Source: Lactobacillus crispatus
Lineage (GTDB): Bacteria > Bacillota > Bacilli > Lactobacillales > Lactobacillaceae
Assembly: GCF_018987235.1 (NCBI RefSeq)
Contig: NZ_CP072197.1
Coordinates: 1,798,001-1,862,000 of the forward strand
Direction of reading: 5' to 3'
Length of the DNA: 64,000 bases
The translations under genes were made by a program, and so were the position numbers. The notes beneath the pieces were generated by a model. That model saw nothing but the letters and a program-made list of their open reading frames with translations, was not told where the DNA came from and made no database searches. Positions 1 through 64,000 of the stretch are shown in pieces. Positions within the stretch are counted from its first letter, which is position 1; every line of letters starts with the position of its first letter.

Positions 1-15
1 CTCGCTGATTTTTTG

Positions 16-714
16 CTACCTAAATATCTTGGCATACATCCCCGCCTGCTTAGGCGTACTAATGTGTCGTTTCAAGAAAGTTACTAAGTCATGTTTGAAT
101 GACTTTTTACCATCCATCCAGGTTCCAGTGAATAAGTGAATCGATTTGGAGTCCTTAGAAGGATTACACAGAACTCCATCTGAATAGACATGAATGCCAT
201 CTTTTAACACTTGCTCCTGATTACCTAGCTTTAAGCCATACTTATTTACCAGCATTTCAGTAACGGAAATACTATTTACTCCCGCCATCTGATTCTTAGT
301 GTCATATTCAAAATCACGATCTTGATAATAATCCAAAATATCCTGCATAAATGGGTGGCCTTTTTCTGCACCAAAAATTGCAGCTGACAGATAATCATGG
401 TTTTCAAAACCAATAAAGGCAGAATCATTCAAAAGACTATCTAACTTATCCACGACTCTAACATCAGTATCTAAATATATCCCACCTTGTTCATAAATAG
501 CCCGTGCTCGAACATAGTCTGACACGAAGGCCCATTTTTTTGCAGCATAAGCTTGTTCAATATAACGGTTCTCATGCATATCAAAATTATCTTCATTCCA
601 CTCAATAATTTGATAATCAGGCAATTTTTTCTTCCAGGTTGCAATACATTCTTCAATTATCGGGGATTTAGGATTGTGTCCTACCCAAACATAATGAATT
701 TTTTTAGGAATCAT
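16..714 (-). CDS. GT32-family glycosyltransferase (capsule/EPS type)
   Basis: The 232-residue product has the layout of GT32 sugar transferases that build cell-surface polysaccharide repeat units. The N-terminus reads IPKKIHYVWVG, followed by the segment AFVSDYVRARAIYEQGGIYL and a DxD metal/nucleotide-sugar site (YLDTDVRV, about residues 82-88). There is no signal peptide or membrane segment, so it should work on the inner membrane face. It is the last of three closely spaced minus-strand genes (2 bp after the flippase gene), which places it in a polysaccharide operon that continues past the window start. The donor and acceptor sugars cannot be told from the sequence. Confidence 0.85.
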   Translation of the reverse strand: MIPKKIHYVWVGHNPKSPIIEECIATWKKKLPDYQIIEWNEDNFDMHENRYIEQAYAAKKWAFVSDYVRARAIYEQGGIYLDTDVRVVDKLDSLLNDSAFIGFENHDYLSAAIFGAEKGHPFMQDILDYYQDRDFEYDTKNQMAGVNSISVTEMLVNKYGLKLGNQEQVLKDGIHVYSDGVLCNPSKDSKSIHLFTGTWMDGKKSFKHDLVTFLKRHISTPKQAGMYAKIFR

Positions 715-716
715 TT

Positions 717-2147
717 TTAACCTCGCTTCAAAAAGTTCTTAATTAGCTTCACAATATCAGCATTAAAATCAAGCTTGAACAAGAACATCAATGTCAGATA
801 AATAATTAACATGACAATTGACTTAAAAGCCATATTGAAAAAGGCAGACGGAATTATATTAGGCATAAACATTCCAATAGCCAAGGTTAGCACCGCAATT
901 AACAAATACTTGGGCACGTCATGGAAAACATAACTAAATTCATAGCCATCACGTACAACCCAGAGCCGCAAAATTAAAACTACTGCTTCAGTAATTAATA
1001 TTGCAATCATAGCCCCAACTGCGCCATATGGCCTATCTAAGAGATAACTCAAGACAATTTCTAAAATTGCCCCAATAACTACTGGCACAGCATAATCCTT
1101 GTCTCGCTGGTTAGCCAAAGCAAATTGGTTAGCAAATACCCCGCCAGTCGGAATCATGATAATTGTTAAGGTAAACCAAAACATTAATGGAGTCATCGGA
1201 ACATATTTATTCCCAAAGAAAAATGGTACAAACTGTTTGGTATTTGCCATAATAATTACGGCGAACAAGGTACCCAGCATTACAGTAGCTTCCAGTGATT
1301 TTTTCATCACTATCTTTTGTGCCTTTTTTCCTTCGCTCGCCATCTTGGGCATAATAACTAGCGAAATACTGGTAATTACACCCAGGATCATATTTGAAAT
1401 TCGTTGTGAATTGTCATAAAAAGAAACCTGAGTCGAATTAGAAAACCAACCCAAAATTGGTTTATCCAGCGAAGTATAAATTTGAGTCGCAATCTGTGGA
1501 ATCATCAAAGTACCAATTGCAATTGCCGTCTGTTTAAATTTGTAAAAATGAGCAACTGGTTTTCCTACATAGCGCCGAATATCAAACCAAAAGACAAAGG
1601 AACCTAGCATTGTCGACACTGACATGATCAATAAATATTTCCACAAGTCAGCGGGTGATTTTACCCATAATAAAATTAGAACCACACTAACTAACTTTAC
1701 CGCCGTGTTTTTCAAAACAACACGACCAAAGTCAGCTAGTCCTTGAAAGAACCATGAAATATCAACCTGTGCTGAGATCAAGTATGGCACCATCAACAAG
1801 ATATAAAACCAATATTGAACGTGAAATACAGTCGCTACAAAAACCGTGACTAAAATGGTGATAATACCGGCGATTCCTTGGAAATACCATAACCCCCAGA
1901 AAGCATTGGTTAGCTCCTGCGGTGTACCATAAGTGCGCGTCCGTGAAATTGTTCGCATCCCTACATACGACACAGACAGAATACAAAAAATCATCAAGAA
2001 TTGCACCGTATTGTTCACACTGCTATAAATCCCATAAGTCTTAGGACCTAAGACACGCGATAAATACGGTACAGTAATCAGTGGCACCAATACAATAAAA
2101 ATCTGATAAACCGCATTATATAAGATGTTTAAAAATGTTTTACGCAT
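717..2147 (-). CDS. Polysaccharide flippase (Wzx/MVF-type)
   Basis: This 476-residue, very hydrophobic protein has about 12-14 predicted membrane segments and the family opening NILYNAVYQIFIVLVPLITV, followed by PYLSRVLGPKTYG, typical of Wzx-like oligosaccharide flippases in Gram-positive capsule and EPS clusters. It would move undecaprenyl-linked repeat units across the membrane. It sits between the TagF-like transferase gene (1 bp away) and the GT32 gene, so the three are probably co-transcribed. The length is normal and no defects are visible. The exact polymer is unknown. Confidence 0.88.
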   Translation of the reverse strand: MRKTFLNILYNAVYQIFIVLVPLITVPYLSRVLGPKTYGIYSSVNNTVQFLMIFCILSVSYVGMRTISRTRTYGTPQELTNAFWGLWYFQGIAGIITILVTVFVATVFHVQYWFYILLMVPYLISAQVDISWFFQGLADFGRVVLKNTAVKLVSVVLILLWVKSPADLWKYLLIMSVSTMLGSFVFWFDIRRYVGKPVAHFYKFKQTAIAIGTLMIPQIATQIYTSLDKPILGWFSNSTQVSFYDNSQRISNMILGVITSISLVIMPKMASEGKKAQKIVMKKSLEATVMLGTLFAVIIMANTKQFVPFFFGNKYVPMTPLMFWFTLTIIMIPTGGVFANQFALANQRDKDYAVPVVIGAILEIVLSYLLDRPYGAVGAMIAILITEAVVLILRLWVVRDGYEFSYVFHDVPKYLLIAVLTLAIGMFMPNIIPSAFFNMAFKSIVMLIIYLTLMFLFKLDFNADIVKLIKNFLKRG

Positions 2148-2148
2148 T

Positions 2149-3303
2149 TTAACCTCGATATTCCTGCGTCATGTACTTAAAGACGTTCTCACAATATGAA
2201 TCACCATGCACCTGGTTAGTCAAATGTAGCCAGTAAAGACGGCGATTAGCAATCTGCTGGTTATCAAGTTGATCCAGATTGCGAATTAGTTCATCCTCTG
2301 AATTAACACAGATTCCGGGAGTAATCTCAGCATATGGTCCCATTAGTAATCCGCGCGTTTTTTCATATTGCTCTAAAAAGTTAGTCACAAACACAATCGG
2401 TTTGTTCAAGTGCAAGTAATCAAAGTAGATTGACGAAAAGTCTGTCATCAAGAAATCAGTATCACCGAGCAATTCGTACAAATCATAATTATGGTCAAAC
2501 AAGTAATCATTGTTCATGAAAGAAATGTTAGAATAACTGCTCTTGAAATTGGCAAATAAACGCATTTCATAGGGATGCAATTTTACAATCAGATATTGAT
2601 GCCGCTTCTTTAATTCTGTATTTAATTTTTCAACATCAAAATCCCGAAAGGCAAAAAAGTTTCTCTCTTTGATTTTCTCCATAATGGATTTATCTTCCAA
2701 TTCATAACGAAAAGTTGGCATATAGATCCCGATCTGTGCCTGATCGTCCTCAGTTTTAAATAAGTCAGCCAACAATTGTTTCTTCGAAATTACCGGCTTA
2801 GCCAATAAATCCAAACGCGGAAAGCCCAGCTTGCGGTATTTTTTTGTCTCAATTGCCATACAAGCACTCATTAGTGATTCATATAGATCAGAGCTAGAAG
2901 CAACAATATCCGCATTCTTGTGCCACAATTTTTCGTTACGGCGATTGTCGCGTCGCTTAGTATTATTAGCCATAATTCCCATGCGCTTGAGTGGAACGCC
3001 ATGCCACAACTGGACATTAATTTGATGCTTGCGCACCTTAAATGGTTGGTGCGTTGTAATTACATATCGCGCTGCTCCGATTTTCTGCCAGGTTTTCCAC
3101 TTCAAGTGTGACGATGGCCACGGCTCAACTAATGTAACGTTATATTCAGGATGATTCAATTGCAGCCACTTGTAAAAAGCATAGCCGTTAGATCCAGACC
3201 TACCTGAACCATTCAGGATAACCACATTATTGTTTTCCATCGTGGTAAATCTAGCCAAAAAACTCATCCAAGCCAAATAAAGACGGAATAAAAAGCTTTT
3301 CAT
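2149..3303 (-). CDS. CDP-glycerol glycerophosphotransferase family protein (TagB/TagF-like)
   Basis: The 384-residue protein matches the catalytic region of the TagB/TagF polyol-phosphate polymerase family. Visible family features are LWHGVPLKRMG (about residues 100-110), MPTFR, KLHPYEMR, and FLMTDFSSIYFDYLHLNKPI near the C-terminus, the CDP-binding part. It lacks the long N-terminal extension of full TagF polymerases, so it may be a single-step transferase decorating a glycan or teichoic acid. It starts the three-gene operon of this end of the window; a strong terminator lies just upstream at 3345-3374. Confidence 0.85.
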   Translation of the reverse strand: MKSFLFRLYLAWMSFLARFTTMENNNVVILNGSGRSGSNGYAFYKWLQLNHPEYNVTLVEPWPSSHLKWKTWQKIGAARYVITTHQPFKVRKHQINVQLWHGVPLKRMGIMANNTKRRDNRRNEKLWHKNADIVASSSDLYESLMSACMAIETKKYRKLGFPRLDLLAKPVISKKQLLADLFKTEDDQAQIGIYMPTFRYELEDKSIMEKIKERNFFAFRDFDVEKLNTELKKRHQYLIVKLHPYEMRLFANFKSSYSNISFMNNDYLFDHNYDLYELLGDTDFLMTDFSSIYFDYLHLNKPIVFVTNFLEQYEKTRGLLMGPYAEITPGICVNSEDELIRNLDQLDNQQIANRRLYWLHLTNQVHGDSYCENVFKYMTQEYRG

Positions 3304-3344
3304 TAAAATACTTCCTTAAAATAGTCTAATACCTAAAGCATATA

Positions 3345-3374
3345 AAAAAAGCTTGAGCAAACTCAAGCTTTTTT
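3345..3374. terminator. Rho-independent terminator after the P-type ATPase gene
   Basis: An inverted repeat AAGCTTGAG / CTCAAGCTT with a 4-base loop is flanked by A-runs and T-runs, so it can work in both directions. It sits 18 bp after the stop of the cation ATPase gene and separates it from the polysaccharide operon. Confidence 0.85.
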
Positions 3375-3392
3375 CTTTATTTTTGTTAAACT

Positions 3393-6062
3393 TTATTCTT
3401 TACCCATTTTTCTCTGGCAGAATTTAACAATTTCAACAATCAAAACCATCAAAATTCCGGCAATTAAAATGACTAACCACTGTGGTCCATCAAGTTCAGT
3501 CACATCAAAGAACTTAGTCATAAATGGCAATTCTACCGCTGCCATAATTACAGCAGCAATGATAATTGCACCATTGAACCACTTGTTAGAAAAAGTATGC
3601 GGTCTAAAAATCGACTGATGTACATACTTGGAATTAATTGCATGGAACAGCTGAATCAAGCCCAAAGTCAAGAAGGCCATTGTCAATGCATCCCCATGTT
3701 GCAACGATGGATCACCCACATGTGGACCGACATGCAAACCAATTTGGTATGCACCTAAAACTAAAATTCCTTCCAAAATTCCTTGGTAAATAATTGAACT
3801 GGCAACACCACCGCTAAAGAAGTTAGACTTCTTACCACGCGGCTTGCGCTTCATAATTCCAGCTTCCACTGGTTCAACACCTAAAGCAATAGCTGGCAAA
3901 GTATCCGTTACCAAGTTGATCCACAAGAGCTGCACAGGAGCTAAGATATCCCAACCTAGCATTGTCATCATGAAAACTGTTAATACTTCACCCACGTTAC
4001 AACTCATTAAATATAGAATGGCCTTTTGGATATTACTGAAGACCTTGCGTCCTTGCTTTACTGCTTCAACGATCGTGGCAAAGTTATCATCAGCCAAAAC
4101 CATATCGCTGGCTCCTTTAGAAACTTCGGTCCCAGTAATTCCCATGCCAATTCCGATATCAGCTTGCTTCAAACTTGGAGCATCGTTTACCCCATCACCA
4201 GTCATTGCAACAATCTTGTCATTAGCCTGCCAAGCCTTGACAATTCTAACCTTGTGCTCTGGTGAAACACGAGCATAAACGCTGTAGTCACCAACATGCT
4301 GTTTGAAATATTCATCATCTAGTTTATCAAGTTCAGCCCCAGTTAAAACGCGGCTATCCTGACCTTTTTCAATAATACCTAGGCGTTCCGCAATTGCTTG
4401 AGCAGTTGTTTGGTGATCACCAGTAATCATTACTGTTCTAATACCAGCACTCTTTGCTTCAGCCACGGCCGCTTTAGCTTCACCACGTTCTGGATCAATC
4501 ATTCCGACTAACCCAGCAAAAATTAAATCTTGTTCAACATTATCAGTTGTTGGATCGGTGTACAATTGGTCGACTTTCTTATAAGCAAGCCCTAAGACAC
4601 GTAAAGCTTGTTGTGCCATCTGCTTGTTTTGCGCTAAAATATTTTGCTTCTGCTTATCTGTGATCGGCTCTACTTGACCACCATTTTCAATCCTAGTTAC
4701 TCGCTGTAACAACATATCTGGTGCGCCTTTGACCGCTACAAAGTATTGCTCGCCATCTTTATTAACAGTACTCATCAATTTCCGTTCTGAATCAAAAGGC
4801 ACTTCTTGAATTCGTTTGTATTTTTCAAGCAAGTCAGTTACATCAATGTTTTGATCAAAAGCAAATTGAATCAGGGCGGTCTCTGTTGGGTCACCCAATA
4901 AGTCTCCGCCATTTTCAATCTTAGTATCATTAGCCAAAGTCATTGCCAATAAAGCTGGGTTATTTTCGCTAATACTTTCACTATTATCATGTAATTTTTT
5001 ATCATAGAAGACCTTTTCAACTGTCATCCGGTTCTGGGTCAACGTACCAGTCTTATCAGAACAAATAATGTCTGTAGCACCCAATGTCTCAACAGCAGGC
5101 AATTTACGGACAATCGCCTTATGTTTGGCCATCGTTTGCGTACCTAGTGCCAAAATAATCGTTACAATTGCTGGCAAGCCTTCCGGAATTGCAGCTACAG
5201 CCAAGGAAACGGCAACCAAGAACATGTTAATCATTAAAGTAGAGTTACGCTCTGCTGGATCAGCCTTGAGCACTCCTACGATAAAGACAATCACGCAGAT
5301 TGCCAAAATCATGATGGTTAGGGTCTTTCCCAGTTGATTCAAGTTTCGCTTTAACGGTGTATCAGTTTCATCAGCATTGTTCAACATTGTAGCGATTTTA
5401 CCAACTTCGGTGTGCATTCCCGTACTAGTTACGATTCCTTCAGCACGACCATAGGTCACATTAGTATTGGAATAAGCCATATTTACGCGGTCAGCTAAAG
5501 CAATGTCTTCACCTTCTAAAGTTTCTGCATGCTTTTCAACTGGAACTGATTCACCGGTTAACGCTGATTCCTCAATCTTCAAGCTGTGGGCTTGATTCAA
5601 GCGTAAGTCAGCAGGAACCACATCCCCAGCTTCTAGTAAAACTACATCTCCAGGAACCAATTCTGTGCTTGGAATAGTAACGATTGTATCATCACGGCGC
5701 ACATGCGCATCCGGCGTAGCCATTTCCTTCAAAGCATCAATCGCAGCTTCGGAACGTGCTTCTTGAAAGACGCCTAAAATTGCGTTCAAAATGACCACAA
5801 TCATAATAATTGCGGCATCAGTCCACTCATGAGCTAATACCCCAGACAAAATCGCGGCAATGATCAAAACAATAATCATAAAGTCTTTGAACTGATCAAT
5901 AAAACGCATGAACATGCTTTGCTTTTTCTTGGAAGCAAGTGCATTAGGTCCATACTTTTCTAACCTAACTTTAGCATCGCTAGCACTTAACCCATCTTTG
6001 ACAGACGTGTTCAGGTCTTTTTCAGTGTCGGGAATTGACTCGACATAGTATTTCTTAGCCAT
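3393..6062 (-). CDS. Cation-transporting P-type ATPase (P2A, Ca/Mn type)
   Basis: An 889-residue P-type ATPase. The actuator motif LTGES, the phosphorylation site ICSDKTGTLT and the hinge MTGDGVND are all intact, with four N-terminal and six C-terminal membrane segments as in PMR1/SERCA-like pumps. I start it at MAKKYY (6062) and not at the upstream ATG, because GGAGAGG sits just before it. The 5' leader looks like a yybP-ykoY manganese riboswitch with a terminator hairpin, so the likely job is Mn2+ (or Ca2+) export when Mn is high, as for L. lactis YoaB. The metal assignment rests on that leader. Confidence 0.92.
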   Translation of the reverse strand: MAKKYYVESIPDTEKDLNTSVKDGLSASDAKVRLEKYGPNALASKKKQSMFMRFIDQFKDFMIIVLIIAAILSGVLAHEWTDAAIIMIVVILNAILGVFQEARSEAAIDALKEMATPDAHVRRDDTIVTIPSTELVPGDVVLLEAGDVVPADLRLNQAHSLKIEESALTGESVPVEKHAETLEGEDIALADRVNMAYSNTNVTYGRAEGIVTSTGMHTEVGKIATMLNNADETDTPLKRNLNQLGKTLTIMILAICVIVFIVGVLKADPAERNSTLMINMFLVAVSLAVAAIPEGLPAIVTIILALGTQTMAKHKAIVRKLPAVETLGATDIICSDKTGTLTQNRMTVEKVFYDKKLHDNSESISENNPALLAMTLANDTKIENGGDLLGDPTETALIQFAFDQNIDVTDLLEKYKRIQEVPFDSERKLMSTVNKDGEQYFVAVKGAPDMLLQRVTRIENGGQVEPITDKQKQNILAQNKQMAQQALRVLGLAYKKVDQLYTDPTTDNVEQDLIFAGLVGMIDPERGEAKAAVAEAKSAGIRTVMITGDHQTTAQAIAERLGIIEKGQDSRVLTGAELDKLDDEYFKQHVGDYSVYARVSPEHKVRIVKAWQANDKIVAMTGDGVNDAPSLKQADIGIGMGITGTEVSKGASDMVLADDNFATIVEAVKQGRKVFSNIQKAILYLMSCNVGEVLTVFMMTMLGWDILAPVQLLWINLVTDTLPAIALGVEPVEAGIMKRKPRGKKSNFFSGGVASSIIYQGILEGILVLGAYQIGLHVGPHVGDPSLQHGDALTMAFLTLGLIQLFHAINSKYVHQSIFRPHTFSNKWFNGAIIIAAVIMAAVELPFMTKFFDVTELDGPQWLVILIAGILMVLIVEIVKFCQRKMGKE

Positions 6063-6085
6063 TTTTCCTCTCCTCAAAATAAAAA

Positions 6086-6205
6086 GAGACTTACATGCTT
6101 GTAGCACATAAGTCTCACAAATTAAGATAAATCCAGAAGTATCTTACTTCGGCTGTTGGATTCATCGCAAGCAATTGCTGTTACTCCCTTATGACAAGCT
6201 AATTA
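6086..6205 (-). promoter_or_regulatory. yybP-ykoY (manganese) riboswitch with terminator
   Basis: Read on the minus strand, the leader of the ATPase gene carries AAGGGAGTAACAGC, then ATCCAACAGCCG and later TGTGAGACTT, which resemble the conserved loops and closing strand of the yybP-ykoY aptamer. It ends in a strong hairpin GAGACTTA / TAAGTCTC followed by TTTTTATTTT (6086-6116, then the T-run), only about 20 bases before the ribosome site. Placement before a P-type cation ATPase fits the known targets of this class. No covariance search was possible, so the class call is by eye. Confidence 0.75.
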
Positions 6206-6247
6206 TAAGCAAAATTTTAGCTATCTACAAGTTTTAGCGAATTGCTT

Positions 6248-7078
6248 TTACTTTTTATAAAAGTCATCAAAGACAGTAACCGGCAAATGACGCTTGTGTT
6301 TACTCTTATTCCATAATTTTTCAATTTGATCAGCTGCCTTATCTGATACTTCCTTACCCTCAAGGTAATCATCAATCTCTTGGTAAGTTACACCGAGGGC
6401 AACTTCATCTGGCAAATCTGGCTTTTCTTCTTCAAGGTCTGCGGTTGGAGCCTTTTCATATAAATGCTTAGGACAACCTAATTCCTTAAGCAAAGCCTTG
6501 CCTTGACGCTTGTCCAAACGGAACAATGGCGTCAAATCAGCGGCACCATCACCAAACTTAGTGTAAAAGCCACTAAAGTTTTCTGCAGCATGGTCGGTAC
6601 CAACAACGGCACCCTTATTAGCACCAGCGATGGCATATTGAACTACCATTCTTTGCCGCGCCTTAATATTGCCTTTGTTAAAGTCAGTAATCTTTTGACC
6701 AGTTGCTTCTACAACCTTCACCATAGCATCAACTGGTTCCTTAATATTAACAATTAAATCCTGATCTGGCTTTTGAAAAGCGACTGCATCTGCGGCATCT
6801 TGGGCATCTGCTTGAACGCCATAAGGCAAACGAACAGCGATAAATTGATAAGAATCATCGCCAGTTTCCTCACGCATTTCTTCAATTGCCATTTGACACA
6901 ATTTACCAGTCAAAGTGGAATCTTGACCACCAGAAATACCTAAGACGTATGACTTAAGAAATGGATTAGCCTTTAAATAATCTTTCAAAAAATCAATTGA
7001 ACGTCTAATTTCTTTTTTAGGGTCAATTTCTGGTAAAACATGTTCATAAGCGATAATTTCTTTTTGTAATTCTCTCAT
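6248..7078 (-). CDS. nadE: NAD synthetase (ammonia-dependent)
   Basis: The 276-residue enzyme adenylates nicotinate adenine dinucleotide and amidates it with ammonia to give NAD+. The PP-loop signature GISGGQDST (about residues 47-55) and the [23 protein letters not shown] block are intact; no glutaminase domain is present. Its ATG overlaps the stop codon region of pncB by 4 bp, so the two salvage enzymes are translationally coupled in one operon. Confidence 0.95.
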
Positions 7079-8571
7079 CGACCAATGCTTCTTTCTCTAA
7101 TTTTACGCCGAATGTCTTGAATCAAATCCATCTTGGATTCGTATAAGTTTTGTGATAAATCCACTGGATATTCCTGCGGATTCAGGCTACGCTTATATTC
7201 ATCCCATAAACCATCAAGGTTGTCAGCACAGAATTTTTTAATTTCATCAAGACTAGGTTGATCATAAACTAATTTTCCATCTTTAAAAATATCATGTAAA
7301 AGTGGAATAGCAGTGTAATCAGTTACCACCTTATTAATATAGTTATATTGTGGGTGGAACATGAAGAGCGCGTCAAATTTGCGTGGATCTTCATTATACC
7401 GAGATACCCAGTCACCTTCATTTTTCTTAGCAGTGTTTGCGCTAATCCGCCATACTTGTTTTTTACCTGGGGTGGAAACTTTGATGGCATTTGAAGAAAT
7501 CTTCAATGTATCCCGCATGGCGCCTAATTCATCTTCCATGGCAACCAACTTGTAAACAACACCAAGGGCTGGTTGATCATAAGCAGTGATATACTTGGTC
7601 CCAATGCCCCAGACATCAATTTTAGCGCCTTGCATCTTTAAGTTAGTAATGGTGTTTTCATCAAGGTCATTTGAAGCAAAAATCTTGGCATCTGGATAGC
7701 CAGCATCGTCTAACTCCTTACGAACTTGCTTAGAAATGTAAGCCATATCCCCAGAGTCAATTCGTACGCCCAAGAAGTTAATCTTGTCGCCCATTTCATT
7801 AGCCACCTTGATAGCATTAGGCACACCACTACGGACAGTATCGTAAGTGTCAACCAAGAAAACACAATTATTATGTGTTTCCGCATATGCCTTAAATGCG
7901 TCATATTCACTGCCAAATGCTTCAACTAAAGCATGAGCATGAGTCCCTGAAATAGGAATACCAAACAATTTACCAGCACGAACATTACTAGTTGAATCAA
8001 AGCCGCCAATATAAGCAGCTCGAGCACCCCAAATGGCCGCATCGGTTTCTTGCGCACGACGAGAGCCAAACTCCATTAGACCATCATCTTTAACAGCTAA
8101 CTTGATTCTAGCAGCTTTAGTTGCCAATAAAGTTTGGAAGTTAATAATATTTAAAATAGCAGTTTCAACTAACTGACACTGGGCAAGTGGACCTTCAACT
8201 TGCAAAATTGGTTCGTTAGCAAAAACCAGCTCGCCTTCCTTCATTGAACGAATAGTGAGCTTTAATTTTAGATTGCGTAAATAATCAATAAAGTCATCAT
8301 CGTAACCTTCATTTTCTTTCAAATATTGCAGGTCACTTTCGGTAAACTTTAAATTCTTTAAATAGTTAATGATGTGTTCCAAACCAGCATAAACAGCATA
8401 ACCGTTGCCGAATGGTTCCCTGCGGTAAAAACTTTCAAAAACGGCATTGCGATCAGCAATCCCTTTCTTGAAATAGGTATACATCATATTAATTTCGTAT
8501 AAATCAGTGTGTAAAGCCAACGAATCGTCTTTGGCTAATTCTGGATAAAACATTGCTTCTCTTTCTGTCAT
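7075..8571 (-). CDS. pncB: Nicotinate phosphoribosyltransferase
   Basis: The 498-residue protein converts nicotinate and PRPP to nicotinate mononucleotide, the first step of NAD salvage from niacin, which lactobacilli need from outside. Diagnostic segments are [18 protein letters not shown] at the N-terminus, EFGSRRAQ, and [13 protein letters not shown] with the histidine phosphorylated in the family. The first ATG (8571) has no clear ribosome site; a second at 8553 (MFYPEL) follows AGAAAGAGAAG and may be the true start. It overlaps nadE. Confidence 0.93.
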
Positions 8572-8639
8572 TAAAAATTAACAATTTCGTTTTTCATTAT
8601 ACAGCCATTACAGTCCATTGGCTATTCTCAAAACTATTT

Positions 8640-9731
8640 TTACCTCAAAGTCAGATACACTTTTTCAATTGAGTCCAGTTGATTTTTAATAGAAAAATGC
8701 TCTTCCGCATACCGCTTTTCTGTATTAGCCATCTGGCGTAACTCTTCATGGGTTTTATTAACGGCCAGATTAATCTCTTTAGCAATTGAATCAATGTCTC
8801 CCGTTTTAGCAATGAAACCATATTCGGGTCCTGGAATCATTTTATGAATATCACCTACATCTGTGGACAAAATAGGGATTAAATTGTCTGTTGCCTCTAA
8901 AAGCACAAGTGGAAAACTCTCTGAATATGAAGTTAAGACGGCTAGATCAATTCGCTTATATAATCCGCTCAATTGGTGTTGAGTCATAAAACCGTGAAAA
9001 GTTACTTGTGGTGCCATGTCCAATTGCCGCGTCAAGGCCTTCAATGCTTCAAGCTGACTACCATCACCCGCGATATGCAGACGAATATGCTGATCATCTA
9101 ATTTTTTCACAGCTTTTAAGAGCAATTCTTGTCCTTTAACCTTTTCCGTACGAGCAACGTTAATAATATTAAAATAGGTATGTTCATATTTAGCTGGAAT
9201 TTCACTATCACTGTGGAAAAAGATGCCATTATAGATGACATGTACCTTGTTTTTATTCACATGTGCGCGATTAATTAGTAGCTTGGCAAAACGCTGAGTT
9301 ACTACGAAAATACAATCAGCTTTTCTCAACGCACGTAAATTAAGTTTAGTAAAAATATTGCCAATGATTCCCCTACCTTCAAAGTCTAGATAAGGATCTG
9401 AATGTACAGTAATACACCAAGTTGCACGAATTCGCTTGTGAATCAAAGATAAAAATAAGTTGGCACGCGCACCATGAGTATGCACAATATCATAGTGCCC
9501 CTCATTGATAAACTTAGTCAGTCTACCTAAACTGCCTAAGTCATAACGACTATTAGCTCCTAGCACATGTGTAGTAATCCCAGCCGCTCTTGCTGCTTGT
9601 GCTACTGGTCCTTCTGCCAGCGTTAATAATTCAAAATCTTTGCCTTCATTTTTGGTTTCAGTTAACAAATTAACAATATGTGATAAACCGCCGCCATTTT
9701 CTAAACCAGCATTTACATGCAAAACCTTCAT
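8640..9731 (-). CDS. GT4-family glycosyltransferase
   Basis: A 363-residue GT-B fold transferase. It opens with MKVLHVNAGLENGGG and has the GT4 C-terminal pattern (IAGDGSQ, VTFHGF, then SYSESFPLVLLEA with the donor-binding glutamate). I choose the start at 9731, since the longer frame begins inside tagA. It probably adds a sugar to a wall or exopolysaccharide acceptor; the preceding tagA gene (10 bp away) suggests wall teichoic acid or a related polymer. Sugar specificity is not readable. Confidence 0.85.
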   Translation of the reverse strand: MKVLHVNAGLENGGGLSHIVNLLTETKNEGKDFELLTLAEGPVAQAARAAGITTHVLGANSRYDLGSLGRLTKFINEGHYDIVHTHGARANLFLSLIHKRIRATWCITVHSDPYLDFEGRGIIGNIFTKLNLRALRKADCIFVVTQRFAKLLINRAHVNKNKVHVIYNGIFFHSDSEIPAKYEHTYFNIINVARTEKVKGQELLLKAVKKLDDQHIRLHIAGDGSQLEALKALTRQLDMAPQVTFHGFMTQHQLSGLYKRIDLAVLTSYSESFPLVLLEATDNLIPILSTDVGDIHKMIPGPEYGFIAKTGDIDSIAKEINLAVNKTHEELRQMANTEKRYAEEHFSIKNQLDSIEKVYLTLR

Positions 9732-9741
9732 CTTAGTAAAA

Positions 9742-10473
9742 TTATTTTCCCTTCTTTTTTGACTGTTTAACTCGCACAACAAACTGTGGCAAAACTAACA
9801 TCCGCTTAAATCTGCTAGGATTAGTAATCAAGCGATAAAACCACTCTAAATGCGTCTTTTGAAAAGCTTCTGGTGCTCTTTTAACGATACCTGAAAAGAC
9901 ATCAAAACTGCCACCCACACCCATCATCAAAGCTGGTGTTTCGTTCTTACGTAAGATTGATAGTAGTTTTTCTTGCTTAGGAAAACCTAATGCTGCAAAA
10001 ACCATATCGGGTTGTGCCTTCTGAATGCGCCGTGCCACTAGTTCCAAATCTTCAGTAAAGTAGCCGTCTTCTGCACCAACTAGATTAATATTTGAGTATT
10101 CCTTAGCAATTTTGCTTTGTACTGCATGAATTACTTGTGGCTTAGCTCCAATTAAGTAAACTCGGCTACCACGATCGTTAGCAACATCCATCAGCCAAGT
10201 AAACAAATCATATCCAGTCACCCGCTCAGGTAACGGCTGCTTAAGCATTTTAGCTGCTTTTACAATGCCAATCCCGTCAGCAGTAATATAATCGGGATCA
10301 TTTTTTAGAATTTTCATAAATTCAGGATTCTCGTTTGCCGCCATCACAATCTCCGGATTAGCGGTCACAACAAAGGTCGACAGGTGATTATTTAGTCGAT
10401 TAATAAATTCATTTTGGAATTGGTTAAAAGTTTTATTATCAAAATCAACACCTAAAATATTAACTTTGCTCAT
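9742..10473 (-). CDS. tagA: WecG/TagA/CpsF glycosyltransferase (ManNAc transferase type)
   Basis: The 243-residue protein carries the GT26 pattern: TANPEIVMAA, the catalytic-site segment YITADGIGIVKAAKML, and LGFPKQEKLL. TagA adds N-acetylmannosamine to undecaprenyl-PP-GlcNAc, the committed step of teichoic acid linkage-unit synthesis. The ATG at 10473 follows GAGGTG at good spacing; an upstream GTG at 10479 is possible. It is divergent from tagD, which supplies CDP-glycerol for the same polymer, and this supports the assignment. Confidence 0.88.
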   Translation of the reverse strand: MSKVNILGVDFDNKTFNQFQNEFINRLNNHLSTFVVTANPEIVMAANENPEFMKILKNDPDYITADGIGIVKAAKMLKQPLPERVTGYDLFTWLMDVANDRGSRVYLIGAKPQVIHAVQSKIAKEYSNINLVGAEDGYFTEDLELVARRIQKAQPDMVFAALGFPKQEKLLSILRKNETPALMMGVGGSFDVFSGIVKRAPEAFQKTHLEWFYRLITNPSRFKRMLVLPQFVVRVKQSKKKGK

Positions 10474-10599
10474 TTTCACACCTCATGCGTTTTCTTATCT
10501 AGTTTCTATTCTACCATTCCGACACGCAAGTACGAGAAACATGTTCAAGTTTTATATTTTATTCAAACATGATAAGATTGTTTTAATAAAGGAGAAAAA

Positions 10600-10986
10600 A
10601 TGAAAAGAGTTATTACCTATGGCACCTTTGACCTACTTCACTACGGTCACGTGCGACTGCTTAAAAGAGCTAAAGAATTGGGCGACTATTTAATAGTAGG
10701 TTTATCTACCGATGAATTTAACGAATTCAAAAAACACAAGGAAGCCTACAATACCTACCCTGAACGTAAATACATTTTGGAAGCTATCCGTTATGTCGAC
10801 CAAGTCATCCCCGAAAAGGATTGGGATCAAAAAATCACCGATGTACAAAAATACCATATCGACACTTTTGTCATGGGCGATGATTGGAAAGGAAAATTCG
10901 ACTTCCTTAAGCCTTATTGTGATGTGGTTTACCTGCCAAGAACGCCAGGAATTTCCACTACTAAAATTAAAGAAGATCTTAAATAA
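10600..10986 (+). CDS. tagD: Glycerol-3-phosphate cytidylyltransferase
   Basis: A 128-residue enzyme that makes CDP-glycerol from CTP and sn-glycerol-3-phosphate for teichoic acid synthesis. The nucleotidyltransferase motifs GTFDLLHYGHVRLL (residues 8-21) and PGISTTKIKEDL at the end are intact and the length is standard. A clear AAAGGAG ribosome site precedes the ATG. It is divergent from tagA, with about 120 bp for promoters between them. Confidence 0.95.
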   Translation: MKRVITYGTFDLLHYGHVRLLKRAKELGDYLIVGLSTDEFNEFKKHKEAYNTYPERKYILEAIRYVDQVIPEKDWDQKITDVQKYHIDTFVMGDDWKGKFDFLKPYCDVVYLPRTPGISTTKIKEDLK

Positions 10987-11032
10987 AAAAATACTCCAAT
11001 TCCATTCAATTTGAATGAGATTGGAGTTTTTG
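10985..11032. terminator. Bidirectional terminator between tagD and the GntR gene
   Basis: The inverted repeat ACTCCAAT..ATTGGAGT with flanking A- and T-runs lies between the convergent ends of tagD and the GntR regulator gene and can serve both. Confidence 0.75.
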
Positions 11033-11033
11033 T

Positions 11034-11735
11034 TTACTTAGAAAAAGTGAATTCAAATCGTTCTGCAACGTAACGTGCGCGGGTGTATTCGAATGGTTGC
11101 CCATCTGCTAGTTCAGTTACCTGTCGTCTAGTAATTAACGGTTCACCTTTTTTAGCTTTAAGAAGACGCGCATCTTGCTCGTTGGCAATTGATGCAGAAA
11201 TATGTTCCGTCACTCGTCCAATGGCAAAACCACCGCGCTTTTCTAAGGTTTTATATAAGTGCGTTGAAACATCTTCTTTAGAAAAATTCTTTACTAAGTA
11301 GTATGGCACCGTTACGACTTCATAACAAATTGGTGTCTTATCAGCGTAGCGAATCCGCTCCATCCGCAAAACGTTCTCATTATCTTTTAGCGCAAGACGC
11401 TCTTTTTCAGATAAAGATGGATTGCCAATCTGATAAGAAATTAACTTACTTGAAGGAACTTGACCATTAGCCTTAGTAATCTCAGTAAAGGACATAATTC
11501 CTGACATTTTTTCTTGAACCTTCTGACTAGCTACATAGGTTCCGCTACCCAAGCGCCGTTCTAAAATTCCTTCATCTTCTAATGTTTTAATCGCTTGGCG
11601 TAAAGTCATTCTCGAAACGCCAAACTTAACTGCCAATTGACGTTCTGCTGGAATACGATCCCCTACTTGATAAACGTGATTCTCAATATCACGCTTAATC
11701 TGATTGTGAATCTTGATATACATCGGTTCTTCCAT
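11034..11735 (-). CDS. GntR-family regulator, HutC/UTRA subfamily
   Basis: A 233-residue repressor with an N-terminal winged helix (GDRIPAERQLAVKFGVSRMT, then LRQAIKTLEDEGILERRLGSGTYV) and a C-terminal UTRA effector domain (ISASIANEQDARLL, RYVAERFEF). ATG at 11735 follows GGGGGTGG at 5 bp, better than the upstream ATG at 11750. UTRA regulators in lactobacilli usually sense sugar phosphates, often amino-sugar phosphates. No sugar genes lie next to it, so the target is open; a half-palindrome TTGGTCTAG over its own promoter suggests autoregulation by a NagR-like protein. Confidence 0.85.
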   Translation of the reverse strand: MEEPMYIKIHNQIKRDIENHVYQVGDRIPAERQLAVKFGVSRMTLRQAIKTLEDEGILERRLGSGTYVASQKVQEKMSGIMSFTEITKANGQVPSSKLISYQIGNPSLSEKERLALKDNENVLRMERIRYADKTPICYEVVTVPYYLVKNFSKEDVSTHLYKTLEKRGGFAIGRVTEHISASIANEQDARLLKAKKGEPLITRRQVTELADGQPFEYTRARYVAERFEFTFSK

Positions 11736-11767
11736 AGTCGCCACCCCCAAAGTTTAGTACTGCTATT

Positions 11768-11790
11768 ATTATAATCTAAATTGGTCTAGC
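11768..11790 (-). promoter_or_regulatory. Promoter and possible GntR operator half-site
   Basis: On the minus strand TATAAT (11768-11773) is preceded by CTAGACCAATTTAGA. TAGACCAAT is half of the palindrome TTGGTCTAGACCAA bound by NagR/DasR-type GntR proteins. The second half is degraded, so this is tentative. Confidence 0.35.
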
Positions 11791-11822
11791 TTGCATTAAT
11801 AACACTGCTTCAATTTTACAGA

Positions 11823-12938
11823 CTATTTTTTCTTAGCGGTCCACTTTACTCCAAGAATATAAACATTTGGACGCTTGTTATATTCCACTTCAACTTGTTC
11901 ATTATCATTAGCAACTACACTGGCACTAAATTTTGCTTCATCTTTAACAGCTAAGTTAGCCTGATTAGGATTCAGCACAATATTGTGGCCCTTCATATTA
12001 GCTTCACCGCTCAAAGCTAAAAAGTACTCATAGTTCATATTCCCAGTGAAGGTAACACGTGTAGCATCACATTTCGCCTGATCTTGAAAATCTGCATGAG
12101 CTAAAATTACGGCATTATTCATTGTAACTTTTGCTTCATCAACTACTATCATTCGATTGATGGTTGAATTTTGAATGATTGTCCGTGTCTTTTTATCAAT
12201 ATAAACCCCACCCAAAAAAGTAGAATTCATAATATTGCTCCAGCAGTCGTCACTTAAATAAAGGCAGGAATCGCTAGCAGACTTAACTTTTGAATTAAGC
12301 ATATTCATCCAAGTTTGCCCATGCAGTAATACATAATCTACTTCCGAATTATTAAGATCCAACTCCGCATTCGTTTTGGCAAAAGTATTAATACTGCCGT
12401 GAATCTTTGAATTATTTACAATTGCTGTTCCTTCGCCTTCAATTGCCAAAGCACAATATTTGTCCGAGAAATAATCAATTTCTGAATCATTCATTTCCAA
12501 ACGGAAATTGGCATGGTCATACATGGAAACTGAACCGTTAACAATTTTGGTTGAATAAAGTTCCAACGTGATCTTACCATTAACCGCGATAGCTGCTGTA
12601 TCAGTTCCCGTGCCCTTAATAAAGCAATTACGCAAAGTTAAATAGCCATCAACGCCTACTGGTACAGATAGGCTATTATGTTCGGTAGTTGTATCAATGC
12701 ATAAATTTTCTAAAGTTACATAACGACTATCTTCTGAAACACTAATATAGCCATAAATAGTCGTGTCTTCTGGCAAAGAGCCTGTTCCCTTAATTGTGAT
12801 ATCTGTTAGTGTGATGCCCTGCGGCAAATAATAATATCCGGGGCCCAGCATCAACACATCATCGGCACGCAAATCCTTTAAAGCCTCGTGCCAACTGACT
12901 GAACTGCTAGATCCCCCTACTCTAATTATCCTAGCCAT
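11823..12938 (-). CDS. Predicted right-handed beta-helix protein, function unknown
   Basis: I do not recognise a named family. The 371-residue product is a run of short imperfect repeats with regularly spaced Asn-Ser steps and aliphatic residues (for example NNSKIHGSI, LNNSEVDYVLL, MLNSKVKSA, IMNSTFLGGVYI, IQNSTINRMIV), the look of a parallel beta-helix like pectate lyase-type folds. The N-terminus (RIIRVGGSSSSVSWHEALKD) resembles the capping strand of such proteins. There is no signal peptide or anchor, so it is probably cytoplasmic. It is monocistronic after AAAGGATA. It could bind carbohydrate or be a structural protein; no catalytic residues are evident. Confidence 0.7.
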   Translation of the reverse strand: MARIIRVGGSSSSVSWHEALKDLRADDVLMLGPGYYYLPQGITLTDITIKGTGSLPEDTTIYGYISVSEDSRYVTLENLCIDTTTEHNSLSVPVGVDGYLTLRNCFIKGTGTDTAAIAVNGKITLELYSTKIVNGSVSMYDHANFRLEMNDSEIDYFSDKYCALAIEGEGTAIVNNSKIHGSINTFAKTNAELDLNNSEVDYVLLHGQTWMNMLNSKVKSASDSCLYLSDDCWSNIMNSTFLGGVYIDKKTRTIIQNSTINRMIVVDEAKVTMNNAVILAHADFQDQAKCDATRVTFTGNMNYEYFLALSGEANMKGHNIVLNPNQANLAVKDEAKFSASVVANDNEQVEVEYNKRPNVYILGVKWTAKKK

Positions 12939-13013
12939 CCATTATCCTTTCATCTCGTAAAAACCGATTACTATTGTACTAATTTTCTTCAATTTATGTT
13001 GTATTTTTGCTCA

Positions 13014-13044
13014 TCAAAAAAGCTAGGTTCGATTCCTAGCTTCT
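13014..13044 (-). terminator. Terminator of the OppA-type gene
   Basis: Stem GCTAGG / CCTAGC just after the stop codon at 13049, followed on the minus strand by a T-run. Confidence 0.8.
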
Positions 13045-13048
13045 TATA

Positions 13049-14665
13049 CTATTTCATTTTAACATTCCAGTAATAAGCCACATTACCATAAGGAGAAAGT
13101 TGGAAACCTTTCACTCTCTTATTCAATAAGTATGACGTACCTTGTTGGAATAGTGGTGCCGCAAAGGCATCCTTTTGAATTAATTGTTTTTCAGCGTTAA
13201 CTAAGGCATTCAATCTCTTCTGCGGATCAGTGGCATAAGTTGAACGAGCCAAGTCAATTTGCTTCCAGAAATTGGCGTTGTGATAATCTGGCGCTAAATT
13301 AAACAAACCACCAACTGTCAAGAAATCAATTGGATCTTCATAACTTGGCTGCCAAGTTCCGTAAACAAAGTCGTAATTGTGATTAGTTGTGTTAGATAGC
13401 CGTGACTTCAAAGGAATTGACCGTACCCGTAGAGTTAGACCAGGTAAATTTTTCATCAAATTGCTTTGAATAAATTCACCCACGCGCTTAGCATCGTCAA
13501 TATCTGAAGTAAGCAATTCTAAGGTTAGCTTATTCTTACCCAATTGCTTCAAACCAAGTTGCCATTCCTTTTTAGCTTCCTTGGCATTATAGGTAACCAA
13601 GTCGCCAGCATCCTTGCGGTAATCGTTGCCAGTTGCCTGATCGGTAATAAAGTTTGCGGCAACAATTCCATTTGACACCTTGCCTTGATGCAAAACGGTC
13701 TTGACTAACTGTTGCTTATTAATTGCCCGGCTAATGGCCCGACGAATATGAACATTGCCTGTACTCTTACGCTTCAAGTTGAAGGAAAGATAGCCATTAG
13801 TTGGCGTAACTTTGGTATGATAGCTAGAATTATTTTGATACTGCTTAACAAAATCAGAAGTCAATGTCGTGTAATCAAGTTCACCACTTCTGAACAAGTT
13901 AACCCCAGTTGAAGGAGTTTGAACCACTTGTACGTTAACTTTATTCAAATCAACAATTTTCTTGTTCCAGTAAGTTGGATTTTTCTTGTAAGTCCACTTC
14001 AAATTTGAACCTGTCCAACCAGATACGGTAAATGGACCATTGTAAACTAGATTCTTACTGCTAGTCCCATACTTAGAGCCTAACTTTTTAACCAATTTAG
14101 AATTCTGAGGATAGAATTGTGCACCCTCTAAGATTTGTGGCAAATATGGAATTGGATTAGCTAATGTAACTTGCACCTTATACTTGCCGAGTGCTTTGAT
14201 TCCCAATGAATTTACCGGTGCTTTACCTTGAGAAATTGCCTCACCGTTTTTGATAATGGCATAAGAATCGGCATCTAAAGATGAATTTTTCGGGTCAACG
14301 GTTCTGCGCCAAGCCGTTACATAATCCTGCGCAGTAACTGGATCACCGTTAGACCACTTAGCATTATTGCGTAAGGTAAAAGTATAGATCTTCTGGTCTT
14401 TAGAACGTTCAACTTTTGTCGCACCAGCTAATTCTGGCTGATTTTTCTTATTAAAACGGTAAAGACCTTCCATGGAATTCTGCAAAACTTCTGAACTAGT
14501 CGTATCTCCATACTTGCTCGAATCTAAAGTTGAAACTTCATTTGTGACAGAGGTATTCATTGTCTTAGTCGGTGCAGCATTGCTGCCATTGTTAGAGCAA
14601 GCTGCCAGCACCAATGCGGCAGCTGCTGTCATCACTCCTGAAAAAATCCATTTTTTACGTCTCAA
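13049..14665 (-). CDS. Oligopeptide ABC transporter substrate-binding lipoprotein
   Basis: A 538-residue SBP family 5 (OppA) lipoprotein. A Lys/Arg-rich start, a hydrophobic stretch and the lipobox LVLAAC (Cys about residue 23) give signal peptidase II processing. Family marks are LDSSKYGDTTSSEVLQNSME, KWSNGDPVTAQDYVTAWRR and YNGPFTVSGW. I prefer a TTG start at 14665, which lies 6 bp after AAAGGGTG; the upstream GTG at 14674 would leave no space for the ribosome site. It captures peptides, but no permease genes lie nearby, so it is an orphan binding protein likely sharing an Opp permease encoded elsewhere. Confidence 0.92.
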   Translation of the reverse strand: MRRKKWIFSGVMTAAAALVLAACSNNGSNAAPTKTMNTSVTNEVSTLDSSKYGDTTSSEVLQNSMEGLYRFNKKNQPELAGATKVERSKDQKIYTFTLRNNAKWSNGDPVTAQDYVTAWRRTVDPKNSSLDADSYAIIKNGEAISQGKAPVNSLGIKALGKYKVQVTLANPIPYLPQILEGAQFYPQNSKLVKKLGSKYGTSSKNLVYNGPFTVSGWTGSNLKWTYKKNPTYWNKKIVDLNKVNVQVVQTPSTGVNLFRSGELDYTTLTSDFVKQYQNNSSYHTKVTPTNGYLSFNLKRKSTGNVHIRRAISRAINKQQLVKTVLHQGKVSNGIVAANFITDQATGNDYRKDAGDLVTYNAKEAKKEWQLGLKQLGKNKLTLELLTSDIDDAKRVGEFIQSNLMKNLPGLTLRVRSIPLKSRLSNTTNHNYDFVYGTWQPSYEDPIDFLTVGGLFNLAPDYHNANFWKQIDLARSTYATDPQKRLNALVNAEKQLIQKDAFAAPLFQQGTSYLLNKRVKGFQLSPYGNVAYYWNVKMK

Positions 14666-14787
14666 TCTTCTCACCCTTTACTTACTTTTTGTTTAATACT
14701 TACATTTTACAAGTATATCTAATACGGAAGAAATTTCAAATACTTTTTCCGTATAATAGCTATAATCAATACGTATACAAAAATGGC

Positions 14788-14822
14788 AAAAAAAGAAACG
14801 TCACATAGGACGTTTCTTTTTT
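14788..14822. terminator. Bidirectional terminator downstream of tRNA-Gln
   Basis: Perfect stem AAGAAACGTC / GACGTTTCTT with flanking A- and T-runs, placed 27 bp after the 3' end of the tRNA-Gln gene on the minus strand. Confidence 0.8.
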
Positions 14823-14848
14823 CGGGTTGGGTGTTCTTTTAGAACTAT

Positions 14849-14919
14849 TGGGTTAGCTGGATTCGAACCAGCGCATGATGGTACCAAAAACCATTGCCTT
14901 ACCACTTGGCTATAACCCA
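14849..14919 (-). tRNA. tRNA-Gln (anticodon TTG)
   Basis: Minus strand folds as a cloverleaf: acceptor TGGGTTA/TAACCCA, anticodon arm ATGGT-TTTTGGT-ACCAT with TTG at positions 34-36, T arm GCTGGTTCGAATCCAGC. CCA is not encoded. An identical gene lies at 26998-27068. Confidence 0.95.
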
Positions 14920-14954
14920 ATACCAGCTGAACTTTTTACTTGTCGTTCAACAAT

Positions 14955-15035
14955 GGAGGAGGGTGGATTCGAACCGCCGAACTCAGAGAGAGCGGTTTTA
15001 CAGACCGCCGCGTTTAGCCACTTCGCTACTCCTCC
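14955..15035 (-). tRNA. tRNA-Tyr (anticodon GTA)
   Basis: An 81-base class II tRNA with acceptor GGAGGAG/CTCCTCC, anticodon loop CTGTAAA (GTA) on stem GCGGT/ACCGC, a long variable arm and a T arm containing GGTTCGAATCC. It is 35 bp upstream of tRNA-Gln and likely co-transcribed. Confidence 0.95.
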
Positions 15036-15102
15036 GTTAGCTGACTTAATTATAATAACGAAAATCCAAATCAAATGCAAGACTTTTTTGAAACTTTTTT
15101 CA

Positions 15103-15133
15103 AAAAAAGAAGAAGCCATGACGACCTCTTCTC
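15103..15133 (-). terminator. Probable terminator of the NADH oxidase gene
   Basis: On the minus strand an imperfect hairpin GAAGAGG..CTTCTTC is followed by seven T residues, 24 bp after the stop of the oxidase gene. Confidence 0.55.
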
Positions 15134-15156
15134 AAAATTTAAAAATTGATTTATAT

Positions 15157-16524
15157 CTAAACAGTTAATTTTAAGCCTAATGCCTTTTGTGCTACTTGAT
15201 TTACCAGACTCCATTGCTTGTCATAAGTTGGTGAAAAGAAGAAATCTGCTTCTGCTAAATCTTCCAGTGTCAACTTATTTCTAATAGCTAAGCTCAAAAC
15301 ATTGGCTTGGCCACTAATGTCATATGATGAAAGTACGCTACCGCCTAAGATTTGGTGGCTGTCTTCATTATAAACAACAGCAATATAGCAAGTAGGATTA
15401 TCTTTTTCAGGAATATAGTCTGGACGAAGATAACTCTTTAAGACTGTTTCTTTTGCATTAATTCCTGCTCGCTTGGCATTCTTTTCACTGAGTCCTGTTG
15501 TTACTGCATGTAAATCAAAGGCTTCAAGCAATTGTGCACCAACTAAGCCCTTAAAGACACGTTCTGGCTTGTCTTCAAATAAGTGCTCAACAACATATTG
15601 AGCCTCATGCCGTGCAGCAATGGCAGATGGCATCGGTACTCTTCTGTTAGCTGGAATGCTAAACGGGAAGATTGCATCCCCAATTGCATAGACATCCTTT
15701 ACATTGGTTCTAAAGTAATTGTCTACCTTAATGTAGCCATTGTCATAAAGATCGATCGTGTTTTTCAACCAAGCAGTATTTGGCTTAATACCAACTGTAA
15801 TAATGACACAATCAGCAGTAATATCACCCTTATCAGTCTGAACTGCATTGACCTTTCCATTGCCAACAAAGCCAGTAACTTTAGTGTTCATAGCCAGGTT
15901 AACACCATGATCAGTCAATTCTTTTTCAAATAAGCTAGTATAAGTATCATTCAAATAATTTTCTAGTGGTTTTTGCCCACCGTCAATTAAAGTAACATTC
16001 TTGCCTGCTTTAGCGAAAACCTCGGCAGCTGCAATTCCGTTACCAGCACCAATAACTGCAACATTTTTAATAGCTTCATCTTGAGCAGCTGCATTGATCT
16101 CTGTAGCGCAATCATAGCCTCTCATCAACATAATATTTTTCAGGTCTGCTCCAGGAAGAGGCAAACTTGCGGGGTTAACACCTGAAGAAATAATTAGCTT
16201 ATCATAACTAACTTCTTTGGTTGTACCATCTTTTACGTTTTTGACAGTAACCGTCTTTTTAGCTGGATCAAGAGCTGTTACTGCTGTGTTATTAACAACT
16301 TTACCACCCCGTTCAGCTAGATCTTCAGGAGTAAAGTTTCTAACGTTGTCTTGGCCTGTAGTTTTTCCTTCAAGGAATAGCTTCATTCCGCAAGACATAA
16401 AGGAAACGAAGTCGCCTGCTTCATAAATCGTAACGTCTACATCATCATAACGATCTAAAATTTCATAAGCTGCCTCTTGGCCGCCGTGGGATGCACCTAC
16501 AATAATGATTTTCTTTTTTGACAT
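15157..16524 (-). CDS. nox: FAD-dependent NADH oxidase / peroxidase family enzyme
   Basis: A 455-residue flavoprotein of the Nox/Npx disulfide-reductase family. It has an N-terminal FAD motif (IIIVGASHGGQEAA), the redox cysteine in SFMSCGMKLF (Cys about residue 45), an NADH Rossmann motif (GAGNGIAAAEVFAKAGKNV), and the FAD-binding DVYAIGDA. It would regenerate NAD+ and remove O2, usually to water, in these catalase-less bacteria. An excellent AGGAGGTC ribosome site fixes the start. Oxidase versus peroxidase cannot be separated by eye, but Nox is more common at this length. Confidence 0.9.
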   Translation of the reverse strand: MSKKKIIIVGASHGGQEAAYEILDRYDDVDVTIYEAGDFVSFMSCGMKLFLEGKTTGQDNVRNFTPEDLAERGGKVVNNTAVTALDPAKKTVTVKNVKDGTTKEVSYDKLIISSGVNPASLPLPGADLKNIMLMRGYDCATEINAAAQDEAIKNVAVIGAGNGIAAAEVFAKAGKNVTLIDGGQKPLENYLNDTYTSLFEKELTDHGVNLAMNTKVTGFVGNGKVNAVQTDKGDITADCVIITVGIKPNTAWLKNTIDLYDNGYIKVDNYFRTNVKDVYAIGDAIFPFSIPANRRVPMPSAIAARHEAQYVVEHLFEDKPERVFKGLVGAQLLEAFDLHAVTTGLSEKNAKRAGINAKETVLKSYLRPDYIPEKDNPTCYIAVVYNEDSHQILGGSVLSSYDISGQANVLSLAIRNKLTLEDLAEADFFFSPTYDKQWSLVNQVAQKALGLKLTV

Positions 16525-16668
16525 AGCCTGACCTCCTAATAATGCAGCAATAATTGTCGTTTTTAAGTAATAGCAGTTATTGTAACTGGTTACATTATTT
16601 ATCTTTTAATAAGATATTTCAATTAATTTGCTTTTGATTAGTGCGAAGCAGCAATATATTTTTTATAT

Positions 16669-16697
16669 AAAAAAGAGCACTACTGATAGTAGTACTC
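16669..16697 (-). terminator. Terminator after the Rpn-like pseudogene
   Basis: Hairpin with stem AGTAGT/ACTACT extended by GAG/CTC around a mismatch, followed on the minus strand by TTTTTT. Confidence 0.7.
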
Positions 16698-16730
16698 TAG
16701 AGGGAAATTTTCCAAAATTATCTTATTTAG

Positions 16731-17296
16731 CTAATTCTGCTGATAGATTTCGTTCACTAATTTAGTGATTTCATTACGATTAAGAACTTCATCATACATA
16801 TCCATTGTTTCCTGGATTGTATTTTCTAAATTAGTACCATGATTTTTGGCATAGCCAATAAACTTTTTTGCATCTACTATTTTAGCTTCTTTAATCGCTT
16901 TTTCTGCAGCTCTTTTAGCAACTTCATTCATCTCATATTCTAGCTTATTCATGTCTTCGACCCATTTTCCGCTATTCACGTAGTAGTCGATATCCTTCTG
17001 CAGGCTGATATCCCTGCGTAGTACATCATCCGTTTTTCTAGATCATTTTTACGTGTTGTTTGCATCTCAATATCATACACTCGACTTTGATCATCTTGTG
17101 CCCAGATATCTAAGCGAATGTTTTTGGATTCTAGTCCAATGTTGCCGTCATACTGGGTAATGACATTAACTTTTGTCAATTTTAATTCAGGAAACATCCG
17201 ACGTAGCAGTTCCAGACAATTCTTTTTATTGCTCATAACATGACCGAATACCAAGTCGTTAGTAATTCGAGGATATCGATTAATTCTTCTCCTCAT
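16731..17296 (-). pseudogene. Broken Rpn-family nuclease (PD-(D/E)XK, putative transposase)
   Basis: The first open part (17296-16976) has the N-terminal Rpn pattern NDLVFGHVMSNKKNCLELL and the nuclease core RLDIWAQDDQSRVYDIEMQ. At YYAG the frame changes: the second part (stop at 16731) continues as ISLQKDIDYYVNSGKW in another frame and matches the helical C-terminal region. About 100-130 central residues of a normal 280-300 residue protein are absent. An internal deletion that also shifted the frame explains this. Rpn proteins act on DNA ends and have recently been tied to phage defence; this copy is dead. Confidence 0.8.
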
Positions 17297-17397
17297 ATTT
17301 TACCTCTTTTCTTTTTCTTAAGTAGGAAAATTACCCTCCACTATTTATTACGCAAAAAAGTGCAAATTTTTTTCAGAAATTTAAAAATTTAGACACG

Positions 17398-17430
17398 AAA
17401 AAAGCCGATGCAAATGCATCGACTCTTTCA
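17398..17430 (-). terminator. Terminator of the S-layer gene
   Basis: Stem CGATGCA / TGCATCG with minus-strand T-run, 19 bp past the stop codon of the S-layer gene. Confidence 0.75.
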
Positions 17431-17448
17431 GTTAAATTATTCTACTTT

Positions 17449-18924
17449 TTAATAGAAGTTTACAGCCTTGATGTAACGCTTGTTGTTGTTTCTGCAGCCT
17501 TCAATTCTGTAGTACTTCTTACCGTTCTTAAATCTCATTTGACCACCGTAAGTAGTTACAGTTTGACCTCTGTACATCTTACCAGTACCTGGAGTACGAC
17601 GGTATGATGACCAATAAATGTAGGCATTGTGCTTCAAAGTACGTTGGTTACCAGTAATGTTGGTTACACGAACGTATTCGTCCTTGTTAGCCACCTTGTA
17701 GTAAGTCTTACCGTTGATAGTTACAACAGTTGGAACGATTTCAATGTCGTTGTAAGCGTAGTACATGTGACCTAAGTAGTTACCGTTCTTGTCATAAGCT
17801 CTTGAATCAACCATTACTGGCAAAGTCTTGGTGTTAGTGTCACCAGCTGGCTTAACAAGTGATGAAGTCTTAACCCAAATGTTGCTTGAGTTAGCATCTG
17901 ACTTAGACTTAGTTGAAACTTGTGAGTATGATACATTGTTAAGGGTTCTAGTTTGATCAGCAACGTAAACAGTGTCACCATCTTTGAAAGTAGTTGAAGC
18001 TGGTCTTACATTAATGCCATAAATGTGGTAAGTTGCGATTGAGCTTGCGCCATTAGCATATAGAGCTTGTTTGTGGCTTGAAGTAATTAAAACAGTGTAT
18101 GTTGCAGTAGTCTTCTTACCAGTTAAACCAGTAGCAGTTAAAGTTACATTATAGTAACGTCCTGCTTCTGAAGTATTAACAGGATTTGAAGTTGCTTCTA
18201 GTGAAGCAGCTGTATTATTATTGCTGTTTTGTACAGCTGAAATAATAACTGGCTCACCATTACTATTTACAAAATTAGTTGGATTAAATTGTGAACCAAC
18301 AGCTACTTGGAATATTTGACCATTAACACTCCCCTTGCTTTGACCATTCAATGACCAATTGATCACTGGATTTTGAGTAGTATCTGTAGTTGAACTTGAA
18401 CCTGAAACTACAACTGGGATTTGAACAGTAGCTGTTTGCGTAGAAGTAGAACCTGTACCAGTTAAAGTAAGATTGAAATCACTAGTTGGTACCGCAGTAA
18501 TATTCTTGTTATCTTTATCAAGAGTTACACCTGCATTCTTAAGAATAGCAGCAACTTCACTATCTTTAAGGTTAACTTTTTCTCCACTGGCATTATTCGT
18601 ACTAAAGAAAACTAATCCTAAATCATTAATTGCCTTAGTAACACTAGCTACAGTATCTTTAGCCTTAATAGAAATAGTAGTTGGTACAACATTAGCTGTT
18701 TTATCGGTAGTACTTGCAGCATCAATTACTTGATTGCCATATGTAAAGTATGATCTATCTGTTGGCTTTGCTGTTGTTGCTGTAGTAGTACTTGTAGTAC
18801 CAGTAGTGTTAGTTACTGTACCTAAACTAATAGCAGCGTTAACTGGAACAGCTGAAGCTGCTACAGGAGCAACTGCCAACAAAGCGGCAGCAGCCATACT
18901 TACAATTCTTGTATTCTTTCTCAT
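17449..18924 (-). CDS. slpA: S-layer protein
   Basis: A 491-residue secreted protein that forms the surface lattice. The signal peptide (RKNTRIVSMAAAALLAVAP, cleaved near AVPVNA) is that of Lactobacillus Slp proteins. The middle is Ser/Thr/Asn/Val rich and variable, as expected for the self-assembly domain. The C-terminal part holds two SLAP-type wall-binding repeats rich in Tyr/Lys/Arg (GKTYYKVANKDEYVRVTNI; GKKYYRIEGCRNNNKRYIKA). A cysteine in the last repeat is unusual, since most Slp proteins lack Cys. A leader and strong promoter precede it. Confidence 0.93.
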   Translation of the reverse strand: MRKNTRIVSMAAAALLAVAPVAASAVPVNAAISLGTVTNTTGTTSTTTATTAKPTDRSYFTYGNQVIDAASTTDKTANVVPTTISIKAKDTVASVTKAINDLGLVFFSTNNASGEKVNLKDSEVAAILKNAGVTLDKDNKNITAVPTSDFNLTLTGTGSTSTQTATVQIPVVVSGSSSTTDTTQNPVINWSLNGQSKGSVNGQIFQVAVGSQFNPTNFVNSNGEPVIISAVQNSNNNTAASLEATSNPVNTSEAGRYYNVTLTATGLTGKKTTATYTVLITSSHKQALYANGASSIATYHIYGINVRPASTTFKDGDTVYVADQTRTLNNVSYSQVSTKSKSDANSSNIWVKTSSLVKPAGDTNTKTLPVMVDSRAYDKNGNYLGHMYYAYNDIEIVPTVVTINGKTYYKVANKDEYVRVTNITGNQRTLKHNAYIYWSSYRRTPGTGKMYRGQTVTTYGGQMRFKNGKKYYRIEGCRNNNKRYIKAVNFY

Positions 18925-19080
18925 AATTATGTGGCCTTTCCTTTCTGAAACAGAAATTCATCCTAAGCAGTAAGTTATATCTTCTTCTGCTTGTGAAATA
19001 ATTATAGCATGTTACGAACCCGATTACTAAAAACAGGATCGACTCGTGTGTGTGATTTTAAGAATACCTCCTAAAATCAC
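18925..19080 (-). promoter_or_regulatory. S-layer gene promoter and structured leader
   Basis: A TATAAT box (19001-19006, minus strand) gives a leader of roughly 70 bases before the ATG, with AGAAAGGAAAGG as ribosome site. Upstream, 19052-19080 forms a hairpin with stem GTGATTTTA/TAAAATCAC whose loop contains GGAGG. Lactobacillus slp genes are known for strong promoters and long stable leaders; a second upstream start could place this hairpin in the RNA. The rest of the gap to 19252 shows no gene. Confidence 0.55.
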
Positions 19081-19252
19081 CAGTAATACCCTACCCTTTA
19101 TTTGTTAAACTGTAGTTACCGGACTTTTACAATTAAGATTCAAAACATTACATTTTTGTGAAGTTTTAAACAAGTTATTGATTTATGACAGAACTTATGT
19201 GTGTTAAGAAAAGGTAATTTTAACACTTGTTCGCTTAAAAAAATTAAAGCTC

Positions 19253-20086
19253 TTAGATTTTTTGATTAGAAATAATTGCTTCATGTTCTTTAATATGCTC
19301 AACTCGCCCTGCATCCCCCGCAATAAGTAACAAATATAATGCCTCAATCATTGTCATACTTGCCACGCGTGAGAAATAATACTGCGATTGCATCACCGTC
19401 TGCCGCACTGCTGTCTTTAAATGCACATCAGCTAATAGCGCAATCGGTGAATCATCGCGATTGGTGATCGCAATCACCGGCATCCCTTTTTGTTTGGCTA
19501 CCTTAATTTGCTTAATGATTCCCGCTGCTTCACCTGAATTCGAAATCACCAACAAGCAATCCTTTTTACTCAGGTTCATTGTCTGCGCAATTGCCGTTTC
19601 AATCGTGCCACCCGAATCAATTGCCAACAAGCCAATCTGATTAAACTTATACACTGCATCAGCGGCCACCGGATAAGTATCGCCCTCCGCACTAACCTGC
19701 ACAATTCTGCTTTCAGTCAAAAAATGCAGCACCTGATCTAATTTGGCTTCAGTCACATTCTCCAAAGTCGCCTTAATCTCGGCGACTTTATTTTTCTCAA
19801 TTAATTCCAAATTAGCACTAGCATCATCACGTGACATATTTTGAAGTGACACACTTTCAGTTGCATTCTGAGCTAGTTGAATTTTTAAATCATGAAAACC
19901 TGTCAAATCTAAATTATGACAAAAGCGCGTCACCGAAGCATCACTCACCTCAGCTTCAGTTGCTAATTTTGAAATTGTATAATTTACCACCTGTTCGGGC
20001 TGTTTTAAGATCACTTGAGCAATCTTCTGATCACTGGCTGACATTGTCGCTAATTTGCTATAGATTGTATCGATAATTTTAGTCAT
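19253..20086 (-). CDS. MurR/RpiR-family transcriptional regulator
   Basis: About 277 residues: an N-terminal HTH_6 domain (SASDQKIAQVILKQPEQVVN, SKLATEAEVSDASVTRFCHNL) and a C-terminal SIS sugar-phosphate sensing domain (LLVISNSGEAAGIIKQIKVAK). AAAAGGTGAGA suits the ATG at 20086 (or 20089), better than the GTG at 20095. It is divergent from rpiA and an oxidoreductase gene, and three copies of a GTAAnTnATTTTCnCa motif fill the gap, so it most likely controls these genes in response to a pentose or hexose phosphate. Confidence 0.9.
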   Translation of the reverse strand: MTKIIDTIYSKLATMSASDQKIAQVILKQPEQVVNYTISKLATEAEVSDASVTRFCHNLDLTGFHDLKIQLAQNATESVSLQNMSRDDASANLELIEKNKVAEIKATLENVTEAKLDQVLHFLTESRIVQVSAEGDTYPVAADAVYKFNQIGLLAIDSGGTIETAIAQTMNLSKKDCLLVISNSGEAAGIIKQIKVAKQKGMPVIAITNRDDSPIALLADVHLKTAVRQTVMQSQYYFSRVASMTMIEALYLLLIAGDAGRVEHIKEHEAIISNQKI

Positions 20087-20124
20087 CATTCTCACCTTTT
20101 CTGTGCCAAAATTATATCATCAAT

Positions 20125-20226
20125 GTAATTAATTTTCACAATTTTATTTTTAAAGAAAATAAATTTATATTTTGATTGACGAAAATCATTTACCAAGGTA
20201 GTATGTATTTGTAAATAATTTTCACA
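20125..20226. promoter_or_regulatory. Three operator-like repeats for the RpiR regulator
   Basis: Copies: GTAATTAATTTTCACA at 20125-20140 (+), GTAAATGATTTTCGTC at 20178-20193 (minus strand), GTAAATAATTTTCACA at 20211-20226 (+). They share GTAA-T-ATTTTC. The third lies just before the rpiA ribosome site and the first next to the regulator start, so both divergent transcripts could be controlled. Confidence 0.7.
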
Positions 20227-20238
20227 GGAGAAAATAAA

Positions 20239-20922
20239 ATGAAAATTAATTCGATAAGTGACCTCGCTTTAAGTAAAATCAAGCCGAAAATGACTATTTC
20301 TCTTGGCGGCGGAAGCAATGTATTTAAGTTAGCTCAAGCGATTGCACAGCATAACTTAGACATCACATTATATTCTCCATCCGAACTTACTCGCTTTAGG
20401 TGCCAAGAACTCGGATTAGAGCTTCTTCCTTCTACTGCAGCGACTAAGATCGATATTGCTTTTGATGGTTGTGATAGTATTGATAAGAATTTTAATGTTC
20501 TAAAAAGTTTGGGTGGAATTCATCTTTTTGAAAAACAGGCAGCACAAATTGCCAAACAGTTTATCCTACTCTTACCCAGTGAAAGGATACAACCGATTCT
20601 GAATCCTAAAATTCCACTTTGTCTTGAAGTGGCACCGCCTTGTGTTAATCAAGTACAGAAGTATTTAAGCAGTTTACATTTAACTAGTAAGATTCGACAA
20701 GATAGTTCAGTAGCTGCATTTGCCCGTACGCCTTTGGGCAACTACTTAATCGATGTTTTTAACGAAGATTGGCACAATATCACTGAACTTAATCGTCAAC
20801 TTTGTTTACAAAATGGCGTAGTCAGCTCTTCACTATTTGAAAACTTAGCTACTTCATTAATTACCGAAAAAGATGGAAAAATTATTGAACTTAAGAGAGG
20901 TAATGATCATGAAAAAATTTAA
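20239..20922 (+). CDS. rpiA: Ribose-5-phosphate isomerase A
   Basis: A 227-residue RpiA-type isomerase interconverting ribose-5-P and ribulose-5-P. Visible family segments: SLGGGSNVFKLAQAI (substrate loop), DIAFDGCDSID (catalytic Asp), and KSLGGIHLFEKQAA where RpiA normally has GGGGALLREK with a catalytic Glu. The loop is somewhat divergent from the housekeeping enzyme, so this may be a paralogue acting on a related sugar phosphate in this operon. Its stop overlaps the next gene by 14 bp. Confidence 0.8.
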   Translation: MKINSISDLALSKIKPKMTISLGGGSNVFKLAQAIAQHNLDITLYSPSELTRFRCQELGLELLPSTAATKIDIAFDGCDSIDKNFNVLKSLGGIHLFEKQAAQIAKQFILLLPSERIQPILNPKIPLCLEVAPPCVNQVQKYLSSLHLTSKIRQDSSVAAFARTPLGNYLIDVFNEDWHNITELNRQLCLQNGVVSSSLFENLATSLITEKDGKIIELKRGNDHEKI

Positions 20923-21898
20923 TTGGGGAATTATTGGTACTGGCTGGATTGCACATGATATGGCTGATGCTTTGAACAAAGTCAACGGCGAAATTTATGC
21001 TGCCGCCAATCCCAATGAAGAAGCACTGCATGTCTTTGTCCAAGAAAAACACGTGCAACATGCTTTCACTAATCCTGATGAAATGATCAACGATCCTAAC
21101 ATTGATATCATCTACATCGCTACCCCGCACACTTTCCACTACGATTACATTAAGAAGGCCCTCAATGCGGGCAAGCACGTCTTTTGTGAAAAAGCAATTA
21201 CCATCAATGCGCGCCAATTTGATGAGGTAGCTCAATTAGCTAAAGAGAAGCAACTAATCTTAATGGAAGGTTTTACCCTTTATCACATGCCAATCTACCC
21301 AAAGATGCAAGCCCTGATTAAGGCGGGCAAATTTGGCGAAATTAAAATGATCCAAATTAATTTTGGCTCACTCAAGGACTACGATCCGCAGAATCGCTTC
21401 TTTAATAAAGACCTTGCTGGTGGTGCATTGCTGGATATTGGTGGCTATGCAACAGCTTTTGCTATTAGTTTCATGGATGAATATCCTGAAAGTATCAATA
21501 CCACGGTAAAATTCTTTGAAACTGGCGTTGACGAAGAAAGCGGCATCATTTTGAAGAATTCAAAAGGTCAAATGGCAGTGATGTCCCTCTCAATGCGGGC
21601 TAAGCAGCCTAAGCGTGGTTTAGTTTCGGGTACCAAAGGTTATTTTGAAATCAATCAATACCCACGCGGCACTGAAGCGGACATTACTTACACCCAGAGT
21701 GCCCATGAAGAAAGCTATGATAAAGTGACTGCTGGAGAGGCTGACCAAGCACTTGAATATGAAGTCACTGATTTTCAAAAGTATATTGAACAAGGTCATG
21801 ACGAAGGCGAATTAGAAAAATCTCGCATGATCGCCCATATTTTAACCAGTATTAGAACTGCCTGGGGCATGACTTATCCATTTGATAACGAGGAATAA
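20909..21898 (+). CDS. Gfo/Idh/MocA-family oxidoreductase
   Basis: A 329-residue NAD(P)-dependent dehydrogenase. N-terminal Rossmann motif WGIIGTGWIAHDMADAL, then CEKAITINARQFDE where the EK(P) pair marks the family and K is catalytic, and a C-terminal GFO/IDH domain (GGALLDIGGYA). Start is set at 20909 after AGAGAGG, inside the end of rpiA, so the two are coupled. It probably oxidises a sugar or inositol-like compound feeding rpiA. A terminator follows at 21916. Confidence 0.9.
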   Translation: MKKFNWGIIGTGWIAHDMADALNKVNGEIYAAANPNEEALHVFVQEKHVQHAFTNPDEMINDPNIDIIYIATPHTFHYDYIKKALNAGKHVFCEKAITINARQFDEVAQLAKEKQLILMEGFTLYHMPIYPKMQALIKAGKFGEIKMIQINFGSLKDYDPQNRFFNKDLAGGALLDIGGYATAFAISFMDEYPESINTTVKFFETGVDEESGIILKNSKGQMAVMSLSMRAKQPKRGLVSGTKGYFEINQYPRGTEADITYTQSAHEESYDKVTAGEADQALEYEVTDFQKYIEQGHDEGELEKSRMIAHILTSIRTAWGMTYPFDNEE

Positions 21899-21915
21899 TT
21901 AGTTGGATTTCAAAC

Positions 21916-21945
21916 GGGATCGATACATAACATCGGTCCCTTTTA
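21916..21945 (+). terminator. Terminator of the rpiA-oxidoreductase operon
   Basis: GGGATCGAT / ATCGGTCCC stem (one G-U pair) followed by TTTTATTT. Confidence 0.8.
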
Positions 21946-21952
21946 TTTGCAC

Positions 21953-23125
21953 TTATTGCTTATTTTCTGCGACATATTTTTCTAGTCGTTTCAAGCCTTC
22001 TTTGATCTGATCCATCGACGTTGCGTAAGACAAACGAATATATCCTGCTCCACCTTTAGCAAAAAATGAGCCCGCAATTACAGCAACATGCCCCTTTTCA
22101 GCCAGGTCATAAATAAACTTGGTATCATCTTGTTCCAAGCCTGCTGGAATTTTGGCAAAAATGTAGAAGGCACCTTTAGGCTTAACGCATTCAAAGCCTA
22201 ACTTGGTTAATCCTTCATAAAGCACATCACGCCGCTTTTGGAATTCTTTCTTCATCGGCTGTGCATCGTTCATTCCATTGCCTAGTGCTTCTTCAGCTGC
22301 ATCCTGCATTGGCGTTGGTTCCGTCGTTGTGATTGCTTGGTGAATCTTAGCCAGTTGATCCAAAATCGGCTTAGGCGCAGCTACCACACCGATTCTATAG
22401 CCAGTCATTGCCCAAGCTTTTGACACGCCATTCATTAAAACAACTTGATCATGTAAAGTCTTTTCCATCGAAGCATGTGGCTGATCATAATTCAATTCGC
22501 TATAAATTTCATCGGCAAGAACAAAGATTGGTTTGTCGCGCACCACATCAGCTAGCGCATCGAGCTCAGCCTGCGAGTACATAACGCCTGTTGGGTTAGT
22601 CGGATAGTTCATCACCAATGCCTTAACTCGATCGCCATATTTATCCAAAGCTGCTTGCAACTTAGCCGGCGTTAACTTGAAGCCATCATCAGACGTGTCG
22701 ATTTGTTCAACCGTTGCGCCCATTGATAGTGCATCCCCGATATAAAGCGGAAAAATCGGTGTCGGCATCAAAACAGCGTCGCCCGGATTAAGCACCGCGG
22801 TCAAAAAGTCATAGATCGATTCCGTTACCCCATTGGTGATCAGAATTTCGCTTGGATCATACTTTTGCCCATATTTTTCAGCTAAAAAGTCGGCTGCTGC
22901 CTTACGCAAACCTGGAGTCCCGTTAGATGGCGCATAGTGTGAATGGCTATTAGCAATGCTGGCTTCAGCCGCTTTTTTAATATGCTCTAGCGTGTTAAAG
23001 TCAGGCTCACCAATCGTGAATTTGACGATGTCCGAAATTTTGTTGATGTAAGCTGCAAAGGCCAAAATCTGCCCTGGCTTTTGTTCAGCCAAGCCTTTTT
23101 TCATATGTTTTGTTAAGTCGACCAT
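21953..23125 (-). CDS. Class I/II PLP aminotransferase
   Basis: A 390-residue fold type I aminotransferase. Key marks are YAPSNGTPGLRKA, NYPTNPTGVMY, LADEIYSELNYD and the PLP-lysine segment NGVSKAWAMTGYRIG. It resembles the aromatic/PatA-type enzymes of lactobacilli that transfer amino groups to 2-oxoglutarate. AAGGAGGAAAA sets the start. Substrate range cannot be decided by eye. Confidence 0.9.
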   Translation of the reverse strand: MVDLTKHMKKGLAEQKPGQILAFAAYINKISDIVKFTIGEPDFNTLEHIKKAAEASIANSHSHYAPSNGTPGLRKAAADFLAEKYGQKYDPSEILITNGVTESIYDFLTAVLNPGDAVLMPTPIFPLYIGDALSMGATVEQIDTSDDGFKLTPAKLQAALDKYGDRVKALVMNYPTNPTGVMYSQAELDALADVVRDKPIFVLADEIYSELNYDQPHASMEKTLHDQVVLMNGVSKAWAMTGYRIGVVAAPKPILDQLAKIHQAITTTEPTPMQDAAEEALGNGMNDAQPMKKEFQKRRDVLYEGLTKLGFECVKPKGAFYIFAKIPAGLEQDDTKFIYDLAEKGHVAVIAGSFFAKGGAGYIRLSYATSMDQIKEGLKRLEKYVAENKQ

Positions 23126-23198
23126 GATTTTTCCTCCTTATATCTGAACTAAATTAATTCAAATATAGGAGTCTTTTTAATCTTTGTCAAAGGAAATA

Positions 23199-23539
23199 TT
23201 AATTTTGATATCTAAAGTGCACATTAAATCCAATAATTAACAAAGCATAAATACTATAAATAACCGTAACAGGCGGATACATTGCCTGACACTTTATCAG
23301 CAAAAGAATAATTAAAACTATCACCCAAACAATCGTTAATATTCTAAAACGTTGAAAATATGACAAATCGGTAAAGCCACTGTCAAAGCTATATCAGCTA
23401 TTAAGATAGTAAAATCCACTGGATATGATTTGATATAAAAAGCTTGAAATATCGGCAATGCCTCTGACAGTAAAAAGATAGAACTAATAATCCCACATAT
23501 TAAAAGCAACTAATTAAGTATCTTTTTATAGTCTTTCAT
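23199..23539 (-). pseudogene. Remnant of a small integral membrane protein gene
   Basis: Starting with ATG at 23539 (overlapping the mgtA stop), the frame reads MKDYKKILN, hits an in-frame TAG, then continues LLLICGIISSIFLLSEALPI and more hydrophobic sequence up to about residue 65, where a frameshift is needed to go on as RFRILTIVWVIVLIILLLIK to a stop at 23199. That would be a protein of about 110 residues with four membrane segments, co-translated with mgtA. One nonsense and one frameshift mutation show it is dead. The family is not recognised. Confidence 0.65.
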
Positions 23540-26226
23540 TAAATCAAGAACTTCTCTTTCTTCATGTACCAGTGCTTAATCACCGTAGTCAATGCAATGT
23601 ACAAAGTCAAAAGTACAAGAACTACCAGAACATAATATTCTGGGATCGGACCGAATTTCATTACCTTAGCCAAGCTTGGGATGTAAGGCATTGCAGTACC
23701 GATCAATCCTGCACCGATCGTAGCGAGCATGACAACTGGTGAAGAATGTTGTTGGATAAATGGAACGGCTGGATCACGCAATGCTTGAATAACCATTTCT
23801 TGTGTCCAGAGTGATTCGATGAACCAGCCACTCCAGAAGATGGCCATAAAGACAGCCTTTTGCCCTGGAGTAGCAGCCACATAACTTGTGCCCACAGTAC
23901 TTGGACAAATCCAGAAGTAAAGCAAGGCAAACGTAATGACATCAAAGATTGAAGATGTCGGACCAAAGAAGAACATGAACTTAGGCAACTTCTTTGTCTC
24001 CCACTTACGTGGTACTTCCAAGTATTTTTCACCAACTCTATCAAATGGAAGTGACAAACAAGATGTCCCATAGATCAAGTCTAGAATCAACAATTGCATT
24101 GGAAGCATTGGCAAAAATGGTAGGAATGATGAAGCAACCAAGATCGATAAAATATTACCAAAGTTAGATGACAACGTAATCTTGATGTATTTCATCGTGT
24201 TGGCAAAGATCTGACGGCCGATTCTGACACCGTGCTCCAAGATGAGGAGACTCTTGTGCAGCAAAATAATGTCCGCACTCTTTTTTGCAATATCAACAGC
24301 CGTATCAACTGAGATTGCTACATCGGCCTTCTTCATAGCTGGCGTATCGTTGATACCGTCTCCCATGTAAGCAACCGTGTGACCATTTTCCTTCAAAATC
24401 TGAATAATTCTAGCCTTTGACTCTGGTGAAAGCTTTACAAAGAGGCTACATTCTTCAACCATCTTTTTAACTTCATCGTCGCTCTTACCAGCAAAGTCTT
24501 TTTCACTATAAATATACTTGGTGTTCAAGCCTACTCTTGAAGCAACACTCTTAGTTACAGCAGCGTTATCACCAGTCAAAATCTTCACGGTAATACCGTC
24601 TTGCTTTAACTTCTTAAGCACGTCCTTAACGTCATCCTTAGGTGGATCAAGGAAGGCCAAGAATCCGGTTAGGATCAAATCTTTTTCATCGCTAACATTG
24701 AATTCACCGGCTTGAGCAGGATTGTTCTTGTAAGCTAACAAAACAACTCTCAAACCATCTTTGTTCAAATCTTCAATGTGCTTTAAAACTTTTTCTTTGT
24801 AATCATCAGTTAAATCGTTGATGTGACTGCCAACTTGCACACGATTGCAGCAAGCAAGCATTTCTTCGGCAGCACCCTTAGTTACCAGGATACGACCATC
24901 GCCGTGGCGCTTGACCACGACACTCATGCGACGGCGCTTGAAGTCGAATGGAATTTCATCAACCTTAGTGTAGTCGTGTTTAATTTCATTAACATCTAGC
25001 TCATCGCTAGCGGCATCGATGATGGCTTGGTCCATCAAATCGTGCATCCCCGTTTGGAAGTACGAGTTCAAGTAAGCCAAGCGCAAAACCTGTGGATTTT
25101 CCTTCATATCCAAGTTGTAGTGCCGTTCCAATACAACCTTGTTTTGGGTTAAAGTACCGGTTTTATCAGTACAAAGCACGTCGGCGGCACCGAAGTTTTG
25201 GATGGAGTTCATCTTTTTAACGATGGTGCCGTGCTTGGACATTTCTAGCGAACCCTTAACCAAATTACTAGTAACAATAACTGGCAACATTTCTGGAGTA
25301 AGTCCAACGGCTGTGGCAATCGAAAACAGCAAAGCGTTGAGCCAGTTACCTTTAGTTAAACCGTTGATGACCAAAACTAAAGGTGCAATGATCGCGGTCA
25401 TTGTTAACAATAATTTAGAAATATTCTTGATACCAACATCGAAGTTAGTTTCCTTAACGTCGTTGTTTGAAATATCCTTAGCCAAACGACCAAAGACAGT
25501 TTGTTCACCGGTGGCCAAAACAACGCCAACACCTGAACCTGACACAATAGTTGTTCCTTGATAGATTACATCAGGATAGTCCAAATATTGATCCATGTCT
25601 TTTTGATCGGGCTTCTTAGTCGCAATCTTTTCCACAGGCGTTGATTCACCGTTCAAAGAACTTGATGAACAGAACAAGTCTTTAGTTTTGAGCAATCTAA
25701 TATCTGCTGGCACCATGTCCCCAGCGTGGATATTAATAATATCGCCGACAACTACTTGCTTGGTAGAAATTTCTTCGTCCTTTTGATTGCGACGAATATT
25801 GGTAGTTACAGACACCATGTTTAAGAGGTCTTCAACTGCGTCATTAGTTTTCACATTCTGGATAAAGGATGTTAATCCAGAAATGATGATCATCGTAATC
25901 ATAATGATCACAGTACTCAGGTCCTTTTGATCTGCCGGCACGAAGACGTAGTCGGTAAACAGCGACACCGTTGCTAGCAGCAACAGGACCATTGTGAAAG
26001 GAGTGAAGAATGATTCAATGAAGAAATGCAATTTCGTGTTGTGCTTCTTGGTCGCAACTTCGTTAAGACCATTCTTCTCTAAACGCTCTTTAGCTTCCGC
26101 CGAAGACAGACCGTCTAGCGAACTATGTAGCGTCTTTAACGCTTCTTCGGGAGTTTGCCTAGCGATCTGCTTAACAAACTCTGTATCGGCTGTCTTCTTA
26201 TTCATCAACAACTTGTTTTTTGCCAT
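23539..26226 (-). CDS. mgtA: Mg2+-importing P-type ATPase
   Basis: An 895-residue P3B ATPase with the actuator loop SLNGESTPVEK, phosphorylation site VLCTDKTGTLTQNK, hinge YMGDGINDTPAMKKAD and the MgtA-type C-terminal membrane block (LPMQLLILDLIYGTSCLSLP). It brings Mg2+ in when magnesium is low. The leader carries a clear M-box riboswitch plus terminator, which supports both the metal and the control by low Mg2+. A dead small membrane-protein gene follows directly. Confidence 0.95.
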   Translation of the reverse strand: MAKNKLLMNKKTADTEFVKQIARQTPEEALKTLHSSLDGLSSAEAKERLEKNGLNEVATKKHNTKLHFFIESFFTPFTMVLLLLATVSLFTDYVFVPADQKDLSTVIIMITMIIISGLTSFIQNVKTNDAVEDLLNMVSVTTNIRRNQKDEEISTKQVVVGDIINIHAGDMVPADIRLLKTKDLFCSSSSLNGESTPVEKIATKKPDQKDMDQYLDYPDVIYQGTTIVSGSGVGVVLATGEQTVFGRLAKDISNNDVKETNFDVGIKNISKLLLTMTAIIAPLVLVINGLTKGNWLNALLFSIATAVGLTPEMLPVIVTSNLVKGSLEMSKHGTIVKKMNSIQNFGAADVLCTDKTGTLTQNKVVLERHYNLDMKENPQVLRLAYLNSYFQTGMHDLMDQAIIDAASDELDVNEIKHDYTKVDEIPFDFKRRRMSVVVKRHGDGRILVTKGAAEEMLACCNRVQVGSHINDLTDDYKEKVLKHIEDLNKDGLRVVLLAYKNNPAQAGEFNVSDEKDLILTGFLAFLDPPKDDVKDVLKKLKQDGITVKILTGDNAAVTKSVASRVGLNTKYIYSEKDFAGKSDDEVKKMVEECSLFVKLSPESKARIIQILKENGHTVAYMGDGINDTPAMKKADVAISVDTAVDIAKKSADIILLHKSLLILEHGVRIGRQIFANTMKYIKITLSSNFGNILSILVASSFLPFLPMLPMQLLILDLIYGTSCLSLPFDRVGEKYLEVPRKWETKKLPKFMFFFGPTSSIFDVITFALLYFWICPSTVGTSYVAATPGQKAVFMAIFWSGWFIESLWTQEMVIQALRDPAVPFIQQHSSPVVMLATIGAGLIGTAMPYIPSLAKVMKFGPIPEYYVLVVLVLLTLYIALTTVIKHWYMKKEKFLI

Positions 26227-26263
26227 GTTAATCCCACTTTCTGATTAAACATGCAAACAAACT

Positions 26264-26462
26264 AAAAAGGAGCTAATACCAATTAGTATTAACTCCTTAT
26301 CTAAGCGATGTTTCCTCGTCGTTCAGTTTTGACACTACGTGACGTAAGCACAGGCTAGCTATCTGGATCTCGCCTTATCTCGACAAGAACTATTTTACTC
26401 GTTGGCATCTCTGGATGTTTCCGGGCGATAGCTTGTGTTCACGTAGGAGCCTCACCTAACAG
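26264..26462 (-). promoter_or_regulatory. M-box (ykoK) magnesium riboswitch with terminator
   Basis: On the minus strand the leader begins GTTAGGTGAGGCTCCTA, then GCCCGGAAACATCCAGAGAT and GCCAACGAG, the hallmark M-box strings, followed by the GACGAGGAAACATCGCTTAG region and a terminator hairpin AAGGAGTTAATAC / GTATTAGCTCCTT with T-run (26264-26298). High Mg2+ should favour the terminator and shut off mgtA. Confidence 0.93.
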
Positions 26463-26753
26463 TTTATTTGCTTTTTCAATTTTCATGTTTATTATATGCA
26501 TATTATTTGACAATGCAATTATCTTTACTAAATCGTTAGAATTTGTAAAAGACTTTAAGAAAGATAAAAAACTCGCGTTTGCAATGAACACGTGTTTTTT
26601 ATAATTTAATTTTGATATACTATTTTATAGACATGGATATGTTGCAACTATTTGTGTTTAGTAGTTTTAGCATAACTAACCACCCCTCACACATTTTGAA
26701 ATTACGGAGGTGAGAGTTATGCATAACCGGATAGTTTGGAGGTTTAGTGCTCC

Positions 26754-26867
26754 GTGGTAGCTTGGGCTATTGCAATCAGCATCGTTCTAGGTGCTTTAGG
26801 CAAATTAGCTATCAATTTGGCTATAGCCTATGCGATAACAAAAAAGCTAATCGCAAGGATTAGCTAA
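26754..26867 (+). CDS. 37-residue hydrophobic peptide, possible type I toxin
   Basis: GTG start 10 bp after GGAGGT; product VVAWAIAISIVLGALGKLAI then NLAIAYAITKKLIARIS: one membrane helix with a basic tail. This is the size and shape of type I toxins or small membrane peptides. An upstream mini-frame (26719-26760; ATG after GGAGGTGAGAGTT, 13 codons, MHNRIVWRFSAPW) ends in a TAG that overlaps the GTGGTA start, so the two may be coupled. The last codons lie in a hairpin GCTAATC/GATTAGC and a second hairpin follows. A TATACT box lies near 26617. No matching family is recalled with certainty. Confidence 0.5.
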   Translation: MVAWAIAISIVLGALGKLAINLAIAYAITKKLIARIS

Positions 26868-26895
26868 ACCAACAGTTATCTGAAACTACGATCGA

Positions 26896-26928
26896 AGTCA
26901 ACGGATTGCGACCGTTGGCTTCTTTTCA
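26896..26928 (+). terminator. Terminator after the hydrophobic peptide gene
   Basis: Stem GTCAACGG / CCGTTGGC then CTTCTTTT, 30 bp after the peptide stop. Confidence 0.6.
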
Positions 26929-26965
26929 TATACAGATTATAACATGAATTATCCGAAACGAATAA

Positions 26966-26990
26966 AAAAGATCAGGCTCACTGCCTGACC
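26966..26990 (-). terminator. Terminator of the second tRNA-Gln
   Basis: Stem TCAGGC/GCCTGA followed by TTTTTT on the minus strand, 8 bp from the tRNA 3' end. Confidence 0.75.
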
Positions 26991-26997
26991 TTGCTAT

Positions 26998-27068
26998 TGG
27001 GTTAGCTGGATTCGAACCAGCGCATGATGGTACCAAAAACCATTGCCTTACCACTTGGCTATAACCCA
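26998..27068 (-). tRNA. tRNA-Gln (anticodon TTG), second copy
   Basis: The same 71-base sequence as at 14849-14919, with all arms intact and its own terminator. It stands alone here. Confidence 0.95.
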
Positions 27069-27264
27069 ATCTTCAAACCTTTTACTTGATTGGTTCTATT
27101 TGAATGACCTCTCGATCACTCAACAGATAATATTATAGGGGAATGAAGAAAAAATAGCAAGAAAAAATTCAAAAAAGTTTTGTTTTTTTAAAAATACCTA
27201 CATTTGCTCGAAGGATACTGAATCTTTCTTTTATGAATTATAAAATTAATTTGTTTTTTTACGA

Positions 27265-27951
27265 TTATAACTTTTGTGACTTCTTAACCTTATTCATTAA
27301 TTCAAAGTCGTTGGTAAAAATTCCAGCTACACCAAGTTTAAAGTACCTTTTTGCTATGCTTACTTTATCTACTGTCCAAATTCTTTGCGTAACTTTGCTA
27401 GGTAAATACCAATGCGGATGGATCGCTGCAAAATGATTCTTAGCCGCAAACTGTTCAGGAAACGGCACCGGCCATTTGGTTAAAAAGCAATATTGTTGGT
27501 GGGGATCAATTCGCTGGCAATTTTTTAAGGTTTGATAATTGAAGGAAGAGAAAATAATGGGATGCACAAAATGGTATTCTTGTGCTAACGCTAAAACGAT
27601 GGCTTCAATCCCCTCATCATGAATCTTGTTAGTCTTAAATTCCAAGTTAACATACAAATCCTGTCCCTGAAGAATTTCAAATAATTCACTTAACATCGGT
27701 ACCGGTTCACCGTTAGCTAAACGAAATCGCCTGATTTCACTTAAGGTATAGTCCTTAATGTAACCCGTGCCATTAGTTGTGCGGTCAATTTTTTCATCAT
27801 GCATTACTACTGGCACCTTGTCTTTAGTTAAATGCACATCAAATTCCACGCCTTCTGCGCCATGCTCTACCGCATATTTAAATCCTTGCAAAGAATTCTC
27901 CGCAAATTTCACCGGCAGTCCTCTATGAGCAAATACAATTGTCTGACCCAT
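27265..27951 (-). CDS. Glycerophosphodiester phosphodiesterase
   Basis: A 228-residue GDPD-family enzyme with the catalytic segments FAHRG (His), EGVEFDVHLTKD (metal-binding Glu/Asp) and HDEKIDRTTNGTG (second His). It hydrolyses deacylated phospholipids or teichoic-acid glycerophosphate to glycerol-3-phosphate. No signal peptide, so cytosolic. AGGTGAAAA precedes the ATG. It is 47 bp from the ABM-domain gene, but a terminator lies between them. Confidence 0.92.
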   Translation of the reverse strand: MGQTIVFAHRGLPVKFAENSLQGFKYAVEHGAEGVEFDVHLTKDKVPVVMHDEKIDRTTNGTGYIKDYTLSEIRRFRLANGEPVPMLSELFEILQGQDLYVNLEFKTNKIHDEGIEAIVLALAQEYHFVHPIIFSSFNYQTLKNCQRIDPHQQYCFLTKWPVPFPEQFAAKNHFAAIHPHWYLPSKVTQRIWTVDKVSIAKRYFKLGVAGIFTNDFELMNKVKKSQKL

Positions 27952-27960
27952 TTTTCACCT

Positions 27961-27985
27961 ATAAAAAAATACCGCTCTCGCGGTA
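27961..27985 (-). terminator. Terminator of the ABM-domain gene
   Basis: Stem ATACCGC / GCGGTAT with TTTTTTT on the minus strand, placed after the stop at 27999. Confidence 0.8.
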
Positions 27986-27998
27986 TCCCTTCTATAAC

Positions 27999-28658
27999 TT
28001 AATCTAATACGATTGCACCTTGAGTTGCTAAAGTATCACGTACAAGATCCTTAACATCTCTTCTAGCCACCATTCCATCAGTATTTTCAATGTATTCAAC
28101 ATATTGTGGTGACTTGATATGAGCGTCATAAGCCTTGTCATCAAAGTAAACTTCAACGAAGTACCATTCGTTTTCGTTCTTCTTATTGACTCCAGACATC
28201 ATAATTTCCATGCCTGGTTCAGCAGCCATGCTGGTGGTCATTTCTTTCTTAACTTCATGTGCAAACTTTTCTGCGTCTTCAGGCTTAACTTCAACCTTAA
28301 CCAAGCGCATAACAAAGTTGTCGGCATGGTCATTCAAAGCATCATGAGCCTTGGTAGTAATTACCTCAGGCTTCAATTCAATAATTTCCTTGTCAGTGGA
28401 AATCTTGTTAATAGTTTCCGCAAAATTGTCGGCATGTGCTGCTGCAATGTGCAAATCTTCTGCCAAGCTATTCCGGAACAATTCGATTTCGTAATTGTCT
28501 TCACCATGAGCATCGTCATGTGCGCTTCCAATTAACAAAGTTCCTTCTTCAGCTGGAATTGAGTTGTGCATGTTATTTTCAACTTCACGGATATATTCAC
28601 CGCGATCGTTTTCCTTGATATTTAATTTAGTAATTCTAAAAATTGGTGTTTCATCCAT
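27999..28658 (-). CDS. Tandem ABM-domain protein (antibiotic biosynthesis monooxygenase fold)
   Basis: A 219-residue acidic protein made of two ferredoxin-like ABM domains (about residues 5-100 and 112-205). The second shows the usual pattern KVEVKPEDAEKFAHEVK .. EPGMEIMMSGVNKKNENEWYFV .. EVYFDDKAYDAHIKSPQYVEY. Such proteins are putative quinol or heme-related monooxygenases or stress proteins; no substrate can be inferred here. It stands alone with its own terminator. Confidence 0.75.
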   Translation of the reverse strand: MDETPIFRITKLNIKENDRGEYIREVENNMHNSIPAEEGTLLIGSAHDDAHGEDNYEIELFRNSLAEDLHIAAAHADNFAETINKISTDKEIIELKPEVITTKAHDALNDHADNFVMRLVKVEVKPEDAEKFAHEVKKEMTTSMAAEPGMEIMMSGVNKKNENEWYFVEVYFDDKAYDAHIKSPQYVEYIENTDGMVARRDVKDLVRDTLATQGAIVLD

Positions 28659-28726
28659 TTTTCTTGCCTCGTACTATAATCTTTCCACACCTATCATTAT
28701 AAACTAATGCAGAAAAATAAAAGCCC

Positions 28727-29317
28727 CTATTCACCAGTTATTTGATCAATTTTAACCGCTTTAGCTGGCCATTCAGTCCGTACATATTCCAATGTACTGC
28801 CTTCATTGCTAGTTAACTGCACAAAAGAACAATTGGGCAGACCTAAAAATTCACGATGGTTAGTTTTTTCATTAATGTATTGCGACAAACTATCGCCATG
28901 ACCAACAACTAAAATATTATCGCCATCTTGTGCATCCCGCATGATCAAGTTAATCCCGCGCTCCATTCGTTCAACTACCTCATGATTATCTTCCACGCGA
29001 AATTTGCCCAAACGATGCAGCGGCCAAAGTAGCACATTGCGTGCCTCAAAAGCGCCATAGCTTTTCTCTTTTAATTCCTTTAATCGAACATACTCCATCT
29101 CAGGCCCAGCAATAATCTCTAAAGTATCACTTGCCCTTTCTTGGGGTGAGCAATATGCTCTAGCAAAATTAATTCCCTGATCTTGAAAATAATCCCGCAC
29201 GGCTTCCGCCTGCTTAATGCCTAATGGTGTTAGCGCTGAATCACAGCTCCCCTGCATGCGGTGTCCTTTATTAAACCAAGTTTGACCATGCCTAACTAAA
29301 TATAAATTAATTGCCAT
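28727..29317 (-). CDS. Histidine phosphatase family protein (copy 2 of tandem pair)
   Basis: A 196-residue branch-1 phosphatase: LVRHGQTWFNKGHRMQGSCD with the phospho-accepting His at about residue 10, YCSPQERASDTLEII, and VVGHGDS carrying the second catalytic His. It lies 6 bp after a paralogue of the same size and layout, a tandem duplication. Substrates could be phosphoglycerate, sugar phosphates or nucleotides; the family is too broad to say. Confidence 0.87.
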   Translation of the reverse strand: MAINLYLVRHGQTWFNKGHRMQGSCDSALTPLGIKQAEAVRDYFQDQGINFARAYCSPQERASDTLEIIAGPEMEYVRLKELKEKSYGAFEARNVLLWPLHRLGKFRVEDNHEVVERMERGINLIMRDAQDGDNILVVGHGDSLSQYINEKTNHREFLGLPNCSFVQLTSNEGSTLEYVRTEWPAKAVKIDQITGE

Positions 29318-29323
29318 TTCGTC

Positions 29324-29899
29324 TTACTTTAAACCCTCTGCTGGCCACACGTATGAATCAAAATGGATCTTTTTACCATCAACTGTTAGCTTCACGATTG
29401 AAGCATTGCCAAAACCGCCAAAGTTCTTATTCTCGGTAGCATCGCGCACAAACTTAGCTAAAATATCACCATGTCCTACAACTAAAGCAGTTTGACCATC
29501 CTCTAAGCCGCTTAAAATCTCGACTACTGCACGGTGCATTCTAGCAACAACGTCTTCGTCTTTTTCCATAGTTGGGTCTACGTTAGGATTATTATAATTC
29601 CAAGGCAATAAGAACTCATCACGACCTTCAAAAATGCCATAACATTTTTCTCGTAGGTCTTTTAAACGCGTATAAGGCATTTGATGATCAGTAATAATTT
29701 CCAAAGTATCGCAAGCACGCTCTTGGGTTGATGAAAAAGCTTTGTCAAAATGAATACCCTGCTTTTTAAAATAATCGCGGGCCATTTCAACCTGGCGGAT
29801 GCCTCTTTCATTCAATGGTGAATCACAACGTCCCTGAACTTTATGGTAATAGTTAAAATAAGTTTGTCCATGGCGGACTAAATATAAAGTTTTTGTCAT
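29324..29899 (-). CDS. Histidine phosphatase family protein (copy 1 of tandem pair)
   Basis: A 191-residue paralogue of the downstream gene, with LVRHGQTYFNYYHKVQGRCD, FSSTQERACDTLEII and VVGHGDI. All catalytic residues (RHG, Arg of QERA, distal GHG) are present, so both copies should be active. The two are clearly related but well diverged, meaning the duplication is old. Confidence 0.87.
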   Translation of the reverse strand: MTKTLYLVRHGQTYFNYYHKVQGRCDSPLNERGIRQVEMARDYFKKQGIHFDKAFSSTQERACDTLEIITDHQMPYTRLKDLREKCYGIFEGRDEFLLPWNYNNPNVDPTMEKDEDVVARMHRAVVEILSGLEDGQTALVVGHGDILAKFVRDATENKNFGGFGNASIVKLTVDGKKIHFDSYVWPAEGLK

Positions 29900-29936
29900 A
29901 TTTTCCTCGCTAAATCGTTTTTTCCTTTATCTTATC

Positions 29937-29963
29937 AAAAAAGCACGCGTCGTGCGTGCTTTC
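29937..29963. terminator. Terminator after the surface CAP/SEC10-type gene
   Basis: Near-perfect stem AAGCACGC / GCGTGCTT with flanking A- and T-runs. Confidence 0.85.
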
Positions 29964-29975
29964 ATATTTTTTTCG

Positions 29976-31040
29976 TTAAATTTTGAAGTTCTTGTTGTAT
30001 TCACTCGAATTTACAACAAAACTTGGCACACTAATGAAGTGCATTGAGTAAATATTGCCAGTCTTGGAAATGCTAAAGCCATAATAATTGTAGTCCCCAT
30101 CATGACGTGAGCCCTGTGTATTAAATAAATCACCGGCATGCTCCCATTCGCGGTAAAGGCTCTTATCATTACGCTGATTTTCCCCAGCTCCTGCAAAGCC
30201 AAAGATCATTTGCTTCAAGCCAAAGTAAATATTCCGCTTCATTTCAGCCATAGACATAATCTTCTTATTAGTAGAAAAACCAGCCATATCTTCGACATAA
30301 TTATCGTTTAATTCTAAGCCATGTTTTTTGCAAGCCCGTACAATTCCGGCAACATAGTGATCGCCATCTTTGATACTCTTGCCATTTTGCTCGTATTCTT
30401 GCGCAATTGAATTAGCTAAGGACTCTACTCCAGAACTATAAACCCACGGCTTCAAACCTAATTGACTACGAGCGCTATTAATTAGGCGCAAAGAGAATTC
30501 TGCCAGTTCTTTTTGCTCACTAGCGGAAAGATCAGCAGGATTAATCATCTTTTGATCGGCTTTGCTTTCACCTGAGCTAACACGTGAAAAGTCGTTTTGT
30601 TCCATTCCTTTCATGCAAGCCTGAATAAAACTAGCACTTGGCTTCCCCTTATATGCTTGCAATAAACTAGCTTTTGTATAGCCGCTCGGCATCTTCATTG
30701 TAGCTGTTACATAATTCTGTGTTGCAGCAGTCTTTTTAACGAATTTGGCATTTTTAGCTAATAGCCATTGAGAGTTATTTCCAATCTTATAAGCCAAATA
30801 TTTTTTCTTTCCCAGCTTCAAATACTTTTTAGCAGAATAAGAATACTCTCTTTTAGCTACAGCATAATACTTAGACTTCTTGCCCTTATTTGTATAAAGT
30901 CTAACTTTCTTAGTTCCTTTAACCTGAACTTTTCCCTTAACTGCTGCTTGAACCGTTTGTGGTGTCGTTTCGTGTATTACACTAGCCGTCCCCATCAGGC
31001 AAACACTAGTCAACAAAGTCACAATTAATTTTTGCTTCAT
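29976..31040 (-). CDS. Secreted SLAP / SEC10-PgrA domain protein
   Basis: A 354-residue exported protein. A signal peptide (MKQKLIVTLLTSVCLMGTAS, cleaved near VQAA) is followed by an SLAP-like wall-binding module of Lys/Tyr-rich repeats (VRLYTNKGKKSKYYAV, YLKLGKKKYLAYKIG) and a C-terminal domain (SLRLINSARSQLGLKPWVYS, GENQRNDKSLYREWEHAGDL) like the SEC10/PgrA surface-exclusion and CAP superfamily. It should bind the wall like an S-layer associated protein. The function of the domain in non-conjugating cells is unclear. Confidence 0.8.
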   Translation of the reverse strand: MKQKLIVTLLTSVCLMGTASVIHETTPQTVQAAVKGKVQVKGTKKVRLYTNKGKKSKYYAVAKREYSYSAKKYLKLGKKKYLAYKIGNNSQWLLAKNAKFVKKTAATQNYVTATMKMPSGYTKASLLQAYKGKPSASFIQACMKGMEQNDFSRVSSGESKADQKMINPADLSASEQKELAEFSLRLINSARSQLGLKPWVYSSGVESLANSIAQEYEQNGKSIKDGDHYVAGIVRACKKHGLELNDNYVEDMAGFSTNKKIMSMAEMKRNIYFGLKQMIFGFAGAGENQRNDKSLYREWEHAGDLFNTQGSRHDGDYNYYGFSISKTGNIYSMHFISVPSFVVNSSEYNKNFKI

Positions 31041-31201
31041 AGCTGTTCCACTTTCTGTATGTTTTGATTATTAATATTTGTTATTTAAATTATATCGTAA
31101 TTATTTAATTAAAAAAATCAAAAAGAGACACACTATCATTTTGACAGCATGCCTCCTTTAAGTTAGTTTGATTTTATTTAGTTTTGAAAAGAGGTTTATT
31201 T

Positions 31202-31873
31202 TTAGTACCAGCCGTTTGCTTGCCAGAATGCCTTAGCAGCAGTCCATGAGCCATAACGACCTTTGACATAGTTATCAGCTACTCGCTCTTGGTTAGCTGC
31301 TGAATAGTCACCATTCAAGTATGAAGCTGAAAGTTGGTATTTACCAACGTATTGACCATTTGAAGCACCGTATGAGCCACCAGATTCTCTACCGGCAATC
31401 CATTCCTTAGCACTAGCTTCTGAACCACTTACAGTTGAAGTAGTAGTTTGAGTGTTGGTGTTATTTGCTGCAGTAGTAGTTGCTGCAGAATTAGTATTTT
31501 CAGTTTGAGTTTGGTGTTGTACTGGAGCTTGGGTCACAGCAGCTTGAGTGTGGTAGCCGCGAGTTACATACTTAGCACGAACCCATTGGTTCTTGCCTAA
31601 GTCATACCACTTGTGACCTTTGGCATCGTAAGCAGTCTTAATTACTTTCCATGAGGTGTTGCTTGCCAAAGTTTGGCCAGTAGCCTCTGGCTTCTTGTAG
31701 CTGTTGTAAACAGTGATTGCGTTGTCTGAAATGTTCTTAACTGTTACAACATCTGTATCGTTTTCTACAATAGCAGCTTGAGCAGTATTAGTGTTGTTAT
31801 TAGCTGCTACTAAACCTGTAACTGATAAAGCAGTTACTGCAATTGACTTAACTAAGATAGATTTAATTTTCAA
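31202..31873 (-). CDS. apf: Aggregation-promoting factor-like surface protein
   Basis: A 223-residue secreted protein: signal peptide to about residue 33, an SH3-like or SLAP-like segment (VTVKNISDNAITVYNSYKKP, WYDLGKNQWVRAKYV), a Thr/Asn/Gln linker, and the C-terminal Apf domain AKEWIAGRESGGSYGASNGQ ... GKYQLSASYLNGDYSAANQE. The last domain resembles a lysozyme-like fold with a Glu in the ESGG motif. Apf proteins affect cell shape and aggregation. The 366-bp gap upstream holds its AT-rich promoter region and no other gene. Confidence 0.92.
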   Translation of the reverse strand: MKIKSILVKSIAVTALSVTGLVAANNNTNTAQAAIVENDTDVVTVKNISDNAITVYNSYKKPEATGQTLASNTSWKVIKTAYDAKGHKWYDLGKNQWVRAKYVTRGYHTQAAVTQAPVQHQTQTENTNSAATTTAANNTNTQTTTSTVSGSEASAKEWIAGRESGGSYGASNGQYVGKYQLSASYLNGDYSAANQERVADNYVKGRYGSWTAAKAFWQANGWY

Positions 31874-32177
31874 AAAAATTCTCTCCTTAAAATTTTAAAA
31901 GTCATAAGTAACGAATTTTCACCTTATTCGTCCGTCCCATTCAATTGACACAGCATATACTACCTTGCTTAAATTGCAGAACTATAACAGGAATATCACC
32001 TGCAGATTAAGAAACTATTGCAAAGTATGACAAAATTGTAACAATTGTAATATTTATGTAAATTTATTCAGATGATACAAAACCGCATCAGATCGCCATT
32101 TAACGCGATTTTTAATTTTTATTTGCTATGTGCAAAAGCTTGTTCGCATTTAATATATTGAAACACTTTTGCAAAAC

Positions 32178-32208
32178 GAAAAAAGAAAGAGTTTCCTCTT
32201 TCTTTTTT
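32178..32208 (-). terminator. Terminator after the PTS IIC pseudogene
   Basis: Stem AAAAGAAAGAG / CTCTTTCTTTT with T-run on both strands. Confidence 0.8.
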
Positions 32209-32240
32209 AATTCTCACAAATTTTTTATTAATTTATTCCA

Positions 32241-33057
32241 TTATTCTGCCTTATCCTCTTCTATAAGTTGACGTTTATTAAGTGCCACAATAAATGGCAG
32301 GTAAATCAAAATGTCTAAGATAATATTGATTACTTGCAACATTGAGCCCGCAATACTGCCTGTTGCCAAAAAACCTGAAATAATTGGCGGCATTGTCCAA
32401 GGAATTACAGTCCCATTACATAATGGAACTAAGCCTAGGTTCATTGCACAATAAGTGGTAATCGCATTTACCATTGGCGCAATCATAAGCTGAAAAACTC
32501 TTAGCTACAGCAGGTGGCACAGTAGCTGGCATTTTAATTTGGATATTATGATTAATAAACCATTGGAAAATCCATGCACTTAGGAGACCAAAGATAATAG
32601 CTACAAATAATCCTCTACTACCTAAGTAAGTGTAAGGGAAGCCTTCAACTGGAACTTTATCTCCACTCATAATACTTGGCGTCAAAATGAAGAATACAGA
32701 TGCAGAAACAATTCCGGCAGAAACACCATCTGTCTTATATTGATTAGCATAACTCCAAGCAATTCCAAAAGCTGCAATTAAGCCCATGATCCCAAAGGAG
32801 CCATTAGTAATCTTGGCTAAAATCTGTGCCAGGCTTATACCATGAACAGCCGTTTTTGATAGCCAATCAGACCAACCGGCAACTGGAAATGAATTAATGA
32901 TCATGAATAATGATCCTACAATAATTAACGGCATAGCCATGGCGATACCGTCACGAACAGCAATTAAAGGTTTAAAACTGCCTATTTTAGCGGCTACAGG
33001 CATAATGTGTTTGTTAACAAACGCATTCAAACCTCCGCTCGATTTACTATTAGCCAT
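32241..33057 (-). pseudogene. Decayed PTS lactose/cellobiose-type EIIC
   Basis: The first frame (33057 down to about 32490) encodes the N-terminal 190 residues of an EIIC (MPLIIVGSLFMIINSFPV, ILTPSIMSG, YLGSRGLFVAIIFGLLSAW, MPATVPPAVAKSFSA). The frame then shifts and the last 81 residues follow as MIAPMVNAITTYCAMNLGLV, IPWTMPPIISGFLATG. Roughly 130-150 central residues, including the sugar-binding region, are deleted. A proper ribosome site (AGAGGGAAT) and terminator remain, so the mRNA may still be made, but no working permease. Confidence 0.85.
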
Positions 33058-33099
33058 AATAATTCCCTCTTCAATCTAAAAATGAGCTCGTGTTTCTTT

Positions 33100-33109
33100 G
33101 GTATATACC
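33100..33109. promoter_or_regulatory. Possible GntR-type operator upstream of the PTS pseudogene
   Basis: The perfect palindrome GGTATATACC, 43 bp upstream of the EIIC start, resembles sites of BglR/TreR-like GntR repressors. It is short, so this is only a hint. Confidence 0.3.
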
Positions 33110-33275
33110 TTTTGTAATATAATAATATCATGAAAGCGATTTTATTACTACTATTTTCAAAGATAATTTTTTGCTTATATTTTTAACCAAAGATTGATTA
33201 ACAAAATATTGCAGTTATGGCTGTAAGTGCTATAGTTTACATGTAATCATAAAAATAAAGCGAGGAAATAAAATT

Positions 33276-33392
33276 ATGGCTAAATACGAAGTAAAGTTAA
33301 GCGAAGAAGATTTACAAATGATCAAAGATTGTCATTCAAAGAACCCTTCAATCATGAAGGCTATGAACGAAGCAAAGAAAGTCGAAGATTAA
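33276..33392 (+). CDS. 38-residue charged protein, unknown
   Basis: ATG after GCGAGGAAATAAAATT; product MAKYEVKLSEEDLQMIKDCH, then SKNPSIMKAMNEAKKVED. It is soluble, helical in look, and followed at once by a terminator. Good ribosome site, tight terminator and plausible codon use argue for a real gene. No family is recognised. Confidence 0.65.
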   Translation: MAKYEVKLSEEDLQMIKDCHSKNPSIMKAMNEAKKVED

Positions 33393-33414
33393 GCAAATTT
33401 TGATCTCTAAATCG

Positions 33415-33444
33415 AAAAAAGGCGTCCGCAAGGGATGCTTTTTT
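33415..33444. terminator. Terminator between the small gene and the phosphoesterase gene
   Basis: GCGTCC / GGATGC stem (one G-U pair) flanked by A6 and T6; shared by convergent genes. Confidence 0.65.
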
Positions 33445-34315
33445 ATTGGTTTTCAAATCTTGTACCGTGGGGATGCTTCCAGTTATAAACACGGACTATT
33501 TTACCCATGCCATCTAGCACTACAACATTCCCATCATTATGTGGATAAATCAATGGATCAGAGTGTGAACCACCGTCAGTAAAAATTCTTGCTGGCTCAC
33601 CTGGGTATTGCACTGTTCTAACGATACAATCATCAATCGATAGCCGCCTCATTTGTCGACCATCATCATATTTTCCTTCTAAAGCAGCTGTTGGCGTATG
33701 ACCAGTCACAATTGTTTTGCCCGTTTTGTTATGAGCCATCATTTTCAATAAGGAATCGGAATACCAATATTTATCTCGCGCCCAAATACGGTAAAAATCA
33801 TAGTCAAATTTCAAGCCATACTCTATCTCAGAGTAAGTTTCCGGATCATTATACTGTTCATCTGGCCGCACACCCGCATGAACAAAAATCAAGTGTGGCG
33901 TTTCATACATAATAGGACAGCCTTTTAGAAAGCGATAATACTCACTATCACGCAACTCATCAGGCAAAACTGTACTGCCGAACAGACTAACTAGGCTCTT
34001 GCCACCACCGTTATAAAACCAAATGCCATCTTGATGTTCCTGCTTCTCCGCAAAATTGAGTAACATTTGCTCATGATTACCCAGTAGTACGATTGCTCCT
34101 TCGCTTTTTTGTTCAATTAAATAATCCAATACTTCTTTCACATGCTCGCGGCCATCAACATAGTCACCGCCCGCAACTAATTGTGCTTCTGGAAAATCTG
34201 CTGTTGCCTGCTTGATTAAGTCTAAGGTTTCTAAGTTGCCATGAATATCAGAAATGAAGATATAGTTCTCCTTTACTCGATCATCCAACAGCGTTCGATT
34301 GATAATTTTTTTCAT
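33443..34315 (-). CDS. Metallophosphoesterase (Ser/Thr phosphatase-like)
   Basis: A 290-residue calcineurin-like phosphoesterase with the full metal-site set: FISDIHGNLETL, GGDYVDGREH, LLGNHEQML and TGHTPT. This pattern is shared by PPP-type protein phosphatases and by diadenosine tetraphosphate hydrolase (ApaH)-like enzymes. Monocistronic. The physiological substrate is not readable. Confidence 0.88.
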   Translation of the reverse strand: MKKIINRTLLDDRVKENYIFISDIHGNLETLDLIKQATADFPEAQLVAGGDYVDGREHVKEVLDYLIEQKSEGAIVLLGNHEQMLLNFAEKQEHQDGIWFYNGGGKSLVSLFGSTVLPDELRDSEYYRFLKGCPIMYETPHLIFVHAGVRPDEQYNDPETYSEIEYGLKFDYDFYRIWARDKYWYSDSLLKMMAHNKTGKTIVTGHTPTAALEGKYDDGRQMRRLSIDDCIVRTVQYPGEPARIFTDGGSHSDPLIYPHNDGNVVVLDGMGKIVRVYNWKHPHGTRFENQ

Positions 34316-34456
34316 TTCATACTACCCCATGGGCTAAATTAAACTAACATTCTTTTCTTAATTATAGCAGATGTACACTGGTTCTTTTTCTATGTAATCC
34401 TAAAATTAACCTCCGGCAAAAAAAGGCTACAATAGATATGAAAAGAAGTGATTGCA

Positions 34457-34657
34457 ATGTTTAATGAAGAAAATGCAATTGATGCAAAGGACTTACATGT
34501 TGATTCTTTCAAATATCAATCAACTGAAGACATGCCATCTGATGCTTATTCTAGCTGGGAAGAAAAACATCCAAACGCCAGGGTATTCAAGCTTGAATTT
34601 CGCAACATCGGCGAAAGCAATGAATGGCAGGAAATGATCATTATCTACACTGAATAA
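34457..34657 (+). CDS. 66-residue acidic protein, unknown
   Basis: ATG at 34457 is preceded by AGAAGTGA at good spacing. The product is acidic and soluble (MFNEENAIDAKDLHVDSFKY ... EFRNIGESNEWQEMIIIYTE). A strong terminator follows directly. I know no function; it looks like a small conserved lactobacillar protein. Confidence 0.65.
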   Translation: MFNEENAIDAKDLHVDSFKYQSTEDMPSDAYSSWEEKHPNARVFKLEFRNIGESNEWQEMIIIYTE

Positions 34658-34659
34658 AT

Positions 34660-34705
34660 AAAAAGTGGAAGAACTCCAAGCCTAGTGTGTTTCTTCCACC
34701 TTTTT
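34660..34705. terminator. Bidirectional terminator of two small genes
   Basis: Stem AAAGTGGAAGAA / TTCTTCCACCTTT with a 16-base loop, between the convergent ends of the 66- and 76-residue protein genes. Confidence 0.8.
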
Positions 34706-34934
34706 ACTTATTTTGATTTTCTTTTTCCTTCAATTTGTGCAGAATCCGTTCATTTTCCTTAGTACGTTTTTCAACTGCTGCATCGATGATCGAATCAAAC
34801 CAATGATTATCAGAATCATCGCTTGTTTGATCCTTCTTTTGAGGACTTTCATTTTTTACACGTTTGTCAGTTTCTTCATTAATAATGGAATCCAGCCAAT
34901 CAAAATTATCTGGATCATGGCTCTTATCAGTCAT
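34704..34934 (-). CDS. 76-residue highly charged protein, unknown
   Basis: The product has two copies of a short motif, FDWLDSIINEETDKRVKNE and NHWFDSIIDAAVEKRTKENE, a pair of amphipathic helices separated by a Lys/Asp/Gln linker. No signal or membrane segment. GGAGGAAAAATA precedes the ATG. The internal duplication makes a real gene likely; function unknown. Confidence 0.65.
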   Translation of the reverse strand: MTDKSHDPDNFDWLDSIINEETDKRVKNESPQKKDQTSDDSDNHWFDSIIDAAVEKRTKENERILHKLKEKENQNK

Positions 34935-35030
34935 TTATTTTTCCTCCATTTTTGATTTAAATTAATTTATTTACTATTCTTTTTGACTATAATTGAGTTA
35001 ACAAGATGAAACAAGAAAGAAGTGTTCGAA

Positions 35031-35426
35031 ATGAAAATTACATTCACTGACAAGGCGCTTGACTACTTAAAAAGACGCGAAATCTTGAATAAAATTCTAA
35101 TTTTAATCGCCGACGATGGTGGTGGTAAATATTCTATCAAAGGCGGCGGTTGTGCAATTGGCAGTCACTTTTCCATTATTTATGTAGACAAAGTTGATCC
35201 TGATTATCCAATCAAATTTGAAAATAACCAAGGAATCAATATTTACACTTCTAAATACGACACCACAATGATGGGACCAAATTTAGTGGTTGACTACGCC
35301 AATGCATCCCTCAACTTAAAGAGTGACGAAGGATTGCTTGATGGCGGCGTTGATATCGGCAATGGCGCCGAGTTAATTAAAGCTCAAAAGAATGTAAAAA
35401 TGACCGGCGTTGAATGGCGTTGCTAG
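35031..35426 (+). CDS. HesB/IscA-like iron-sulfur biosynthesis family protein
   Basis: A 131-residue protein starting MKITFTDKALDYLKRREILN with a KGGGCAIGSHFSIIYVDKVD core, similar to the lactobacillar HesB-like family annotated as iron-sulfur cluster biosynthesis proteins. Only two cysteines are present (one in GGGC, one at the C-terminal end), not the three of A-type carriers, so a carrier role is doubtful. ATG at 35031 is chosen; the in-frame GTG at 35022 has no spacing to the ribosome site. Confidence 0.7.
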   Translation: MKITFTDKALDYLKRREILNKILILIADDGGGKYSIKGGGCAIGSHFSIIYVDKVDPDYPIKFENNQGINIYTSKYDTTMMGPNLVVDYANASLNLKSDEGLLDGGVDIGNGAELIKAQKNVKMTGVEWRC

Positions 35427-35440
35427 ATTAAGATGATCAG

Positions 35441-35477
35441 AAAAGACAGTAGTTTGAAATCAACTACTGTCTTTTTT
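35441..35477. terminator. Bidirectional terminator before the acetyltransferase gene end
   Basis: Perfect stem AAAAGACAGTAGTT / AACTACTGTCTTTT with T-runs, shared by two convergent genes. Confidence 0.88.
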
Positions 35478-36080
35478 CTATAGAAATTGACCACTATTAG
35501 GATCGAATCCAGTACGATCTGTCGCGGTAATCTTTCTAATTACCTTGCATGGATTCCCCGCTGCAATTACATTATCTGGGATGTCATTCACAACTACACT
35601 GCCTGCACCAATAATTGAATTACGTCCAATAATTGTATCTGGAGTTACGCTAACCCCGGCACCTAGCCAGACATTGTCACCAATGCCGATCGAATGTGCA
35701 ACACAGCCACCGGCTTTTCGCTCGGCTGGATCAAATAAATGGTTGCTGGTATACAAGCCAACCTTAGGACCAAATAAAACATTGTTTCCAATATAAACAG
35801 GCGCACCATCTAAAATCGTGCAGTCATAGTTGGCATAAAAGTTATCCCCGACATGAATATTTTGTCCGAATTCGCAACGAAAATTAGGATTTACGAAGGG
35901 ATGCTCACCTGTTGAACCAAAGAGTTCTTTGATTAATATTTCTTTTTTAGCGTGATCATTCTCATTATTAATATTATTGGTCTTCAAGGTAGCAAGGTCT
36001 CTCAAGGTGTCAAGGCGAGGATCCGCATCATTATAAGGACGACCAGTTGCCATGTAATTAAATTTTGTTCTAAGCGACAT
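35478..36080 (-). CDS. Sugar O-acetyltransferase (maltose/galactoside type)
   Basis: A 200-residue left-handed beta-helix acetyltransferase. The N-terminal Mac domain (MATGRPYNDADPRLDTLRDL), the helix repeats (IHVGDNFYANYDCTIL), the catalytic His in LYTSNHLFDPAERKAGG, and IGRNSIIGAGSVVVNDIPDN are all there. It transfers acetyl from acetyl-CoA to sugars such as maltose or galactosides, perhaps as detoxification. Confidence 0.92.
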   Translation of the reverse strand: MSLRTKFNYMATGRPYNDADPRLDTLRDLATLKTNNINNENDHAKKEILIKELFGSTGEHPFVNPNFRCEFGQNIHVGDNFYANYDCTILDGAPVYIGNNVLFGPKVGLYTSNHLFDPAERKAGGCVAHSIGIGDNVWLGAGVSVTPDTIIGRNSIIGAGSVVVNDIPDNVIAAGNPCKVIRKITATDRTGFDPNSGQFL

Positions 36081-36220
36081 GATTCTTTCCTTTCATTAGT
36101 TCTTCTATTTTTATTATAGAAAAGAAAAAGCGCTTTCGCATGTTTGACGCATAATATTTAGCACACTAGCCCTAATCTTATTGCTTATTCTATAATGGTA
36201 AAAAAGAAAGGATTAAAGCC

Positions 36221-36628
36221 ATGAAAAACTTCAACAAATTTACCGCTAAATTTGCTCGCCTTTTACAGAATCTACTAGTAGTCGCAATTGGTTTACTCGG
36301 GATTATTCTGATCATACTCTTATTCCGCGATCTAATTCCACTTTGCCAATCATTATTTTCAACTAAGATCGAAGAAAGCAACTCCGAGATTATGTCAGAA
36401 ATTATCGTTTTCTTCCTCTTCTTTGAATTTACTGCAATGATTATTTCAGCCTTGCGTCATCACGGTCACACTAGCATCAATTTTCTATTGGGCTTAGGTG
36501 TTACTGCGCTAATTCGCAGTCTGATTACTTCTCATAGTAACATTTGGAGTACGCTTGCCACTTCTGCTTCAATTTTAGTACTAGTAATCGCAATGATTAT
36601 TTTCAATAAAAATCTGCGTAATATGTAA
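36221..36628 (+). CDS. PsiE-like membrane protein
   Basis: A 135-residue protein with four membrane segments and the PsiE-family pattern FFLFFEFTAMIISALRHHGH, followed by GLGVTALIRSLI and LVLVIAMIIFN. PsiE homologues are phosphate-starvation induced in enterobacteria; in lactobacilli the role is unknown. AAAGAAAGGATTAAAGCC sets the start; a strong terminator follows. Confidence 0.75.
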   Translation: MKNFNKFTAKFARLLQNLLVVAIGLLGIILIILLFRDLIPLCQSLFSTKIEESNSEIMSEIIVFFLFFEFTAMIISALRHHGHTSINFLLGLGVTALIRSLITSHSNIWSTLATSASILVLVIAMIIFNKNLRNM

Positions 36629-36675
36629 AAACTGTATCACTCTAGGCTAATGTCATTGGAGTGATACAGTTTTTT
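36627..36675 (+). terminator. Terminator of the psiE-like gene
   Basis: Perfect stem AAACTGTATCACTC / GAGTGATACAGTTT followed by T6. Confidence 0.88.
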
Positions 36676-36847
36676 GTTTTACTAATTAACTTTGCACCAT
36701 GAACTCATTAAGTTGTTTCTTAGAAAAAACATTGCCATATCTGCATACTACGTTTCCTTTCATTATTGAACGTAATTCATACAACCAAAAAAAGCATCAT
36801 TTATTAACAATATTGAAAATAAATAATGCTTTTTAGTAATACTCTGA

Positions 36848-36920
36848 TGCTGAATGCCAGAGTCGAACTGGCGACCTTCTCTTTACGAGGGAGATGCTCT
36901 ACCAACTGAGCTAATTCAGC
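36848..36920 (-). tRNA. tRNA-Thr (anticodon CGT)
   Basis: Acceptor GCTGAAT/ATTCAGC, D arm GCTCAGTTGGTAGAGC, anticodon loop CTCGTAA (CGT) and T arm GCCAGTTCGACTCTGGC. The anticodon stem has one C-A mismatch next to the loop. Single tRNA gene. Confidence 0.9.
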
Positions 36921-36994
36921 GACCTCACAACAAATGAATTATACCAAAACAACGCACCGGGTGCAATCACCACAGCATTATTCTTGTTGCAATT

Positions 36995-37753
36995 CTATTT
37001 CCAATCTAAACAAAGGCCTTGTTTATGCAATTCTTCCGGCAATTGATCCCGATCGGTCTCATGATCATCAAGCTTTTTACCAGTAATCTGCTTGGTAAAT
37101 GAATCAATCCGGCGATTAGCATCCCGCAAATCATAATAAGTCGTCACTACATCATCGTATCCCTTAAGATCCTTCACATCAAAATCCTTCTTATAACTGC
37201 CCTCAAAACAGGTAAATTCAAGTGGCAAGCGCGGCTTCAATTGTGGTTCTTGATCTGGCACACCAACTTGCATCCCCAACACTGGAAAAGTCAGTTTTGG
37301 CAAATCTAAAGTCTTAAGCATCTCCAAAGGATGATCATTCACCGTACCAAGTGGCACATAGCCTAATCCCATGCTTTCTACCGCATTAGCCACATTCTGA
37401 AAAGCAAGCAGTGTATCTTCCATAGCTTGGAAAAAGATATCAGTCGTATGAACACGGCCATCATCTTTGCCAAGTTGTTGACGAATTTGTTGATTACGGT
37501 ACAAATCAACAATGAAGATAAATAAGTCACCTTCGGCGCCAACATACTTCTGATTGCAAAGCTCTTGGATTTTCTTTTTCTGTTCAGGATCAGTTACATG
37601 AAGCAAACTGGCATTTTGCATAAACATGCTCGTTGCAGTATGTTGAAAAACTGTGTATAAAGTTTCCAATTGTTCCTTATTCAGCACTTCATCTTTAAAT
37701 TTTCTAATTGATCTATGATTGATTTGTGCATCAACTGTTGAATTATGTAGCAT
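36995..37753 (-). CDS. Nitroreductase family (flavin) oxidoreductase
   Basis: A 252-residue FMN-dependent nitroreductase: NHRSIRKFKDEVLNKEQ (FMN contact at the N-terminus), AMEDTLLAFQNVANAVESMG, LGYVPLGTV, and VLGMQVGVPD. The long frame starts upstream at 37909, but AAAGAGGAGC before ATG 37753 marks the true start. It likely reduces quinones, nitro compounds or flavins with NADPH. Confidence 0.88.
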   Translation of the reverse strand: MLHNSTVDAQINHRSIRKFKDEVLNKEQLETLYTVFQHTATSMFMQNASLLHVTDPEQKKKIQELCNQKYVGAEGDLFIFIVDLYRNQQIRQQLGKDDGRVHTTDIFFQAMEDTLLAFQNVANAVESMGLGYVPLGTVNDHPLEMLKTLDLPKLTFPVLGMQVGVPDQEPQLKPRLPLEFTCFEGSYKKDFDVKDLKGYDDVVTTYYDLRDANRRIDSFTKQITGKKLDDHETDRDQLPEELHKQGLCLDWK

Positions 37754-37844
37754 TGCGCTCCTCTTTTCACTTACTTCTTTTTTATAAGTAGTGTACAAAA
37801 TTATAGTCTCCTTTGTAAAGTTACTATTTAAAATTGAGCCTAAC

Positions 37845-37877
37845 AAAAAATTCCCGCCAAATTGAGCAGGAATTTTT
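37845..37877 (-). terminator. Terminator after the 123-residue unknown gene
   Basis: Stem AAAAAATTCC / GGAATTTTTT around a 14-base loop, directly after the stop codon at 37878. Confidence 0.75.
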
Positions 37878-38249
37878 TTACTTTTTATCCAATTTAACCA
37901 TTTGTGCATTAACTAAGGCTGCAGCTTGCTCAGCTTGATTTTTAGCTTGAGCATAAATCGTCAAATTTTCATCGCCTTCACTCAATACTCGAGCAAAAGC
38001 AATTTGTTCTGCCATCAATAAGTTGAACAATGAATCCCATTGCTTATCATCAAACTTAATTTTCTTAGCAGTAATTCTTGGCATTAATTGACGTGTTTTG
38101 TTAAATGCTTTCTCCAAAATCTGTTCATCGGCATCAGTCAAATCACGCACATTATAAGCTTGATGAACTTGGTGCACCTTGATTAATTCCTTAAGCAAAT
38201 CACGTGCCTGGGCATCTTTAGAAACAGATTGATTAATTTTTAAAGCCAT
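37878..38249 (-). CDS. 123-residue soluble protein, unknown
   Basis: All-helical, charged product (LLKELIKVHQVHQAYNVRDL, LTDADEQILEKAFNKTRQLM, AQAKNQAEQAAALVNAQ). No motif recognised. It lies 45 bp downstream of the helicase gene, so it may be the tail gene of the TerB-ATPase-helicase operon, but the spacing does not prove it. Confidence 0.6.
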   Translation of the reverse strand: MALKINQSVSKDAQARDLLKELIKVHQVHQAYNVRDLTDADEQILEKAFNKTRQLMPRITAKKIKFDDKQWDSLFNLLMAEQIAFARVLSEGDENLTIYAQAKNQAEQAAALVNAQMVKLDKK

Positions 38250-38294
38250 TTTTATTCTCTTTTCTAATCAGTTTTTTTCTATTATAACAGAATT

Positions 38295-40532
38295 CTACTT
38301 ATTCTCTTGATAGTCCTCTGCCATTGCCTTAACACACCGTCTCATTTCTTGAATATCCAAAACGCTCTGCGCAAATTCTTTTCTAAGTAATTCATCTGGC
38401 AAATATTGATCATACTTATCAATTCCAGGAACTTCCTTAGGATAAACCAGGTCTAAGGGATCAAAGTCTTTTTGTGCTTCTTCATTAATGATCCGCCAGA
38501 AGTCATCCTCATCGGCATCCATTGCAAAGTACATGAAATATGGACGAGAAGAATTAAAGCCACGAATATTTAGTTTTTCACCGCATTTAATTCTAATTAA
38601 CCGTTCCAATGCTAAAAATGCGTAAGTCCCTGTCCAAGGAAAAAGACACCACATATTGCCACCTAATTTGATCAGATTCTTCTTTGGCAACTCAGCCAAG
38701 GCGGCAGTGTCACGTGCTTGGGTTAATCTTGCTTGAGCATTCTGCATTAAATACGGATACATCCCCTTTTCAGTCAGCACCTTTTTCATTCTTTGCAAAA
38801 TTTTCGGCTGAATATCCCCCGGCACGTCCCCAAAGAAAGCAGGAATTCTTCCCTTCACCTCATGGCAATATACTTGATGGCGCTTGCGATCAACATCTTC
38901 AACTACCCAAACGCGACCAGCAATTGCAATCTTATCCCCAACGGGAGGGGGCTTCACGATTGTTCCTAATTCTTCACTGCCGGCATGCACACTGAATTCC
39001 TCATTTTCCTGAAAAACAGCGTAAAATTTAAAGTTATTCACAACTTTTTCACCAGCAAGACCAACAATTAAGCCATGATTTTCAGTCCATTCAATGTGAC
39101 CAGTTTTAAGCAGATGCTTTAATAAGACGCGATAGTCTTCTTGCGAAACATTATGAAAATACGATAGAGTTAATACCCTTGAAGCTAATTCTGCTGGTGT
39201 CATTTCCCCGCCTGATGCCAGCGTACTCATAGTTTGATGATAGAGTAAACTATAGGGAAGGCGGTTAGGTGCAGGCGGTTCAACCCATTTTTCTTCTGCA
39301 TAAAGCTGCACTAAGGCAATCCCTTGCAACAGTGGCCATGGAATCAATTCCGGTAACATTGCCCGCGATTCAGGATGCTCTTCACGCATAACAAAGTGCA
39401 TTTCCGGGGGATTGCCACGGCGACCTGTGCGTCCCATTCTTTGTAAAAAACCGGATACGGTAAACGGAGCATCAATTTGAAAGGCTGCTTCTAGTTGTCC
39501 AATATCGATTCCTAGTTCTAATGTTGCCGTAGCACAAGTTGTCATATAGACATCTTCATCTTTCATCGCTGCTTCTGCCGTTTCACGCAATGCAGGTGAC
39601 AAATTGCCATGATGAATCATAAAACGATCGGATTCATGATTATATGCACAATAAGCCCGCAACTCCTGACAAACTGCCTCACACTCTTCTCGACTATTGG
39701 TAAAAACTAAACATTTTCTGCCACGCGTATGTTCAAAAATATAGCCAATTCCTGGATCTGCCAATTCGGGGGCCTGATCAGTTTTAGGTTCAATCTGGCT
39801 TGGATCATAATCTTTGCTGCTAGCTTGGGGATCTGTCTGATAAAAATGTTCCATCGATAGATGCCAGATTTGAGGTTGATTTTGCACTTTGGGCGCGACA
39901 GTTTTCCGATTAGAACCTGCACCTAAAAAAGCACTAGCCTCTTTCAAATTGCCAATCGTTGCAGAAAGTCCGATTCTTCTTGGATTGACTCCAGCTAACT
40001 TGCTTAGCCGCTCGATTAAACAGAAAGTCTGTCCACCACGATCACTTCGCAAAAATGAATGTAGTTCATCTACTACAATATATTTCAATCCACCGAATAA
40101 ATGCGGGATGTCCATATGCTTATTAATCATAAAACTCTCGAGTGATTCTGGGGTAATCTGCAAAATTCCCGAGGGATGTTTGAGCAGCTTTCTCTTCTGC
40201 GTTTGAGCCACATCACCGTGCCAGCGCCAAACAGGGATATCCACATCCTGGCACAACTCGATCAACCGATCATATTGATCATTAATCAAAGCTTTTAATG
40301 GTGCAATATACAGCACCTTAACAGAATCTTCCGGCTCTTGATAAATATCCGACAAAATTGGGAAAAAGGCCGCTTCTGTTTTTCCTGATGCAGTTGAAGC
40401 TGAGAGCAATACATTATCCTCAGTTTCAAAAATTTCCTCAGCTGCAGCCACCTGAATCGGGCGCAAGGTACGCCATCCATGTTCATAAATATAGTCTTGA
40501 ATAAAAGGCGCGTAATGTGAAAAAACGTCCAT
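38295..40532 (-). CDS. Lhr-type DEAD/DEAH-box helicase
   Basis: A 745-residue superfamily 2 helicase: Walker A in LSASTASGKTEAAFF (motif I, about residues 38-52), VVDELHSFLRSDRGG (motif II, DELH), LSATIGN (motif III), LVFTNSREECEAV (motif IV) and QRMGRTGRRGNP (motif VI). A C-terminal region of about 300 residues has Lhr-like WH/core elements. It lies 9 bp from a BrxD-like ATPase gene. Lhr-like helicases paired with such ATPases occur in BREX (BrxHI with BrxD) and related defence or stress operons. Confidence 0.88.
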   Translation of the reverse strand: MDVFSHYAPFIQDYIYEHGWRTLRPIQVAAAEEIFETEDNVLLSASTASGKTEAAFFPILSDIYQEPEDSVKVLYIAPLKALINDQYDRLIELCQDVDIPVWRWHGDVAQTQKRKLLKHPSGILQITPESLESFMINKHMDIPHLFGGLKYIVVDELHSFLRSDRGGQTFCLIERLSKLAGVNPRRIGLSATIGNLKEASAFLGAGSNRKTVAPKVQNQPQIWHLSMEHFYQTDPQASSKDYDPSQIEPKTDQAPELADPGIGYIFEHTRGRKCLVFTNSREECEAVCQELRAYCAYNHESDRFMIHHGNLSPALRETAEAAMKDEDVYMTTCATATLELGIDIGQLEAAFQIDAPFTVSGFLQRMGRTGRRGNPPEMHFVMREEHPESRAMLPELIPWPLLQGIALVQLYAEEKWVEPPAPNRLPYSLLYHQTMSTLASGGEMTPAELASRVLTLSYFHNVSQEDYRVLLKHLLKTGHIEWTENHGLIVGLAGEKVVNNFKFYAVFQENEEFSVHAGSEELGTIVKPPPVGDKIAIAGRVWVVEDVDRKRHQVYCHEVKGRIPAFFGDVPGDIQPKILQRMKKVLTEKGMYPYLMQNAQARLTQARDTAALAELPKKNLIKLGGNMWCLFPWTGTYAFLALERLIRIKCGEKLNIRGFNSSRPYFMYFAMDADEDDFWRIINEEAQKDFDPLDLVYPKEVPGIDKYDQYLPDELLRKEFAQSVLDIQEMRRCVKAMAEDYQENK

Positions 40533-40541
40533 AATTAATCC

Positions 40542-41870
40542 TTAAATTTGAAATTCAGTGTAATCTTTTTCTTGATTATCAGATACTGTTTCAGACTTAG
40601 CATATGAAAATTGGTCTGAATTAAGCAAAGTCTGAATATCTGTCTGTGGATTTTGCCAAACAATGTCTAACAATTCAATAAAGTCACGAATAATTTCACG
40701 CGGCGTAATATTAGTATCCGCACCAACCCGCGCATATTCAATCTTGATAAATTGCGCTAAATCATCATCCGTAATTGTCCGTTCATAGCCATAAAGTCCC
40801 GCATGCATGTCAGCCAATTTTTCCGTTAAAACCAACATCTCTTCTGCGGTTAGTGGTTCCAGCTTAATCACTGGCGCATACATATCACGCGCACCTGCTT
40901 GAGCAAATTTTCCAGTTGCTAATCTACTACGCAAAGCTTCATATGAATAAACGCCACGGCGACGATCCTCGATTGCTTGCGGTGTACCACACATGATGAT
41001 TCCCAGGTATTTTGCCTTTCCCTGCAAGGTATCGTTATACATCGTCAAAATCTTTTCATAGTTGTACTGGCGGCTAATTGCATTCGGAATTTTATAGATA
41101 TTAACCAATTCATCAATCATAATCATTAAACCAGCATAGCCCGCTTGTCTAAAGAAAGTCGCAAATAACTTTAAATATTCATACCAATCACTATCACTAA
41201 TAATGATATCAACGCCTAATTCCTTTTTAGCCTCAGTCTTATGGCTATATTCTCCTCTGAACCACTTGACTACTTTAGCCTTAGTCTCATCATCACCACT
41301 CATATAAGCGTGATAGTACATGTTCAGCAATTTAGCAAAATCAAAACCATGAACTAATTCGTTTAATGAAGAAATGACGCCATAGATTTTCTGGTCAACT
41401 GCTTGCTCAAATTTAGGATCATCATTATTTAAGCCTGTTTCTTGCGAAACTTGCATCTGCACTGAATTAATCCAGCGATCTAGAATCAAAGTCAAGGCAC
41501 CACCTTCAGGCCTAGTCTTAGTTGATAAGTTCTGAATTAATTCACGGTATGTTGCTAAACCCTGTCCTTTTGATCCTTGCAGCCGACGTTCAGGTGATAA
41601 ATCACCATCTACAACAACAAAATTTTTATCCATCACATAGTTACGGATCGTTTGAAGTAAAAAGCTTTTTCCTGAGCCATAACGACCCACGATAAAACGA
41701 AAGCTTGCCCCGCCTTCTTGAATAACATCCACATCGTGTAATAGGGCCTCAATCTCGGCCTTTCTCCCCACGGTAATATAAGGTAACCCTATTCTTGGCA
41801 CTACCCCACCCTTTAATGAATTAAGGACAGTTTGCGCAATTCTTTTTGGTACTCTTCTTTTTTGTGGCAT
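40542..41870 (-). CDS. BrxD-like P-loop ATPase (DUF2791 type)
   Basis: A 442-residue AAA-type ATPase. Walker A is GRYGSGKSFLL (about residues 63-73), Walker B-like MIMIDELVNIYK (about residues 245-255), and CGTPQAIEDRRRGVYSYEAL, then RSRLAT, a sensor/arginine-finger-like segment. The C-terminus reads NITPREIIRDFIELLDIV, typical of the DUF2791 / BREX ATP-binding protein family. It is 9 bp before the helicase gene and 4 bp after the TerB-like gene, so all three are one operon. Full BREX genes (pglX, pglZ, brxC) are not in the window. Confidence 0.82.
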   Translation of the reverse strand: MPQKRRVPKRIAQTVLNSLKGGVVPRIGLPYITVGRKAEIEALLHDVDVIQEGGASFRFIVGRYGSGKSFLLQTIRNYVMDKNFVVVDGDLSPERRLQGSKGQGLATYRELIQNLSTKTRPEGGALTLILDRWINSVQMQVSQETGLNNDDPKFEQAVDQKIYGVISSLNELVHGFDFAKLLNMYYHAYMSGDDETKAKVVKWFRGEYSHKTEAKKELGVDIIISDSDWYEYLKLFATFFRQAGYAGLMIMIDELVNIYKIPNAISRQYNYEKILTMYNDTLQGKAKYLGIIMCGTPQAIEDRRRGVYSYEALRSRLATGKFAQAGARDMYAPVIKLEPLTAEEMLVLTEKLADMHAGLYGYERTITDDDLAQFIKIEYARVGADTNITPREIIRDFIELLDIVWQNPQTDIQTLLNSDQFSYAKSETVSDNQEKDYTEFQI

Positions 41871-41874
41871 GATT

Positions 41875-43695
41875 TCATCCCTTCAAAAACATATCTTTTA
41901 AGTCATCTACATAATCGGTAATTACTTGTGGTTGGTCCTGTTCGTTATTTTCTAAAACCACATCACCGAATTCATCAAATAATTTTTCATTAATATTATC
42001 CATCAAAATTGATGCCATTAAGTGGTGCTGCTTCAAATAGGTCTGCCAAGGCTGCTGCATCAGCAATGCAGTTAAGAAAAACATTTCATTTTCATCTAAG
42101 CCATATTCATTATCAACTTTGACAGTTTCATCTGCTTGTTTTTCTACTTCTTCTTGCGCTTCTGCCTGCTCTAGCTGCTTTTCCTCATCCGTTAACAAAC
42201 TATCACGCGTCTTCGAAGCATTGGCCCGAATTTGATCCAAATCGGAAAAATCAATCTTAATCTGATCAATCTGCGCCTTTTTTTCTTGAATGCGATATTC
42301 AGCAACCCCCGCGTTAATTGCCTTAAGTACAGCTTGATCAATAAATCGCGGCTTAATCGATCGACCTAGTTTAAATTCTGTTCGCGCCACTCTATCTAAT
42401 TCATGGAGAAAATTATTTAAATTAACCCGCTGACGGCTGATTTGTTGATCACAATGAATTTGCCATTTTCCTTGGTAAAAATGATACTTTCTTACTGCAT
42501 CAATCTGATGGTCAGCTACTTGTTGTTTTCGCAGATAAAAAACACTGCCTGCAAAGATTGGCTTTTCAATTATATCAGGCTTGCCCACAAACGCACTGTA
42601 ATATGCAATGCCGTATTTTTTAGCATCCAGCAGCTCCAGCCACACGTAACGCAACAGTTGAACAAATAACTTTTCATTCTTATTAATAACTTTAGATGAA
42701 TTCCAATAAGTCGTTTTCTTTGCAAAGACTGCTGCTAACTCTTGCGCAGTAAATTTTTCTGGATGGTGTAAAACCTCATAATCATGATCACGCTTAATCT
42801 CAGATGCAAAGCGCTGCTTAATAATTTTTTCGTCTAAATCATAATAAAGAACATAATCTTTGAGCCAGTCTTGTAAATATACATCAATACTAATGTCAAA
42901 TTGTCGCACATATTTTCCTTCAAATTCTAACAGCTTTTCATATCCATCTTGTGCGTCATCAACACCAATATTGTTCAGTAATTCATAAATATAAACAAAG
43001 GCATAGGATGTACTCGTTTTTTCAAAAACATGCTGGCGAATCTTGCTGCGCCAAGTAAAGTAACTTCTAAGCTGCCCAGTATTCATATCATGATAAGTTG
43101 GATAAAAACGCTTAAAGGCAAAAAATTCAGGATAATCATCATCATAGTCGGCCATCATCCTAGCCTGTTGATAAAAATTCTTAGCTCGGCCACGACTGGG
43201 CAAAATGCTGTAGTCATAAATTTCTAGCATCTTTCTAATTCTATCTGGAACCAGACTATTGTTATGCTTCTTGCAAAGATTTTCACTTGGTTTAATTGCT
43301 TGGGCTTGATAGCGGTCATCTACTTTATCTGGTGCAATATAAAAATATTGATTCTGGGCGATATTTACTTCATCACCATTCATCGCCAGTTTAAAAGCAA
43401 AATCAAGTGCTTTTTTGAGTGAATCTTCACTAACTTTTTCTAATATTGCCCCAACCCAATCTGCCGCCTTGATCTTCATTGGATCAGTGAAGCCAGGCAA
43501 ATCTCTTATTAGTGCAGCCATTGCACCACATTTCAGGTCCAATATACTCTGACCTTGCCCACGTGATAACATCGCAAAATAACCACTATCAACTGGTGAC
43601 ATTAAAACGTAAACGCTAGTGGAACCTGGTACAGCAGGCTTAAATTTCAAACCATATTTGGCATAGACATATTTGAAGAGTTGATTTGAATCCAT
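41875..43695 (-). CDS. TerB-N / TerB-C domain protein
   Basis: A 606-residue soluble protein. The middle region (YDYSILPSRGRAKNFYQQAR, FAFKRFYPTYHDMNTGQLRS, YFTWRSKIRQ, then YVYELLNNIGV-like text IYELLNNIGVDD) is the TerB-N pattern; the C-terminal part, after a coiled Glu/Gln/Ala stretch (about residues 500-535), ends in a TerB-C-like helical segment (MFFLTALLMQQPWQTYLKQH). Start is at 43695 after AAGGAGACAAA. TerB-N proteins with a DUF2791 ATPase and a helicase were predicted as phage or DNA-damage response systems. Role here inferred from that context only. Confidence 0.75.
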   Translation of the reverse strand: MDSNQLFKYVYAKYGLKFKPAVPGSTSVYVLMSPVDSGYFAMLSRGQGQSILDLKCGAMAALIRDLPGFTDPMKIKAADWVGAILEKVSEDSLKKALDFAFKLAMNGDEVNIAQNQYFYIAPDKVDDRYQAQAIKPSENLCKKHNNSLVPDRIRKMLEIYDYSILPSRGRAKNFYQQARMMADYDDDYPEFFAFKRFYPTYHDMNTGQLRSYFTWRSKIRQHVFEKTSTSYAFVYIYELLNNIGVDDAQDGYEKLLEFEGKYVRQFDISIDVYLQDWLKDYVLYYDLDEKIIKQRFASEIKRDHDYEVLHHPEKFTAQELAAVFAKKTTYWNSSKVINKNEKLFVQLLRYVWLELLDAKKYGIAYYSAFVGKPDIIEKPIFAGSVFYLRKQQVADHQIDAVRKYHFYQGKWQIHCDQQISRQRVNLNNFLHELDRVARTEFKLGRSIKPRFIDQAVLKAINAGVAEYRIQEKKAQIDQIKIDFSDLDQIRANASKTRDSLLTDEEKQLEQAEAQEEVEKQADETVKVDNEYGLDENEMFFLTALLMQQPWQTYLKQHHLMASILMDNINEKLFDEFGDVVLENNEQDQPQVITDYVDDLKDMFLKG

Positions 43696-43818
43696 TTTGT
43701 CTCCTTTTTTCGCACGTACGTTCATTATATCATCGATTTATTTTTTACCAAAGTCACGCATGTCAGCTCCTCATGTATATTTTTAAGTTTCATAAATTTT
43801 ATATTTGTGTGGTTATTA

Positions 43819-43868
43819 ACAAACAATTATGTTACTATAGTTTATGTAAGTTATTGAAAGCGTTTTTA
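43819..43868 (+). promoter_or_regulatory. pckA promoter and cre site
   Basis: TTATTA, 17 bp, TATAGT form a promoter; TGAAAGCGTTTTTA at 43855-43868 fits the CcpA cre consensus (TGnAAnCGnTnnCA-like) just after the likely start point, where CcpA would block transcription. Carbon repression of pckA is expected because the enzyme is gluconeogenic or anaplerotic. Confidence 0.7.
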
Positions 43869-43900
43869 TAAAAGCTTCCTAGAGAGGACAAAAACTTAAT

Positions 43901-45559
43901 ATGAGTACAAAAGAACGTTATTCTCAAGATGAATTAAGAAAAGATAATCCAATGTTTAGCCGCACTCGTGCCACTATTGAAAGTGCATTTTACGGCAACA
44001 ATGTCCACGAAGTAACCAGTGTTGCAGAAGCTTATAACTTAGCTAAGAAGCAATCAGGCGTTATTGTTACTGACTTGCCAATCTTACACACTAAGGAATT
44101 AGGTTTGCCACATGGTGCAACTCAATTGGTTTACAACCACGGCAAGATTTTAGGTAGAACTGCCAGTGCTCGTCACTTCGTTGACAATCCTAATGAAGAT
44201 GCTGAAGCATTAGACGGCAACTTACGTGAAGATATTTACAAGGGACATGAACAAAAATACTTAAAGGCTACTGTTTTAGTAGGTCTTGACCCATCATTCA
44301 CTGTAAAAGCTCACATCATGATGCCCGAAGATCAAGCCTTTAACCTTCTTTCATACATCCTCAACTTCCATTTCTTTGACGATGAAGCTGAAAAATTATA
44401 CGAAAAGTCAAAGTTCTACGATGAACCAGACATTTACTTCTACTTTGATCCAAATGTTCAAGATGAAGATTACCCTAAGGGCTTAGGCGTATTTGACGCT
44501 CCACATAACTGTGCCGCTGTCTTTAACCTTCGCTACTTCGGTGAACTTAAGAAGGGTACTTTAACCTTAGCTTGGGCAATTGCTCACCGTCACGGCTACA
44601 CTGCATGTCACGGTGGTGAAAAGTCATTCCACTTTGACGACAAAGACGACAAGACCTTTGCATTCTACGGCTTGTCAGGTTCAGGTAAGTCAACTTTGAC
44701 TCACGAAATGTACGATGGTAAATATGACATCACTGTTTTACACGATGATGCCTTCATTATTTCACGTGAAGACGGTTCTTCAGTAGCTCTTGAACCTTCA
44801 TACTTTGACAAGACTCACGACTACCCAGCAGGCCACCACGAGACTAAGTACTACACCACTATTATGAACTGTGATGTAACCTTAGACAAAGACGGCAAGA
44901 AAGTTATCGTAACCGAAGACTTACGTAACAACAACGGTCGTGTTATCAAGACCCGCTACACTAGTCCTCACCGTGTAGACTTTGAAAAGTCACCAATTAC
45001 TGCATTGTTCTGGATTATGAAGGACGGTTCATTACCTCCAATCATCAAGATCGATGACCCAGTATTGGCAACTACTATGGGTTGTACTTTAGCAACCAAG
45101 CGTACTTCAGCTGAAAACTTACCTAAGGGCTTTGACATGAATACTTTGGTTATTGAACCATTTGCAGACCCATTTAGAGCCTACCCAGTTTCAGGTGACT
45201 ACAGAGACTTCAAGGAATTGTTCACTAAGCGTGGTGCTAGTTGCTACAGCTTGAACACCGACGCATTCATGGGCAAGGATATTCCTAAGGAAGTTACTAA
45301 GAAGTTAATCGAAGACTTGGCTAACGGCAACATCAAGGATAGCGACTTCAAGCCATTCGGTAACTTCAAGGGTGTATCATACTTACCTATTGATGGTTAT
45401 GAAGTTCACCTTGAAGACCCAGAATACCAAAAGACCTTAGCTAAGAGAATGCAAGATCGTTTGAACTGGCTCAACAAGTACGATGAAGAACACCCAGAAA
45501 CACCAATCCAAGATGAAGCTAAGAAGACCTTGGAAGCTATCATCAAGGAATTGAGCTAA
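43901..45559 (+). CDS. pckA: Phosphoenolpyruvate carboxykinase (ATP)
   Basis: A 552-residue enzyme that interconverts oxaloacetate + ATP with PEP + CO2 + ADP. The kinase-1 loop FYGLSGSGKSTLTHEMY (about residues 256-272), metal-site VLHDDAFIIS, and TRYTSPHRVDFEKSPITALF identify it. In lactobacilli it probably works in C4 acid metabolism. Its codons are rich in the optimal set, unlike the AT-rich island that follows. A terminator within 90 bp downstream is part of a direct repeat. Confidence 0.95.
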   Translation: MSTKERYSQDELRKDNPMFSRTRATIESAFYGNNVHEVTSVAEAYNLAKKQSGVIVTDLPILHTKELGLPHGATQLVYNHGKILGRTASARHFVDNPNEDAEALDGNLREDIYKGHEQKYLKATVLVGLDPSFTVKAHIMMPEDQAFNLLSYILNFHFFDDEAEKLYEKSKFYDEPDIYFYFDPNVQDEDYPKGLGVFDAPHNCAAVFNLRYFGELKKGTLTLAWAIAHRHGYTACHGGEKSFHFDDKDDKTFAFYGLSGSGKSTLTHEMYDGKYDITVLHDDAFIISREDGSSVALEPSYFDKTHDYPAGHHETKYYTTIMNCDVTLDKDGKKVIVTEDLRNNNGRVIKTRYTSPHRVDFEKSPITALFWIMKDGSLPPIIKIDDPVLATTMGCTLATKRTSAENLPKGFDMNTLVIEPFADPFRAYPVSGDYRDFKELFTKRGASCYSLNTDAFMGKDIPKEVTKKLIEDLANGNIKDSDFKPFGNFKGVSYLPIDGYEVHLEDPEYQKTLAKRMQDRLNWLNKYDEEHPETPIQDEAKKTLEAIIKELS

Positions 45560-45592
45560 TATTAAGGAATAAAATATTGCCTCAGATAATTG

Positions 45593-45650
45593 AAAATTTA
45601 GTTTCTTAATGACGAAAAGACGAGAGTTAATTAAGCTCTCGTCTTTTTTA
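45593..45650. repeat. Left copy of a 58-bp direct repeat, contains the pckA terminator
   Basis: The sequence from AAAATTTAGTTTC to the T-run is repeated at 59743-59800 with two differences. It holds a hairpin GACGAGAG / CTCTCGTC plus T6, the terminator of pckA and, in the other direction, of the exporter gene. The two copies bound the lanthipeptide island. Confidence 0.85.
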
Positions 45651-45653
45651 GCG

Positions 45654-47231
45654 TTAATCATTTTCCCATGTTATTACATGATCAAACATAGCTTTTGTAG
45701 TTTTATCCAAGTTATGTGCAATGAATAATATAGTCTTATTCGTTTTAAGAATTTGAGAAATTATTCTAGATGACCCAGCCTGATCAATTGCACTAGTTCC
45801 TTCATCAATTAATAAAATTTTACTATTATGAATTTCTGCTCTAGCTAATATAATTTTTTGTCTTTGACCACCTGAAATATTATTTTGGTCCAAATTAATT
45901 TCTGTATTTAGACCCATAGGAAATTTTTCTAAATCATCTTTTAATTGTACTTTTTTTACTACTTCTTGAGCATCATTAACTAGCGTAGAATCAAACATAG
46001 TTATATTATTCATAACAGTTGTAGGAAAAAGAATTGGATACTGTGGTAAATAGCCAATTTTACTGAAATCTGGATTTATTTCTTTACCTTTTTGATTAAA
46101 GTATACAACTTTACCAGTATCAGGTTGTAATTCTCCTAAAATTATTTTAAATAATGTAGATTTACCTATGCCACTTTTCCCAGTTAATAATATTTTTTCT
46201 CCTTTTTGAATCTTGAAATTAGGAAATCTTATTTTCTTATTGTCTTTAAAGGTAATTGCTAAATTCTCAACCGAAAATGCTACTGGAGTTTTACCTTGAT
46301 TGTTAGATGCGTTAGCTACACTTTTTCTAACTTGTAATATTTGCTCATTAATTTTAGTTGTACTTTTAATTCGTCCCGTAAAATTTGATACTGCCATTAA
46401 AGAGCCGAACAAAAACCAATTAAAATTACTAATACTTGAAATTAAACCAAACTGAGTAATTTTCTTAATAACTAAATAACCTGTCAGAATTAAAATTAAC
46501 ATATCCCCTAACGAATAGACTACTTTATTTAAAAAATCCAAGTTTGAATCTACAATTTGATTTTTTTTAATCGCTTTTTCAGGCTGAGTAGATGCTCTCG
46601 AAAGAACGTCAAATAACTTAGCACCAGCCATAAATCGCCTGATTTCGGAAATTCCAACAAGCCAATAACCTATTTTTTTAAGATATTGGCGATTAGCAGT
46701 AGAGATATTCTGACCTGCCTTTTCTAATTTTTCCTCTAATATCTTAGGCATTAAAATTTGAATAAATGCAACTACTGCAGATAAAACACCAATGCTCCAA
46801 TGAAAGCTTAGTAAGGAAAATAAAACACCAATTGCAACTGTTGAATTATAGAAAATTTGTAGCCATGAATTAGCATAATTTTCTTTAACTAAGGATAAAT
46901 CATTAATCATTTGATTTTGCATTAAAGCAATATTGCTTGTCGTTTCAAAATAATGATTAGATAACTCCTGACGAACTTTATGATTTAATTCTTCTACCTG
47001 CTTGGACCATATATATCGTGGGTAACATCCAAAGAAATAAGCTGTAATTAACATAAGTGTCTGAATTAAAATCATATAGAGAAAAAGATTTAAATTCTTA
47101 TTTTTTATTGCATCAAACTGCCATGTTAATGCATAAGAAGATATTATTGTAACTGAAGCATTAAATATACATAAAATGATGACAAAAATAAAACGAATTG
47201 GATTAATTTTATATAAATCATATATTGTCAT
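45654..47231 (-). CDS. ABC exporter half (membrane + ATPase), lanthipeptide locus
   Basis: A 525-residue type IV ABC half-transporter: six N-terminal membrane segments and a C-terminal ATPase with Walker A GKSGIGKST, signature ISGGQRQKIILARA and Walker B ILLIDEGTSAID. No peptidase C39 domain, so it does not cleave a leader. Start at 47231 follows AAAGGTAGTGACG. It overlaps the previous exporter gene and probably pairs with it as a heterodimer to export the modified peptide (LanT role) or give immunity. It is the last gene of the island and looks intact, though its partner is broken. Confidence 0.85.
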   Translation of the reverse strand: MTIYDLYKINPIRFIFVIILCIFNASVTIISSYALTWQFDAIKNKNLNLFLYMILIQTLMLITAYFFGCYPRYIWSKQVEELNHKVRQELSNHYFETTSNIALMQNQMINDLSLVKENYANSWLQIFYNSTVAIGVLFSLLSFHWSIGVLSAVVAFIQILMPKILEEKLEKAGQNISTANRQYLKKIGYWLVGISEIRRFMAGAKLFDVLSRASTQPEKAIKKNQIVDSNLDFLNKVVYSLGDMLILILTGYLVIKKITQFGLISSISNFNWFLFGSLMAVSNFTGRIKSTTKINEQILQVRKSVANASNNQGKTPVAFSVENLAITFKDNKKIRFPNFKIQKGEKILLTGKSGIGKSTLFKIILGELQPDTGKVVYFNQKGKEINPDFSKIGYLPQYPILFPTTVMNNITMFDSTLVNDAQEVVKKVQLKDDLEKFPMGLNTEINLDQNNISGGQRQKIILARAEIHNSKILLIDEGTSAIDQAGSSRIISQILKTNKTILFIAHNLDKTTKAMFDHVITWEND

Positions 47232-48802
47232 TTTCGTCACTACCTTTCTTGAAAAGGTGAATTTCTCTATCAAATGTTGCTTTCTGCTCTGGAGTTAAAT
47301 TATGTGCAATCATAATAATTGTTGATGGTAATTCTGATATTACTTTTAGAATTTTAGTTGTTGCTATAGTATCAATTGCACTTGTAGGTTCATCCAAAAA
47401 GATTATACTTTTAGGATCAATTATTTCTCTTGCTAAAACTATCTTTTGTTTTTGCCCACCAGAGAGGACAATATTATCAGGCTTAATCACAGATTCAATT
47501 TCTTTAACAGAAAGATCTAGATCTACTTTTTCTAGAATTTTATCAACTTCACTATTCAAGCGAGCATTAAACATAGTAATATTATTTTTTATACTGCTAG
47601 GAAAAAGTGTTACATCTTGTGCAATATAACCAATCCGATCAAAATCAGGAATAATATCTTGATTTTCACTATTGCGATATTGAATCTCACCTTCACTTGG
47701 TTTTTCTATACCTAGTAATAATTTGATAAACGTAGATTTTCCACAACCACTTACACCTGTAAGTAATATATGCTCTCCTTTTTTTATACAAATATCAGGA
47801 TACTCAATCTTATCTCCATCAGTAAATTTCTTAACTAAATTGATTGATCTAATTAACTTTACTTTATCAGGATCCTTTTTATCCGTCGGTTCAGGCTGTA
47901 TCTTAGTCAAATTAGTTATTTTACTTCTTAAATCATAGCTAGAATTTAACAGATTAATATTATTAGAGAAGTCCCATAATGAGTTGAAAATATCATTAGC
48001 AAAATAACTTGCTGTTACAATTGCACCAAATTTTATCTTGCCTTCAAAGTACAGTATTCCAGCTATTAATGGCACTATCACACGTCCCATAACATCTACT
48101 ATTCCTTGAATAAATTGAGAAAAAGTAATAATGCGCATTTTATTTATTTCGCTATCTTCCAATTTACTTGATGAGGTAGCAATAACTCTAGGAAATATTT
48201 TCTTAGCATGATATCTTTTTAATTCACCAAGTCCCGATCCCCATTTTGCAATTGTATTAAGAAATCTATTGTTGGCAACAGAGACCCTATTTGTAGCATT
48301 AATATTTAACTTTTTCAGATATTTAGGTAATAAAATTGATATAAAACCAATCACTAGAGTTGAAAATACTAAAATCGGTGCTAAAGTAAACAACGTACCT
48401 ACCATTAAGAAAATATCTAGCAAATCACACCAGAAATAAAATATATTAGTATAATAATTATCGTCTATCAGTTGTTAAGTTAGTTTCCATTTTTGCTAAG
48501 TCATGTTCATTTTTTCGGTAAAATGAATATACTATCTTTTCTCTATAACTATGAAAAAGATCTTGCGTCTGATTTACAAATAAAATCCTTCCATAATTAT
48601 AAACTCCATTAGATAAGCCTACCAATACAAAATGCATGATGCTTAATTTTAAGAATAAATACCAATTATTATCTAAGATGGAATTCATTTGAGGATCAAT
48701 TATATAAATGCTTAATGTTGATATAGATTGTGAAAATAATAGAATTATACTAATAATAAACGCCCGTATTCTATTTATTTTTAGCCAAGCTATAAAATTC
48801 AT
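47218..48802 (-). pseudogene. ABC exporter half, frameshifted
   Basis: The first frame (48802-48458) gives membrane segments and ends METNLTTDRR then stop; the next frame continues at LIDDNYYTNIFYFWCDLLDI and ends with a full ATPase (GVSGCGKST, LSGGQKQKIVLAREI, IIFLDEPTSAID). The paralogue at 45654-47231 reads NQMINDLSLVKENY at the same place, so a small deletion (net change not a multiple of 3) between CTGAT-like repeats near 48460 is likely. A good GGAGGG ribosome site precedes the ATG. Without this half the exporter pair is probably inactive. Confidence 0.85.
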
Positions 48803-48803
48803 T

Positions 48804-50345
48804 CTATCCCTCCAATTCTTCTATCTTTCTTTTTAATGCTTTAATCTCATTAATTGATACATCTTCATCTTGAATCAGTTGACTCAATCTAAATTTCATT
48901 AATTGCAGATCGTTGTTAAATTTTGGTTGCTCATCTCTTACATAAAACTCATTAATAAGTTGATTATTTTGAATTTTTAAAGTTTTAAAATTCAAATTAT
49001 TGACAAAACTTTGATCATGCGAAACTAATATTAAAGCAAACGGATACTTCTTTACAAACAATTCTAAAGCTTTAATAGAATTTATATCTAGAAAATTAGT
49101 TGGCTCATCTAATACCAGGAAATTATAATCTCCCAATAAAATCTGAGCTAATTTATAACAAATTAATTCTCCTCCACTCAAAGTACTAATTTTATTAGAC
49201 ATTACTCTAGTTAAATGCAAATCACCTAAAAGCTGCATTGTTGTCGTATTATCAAAAATACTTTGCTTTTGAATTTCAGATATTAATGTATTATCATCTT
49301 TAGCTTTTGAAGATATATTTTGACTAAAATATCCGATTTTAGCTTTAGAACTTCTCCAAGAATCTAATTTTTTTTCAACCAATTGTGCTAAAAAAACAGA
49401 CTTCCCACTACCATTTTCACCAAATAGAACTAATTTATCACCATTAGCAATTTTGATTTCATTATTAATTTGAAACAGCCTCTTACCTTTAATACTAATT
49501 TCCTGCTTATTAATTCTCACCAAACTTTCTTTCTGATTTAAGGATTCATCTTTAATAAAATTCTTTAAAGTAATAGGATGATATATTTTTGGCTTTTTTA
49601 AATTTTGGCTTTTTTCAACAGCTCTATTTTCTAACTGTTTGCTAACTCGAAATAGCCTCTTTTCTATTCCACTACTATCCTTTATTTTCCAATCTGATTG
49701 CGAAATATTTTTCTTCTTCTTAGTAGCGTGTAGTGCACGTTCCCTATATATATATTGTGCTCGTCTTAATTTTTTTATCTCTCTATTTTCTTCTATATAT
49801 ACTCTTTCTTTTTCCTTTTCTTCTTGCCTTACTTTTTTCTGATATTGAGAATAGCTTCCTTTAAAAACTCTAATATTTTTATCCTTGATATCCCAAATAA
49901 CATTAACTACCTTATTTAAAAAGTCCCTATCATGACTAACTATTATCATAGATTTATGTACTTTATTTAACTCACTAACCAACCATTTTTGCTGATTAAT
50001 ATCTAAATTAGAGGTAGGCTCATCCAGTAATAATAATGAGTCAGGAAACATTTTTAATTGAATCAATGCATTGATAATGCTAGCTTTTTCTTGCTCTCCT
50101 CCACTTTTTTCACTATATGAAATTATTTGTGGAACCATAATGAGCTTACAATTTTTTATAATATTACCTGAAACTGTAGCTAGATCTTTTTCTCCCATTA
50201 AAATTCTTAGAAAACTAGTCTTACCTACCCCATTATTACCAATAAGACCTATTTTCTGATCGTATTGTACATTTATGTTAACATTCTTTAGTAATACTTT
50301 ATCTGAGTAGGCTAATTTAAAATTACTTAATCTTATAAGTTCCAT
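48804..50345 (-). CDS. ABC-F family ATPase in the lanthipeptide locus
   Basis: A 513-residue soluble protein with two ATPase domains and no membrane part. Domain 1: GLIGNNGVGKTSF, weak signature KSGGEQEKA, LLLLDEPTSNLD. Domain 2: VLFGENGSGKSVF, LSGGELICYKLAQ, FLVLDEPTNFLD. The linker is long and Arg/Lys rich (KKLRRAQYIYRERALHATKK), as in ABC-F proteins that protect ribosomes (Msr/Vga/Lsa type). Start at 50345 after AGGTGA. It sits between lanC and the exporters; no LanFEG is present. It could protect the host if the product hits the ribosome, or be regulatory; both are guesses. Confidence 0.82.
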   Translation of the reverse strand: MELIRLSNFKLAYSDKVLLKNVNINVQYDQKIGLIGNNGVGKTSFLRILMGEKDLATVSGNIIKNCKLIMVPQIISYSEKSGGEQEKASIINALIQLKMFPDSLLLLDEPTSNLDINQQKWLVSELNKVHKSMIIVSHDRDFLNKVVNVIWDIKDKNIRVFKGSYSQYQKKVRQEEKEKERVYIEENREIKKLRRAQYIYRERALHATKKKKNISQSDWKIKDSSGIEKRLFRVSKQLENRAVEKSQNLKKPKIYHPITLKNFIKDESLNQKESLVRINKQEISIKGKRLFQINNEIKIANGDKLVLFGENGSGKSVFLAQLVEKKLDSWRSSKAKIGYFSQNISSKAKDDNTLISEIQKQSIFDNTTTMQLLGDLHLTRVMSNKISTLSGGELICYKLAQILLGDYNFLVLDEPTNFLDINSIKALELFVKKYPFALILVSHDQSFVNNLNFKTLKIQNNQLINEFYVRDEQPKFNNDLQLMKFRLSQLIQDEDVSINEIKALKRKIEELEG

Positions 50346-50905
50346 CTTAATATTCACCTATTTTCTCTAATACAGTGCTAGCATTTTTAACCAGTTATCA
50401 TTATTTTCATACTTTCTGTTAATTAATGTTAATACTACACCTGTAGACCCAGTCAAAAAGCCTATATCATCTTGAAATATTTCTTTAGATCCTAATTTAA
50501 ATGGAGTTGGATAATCATAATTTCTAAACATAAAATCATAGTCATAATCAGCAAGCTCCATGATTTTACTTGTTATCTTATCTTCAAAATATTTTAAATT
50601 TGCATTATGCATCTTTCGATTTATATTTTCAACACATAATAGCAATCCCGAAAATCCATGGCAAATTGTAGCTGAATTTAAATCTAACTTTTTAGTATCT
50701 ATCTTCGTTAATGTTAGTATCCCTTTCTCTGCATTTTTTTGAGTTTTACTATCTTTTAGTAAACTTGCACTATCATATAATGCATTAGCAATTCCTGGAG
50801 ACCCATAACACCAACTTGCTCTAGGGAATTCATCATAACTATTAATGTCGTTTTTTCCTTTTCTTGTTGGCCACCAAAGCTTCTCATTTAAAACTATATT
50901 ATTAT

Positions 50906-51567
50906 ACGCGTGGTGCTAGTTAAATCGTTCTAGACAATATGCCATATTATAAGCTAAAATAGCTATTTCTAGCCGCTGTTGAAAGCCTACTGGACTTCTT
51001 GCTCGATTATTCTCAGCGTTGTAATAACTAAGCAAAGAAAAGTCGCTTTCAATGCTTCTTCTAATTGCCATCATCGCTTACTATTGCGTGGACCTTGAAG
51101 CCATAATAATAGACTTTCTCGGTTGCTTTATAACCAATATCAGCTACGCCCCGAAAGATCTTGACACGATAATTGCGAACAGGCTGGGAAACTATCAATA
51201 ATCAAAAATTCTCCAGCTGTCTTTACTTCTTGATTCCAAGCCTGACGGATACAACGAATTAGAGGCAAGAGCATTCGAGCTCGACGGTTAAAGCGAGAAT
51301 GAGATAAGCCAACGAAGAATTTACAGAATCTTCGTTGAGATTCAATTCCAATTTCAGTTTGCCAAATGAGCATCGCTAAGATAGAACTATCAGGAAGCTT
51401 GGTCTGATCAACATTTTTACGATGTTTAAGTCCATCAGGCGCATAAAGCTTATACAGCGAGCGACAAATCACATTTAACCGATTAAAACTAACTTGTAAA
51501 TGGTGAGAAAAACGCTTAAGCTTGAGATAGTTCAATTAGATCAGACTCTTTTCTATTTAAATTACTT
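50906..51567 (-). mobile_element. IS982-family element, degenerate copy A
   Basis: Starts with the same terminal inverted repeat as copy B (ACGCGTGGTGCTAG...) but is a diverged relative. About 220 bp are deleted near 51075, the transposase frame is shifted after IIDSFP, and the right end is missing, replaced by copy B. Its left end carries target duplication ATTATTAT at 50898-50905. Confidence 0.85.
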
Positions 51568-52532
51568 ACGCGTGGTGCTAGTTAAATCGTTCTAGACAAT
51601 AAGCCAAATTATAAGCTAAAATTGCAATTTCCAACCGGCTTTGAAAGCCTATCAGACTACGTGCTCGATTGTTCTCGGCATTGTAATAGGTCAGAAGCGA
51701 AAAGTCGCTTTCAATTGTTCTGCGAATAGCCATCAATTGATGATCATTGTGCTTTTTAGCTCCTGTCATATTTTTACGATATGGTGTCCAAAGTTCATAA
51801 CCCATTTGTTTTAGCTGTTGATGCAGTTCTTTGCCTAAATAGCCTTCGTCGCCAAGAAGATAGTAATTAGATGGATGTGCATTTTCCATCAGTTCAACTG
51901 TCTCCTTGGCATCATGAACTGATGCTTTTGTTACGACATAATCAAGAATGTAACCGTCATCGCTAACAATGGCATGAACTTTGAAACCATAGAAGTAAAT
52001 TTTCTTGGTGGCCTTATAACCAATGTTGGCATAACCGCGAAAAATTTTAGCACGATAGTTGCGAATTGGTTGGCAAACAGGTACCGGAAAGCTGTCAATG
52101 ATCAAGAAATGTCCATTCAGGTCAACCTTTTTATTCATTTCTTGCCGTATCTGATAAATCAATTGCAATAGCTGACGTGAACGCCGATTAAAACGTGAGT
52201 GTGATAAACAATTGAAACATTCACAGAATCTTCTTTGTGATTCAATTCCTGTCTTAGCTTGCCAGATAAGTAAAGCCAAAATCAGACTGTCCGTAGTTTT
52301 AATTTGATCAATATTTCGCCGATGAGTAAACTCAGCCGGTGCATACAAACGATACCAGTGCCGACAAATTATCACTAAATCTTTAAAACTAACTTGTAAA
52401 TGGTGGCTAAAACGCTTAAGCTTAAGGCAGTTCAATCAGATCAGACTCTTTTCTATTATTACTATTTACAAGTCGAGTCTAACAAGATTGGACTTTTTTA
52501 TTAACTAAAACGATTTAACTAGCACCACGCGT
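51568..52532 (-). mobile_element. IS982-family element, intact copy B
   Basis: A 965-bp element with ends ACGCGTGGTGCTAGTTAAAT and its inverse at 52513-52532. The right end abuts ATTATTAT (52533-52540), the partner of the duplication at the left end of copy A. So copies A and B together occupy one original insertion site in lanC. Confidence 0.88.
51578..52435 (-). CDS. IS982-family DDE transposase
   Basis: A 285-residue transposase with a complete DDE triad: FLIIDSFPVPVC (D), YYLLGDEGYLG (D) and AIRRTIESDFSLL (E), plus N-terminal HLQVSFKDLVIICRHWYRLY. Of the IS982-type frames in the window this is the only intact one. It is very similar in part to the broken frame of copy A (51140-51535). 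Confidence 0.93.
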   Translation of the reverse strand: MNCLKLKRFSHHLQVSFKDLVIICRHWYRLYAPAEFTHRRNIDQIKTTDSLILALLIWQAKTGIESQRRFCECFNCLSHSRFNRRSRQLLQLIYQIRQEMNKKVDLNGHFLIIDSFPVPVCQPIRNYRAKIFRGYANIGYKATKKIYFYGFKVHAIVSDDGYILDYVVTKASVHDAKETVELMENAHPSNYYLLGDEGYLGKELHQQLKQMGYELWTPYRKNMTGAKKHNDHQLMAIRRTIESDFSLLTYYNAENNRARSLIGFQSRLEIAILAYNLAYCLERFN

Positions 52533-53111
52533 ATTATTATCGTTATATAGGCTTAATAATTTACTTATAGCTTTTTTAGAATTAGCTGAACCCATTCTTT
52601 TGCGTTCTATTTCAGTTAATGCAGAAAGAGGTCCAGCAAGTCCGTGAGATAAACTAAAATTAACTGCTCCACTTGGATACATTTTAGACAAATATGGTAA
52701 AATCATTTTTTCAGATTTTATACAAAATGATCCACTATTAATAAAGTTCGTTAAATCATCCACCAAATAATTGAATATTAATTTATTATCTTGGTAAATA
52801 TCTGTATTAAGCAAATATAAAATTATAGCTGTATATCCTTCAATTAAATCATAATCTGCTTCAACCAAATGACAAGTTAGAGAGCGCTTCAATTTCTTTC
52901 TATATTTTTGAATAACGCTGATATATAATTTGTTAAACTTATACTTAAGACTTTGTATTTTCTTATTTTTATCATCCGAATAATTTATTGCATATCCAAT
53001 ACCTGTTAAACCATTAAAGACACTCATAGTTACATTTTTCTTGGGAAAGTATTTTATTATTTGCTCTAAATAATATAACTTTAGATCAATATATTGTTCA
53101 CCTGTAATTTT

Positions 53112-54483
53112 GAGACTGTAAAATAGTTTGTGTAAGGATGAATGATTCCTTAAATTTATTTCTTTAAACATTAGAAAAAGGAGTTCCTTTCTCGTATGAT
53201 TGGTTTGAACAAAAAAACACATACAGAAAGAAGAACTCCTTCATGAATGATTTTACCAAAGATTTTGCTCAAGCTCTATTCAATCCAGACAAAATAAATG
53301 ATTTATTGCGCAAAGAGCTACAACAGGCTGTTAATAACTTGCTAGAAGCTGAGTTGACTGCCTTTCTAGGCTATGATCCCTATGCCAGAAATGGCTGGAA
53401 TACTGGCAATTCTAGAAATGGTGCTTATTTCCGCAAGGTTGATACCCAGTTTGGACCAATTGAAGTGCAAGTGCCTCGAGACCGCAACGGTCAGTTTCAT
53501 CAGCACACGCTGCCTGACTACAAGCAGCACTCTGATGTTTTGGAAAGCACGATTATCAAGCTATACTCCAAAGGCGTAACTACCAGAGAAATCGCTGACT
53601 TGATTGAGAAAATGTATGGCAGTCATTATAGTCCAGCTCAAGTATCAAATATTTCCAAGCAGATGCTCCCCAAGATTGAGGCTTATCACAAGCGCAAGCT
53701 AAGCGACAAGTTTTTCTGTGTCTATTTGGATGCGACATACCTTCCTTTGCGCCGAGAAACGTTTGAGCGTGAAGCAGTATATATTGCCATTGGCATTAAA
53801 CCTAATGGACATAAGGAAGTCATTGACTACTGCATTGCTCCTAGTGAGAACATTGAAGTTTGGACAGAGATGCTTCAAAACATGAAGTCCAGAGGCTTGA
53901 AGCAAGTTGAGCTTTTTCTTTCTGATGGTGTTGTTGGCATGAAAACAGCCTTGGCCAGGACTTATCCTAAAGCTCATTTTCAACGCTGCCTGGTTCATGT
54001 CATGCGCAATATCTGCGCTAAAGTACGCGTCGACGATCGTGAAAAGATCATGAACGAATTCAAGCAGATACATCAACAGACAAGCAAAAAAGAAGCTGCA
54101 GCTGTCTTGCACAAATTCTATGCCAAATGGAATAAAGCTTATAGCCATGTCATCAAAGGTTTGAAGGAAATTGAGCCCGATCTGCTAGTCTTCTACAATT
54201 ATCCCAAACAAATCAGAGCTTCAATTTATTCAACCAATATGATTGAATCCTTTAACAACGTCATCAAGCGTAAAGCTAAGCCTAAGGCAGAATTTCCAAC
54301 TGAACAGTCGCTTGATGCATTTATTGGCATCCAGGCAATGAGCTACAATGACCGTTATTTCAATCGAATTCATAAAGGCTTTGGTCAGGTTCAGGACACC
54401 TTAGAATCCTACTTTGATTAAATAAATAATTAAAAAATCAATTTACGAGAAAGATCTATTTACACAAAAGATTTGACAGTTTC
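53112..54483 (+). mobile_element. IS256-family element (IS1201-like), copy 1, no target duplication
   Basis: A 1,372-bp element with 24-bp imperfect ends GAGACTGTAAAATAGTTTGT.. and GAAACTGTCAAATCTTTTGT.. (the latter inverted at 54483). The flanking octamers GTAATTTT (53104-53111) and TGGATCTC (54484-54491) do not match, unlike copy 2. It joins the lanB 3' part to the lanC 5' part in the wrong place: a deletion removed what lay between. Opposite in orientation to copy 2. Confidence 0.9.
53243..54421 (+). CDS. IS256-family transposase (copy 1)
   Basis: A 392-residue mutator-type transposase: N-terminal LNPDKINDL-like start FNPDKINDLLRKELQQAVNN, then VYLDATYLPLRRE (D), LFLSDGVVGMKTAL (D) and STNMIESFNNVIKRK (E). 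Its sequence is the same as that of copy 2 at 56263-57441. The frame is intact. Confidence 0.95.
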   Translation: MNDFTKDFAQALFNPDKINDLLRKELQQAVNNLLEAELTAFLGYDPYARNGWNTGNSRNGAYFRKVDTQFGPIEVQVPRDRNGQFHQHTLPDYKQHSDVLESTIIKLYSKGVTTREIADLIEKMYGSHYSPAQVSNISKQMLPKIEAYHKRKLSDKFFCVYLDATYLPLRRETFEREAVYIAIGIKPNGHKEVIDYCIAPSENIEVWTEMLQNMKSRGLKQVELFLSDGVVGMKTALARTYPKAHFQRCLVHVMRNICAKVRVDDREKIMNEFKQIHQQTSKKEAAAVLHKFYAKWNKAYSHVIKGLKEIEPDLLVFYNYPKQIRASIYSTNMIESFNNVIKRKAKPKAEFPTEQSLDAFIGIQAMSYNDRYFNRIHKGFGQVQDTLESYFD

Positions 54484-56200
54484 TGGATCTCTAAATACTA
54501 AATAATGAAACAACTTTATATACTTTTCATCATGCATCTTTTTGTATAAACTAGACAATTTATATGTAATTAATGTATTTAGATCATTCCTAGAACAGTA
54601 TACTTTTAAATATAACCAATCGTCTCCTAAAATAAATTTTCTTTCTCTACTATTAAAAGCGACATCTAATTCTCTAGTTATTAATGGAACGGATGTTGTA
54701 TTTTTTAAATTGTTATCAGTAAGAGAATAAACATATTCTGCCAATTTATTACTATTTTTCAAAATTGGCTCATAAATTGAAACATTAGTTTTGCTCAGTA
54801 TTTCCCTAATCAATTCATTTCTATGAATTTTTAAATTTAAATTCAATAATAATCTATTATCATTTCTTTCTAAAAATACTAACTTAGGTACTTCCCATCT
54901 TTCCATAAAGGCATCAAATTTTGCTGTTAACTCTGACTTAGAAGCGAAATTGCCTAATGTATACTTATTAAAATTCCATCTTAAAGGTGTCAAGATAATA
55001 TTCTTGTAATAAAATGCAGGTATCCTTGGAAAATTATCAAAGTTTTCCAGTAATCTAATAATATAAAAAGGATTACTTTCCTTATTATGAGACGCTTCAA
55101 TAAGAAAACTAGCAATATATGATAAGTACTCACCATTTTTATAATTTATCATAGACGTAGCAGAGAAAAACAATCTCTTTTTCGTCACTCTTGATTTGAA
55201 ATAAAAATAATAACTCTCTCCATCCCTCTCTACACCAACAAGAATATCTTTTATATCTATGCTATTCTTATCTGGACCTGTCGTACCTACATTAACAACA
55301 GAATTATTGGTATTAGTTAGCATCACATTTAAAACACGTTTATTTTTAGGTGTATCAACAACTTCTATCTCTTCTGGCATATGACTAATAGGATTACTTC
55401 GATTAAACATGTAAGTAAATCGTCCAAAAGTTTTGCCACTTTTATCACTCCCTGAATTTGGAATGATCATTGTATTCAACGCGCTATTATCAGCACAAAA
55501 TATTGTTTTAACATATAATTCTAAACTAGTAGGAAAGTTATTTATATGTTCTTGATCTGACAAATCTGGTAAATCACAATTTTCAATATCACAGTATTTA
55601 TTTTTACTTACAATACTCTTTATAATTGCTTCTTTTAACAAAATACTTTGTTTAGTATTCGAAGTATCTGAGATACTAAATATCTTAGAATATGGAGAAC
55701 CTAATCCTTTATCAGGATCCAGTAAAACTAATAATGGGACTTCAGTGTAAGGTCCATATTTATCAAGAAAAGCCTTCGTATAATTTTCTAAATAATCAGA
55801 TTTTTTATAATCAGGTGTTACCTTTTTCAAAAAAGTCACTAAATTTGATAAATTCTTAGGTTTTTCTTTAATCGACAAAACCTGATCTTCTTTTTGAAAA
55901 TCAACATGAATATAATTTACAGATTTTTGAATCATACTCATCTTTAAAACTATTTCTTTTAAAATTTCGATACCATTTCCTAATTCTGTCTTATGATATA
56001 ATCTCATTTTCTTTCTAATATCAACTAATAACTCATAAGTTGATCTTTCCTTAGGAATATTTTTAATATTCTTAACTAAAGTATTAAAATTATCTTTATT
56101 TACATTGCTCAACGAAATATTAGTTAATAAAAAATCATTAACCACTAACATTTTAATAACTCTTAAAATACTAGTTTTATCATCAATATGCAGAGAATAT

Positions 56201-57572
56201 GAAACTGTCAAATCTTTTGTGTAAATAGATCTTTCTCGTAAATTGATTTTTTAATTATTTATTTAATCAAAGTAGGATTCTAAGGTGTCCTGAACCTGAC
56301 CAAAGCCTTTATGAATTCGATTGAAATAACGGTCATTGTAGCTCATTGCCTGGATGCCAATAAATGCATCAAGCGACTGTTCAGTTGGAAATTCTGCCTT
56401 AGGCTTAGCTTTACGCTTGATGACGTTGTTAAAGGATTCAATCATATTGGTTGAATAAATTGAAGCTCTGATTTGTTTGGGATAATTGTAGAAGACTAGC
56501 AGATCGGGCTCAATTTCCTTCAAACCTTTGATGACATGGCTATAAGCTTTATTCCATTTGGCATAGAATTTGTGCAAGACAGCTGCAGCTTCTTTTTTGC
56601 TTGTCTGTTGATGTATCTGCTTGAATTCGTTCATGATCTTTTCACGATCGTCGACGCGTACTTTAGCGCAGATATTGCGCATGACATGAACCAGGCAGCG
56701 TTGAAAATGAGCTTTAGGATAAGTCCTGGCCAAGGCTGTTTTCATGCCAACAACACCATCAGAAAGAAAAAGCTCAACTTGCTTCAAGCCTCTGGACTTC
56801 ATGTTTTGAAGCATCTCTGTCCAAACTTCAATGTTCTCACTAGGAGCAATGCAGTAGTCAATGACTTCCTTATGTCCATTAGGTTTAATGCCAATGGCAA
56901 TATATACTGCTTCACGCTCAAACGTTTCTCGGCGCAAAGGAAGGTATGTCGCATCCAAATAGACACAGAAAAACTTGTCGCTTAGCTTGCGCTTGTGATA
57001 AGCCTCAATCTTGGGGAGCATCTGCTTGGAAATATTTGATACTTGAGCTGGACTATAATGACTGCCATACATTTTCTCAATCAAGTCAGCGATTTCTCTG
57101 GTAGTTACGCCTTTGGAGTATAGCTTGATAATCGTGCTTTCCAAAACATCAGAGTGCTGCTTGTAGTCAGGCAGCGTGTGCTGATGAAACTGACCGTTGC
57201 GGTCTCGAGGCACTTGCACTTCAATTGGTCCAAACTGGGTATCAACCTTGCGGAAATAAGCACCATTTCTAGAATTGCCAGTATTCCAGCCATTTCTGGC
57301 ATAGGGATCATAGCCTAGAAAGGCAGTCAACTCAGCTTCTAGCAAGTTATTAACAGCCTGTTGTAGCTCTTTGCGCAATAAATCATTTATTTTGTCTGGA
57401 TTGAATAGAGCTTGAGCAAAATCTTTGGTAAAATCATTCATGAAGGAGTTCTTCTTTCTGTATGTGTTTTTTTGTTCAAACCAATCATACGAGAAAGGAA
57501 CTCCTTTTTCTAATGTTTAAAGAAATAAATTTAAGGAATCATTCATCCTTACACAAACTATTTTACAGTCTC
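56201..57572 (-). mobile_element. IS256-family element (IS1201-like), copy 2, with 8-bp target duplication
   Basis: The same 1,372-bp element as copy 1, inverted. GAGAATAT flanks it on both sides (56193-56200 and 57573-57580), a classic 8-bp IS256-family duplication. Removing it restores the lanB frame, so this was a simple insertion into a whole gene. Confidence 0.93.
56263..57441 (-). CDS. IS256-family transposase (copy 2)
   Basis: Identical 392-residue transposase to copy 1 with the DDE residues intact. Identity between the copies points to recent transposition. Confidence 0.95.
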   Translation of the reverse strand: MNDFTKDFAQALFNPDKINDLLRKELQQAVNNLLEAELTAFLGYDPYARNGWNTGNSRNGAYFRKVDTQFGPIEVQVPRDRNGQFHQHTLPDYKQHSDVLESTIIKLYSKGVTTREIADLIEKMYGSHYSPAQVSNISKQMLPKIEAYHKRKLSDKFFCVYLDATYLPLRRETFEREAVYIAIGIKPNGHKEVIDYCIAPSENIEVWTEMLQNMKSRGLKQVELFLSDGVVGMKTALARTYPKAHFQRCLVHVMRNICAKVRVDDREKIMNEFKQIHQQTSKKEAAAVLHKFYAKWNKAYSHVIKGLKEIEPDLLVFYNYPKQIRASIYSTNMIESFNNVIKRKAKPKAEFPTEQSLDAFIGIQAMSYNDRYFNRIHKGFGQVQDTLESYFD

Positions 57573-58077
57573 GAGAATATTGCAAATTACTAATTAACTT
57601 CTTTACAGAAATATTATTTTGTGTAAATTTATTTATTGCTTTTGTAATCGATGTGATTTTTAATTTTCTCTGCAGATTCTTTCTTTCATCATCTTTTACA
57701 AAGAGCAATTTAAAATATGTCTTATTACATACCACAACATTATTCCATTTTACATACAAATAATTAAGATCTTCCAAGTCAATCTCAATTTTTCGAATTA
57801 CTTTACTAAGCCATTCCATATCAGGATAAATATGCTTAAATAATTTGTTATCACAATTCTTTTCATTTTTAGAAAATTTTCCTAAAGATACCATAGCATC
57901 TAATCCATACGGTGTTGCTCTTGTACAGATTCGATTAAAGTAATTGCTCAATGAATTTATCAAATGTCTGTATCTTTTGCCGTCAGGATTTAACTCAGTT
58001 ATTTTCATTAATTGATAATATAGTTTTTTATTATTTACAAATAAAATTTCTTTAAATTGGTTATCTTTTAAAAGACC

Positions 58078-59240
58078 CCGGATTTAAAATTGAAGTGCAA
58101 CACCAAGTGTTAAACAAAAAGGCCATGAAGACCTAAACTTGAAGTGACGAAAAATCAAGAAAGGAAGATCTTCATGACCAATTCAAATTCTAGCATTTCT
58201 AAGCACTATCATCAATTAACCAGCGTACAACGTGGACAAATTCAAGCAATGCTGGATTCCGGCATAACTTCCCGTACTGTTATCGCTCAAGAAGTCGGCT
58301 GCCATAAGTCGACAATCAGTCGCGAAATCAAACGCGGAAGCGTCCTGCAAAGAGACAGCAGCTATTTATTGTATGAGCACTATTACGCTGATACTGCACA
58401 GCTTTATTATGAGAAGCGTCGCAAAAACTGCTATCAGCGCAATCCATTGAAGCATTATGCTGTCTTTTTGAGAATGCTCTCCAGACGCTTCAAAGCTAAA
58501 TTTGATGCCACCAGCATCGATGAATTCGTTGGTGAATTCAAAAGGACTATGCCAGGCTACCCTTGTCCCAGCACACCAACTGTCTATCGCTATATTGATC
58601 AGGGCTTGCTGGACATAAGCAATATTGATCTGCCTATGAAGCTCAAAAGACGCAGGAACAAGCGTCATCACGGCCAGAGCGGTCATGCTTTGCACAAGAA
58701 GAATCTTGGCAATTCCATTGAACAGCGTCCTAAAGAGATTGAAGACAGAAAAACGCCGCTGCACTGGGAAGGAGATCTGGTTAAAGGCGTCAGACGCAAG
58801 AATCAGCCTGCTTTAATGACTTTGACCGAAAGAACCACACGCTTTGAAGTAGTTATCAAGATTCCTGACTATCGGGCAAGCACATGCCAAAGGCTGCTTC
58901 AAAATGAGATTGACAGACATCCTGCCTGGTTTAAATCGATCACGTTTGACAATGGCTCTGAGTTTGCGGATATGACCAAGATCAAAGGCTGCCAGATCTA
59001 CTTCGCCCACCCATATTCTCCATGGGAAAGAGGCACCAATGAGAACTGCAATGGACTTCTGCGTCAATTCTTCCCTAAAGGCAAAAGCATGAAAGATAAG
59101 TCAGCTGCTTATGTTCAACAGGCAACTGATGCCATTAACCGCAAACATCGTCGAATCCTTCAATATCACACAGCAGAAGAACTCTTCAAGCAATATATTT
59201 CCTCATAGCCTAACTGTTGCACTTAATTTGACAATTCAGG
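58078..59240 (+). mobile_element. IS30-family element inserted in lanB
   Basis: A 1,163-bp element with related ends CCGGATTTAAAATTGAAGTG.. and CCTGAATTGTCAAATTAAGT.. (inverted). Both sides carry TCTTTTAAAAGACC (58064-58077 and 59241-59254), a palindromic target; the 14-bp duplication is long for IS30, but excising it restores the lanB frame exactly. Confidence 0.9.
58174..59208 (+). CDS. IS30-family transposase
   Basis: A 344-residue transposase: HTH in the N-terminal part (LTSVQRGQIQAMLDSGITSR, VIAQEVGCHKSTISREIKRG) and DDE residues in LHWEGDLVKG (D), TFDNGSEFAD (D) and PWERGTNENCNGLLRQFF (E). Start set at 58174 after GGAAGATC; the longer frame begins in the terminal repeat region. Intact. 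Confidence 0.93.
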   Translation: MTNSNSSISKHYHQLTSVQRGQIQAMLDSGITSRTVIAQEVGCHKSTISREIKRGSVLQRDSSYLLYEHYYADTAQLYYEKRRKNCYQRNPLKHYAVFLRMLSRRFKAKFDATSIDEFVGEFKRTMPGYPCPSTPTVYRYIDQGLLDISNIDLPMKLKRRRNKRHHGQSGHALHKKNLGNSIEQRPKEIEDRKTPLHWEGDLVKGVRRKNQPALMTLTERTTRFEVVIKIPDYRASTCQRLLQNEIDRHPAWFKSITFDNGSEFADMTKIKGCQIYFAHPYSPWERGTNENCNGLLRQFFPKGKSMKDKSAAYVQQATDAINRKHRRILQYHTAEELFKQYISS

Positions 59241-59381
59241 TCTTTTAAAAGACCAATTAAATTCTGATCTACATCTTCATTTTTTGAAAAAATAGAATTA
59301 TACTTTTTCAAATCATATACTGGTTCTCTAATCATAAATTTGTCTTCTAATTTATAAAAAGTCATATAATTCCCCTCTTTC

Positions 59382-59419
59382 AAAAAATCAATATGTAGCC
59401 AAATGCATATTGATTTTTT
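59382..59419 (-). terminator. Attenuator between lanA and lanB
   Basis: AAAAAATCAATATG / CATATTGATTTTTT stem with an 11-base loop, 4 bp after the lanA stop codon and just before the lanB ribosome site. A partial terminator here gives excess precursor over enzymes, as in many lanthipeptide operons. Confidence 0.8.
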
Positions 59420-59423
59420 CTAA

Positions 59424-59555
59424 CTAATTATGACCACAACATGCTGAGAATGTTGCACCTGAACCTCTACGTGGTCCTGTTAAGTCCTCAACATCTTCAA
59501 GATTGATATCTTCAACTTCTACGGTCAAATCTAAAGAAATGTTTTTCTCATCCAT
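59424..59555 (-). CDS. lanA: Class I lanthipeptide precursor (LanA), 43 residues
   Basis: ATG after AAGGAAAAAAAC. Leader: MDEKNISLDLTVEVEDINLE plus DVEDLTGPR, acidic, with an ISLDL element like the FNLD box recognised by LanB. A Pro-Arg pair (GPR-R) before the core matches LanP-type cleavage. Core GSGATFSACCGHN (13 residues; or with one more Arg) has 2 Ser, 1 Thr and 2 adjacent Cys, enough for two thioether rings. It is far shorter than nisin or epidermin cores and does not match any lanthipeptide I know. Intact, with its own promoter, but the maturation genes are broken. Confidence 0.85.
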   Translation of the reverse strand: MDEKNISLDLTVEVEDINLEDVEDLTGPRRGSGATFSACCGHN

Positions 59556-59574
59556 GTTTTTTTCCTTAACCTTT

Positions 59575-59634
59575 CTAATCCAAATCCTTCATTTGGATTA
59601 GATTAAATATACTACCACAAAATTATATTTGCAA
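59575..59634 (-). promoter_or_regulatory. lanA promoter with 5' hairpin or operator
   Basis: Minus strand TTGCAA (59629-59634), 17 bp, TATATT (59606-59611). Just inside the RNA start lies a perfect 11-bp inverted repeat CTAATCCAAAT / ATTTGGATTAG with a 5-base loop (59575-59601). It may stabilise the transcript end or be an operator, for example for the Rgg-like regulator nearby. Confidence 0.7.
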
Positions 59635-59742
59635 TAGTTTTTTTATTTTTTGTTAATTTTAAATTAATAAAGCAATATTTTGTAGTAAACAAATCTCTTA
59701 GTTTATCCCTCTTATATGGGATTAAAGTATTTTGCATCAATT

Positions 59743-59800
59743 AAAATTTAGTTTCTTAATGACGAAAAGACGAGAGTTGATTAAGCTCCCGTCTTTTTTA
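59743..59800. repeat. Right copy of the 58-bp direct repeat, contains the nudix terminator
   Basis: 56 of 58 bases match the left copy at 45593-45650. Here the T-run end supplies the TAA stop of the NUDIX gene. The hairpin change (CTCCCGTC) leaves a G-U pair when read on the minus strand, so the terminator still works for nudix. Confidence 0.85.
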
Positions 59801-60211
59801 TTGTTCAATGTAATTCTGTGCTTTCGTCAAAACAGCCATCTTCCCATGCACAGTTAGATACTGTTTTGCTTCAGCTAAGCTAACCCATTTGCTTGCTAAA
59901 ATTTCTTCCTTTTGTGTTTTTACTTCTTGACCTGCAACATAGCTAGCGACAAAATAAACTACTGTCTTAGCCTTATCTGCTGTTAACTGATATTCAGTTT
60001 GGGCTTTAAAGGCAAAATCAAAATTCGGCTTTAGGCCAACTTCCTCAAAAACTTCTCTTTTAGCAGCTTCTTCAGCATTCTCATCATTTTCCAAATGCCC
60101 TTTTGGAAAGCCCCAATTATAATTTACGACGCTCTGCACGATCAAATATTCCAGTTCGCCGTCTCTACGCTTTCTGTAAATAACTGCACCTGCAGAATGT
60201 TCCATCTTCAT
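59798..60211 (-). CDS. NUDIX hydrolase, Ap4A hydrolase-like
   Basis: A 137-residue protein with a complete NUDIX box: GHLENDENAEEAAKREVFEE followed by VGL. MKMEHSAGAVIYRKRRDGEL at the start is that of asymmetric bis(5'-nucleosyl)-tetraphosphatases in lactic acid bacteria. ATG 60211 is preferred over the distal upstream start because homologous proteins begin there. It would clean up Ap4A or related dinucleotides. Its stop codon lies in the right-hand repeat. Confidence 0.88.
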   Translation of the reverse strand: MKMEHSAGAVIYRKRRDGELEYLIVQSVVNYNWGFPKGHLENDENAEEAAKREVFEEVGLKPNFDFAFKAQTEYQLTADKAKTVVYFVASYVAGQEVKTQKEEILASKWVSLAEAKQYLTVHGKMAVLTKAQNYIEQ

Positions 60212-60330
60212 TTTTGTCACCCAACCTTTATATTGAACAATTATTAAATATTTATTAATGCAGGTCAAGCGATTGGGATCAAAAATGACTGTCATAAATT
60301 GAGATATCCTGATTTTACTAATTATTTATC

Positions 60331-61542
60331 TTAGAGCATCTTCAATCTAAAAATTAAAAATACTGAAATACTGCTTGCTAAAATACAAAGTGCAAAAATC
60401 CAGAAAGCAATATATAAATTAAAATTTAATAACCTTGAAAATACTGGAATCATTATCAAATTTGAAAAGGCAACCATAGCATCTCTTAAACTAGAAATTT
60501 TTCCTTTCATTGTTTCATCAAAAGATGTATGTAACTGTGTTTGAAATAAAGATTGCGATGCACCATTAAATATTCCAATAATAAAGATAAAGATTGTAGC
60601 TATATAGATTGAACTGGTTAGAGTTAGCCCGATAAAAGCCAAAGCCTGGAAGAATAAACCAGACCAAGAAACTTCAGAGAAATTAAATCTTTCAAATAGT
60701 AAATAAATGATCGTAAAATTTAACATTGCACCTAGTGCAAAAAATCCATCTAAAGCTGTTAGATAAACGGAATTCTTTAATATAACTGTTGCATATTTTA
60801 TCTCCATCAAATTGATAAAAGCAACAATTACTGAATCGATTGAAGAAAAAAATACTAATAAAAGTAACTTTTTACTTATAAATAAAGCTCTTAGTAGCTT
60901 GAACCATTCAAAATACATTTTCTTTAACTTATTATCTGAAACTTTAATTTGAACTGGATGTTCCTTATTAAATTTTAAAAAGATAGTACAAATAAATGAA
61001 GTAAAAAAAGTAAGTGCATCTATCAATAAAGCAGGAATTGTTAAATTAAATGCAATTAAAGGTGTAGCAATAGCCACACCTAATAATTGACCACTTTGAT
61101 TTAATGAACTGCGTAACCCATTTAATGGAAGTAATCCCAAACTTCCTCTTTGAATACTAGCAATGATTTTAAAATTAGCAGCTCTAAAAAATGGCACAAT
61201 CAAGTTTAAAATGAGCATTAATATCATTAAAACTACGATTATATTATTTGATAATCTTAAAAAGATAATACCCAAAATAATCATAATTCCGCGTAAACTG
61301 TCTGCAATTTCTGAAATAAATTGTGGCTTTTTAATGTCAGCAATATAACCAGCCAATAAATTTAACATAAAAGATGCTACATTTTGAATAATTAACACTA
61401 ATCCAAAAGCCGAAACCGAACCAGTTTTATCATACAAAATTTTAGAAATTATCAGTGTAAAAATCCCATCACCCAGATTCGACACAAAAGTTCCAAGTAG
61501 ATATAAGTAAACTGAGGATGACGCTAGTTTTAGCTTTTTCAT
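60331..61542 (-). CDS. MFS transporter
   Basis: A 403-residue protein with about 12 membrane segments (YLLGTFVSNLGDGIFTLIIS at the start, SFMLNLLAGYIADIKKPQFI) of the MFS_3 / macrolide-efflux-like type. Start at 61542 follows GGAGGCGG. It is 15 bp downstream of the 88-residue gene, so the two are an operon divergent from an Rgg-like regulator. It may export a peptide or drug. AT-rich. Confidence 0.82.
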   Translation of the reverse strand: MKKLKLASSSVYLYLLGTFVSNLGDGIFTLIISKILYDKTGSVSAFGLVLIIQNVASFMLNLLAGYIADIKKPQFISEIADSLRGIMIILGIIFLRLSNNIIVVLMILMLILNLIVPFFRAANFKIIASIQRGSLGLLPLNGLRSSLNQSGQLLGVAIATPLIAFNLTIPALLIDALTFFTSFICTIFLKFNKEHPVQIKVSDNKLKKMYFEWFKLLRALFISKKLLLLVFFSSIDSVIVAFINLMEIKYATVILKNSVYLTALDGFFALGAMLNFTIIYLLFERFNFSEVSWSGLFFQALAFIGLTLTSSIYIATIFIFIIGIFNGASQSLFQTQLHTSFDETMKGKISSLRDAMVAFSNLIMIPVFSRLLNFNLYIAFWIFALCILASSISVFLIFRLKML

Positions 61543-61557
61543 TAAAACCGCCTCCAT

Positions 61558-61824
61558 CTAAATCGGTGGCTCATCTATAAAATTCAGAACATCTTTAATT
61601 GAAATCAAATTTTTATTTGCTTCAAATGCTCGTCCATGATCCAAAATAGAATTTAAAGTAGCTGCTATAGGCTCAATTGTACTTCTTATCAATTGATTGG
61701 CATAAATAACAATATTTACACCTGTTTGTTCTAATTCTTTTTCGCCAATTTGAGTTGACAAATCTGTCATCAACTTATAAGGTATATCTAAAATTTTATA
61801 TTTGATAATCATTTTTTTATTCAT
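61558..61824 (-). CDS. 88-residue protein divergent from the Rgg-like gene, unknown
   Basis: The product has no signal peptide (KYKILDIPYKLMTDLSTQIG, IRSTIEPIAATLNSILDHGR). No family recognised; it could be a signal-related or immunity protein, but nothing in the sequence proves it. GAGGTC precedes the ATG. Its start codon is only 11 bp from the start codon of the regulator. Confidence 0.6.
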   Translation of the reverse strand: MNKKMIIKYKILDIPYKLMTDLSTQIGEKELEQTGVNIVIYANQLIRSTIEPIAATLNSILDHGRAFEANKNLISIKDVLNFIDEPPI

Positions 61825-61835
61825 GGTAAGACCTC

Positions 61836-62678
61836 ATGTACGGAAAATATTTTAAACAATTAAGAAAAAAACAAGATATTTCTTTAAAGGATGCTGCTGC
61901 AAATGTAATCTCGACTTCTCAATTATCCAGATGGGAAAATGGAAGAAGCAATATATCTTTTGAGACCGTAATCAATCTTTTGGATAATATTCATATTCGA
62001 GCAAATGAATTTATAATGTACTGTAACCTTAATCCAACAAATTCTTTAACTCACAAAATATTTAATGCTTATCAAAGAAAAGGTATTACCGAGCTTAAAC
62101 ATCTAACTTTAAAGCAAATTAAACAAAGTAAAACTAGTAAAAACAGATTTGATTTATTTCTAGCTGTAGCCGCTGCTAATTTCTATTTTGACTTAACCAA
62201 TATTCGTTTAATTTCAAAATTTGATATTTTAAATGTAAAATCAATTTTATCGTCTACTTCATATTGGAATTATTATTACATTAGTGTTTGGGGTAATACC
62301 TTAGCATTCTATGATCCTACATTTAATTTCAAAATCGCTTCAAGAATACTTACTATTTTGAAAAATCAAACGACATTAGAATTTGGTACGGAGTATTACA
62401 CCTGGTGTACAATTTTAAATGCTTTAATTAGAATAATTCCAGAGAAAATTGAACTAGCAAAAAAACTCTCACTCAAAATAAATAAAGTTTCAATTCCCAA
62501 CTCCTTTTTATCTATTCGACTTAAGAAAAGATTTATGGATATATACATAAAATATCAGCTACATGAATCAGATAAAGAAGAATTGAATAAATTTCTTTAC
62601 TCATTAGAAAATTTGCAGTTAATTGATTTAAAGAATGAACTTGAATATTTCTTATCTAACACAAAAATGAGAAATTAG
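61836..62678 (+). CDS. Rgg/GadR/MutR-family transcriptional regulator
   Basis: A 280-residue regulator: N-terminal HTH_3 (YFKQLRKKQDISLKDAAANV, STSQLSRWENGRSNISFETV) and a long all-helical C-terminal part (TPR-like peptide-binding repeats) as in Rgg proteins that sense short pheromones or control bacteriocin genes (MutR). The divergent 88-residue gene and MFS gene are its likely targets; the lanA promoter 2 kb away is another possibility. A ribosome site before the ATG is not obvious. No short pheromone gene was found. Confidence 0.85.
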   Translation: MYGKYFKQLRKKQDISLKDAAANVISTSQLSRWENGRSNISFETVINLLDNIHIRANEFIMYCNLNPTNSLTHKIFNAYQRKGITELKHLTLKQIKQSKTSKNRFDLFLAVAAANFYFDLTNIRLISKFDILNVKSILSSTSYWNYYYISVWGNTLAFYDPTFNFKIASRILTILKNQTTLEFGTEYYTWCTILNALIRIIPEKIELAKKLSLKINKVSIPNSFLSIRLKKRFMDIYIKYQLHESDKEELNKFLYSLENLQLIDLKNELEYFLSNTKMRN

Positions 62679-63053
62679 CCTCCTTCCTTTAATTTTTAAT
62701 TTAAATATACTCTCATATTTCTTTAAAAGTGATATATTTGCATATATGCAAATATTTTTGAATTATTGTTGCCATCTTTTCGATAATATCAACAATAATC
62801 TAATGTCTTGTTGCTAAATACTAATACTAGACACCATGATTAACTTTTTCCTGTACAGGTAATTTTTCACGTGCACAATTATCCTTTACTTATCTCCATA
62901 AAACGCTAATAAAATCAGCAAACATAGACTCTAATAATGACGAGTAGTTTTCTTGACTTCCTTAGTCTAAAATTGAAAAGTATTCCTTAAAAATACTTTT
63001 TCTTACCATGAACGCTTCTCTTAGAAAGCTCCTTCACAGTTAATCGATTACAC
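62679..63053. other. 375-bp AT-rich gap, no gene seen
   Basis: No frame of note, no tRNA, and no repeat array. A short imperfect hairpin (TATTGTTG/CAACAATA near 62765-62800) is visible. Probably decayed DNA after the rgg-like gene. Confidence 0.5.
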
Positions 63054-63090
63054 AAAAAAATGACCAGATCTTTGGCGATCCGGTCATTTT
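63054..63090 (-). terminator. Terminator downstream of the gene fragment
   Basis: Stem TGACC-A-GATC / GATC-C-GGTCA with an internal mismatch, flanked by A7 and T4; about 45 bp after the fragment stop at 63134. Confidence 0.7.
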
Positions 63091-63133
63091 CGTTGCAGAC
63101 GAAATTATTAAGCCTTTTAGTAGAATATTTTAG

Positions 63134-63283
63134 TTACTTCTTTAAGTTCTTTTCGCAGTAATCCTTGATCTTGTCATCATCAGCTTTAAGCATCCACTCA
63201 CAAGCTGCTTCGGTCTTCATCGTGTCACGACCATTTGCTTCCATTTCGTGATCCCAGGTAGGTCTATTAGTAGTCGTTGTTAA
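63134..63283 (-). pseudogene. C-terminal fragment of an unknown gene
   Basis: An open frame of 49 codons begins after an in-frame TAG and ends NRPTWDHEMEANGRDTMKTE, then AACEWMLKADDDKIKDYCEK, then NLKK. No ribosome site precedes an internal ATG at 63244. The acidic, helix-like text and the terminator after it look like the tail of a lost gene. Family not recognised. Confidence 0.45.
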
Positions 63284-63309
63284 CTAAAAGCGCTTATTTT
63301 ATTAATATT

Positions 63310-64000
63310 CTAATTTTTGTCATTAACTGCTTCATCAGCTTGGTTGATCACAGTAACGGCATTTAAACTTCTTGGGTAACCAATAAATGGTACATTTTGT
63401 TCAACAACTTTTGTCAAGAATTCCTTGTCATTGCCCAGCTTAATATTAGCTTGCGCATGTACCATTAATTGTGGCTCACACCCTCCTTGAGCAGCAATAT
63501 AGCAAAACGTAATCATTTCCCGGTCACGATCATCTAATCCAGTCCTTGTATAATAATCACCAAAGCAATTATCTACAAGCCACTTATTAATGGTTCCCTT
63601 CTTAGCGAAATCCTTCATCTGTTTTCCAAATAATCGTATTTGCGTCTCTTCACCTTTCTCTAAACGATTCTTCATCGTTGTAGTCGACTGCGACTTTAAG
63701 GGAAGTTTTACTCCTCTAGCAGTTAGTATTTCGTTAGTAATTTTGAAAAATGGAAAAACGCGGCCTAAACCTAAATAATCTATTGCTTGATACAAAACTT
63801 CCTTAGCTTCAATCGGAGTAACATCGTTATCAAGTGCAACTGGAAGCATTACTTTATATTCAGCATTTGCTTGCATCCCTAATAAATAAGCCAAAGTTGA
63901 CAGCATCTTAACTCTATCTGATAAATCCACTTCATTTTGTACTTCATTAAATGTAAAGTGATTAATTCGTTCTATAATATCTGGATCCGTTGTTTTTAAC
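63310..64000 (-). CDS. Carboxymuconolactone decarboxylase-family protein, partial at window edge
   Basis: The reading frame is open through 64000 (LKTTDPDIIERINHFTFNEV upstream of the GTG at 63930), so the start lies outside the window. There are two CMD halves: DLSDRVKMLSTLAYLLGMQA and DRDREMITFCYIAAQGGCEP, with QLMVHAQANIKLG. The AhpD-type CxxC is not visible in either half (a lone Cys in QGGCEP), so a peroxidase partner role is uncertain. Lactobacilli carry such proteins as stress or redox enzymes. Confidence 0.82.
   Translation of the reverse strand, partial: LKTTDPDIIERINHFTFNEVQNEVDLSDRVKMLSTLAYLLGMQANAEYKVMLPVALDNDVTPIEAKEVLYQAIDYLGLGRVFPFFKITNEILTARGVKLPLKSQSTTTMKNRLEKGEETQIRLFGKQMKDFAKKGTINKWLVDNCFGDYYTRTGLDDRDREMITFCYIAAQGGCEPQLMVHAQANIKLGNDKEFLTKVVEQNVPFIGYPRSLNAVTVINQADEAVNDKN

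Follow-up and report, generated by a model that had tools for sequence, protein, structure and literature searches.

The 64,000-nucleotide window of Lactobacillus crispatus DNA analysed here contains a small gene on the minus strand, lanA (59424..59555), identified as an ORF and by homology and alignment, with its ATG at 59555 and a stop codon ending at 59424. Its full product, MDEKNISLDLTVEVEDINLEDVEDLTGPRRGSGATFSACCGHN, is a 43-residue putative precursor, in which a leader of 30 residues (1-30; 10 acidic and 3 basic) with an SLDL motif and a C-terminal PRR is followed by a core of 13 residues, GSGATFSACCGHN, carrying S32, T35, S37, C39 and C40. A leader followed by a core with Ser/Thr before Cys is a trait of class I lanthipeptides. 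The ATG of lanB lies at 59365, leaving a gap of 58 nt. The initial annotation had placed a 43-codon gene directly upstream of lanB, naming no strand, and had described an acidic leader with an ISLDL element, a Pro-Arg site and a short core; all these features are present, on the minus strand.

Between lanA and lanB, folding, shuffling and a palindrome search identified a hairpin followed by a T run (59382..59419, minus strand). Its stem is a perfect, A+T-rich 14 bp, and none of 200 shuffled sequences folded equally well (z -3.4). The underlying palindrome, ATCAATATG-N10-CATATTGAT, is present as a single copy in the 2.24-Mb genome (exact pattern, loop 3-14), and in 1.04 Mb of loci, many of which overlap, ATCAATATG-N(7 or 10)-CATATTGAT was found only right after lanA, in the window, in L. 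helsingborgensis and in genome G400. A different, G+C-rich hairpin occupies the same position in L. taiwanensis. Because a hairpin recurs between lanA and lanB in all three lineages folded, as expected of such an element, it is likely an attenuator favoring the precursor over the enzyme. The attenuator proposed in the initial annotation stands in this way; its companion, a promoter belonging to lanA, fares less well, since the promoter-like TTGCAA-17-TATATT (59606..59634, minus strand; motif scan) is weak and the stretch holds two such sites against 3.5 expected from shuffles. In the 5' region of lanA, a repeat search also turned up a perfect inverted repeat of 12 bp (59574..59602), a possible operator or 5' hairpin, with no second exact copy in the genome and one place with 3 mismatches.

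Downstream of lanA, the genes expected to modify its product are in pieces. Junction analysis places the first lanB piece, of 42 residues, at 59240..59365 (minus strand), followed by an element with approximate ends (58077..59238, plus strand) whose transposase has HTH_38 and rve domains and which we take to be of IS30 type. The second lanB piece (57583..58089, minus strand) matches Lant_dehydr_N and, by tblastn, residues 34-202 of L. helsingborgensis LanB; it is separated from the third (54481..56187, minus strand; LanB residues 208-783), which reaches the start of the C-terminal domain, by a Transposase_mut element (56201..57572, minus strand) with an 8-bp flank duplication, GAGAATAT. A second, inverted copy of the latter element lies at 53112..54483 (plus strand; Transposase_mut, junctions), its flanks are not duplicated, and the sequence there has lost about 210 C-terminal LanB residues together with the initial 55 of LanC; both copies are presumably IS256-type elements. 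The first lanC piece, without a start (52541..53111, minus strand; LANC_like, LanC residues 56-264), belongs to an ORF, 52515-53222, that also includes the end of the element. Within lanC, domain and repeat comparison revealed a DDE_Tnp_1 transposase element with approximate ends (50905..52540), holding also the remains of a second transposase gene, 74-83% alike, and beyond it the second lanC piece retains the WCYG and CHG motifs (50370..50888, minus strand; LanC residues 254-425). Next on the minus strand come a gene for a 513-aa ABC-F protein, open and from sequence comparisons likely an immunity gene (48804..50345), and the two halves of an ABC exporter, both assigned by domain and tblastn comparison: half 1 has a frame change near residue 112 (47218..48802) and half 2 is open (45654..47273). 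In the window, lanA, the ABC-F gene and exporter half 2 are therefore open, and lanB, lanC and exporter half 1 are broken. The lan cluster of this genome is dead and cannot work as it stands.

The cluster is flanked by two copies of a terminator, found by repeat and folding analysis, one on the pckA side (45586..45655) and one on the mutT side (59736..59805), each of 70 bp and 90% identical to one another; the site lies between the convergent pckA and mutT genes. Eight relatives were compared at this site, chosen as the best mutT matches among the 29 other matching genomes of 75, and none of the eight carries lan genes at the terminator. In six (G436, G311, G410, G384, G286 and G398) pckA is joined directly to mutT, and the four of these junctions that were aligned have one terminator copy each. 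The remaining two contain other insertions, an IS3-type transposase pair within the terminator (G368) and a RelB/YafQ-type pair between two terminator copies (G210). Since lan genes are absent from the site in all eight relatives and other insertions occur there, the cluster resembles an island acquired at a site that takes up insertions repeatedly. The terminator as an insertion site is represented by the 14-kb lan island of the window and by L061 1880-2700 and L086 6940-8800, and its duplication accompanies two of the three insertions (lan island, RelB/YafQ pair and IS3-type element). On the far side of mutT, 60286-63053 encodes an MFS transporter, an 88-aa protein and a divergent Rgg-like regulator (Rgg_C below cut-off), all absent from the eight relatives, in which matches skip from mutT to 63.04-63.36 kb; this block is either a second insertion or one loss.

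The precursor itself has relatives outside this broken setting. Compared with 5.8 billion proteins, window lanA gave four matches at E up to 1. Three homologues of 43 residues (E 1.9e-18 to 6.6e-17), one of them named a L. helveticus hypothetical protein, are 86-88% identical to window lanA and have the same core GSGATFSACCGHN; a search with the alignment added a further homologue, P0008, with the core GSGVTASACCGNN, and close homologues as a group are 84-88% identical. Another sequence, P0004, is the same as window lanA through most of the leader and has a frameshift just before the core, which suggests that the core has been lost elsewhere in the lineage too, a sequencing error being possible. 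At the species level, the D-lactate dehydrogenase differs from 2DLD, the L. helveticus enzyme, at 14 of 336 residues, so that a near relative of that species is likely. Distant relatives were reached via searches with lanB. On the L. helsingborgensis plasmid NZ_CP084390.1, the precursor MTNENLDLDLNLNVEDIEMEDASSLFGPRRNTGVTSSGCCMR, with the core NTGVTSSGCCMR, lies 79 nt before a whole lanB; strain Bma5 of the same species has an identical precursor, with unread bases in the lanB of its contig. L. taiwanensis DSM 21401 (L013) and G192 have 40-aa precursors ending NGVTSTGCCNGPSKLQG and SGVTSTGCCNGPSKSQG, respectively, each directly before lanB. Shortness and broken neighbor genes might lead lanA to be regarded as a chance frame, but frame, motif and position are conserved next to intact lanB genes, and such an origin is hardly credible. 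The initial annotation had itself allowed that the frame might not be conserved beside intact lanB; this is contradicted by L. helsingborgensis and L. taiwanensis, where the frame is kept next to whole lanB and lanC genes.

In the alignment of seven precursors, M1, L10, V14, E15, G33, T35, C39 and C40 are invariant, and variation is found at positions 37 (S/T), 34 (A/V), 38 (A/G), 36 (F/A/S) and 32 (S/T/N). The motif G-[AV]-T-x-[ST]-[AG]-C-C is retained while the core otherwise drifts, which is the pattern expected of two thioether rings. The initial annotation had counted three Ser/Thr and two Cys as the ring-forming set: T35, S/T37, C39 and C40 are kept in all seven precursors, and position 32, its third Ser/Thr, is Asn in the L. 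taiwanensis precursor. Because only T35 and S/T37 are kept together with both Cys in 7/7, two rings would be expected, with S32 optional. Dehydration, ring pattern and ring order of the predicted peptide are inferred from these residues. The leader is less uniform, that of L. taiwanensis being without PRR.

A wide distribution of the family was not found among 75 Lactobacillus genomes and 395 genomes of the order searched with the precursor profile A5, which matched five of the former, one through the leader only, and three of the latter, all within Lactobacillus. The first profile, A1, had matched two of 397 genomes of the family, namely the genome studied here and a 13-residue match, L002; as the ORF of L002 has no lanA-type leader, this match was taken as chance and rejected as a relative. 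Among plasmids, no carrier of the window lanA/lanB stretch or of the L. taiwanensis precursor was found, and the L. helsingborgensis precursor matched only its own plasmid. In viral contigs, 288 stretches fitting the pattern included no relative, nor did the 30 stretches from a first scan of genome contigs with a lanB piece. Scanning with a lanB alignment yielded 37 loci. Small ORFs with T.[ST].CC numbered 14 in 54 loci, comprising 11 family precursors, a count that includes repeat loci of four genomes, and three unrelated ORFs (L002, L015 and L034). Other precursors were sought upstream of lanB in eight of the 37 loci and in L008, L049 and L050. At L049 4487-4669, in a genome of the same bacterial family (G283), an epidermin-like precursor ending TSYSLCTPGCAHTGSFNSYCC, with 75 bits against PF02052, lies beside lanB and lanC.

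The enzymes that are broken in the window are whole in relatives. L. helsingborgensis LanB (994 aa) has both Lant_dehydr domains and can be aligned with 9g04 and NisB almost from end to end, and its LanC aligns to NisC across the CYG and CHG motifs. L. taiwanensis encodes LanB (963 aa) and LanC (414 aa) in open frames, and the zinc-site motifs of LanC were recognized by eye. A full LanB dehydratase, with glutamylation and elimination domains, and a separate LanC cyclase with zinc-site motifs are hence found beside the precursor in L. helsingborgensis and L. taiwanensis, whereas the window lacks the former and has the latter in broken form; stops are present in the lanB of G192. Window LanB is 44% identical to that of L. 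helsingborgensis over its 578-aa piece, and P0011, a whole LanB, shares 72-74% identity with the two larger pieces in the window. The order A-B-C-ABC-F-exporter-exporter is common to the window and L. helsingborgensis. The L. helsingborgensis plasmid is annotated with further genes upstream of its lan cluster, at L007 1374-5052, for a ThiF-family adenylyltransferase, a hypothetical protein and an ABC transporter, which are perhaps another peptide pathway.

Taken together, lanA, homologous to precursors found before intact lanB and lanC, very probably encodes a class I lanthipeptide, in which a core of 12-17 residues would carry two thioether rings and would have antibacterial activity. This is considered the best explanation because homologous precursors keep the Thr/Ser/Cys pattern in a drifting core, because lanB follows the precursor immediately in two L. 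helsingborgensis strains, in L. taiwanensis and in G192, and because LanB and LanC are whole in relatives, the gene order is conserved and a hairpin follows lanA in three lineages. Counting against it are the broken cluster of the window, the broken lanB of G192, the lanA relic of G400 and the frameshift of P0004; in addition, inspection by eye recognized neither a protease nor a classical immunity gene (LanI, LanFEG) in the cluster. In the proposed pathway, the acidic leader would be bound by LanB, and T35 and S/T37, as well as S32 where present, would be dehydrated; LanC would then add C39 and C40, most plausibly giving the intertwined rings T35-C39 and S37-C40. For the L. helsingborgensis core released after PRR, the calculated [M+H]+ is 1215.49 in unmodified form, 1179.47 after loss of two waters and 1161.46 after loss of three; for the L. 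taiwanensis core, if cleaved after EA as presumed, it is 1622.73 in unmodified form and 1586.71 after loss of two. The peptide would be secreted by the two-part ABC exporter and its leader cleaved at PRR by a protease encoded outside the cluster, and the hairpin after lanA would keep the lanA transcript above that of lanB. Self-protection would rest on the exporter and probably, in three lineages, on the ABC-F protein as well.

The modified peptide might instead act as a signal, i.e., a ring-closed pheromone or competition cue under Rgg-like regulation, rather than as an antibiotic. The core is very small, and in both L. taiwanensis and G192 lanA is preceded by a gene for an HTH_3 regulator, Rgg-like by eye, and by a 13-residue ORF, MIIVTLPVLPKSN. 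Neither regulator nor ORF was found in the annotated cluster of the window or of L. helsingborgensis, and ABC-F and exporters suit self-protection better, so that a signaling role is regarded as quite unlikely. Situated between lanA and the gene for the HTH regulator, the 13-residue ORF (L005 672-713; L006 541-582) has a ribosome-binding site and may encode a short pheromone sensed by an Rgg-like regulator.

For a lanthipeptide with antibacterial activity, the preferred reading, the ABC-F neighbor raises the question of the target. Against the PDB sequence set, the closest relatives of the window protein are Lmo0919 (E 1.6e-72) and a lincosamide-streptogramin A resistance protein (2e-68), which we take to be of Vga(A) type. 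Lmo0919 and Vga(A)-type proteins are ribosome-protection factors. The window ABC-F shares with them two ATP-binding domains and a linker, has its nucleotide-binding motifs in place and is kin to solved ribosome-bound factors; it scores 341.1 bits against the NCBIfam model for ribosomal protection-like ABC-F proteins, below the cut-off of 380, and falls below the cut-offs for named families too. Unlike Lmo0919 and Vga(A), it is encoded inside a lanthipeptide cluster. In L. helsingborgensis an ABC-F gene, whose product is 44.8% identical to that of the window, likewise follows lanC. A third instance is found in G400 (L119 9676-11518, also L118), where a lanA relic, MISKRLNMHLNLNVKDIDIEDALSFASLCEPINLTRLSYRIR, its leader kept and its core gone, was detected through the leader by the precursor search (E 0.0018); the palindrome is as in the window, and directly behind the relic lies an ABC-F gene about 66% identical to that of L. 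helsingborgensis, with a frameshift in the linker. No lanB or lanC match was found in 13.6 kb of this locus, the contig ending about 2 kb upstream. From its sequence, the G400 locus is the remains of a lost lan cluster.

With ABC-F in or next to lan genes in three lineages, it can be conceived that the two-ringed mini-peptide enters cells and blocks the large ribosomal subunit, ABC-F being a dedicated immunity protein kept after biosynthetic decay. This is nonetheless held to be unlikely, because ABC-F also occurs as a standalone gene, the cluster copies are not grouped in the tree, the linker tip is common, and L. taiwanensis and G192 lack such a protein. Alternatively, and with a probability that falls somewhat short of even, ABC-F is a resident drug-protection gene that came to lie in the cluster by chance and plays no part in immunity to the lanA peptide. 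Of 75 Lactobacillus genomes, 26, among them that of the window, carry ABC-F genes up to 50% identical; in the nine such loci examined, no LanB or LanC match was found next to the gene, and L. taiwanensis and G192 have the peptide without ABC-F. The two cluster copies were grouped in 3% of bootstrap trees, a single origin still being compatible with the tree, and a linker tip special to cluster ABC-Fs was considered and rejected, since the tip is common to standalone copies. What speaks against a chance resident is that lanC is followed by ABC-F in two lineages whose copies share only 45% identity, that ABC-F lies behind the lanA relic in G400, and that it is open in the window beside a broken lanB and a broken lanC.

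An ordinary lantibiotic binding lipid II through a minimal ring would be another possibility, as T-x-S-x-C-C resembles the T-x-[ST]-x-[DE]-C of the mersacidin group. The Thr-to-Cys spacing of the lanA core equals that of the mersacidin-type ring; however, the acidic residue of the motif is replaced by Cys, and rings A and B of nisin and epidermin are absent, which makes this target rather improbable.

Published work touches this family at several points. Class I lanthipeptides have been predicted in L. helsingborgensis and L. melliventris (Lang et al., 2023; PMC10673953); the L. helsingborgensis cluster is very likely the same as L007, and precursor, core and ABC-F are not described in the parts of that article consulted. 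A lanthipeptide cluster in L. taiwanensis CLG01 (PMC7916312) and class I lanthipeptides in L. kefiranofaciens strains from koumiss and sour milk (PMC10137885) concern the same or sister species and are possibly of the same family as lanA, the passages seen giving no precursor sequence. In a RODEO survey (PMC7268733), the string 'Lactobacill' is absent from the main text, and the supplement may list the precursor. In literature on ABC-F with lanthipeptides or lantibiotics, as far as it was seen, nothing stood out on ABC-F immunity to a lanthipeptide, and no title on a ribosome-targeting lanthipeptide was among the matches listed. In a review of translation-targeting RiPPs (PMC7136475), the parts seen bring up lanthipeptides only in connection with shared LanB enzymes and in the title of a reference. 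Three core strings were found in no main text of the searched literature, and the literature and profile searches returned no described lanthipeptide with the lanA core, so that the exact match which the initial annotation had kept in view did not appear.

The claim that the peptide is unlike the nisin and epidermin groups holds as well: kinship of the precursor with them was rejected, as four family precursors (window, P0005, L. taiwanensis and P0008) have no PF02052 match, whereas gallidermin-/nisin-like controls score 75.1 bits (L049) and 26.6 bits (L012) against a cut-off of 21. None of the four matches a Pfam model or reaches the cut-off of any NCBIfam model, their best NCBIfam score being 13.6 bits (E 0.053; cut-off 40) for a class II lanthipeptide model; the positive controls apply to Pfam only. 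The searches and alignments support lanA as a new short-core variant of class I lanthipeptides, with modification and activity as predictions. If so, a class I lanthipeptide can be reduced to little beyond two rings, its 12-17 residues being fewer than the 22-34 usual for class I cores; this size would permit chemical synthesis and NMR, intact clusters are at hand in two named lactobacilli, and the linked ABC-F would be a directly testable handle on a non-lipid II target. With nisin and epidermin (gallidermin), the lanA family shares the leader-core layout and the pairing of LanB with LanC, NisB and NisC being the PDB relatives. Epidermin has overlapping C-terminal rings, and a similar arrangement is conceivable for the lanA peptide; the family differs from both in its core of 12-17 residues and in having no SxSLCTPGC rings.
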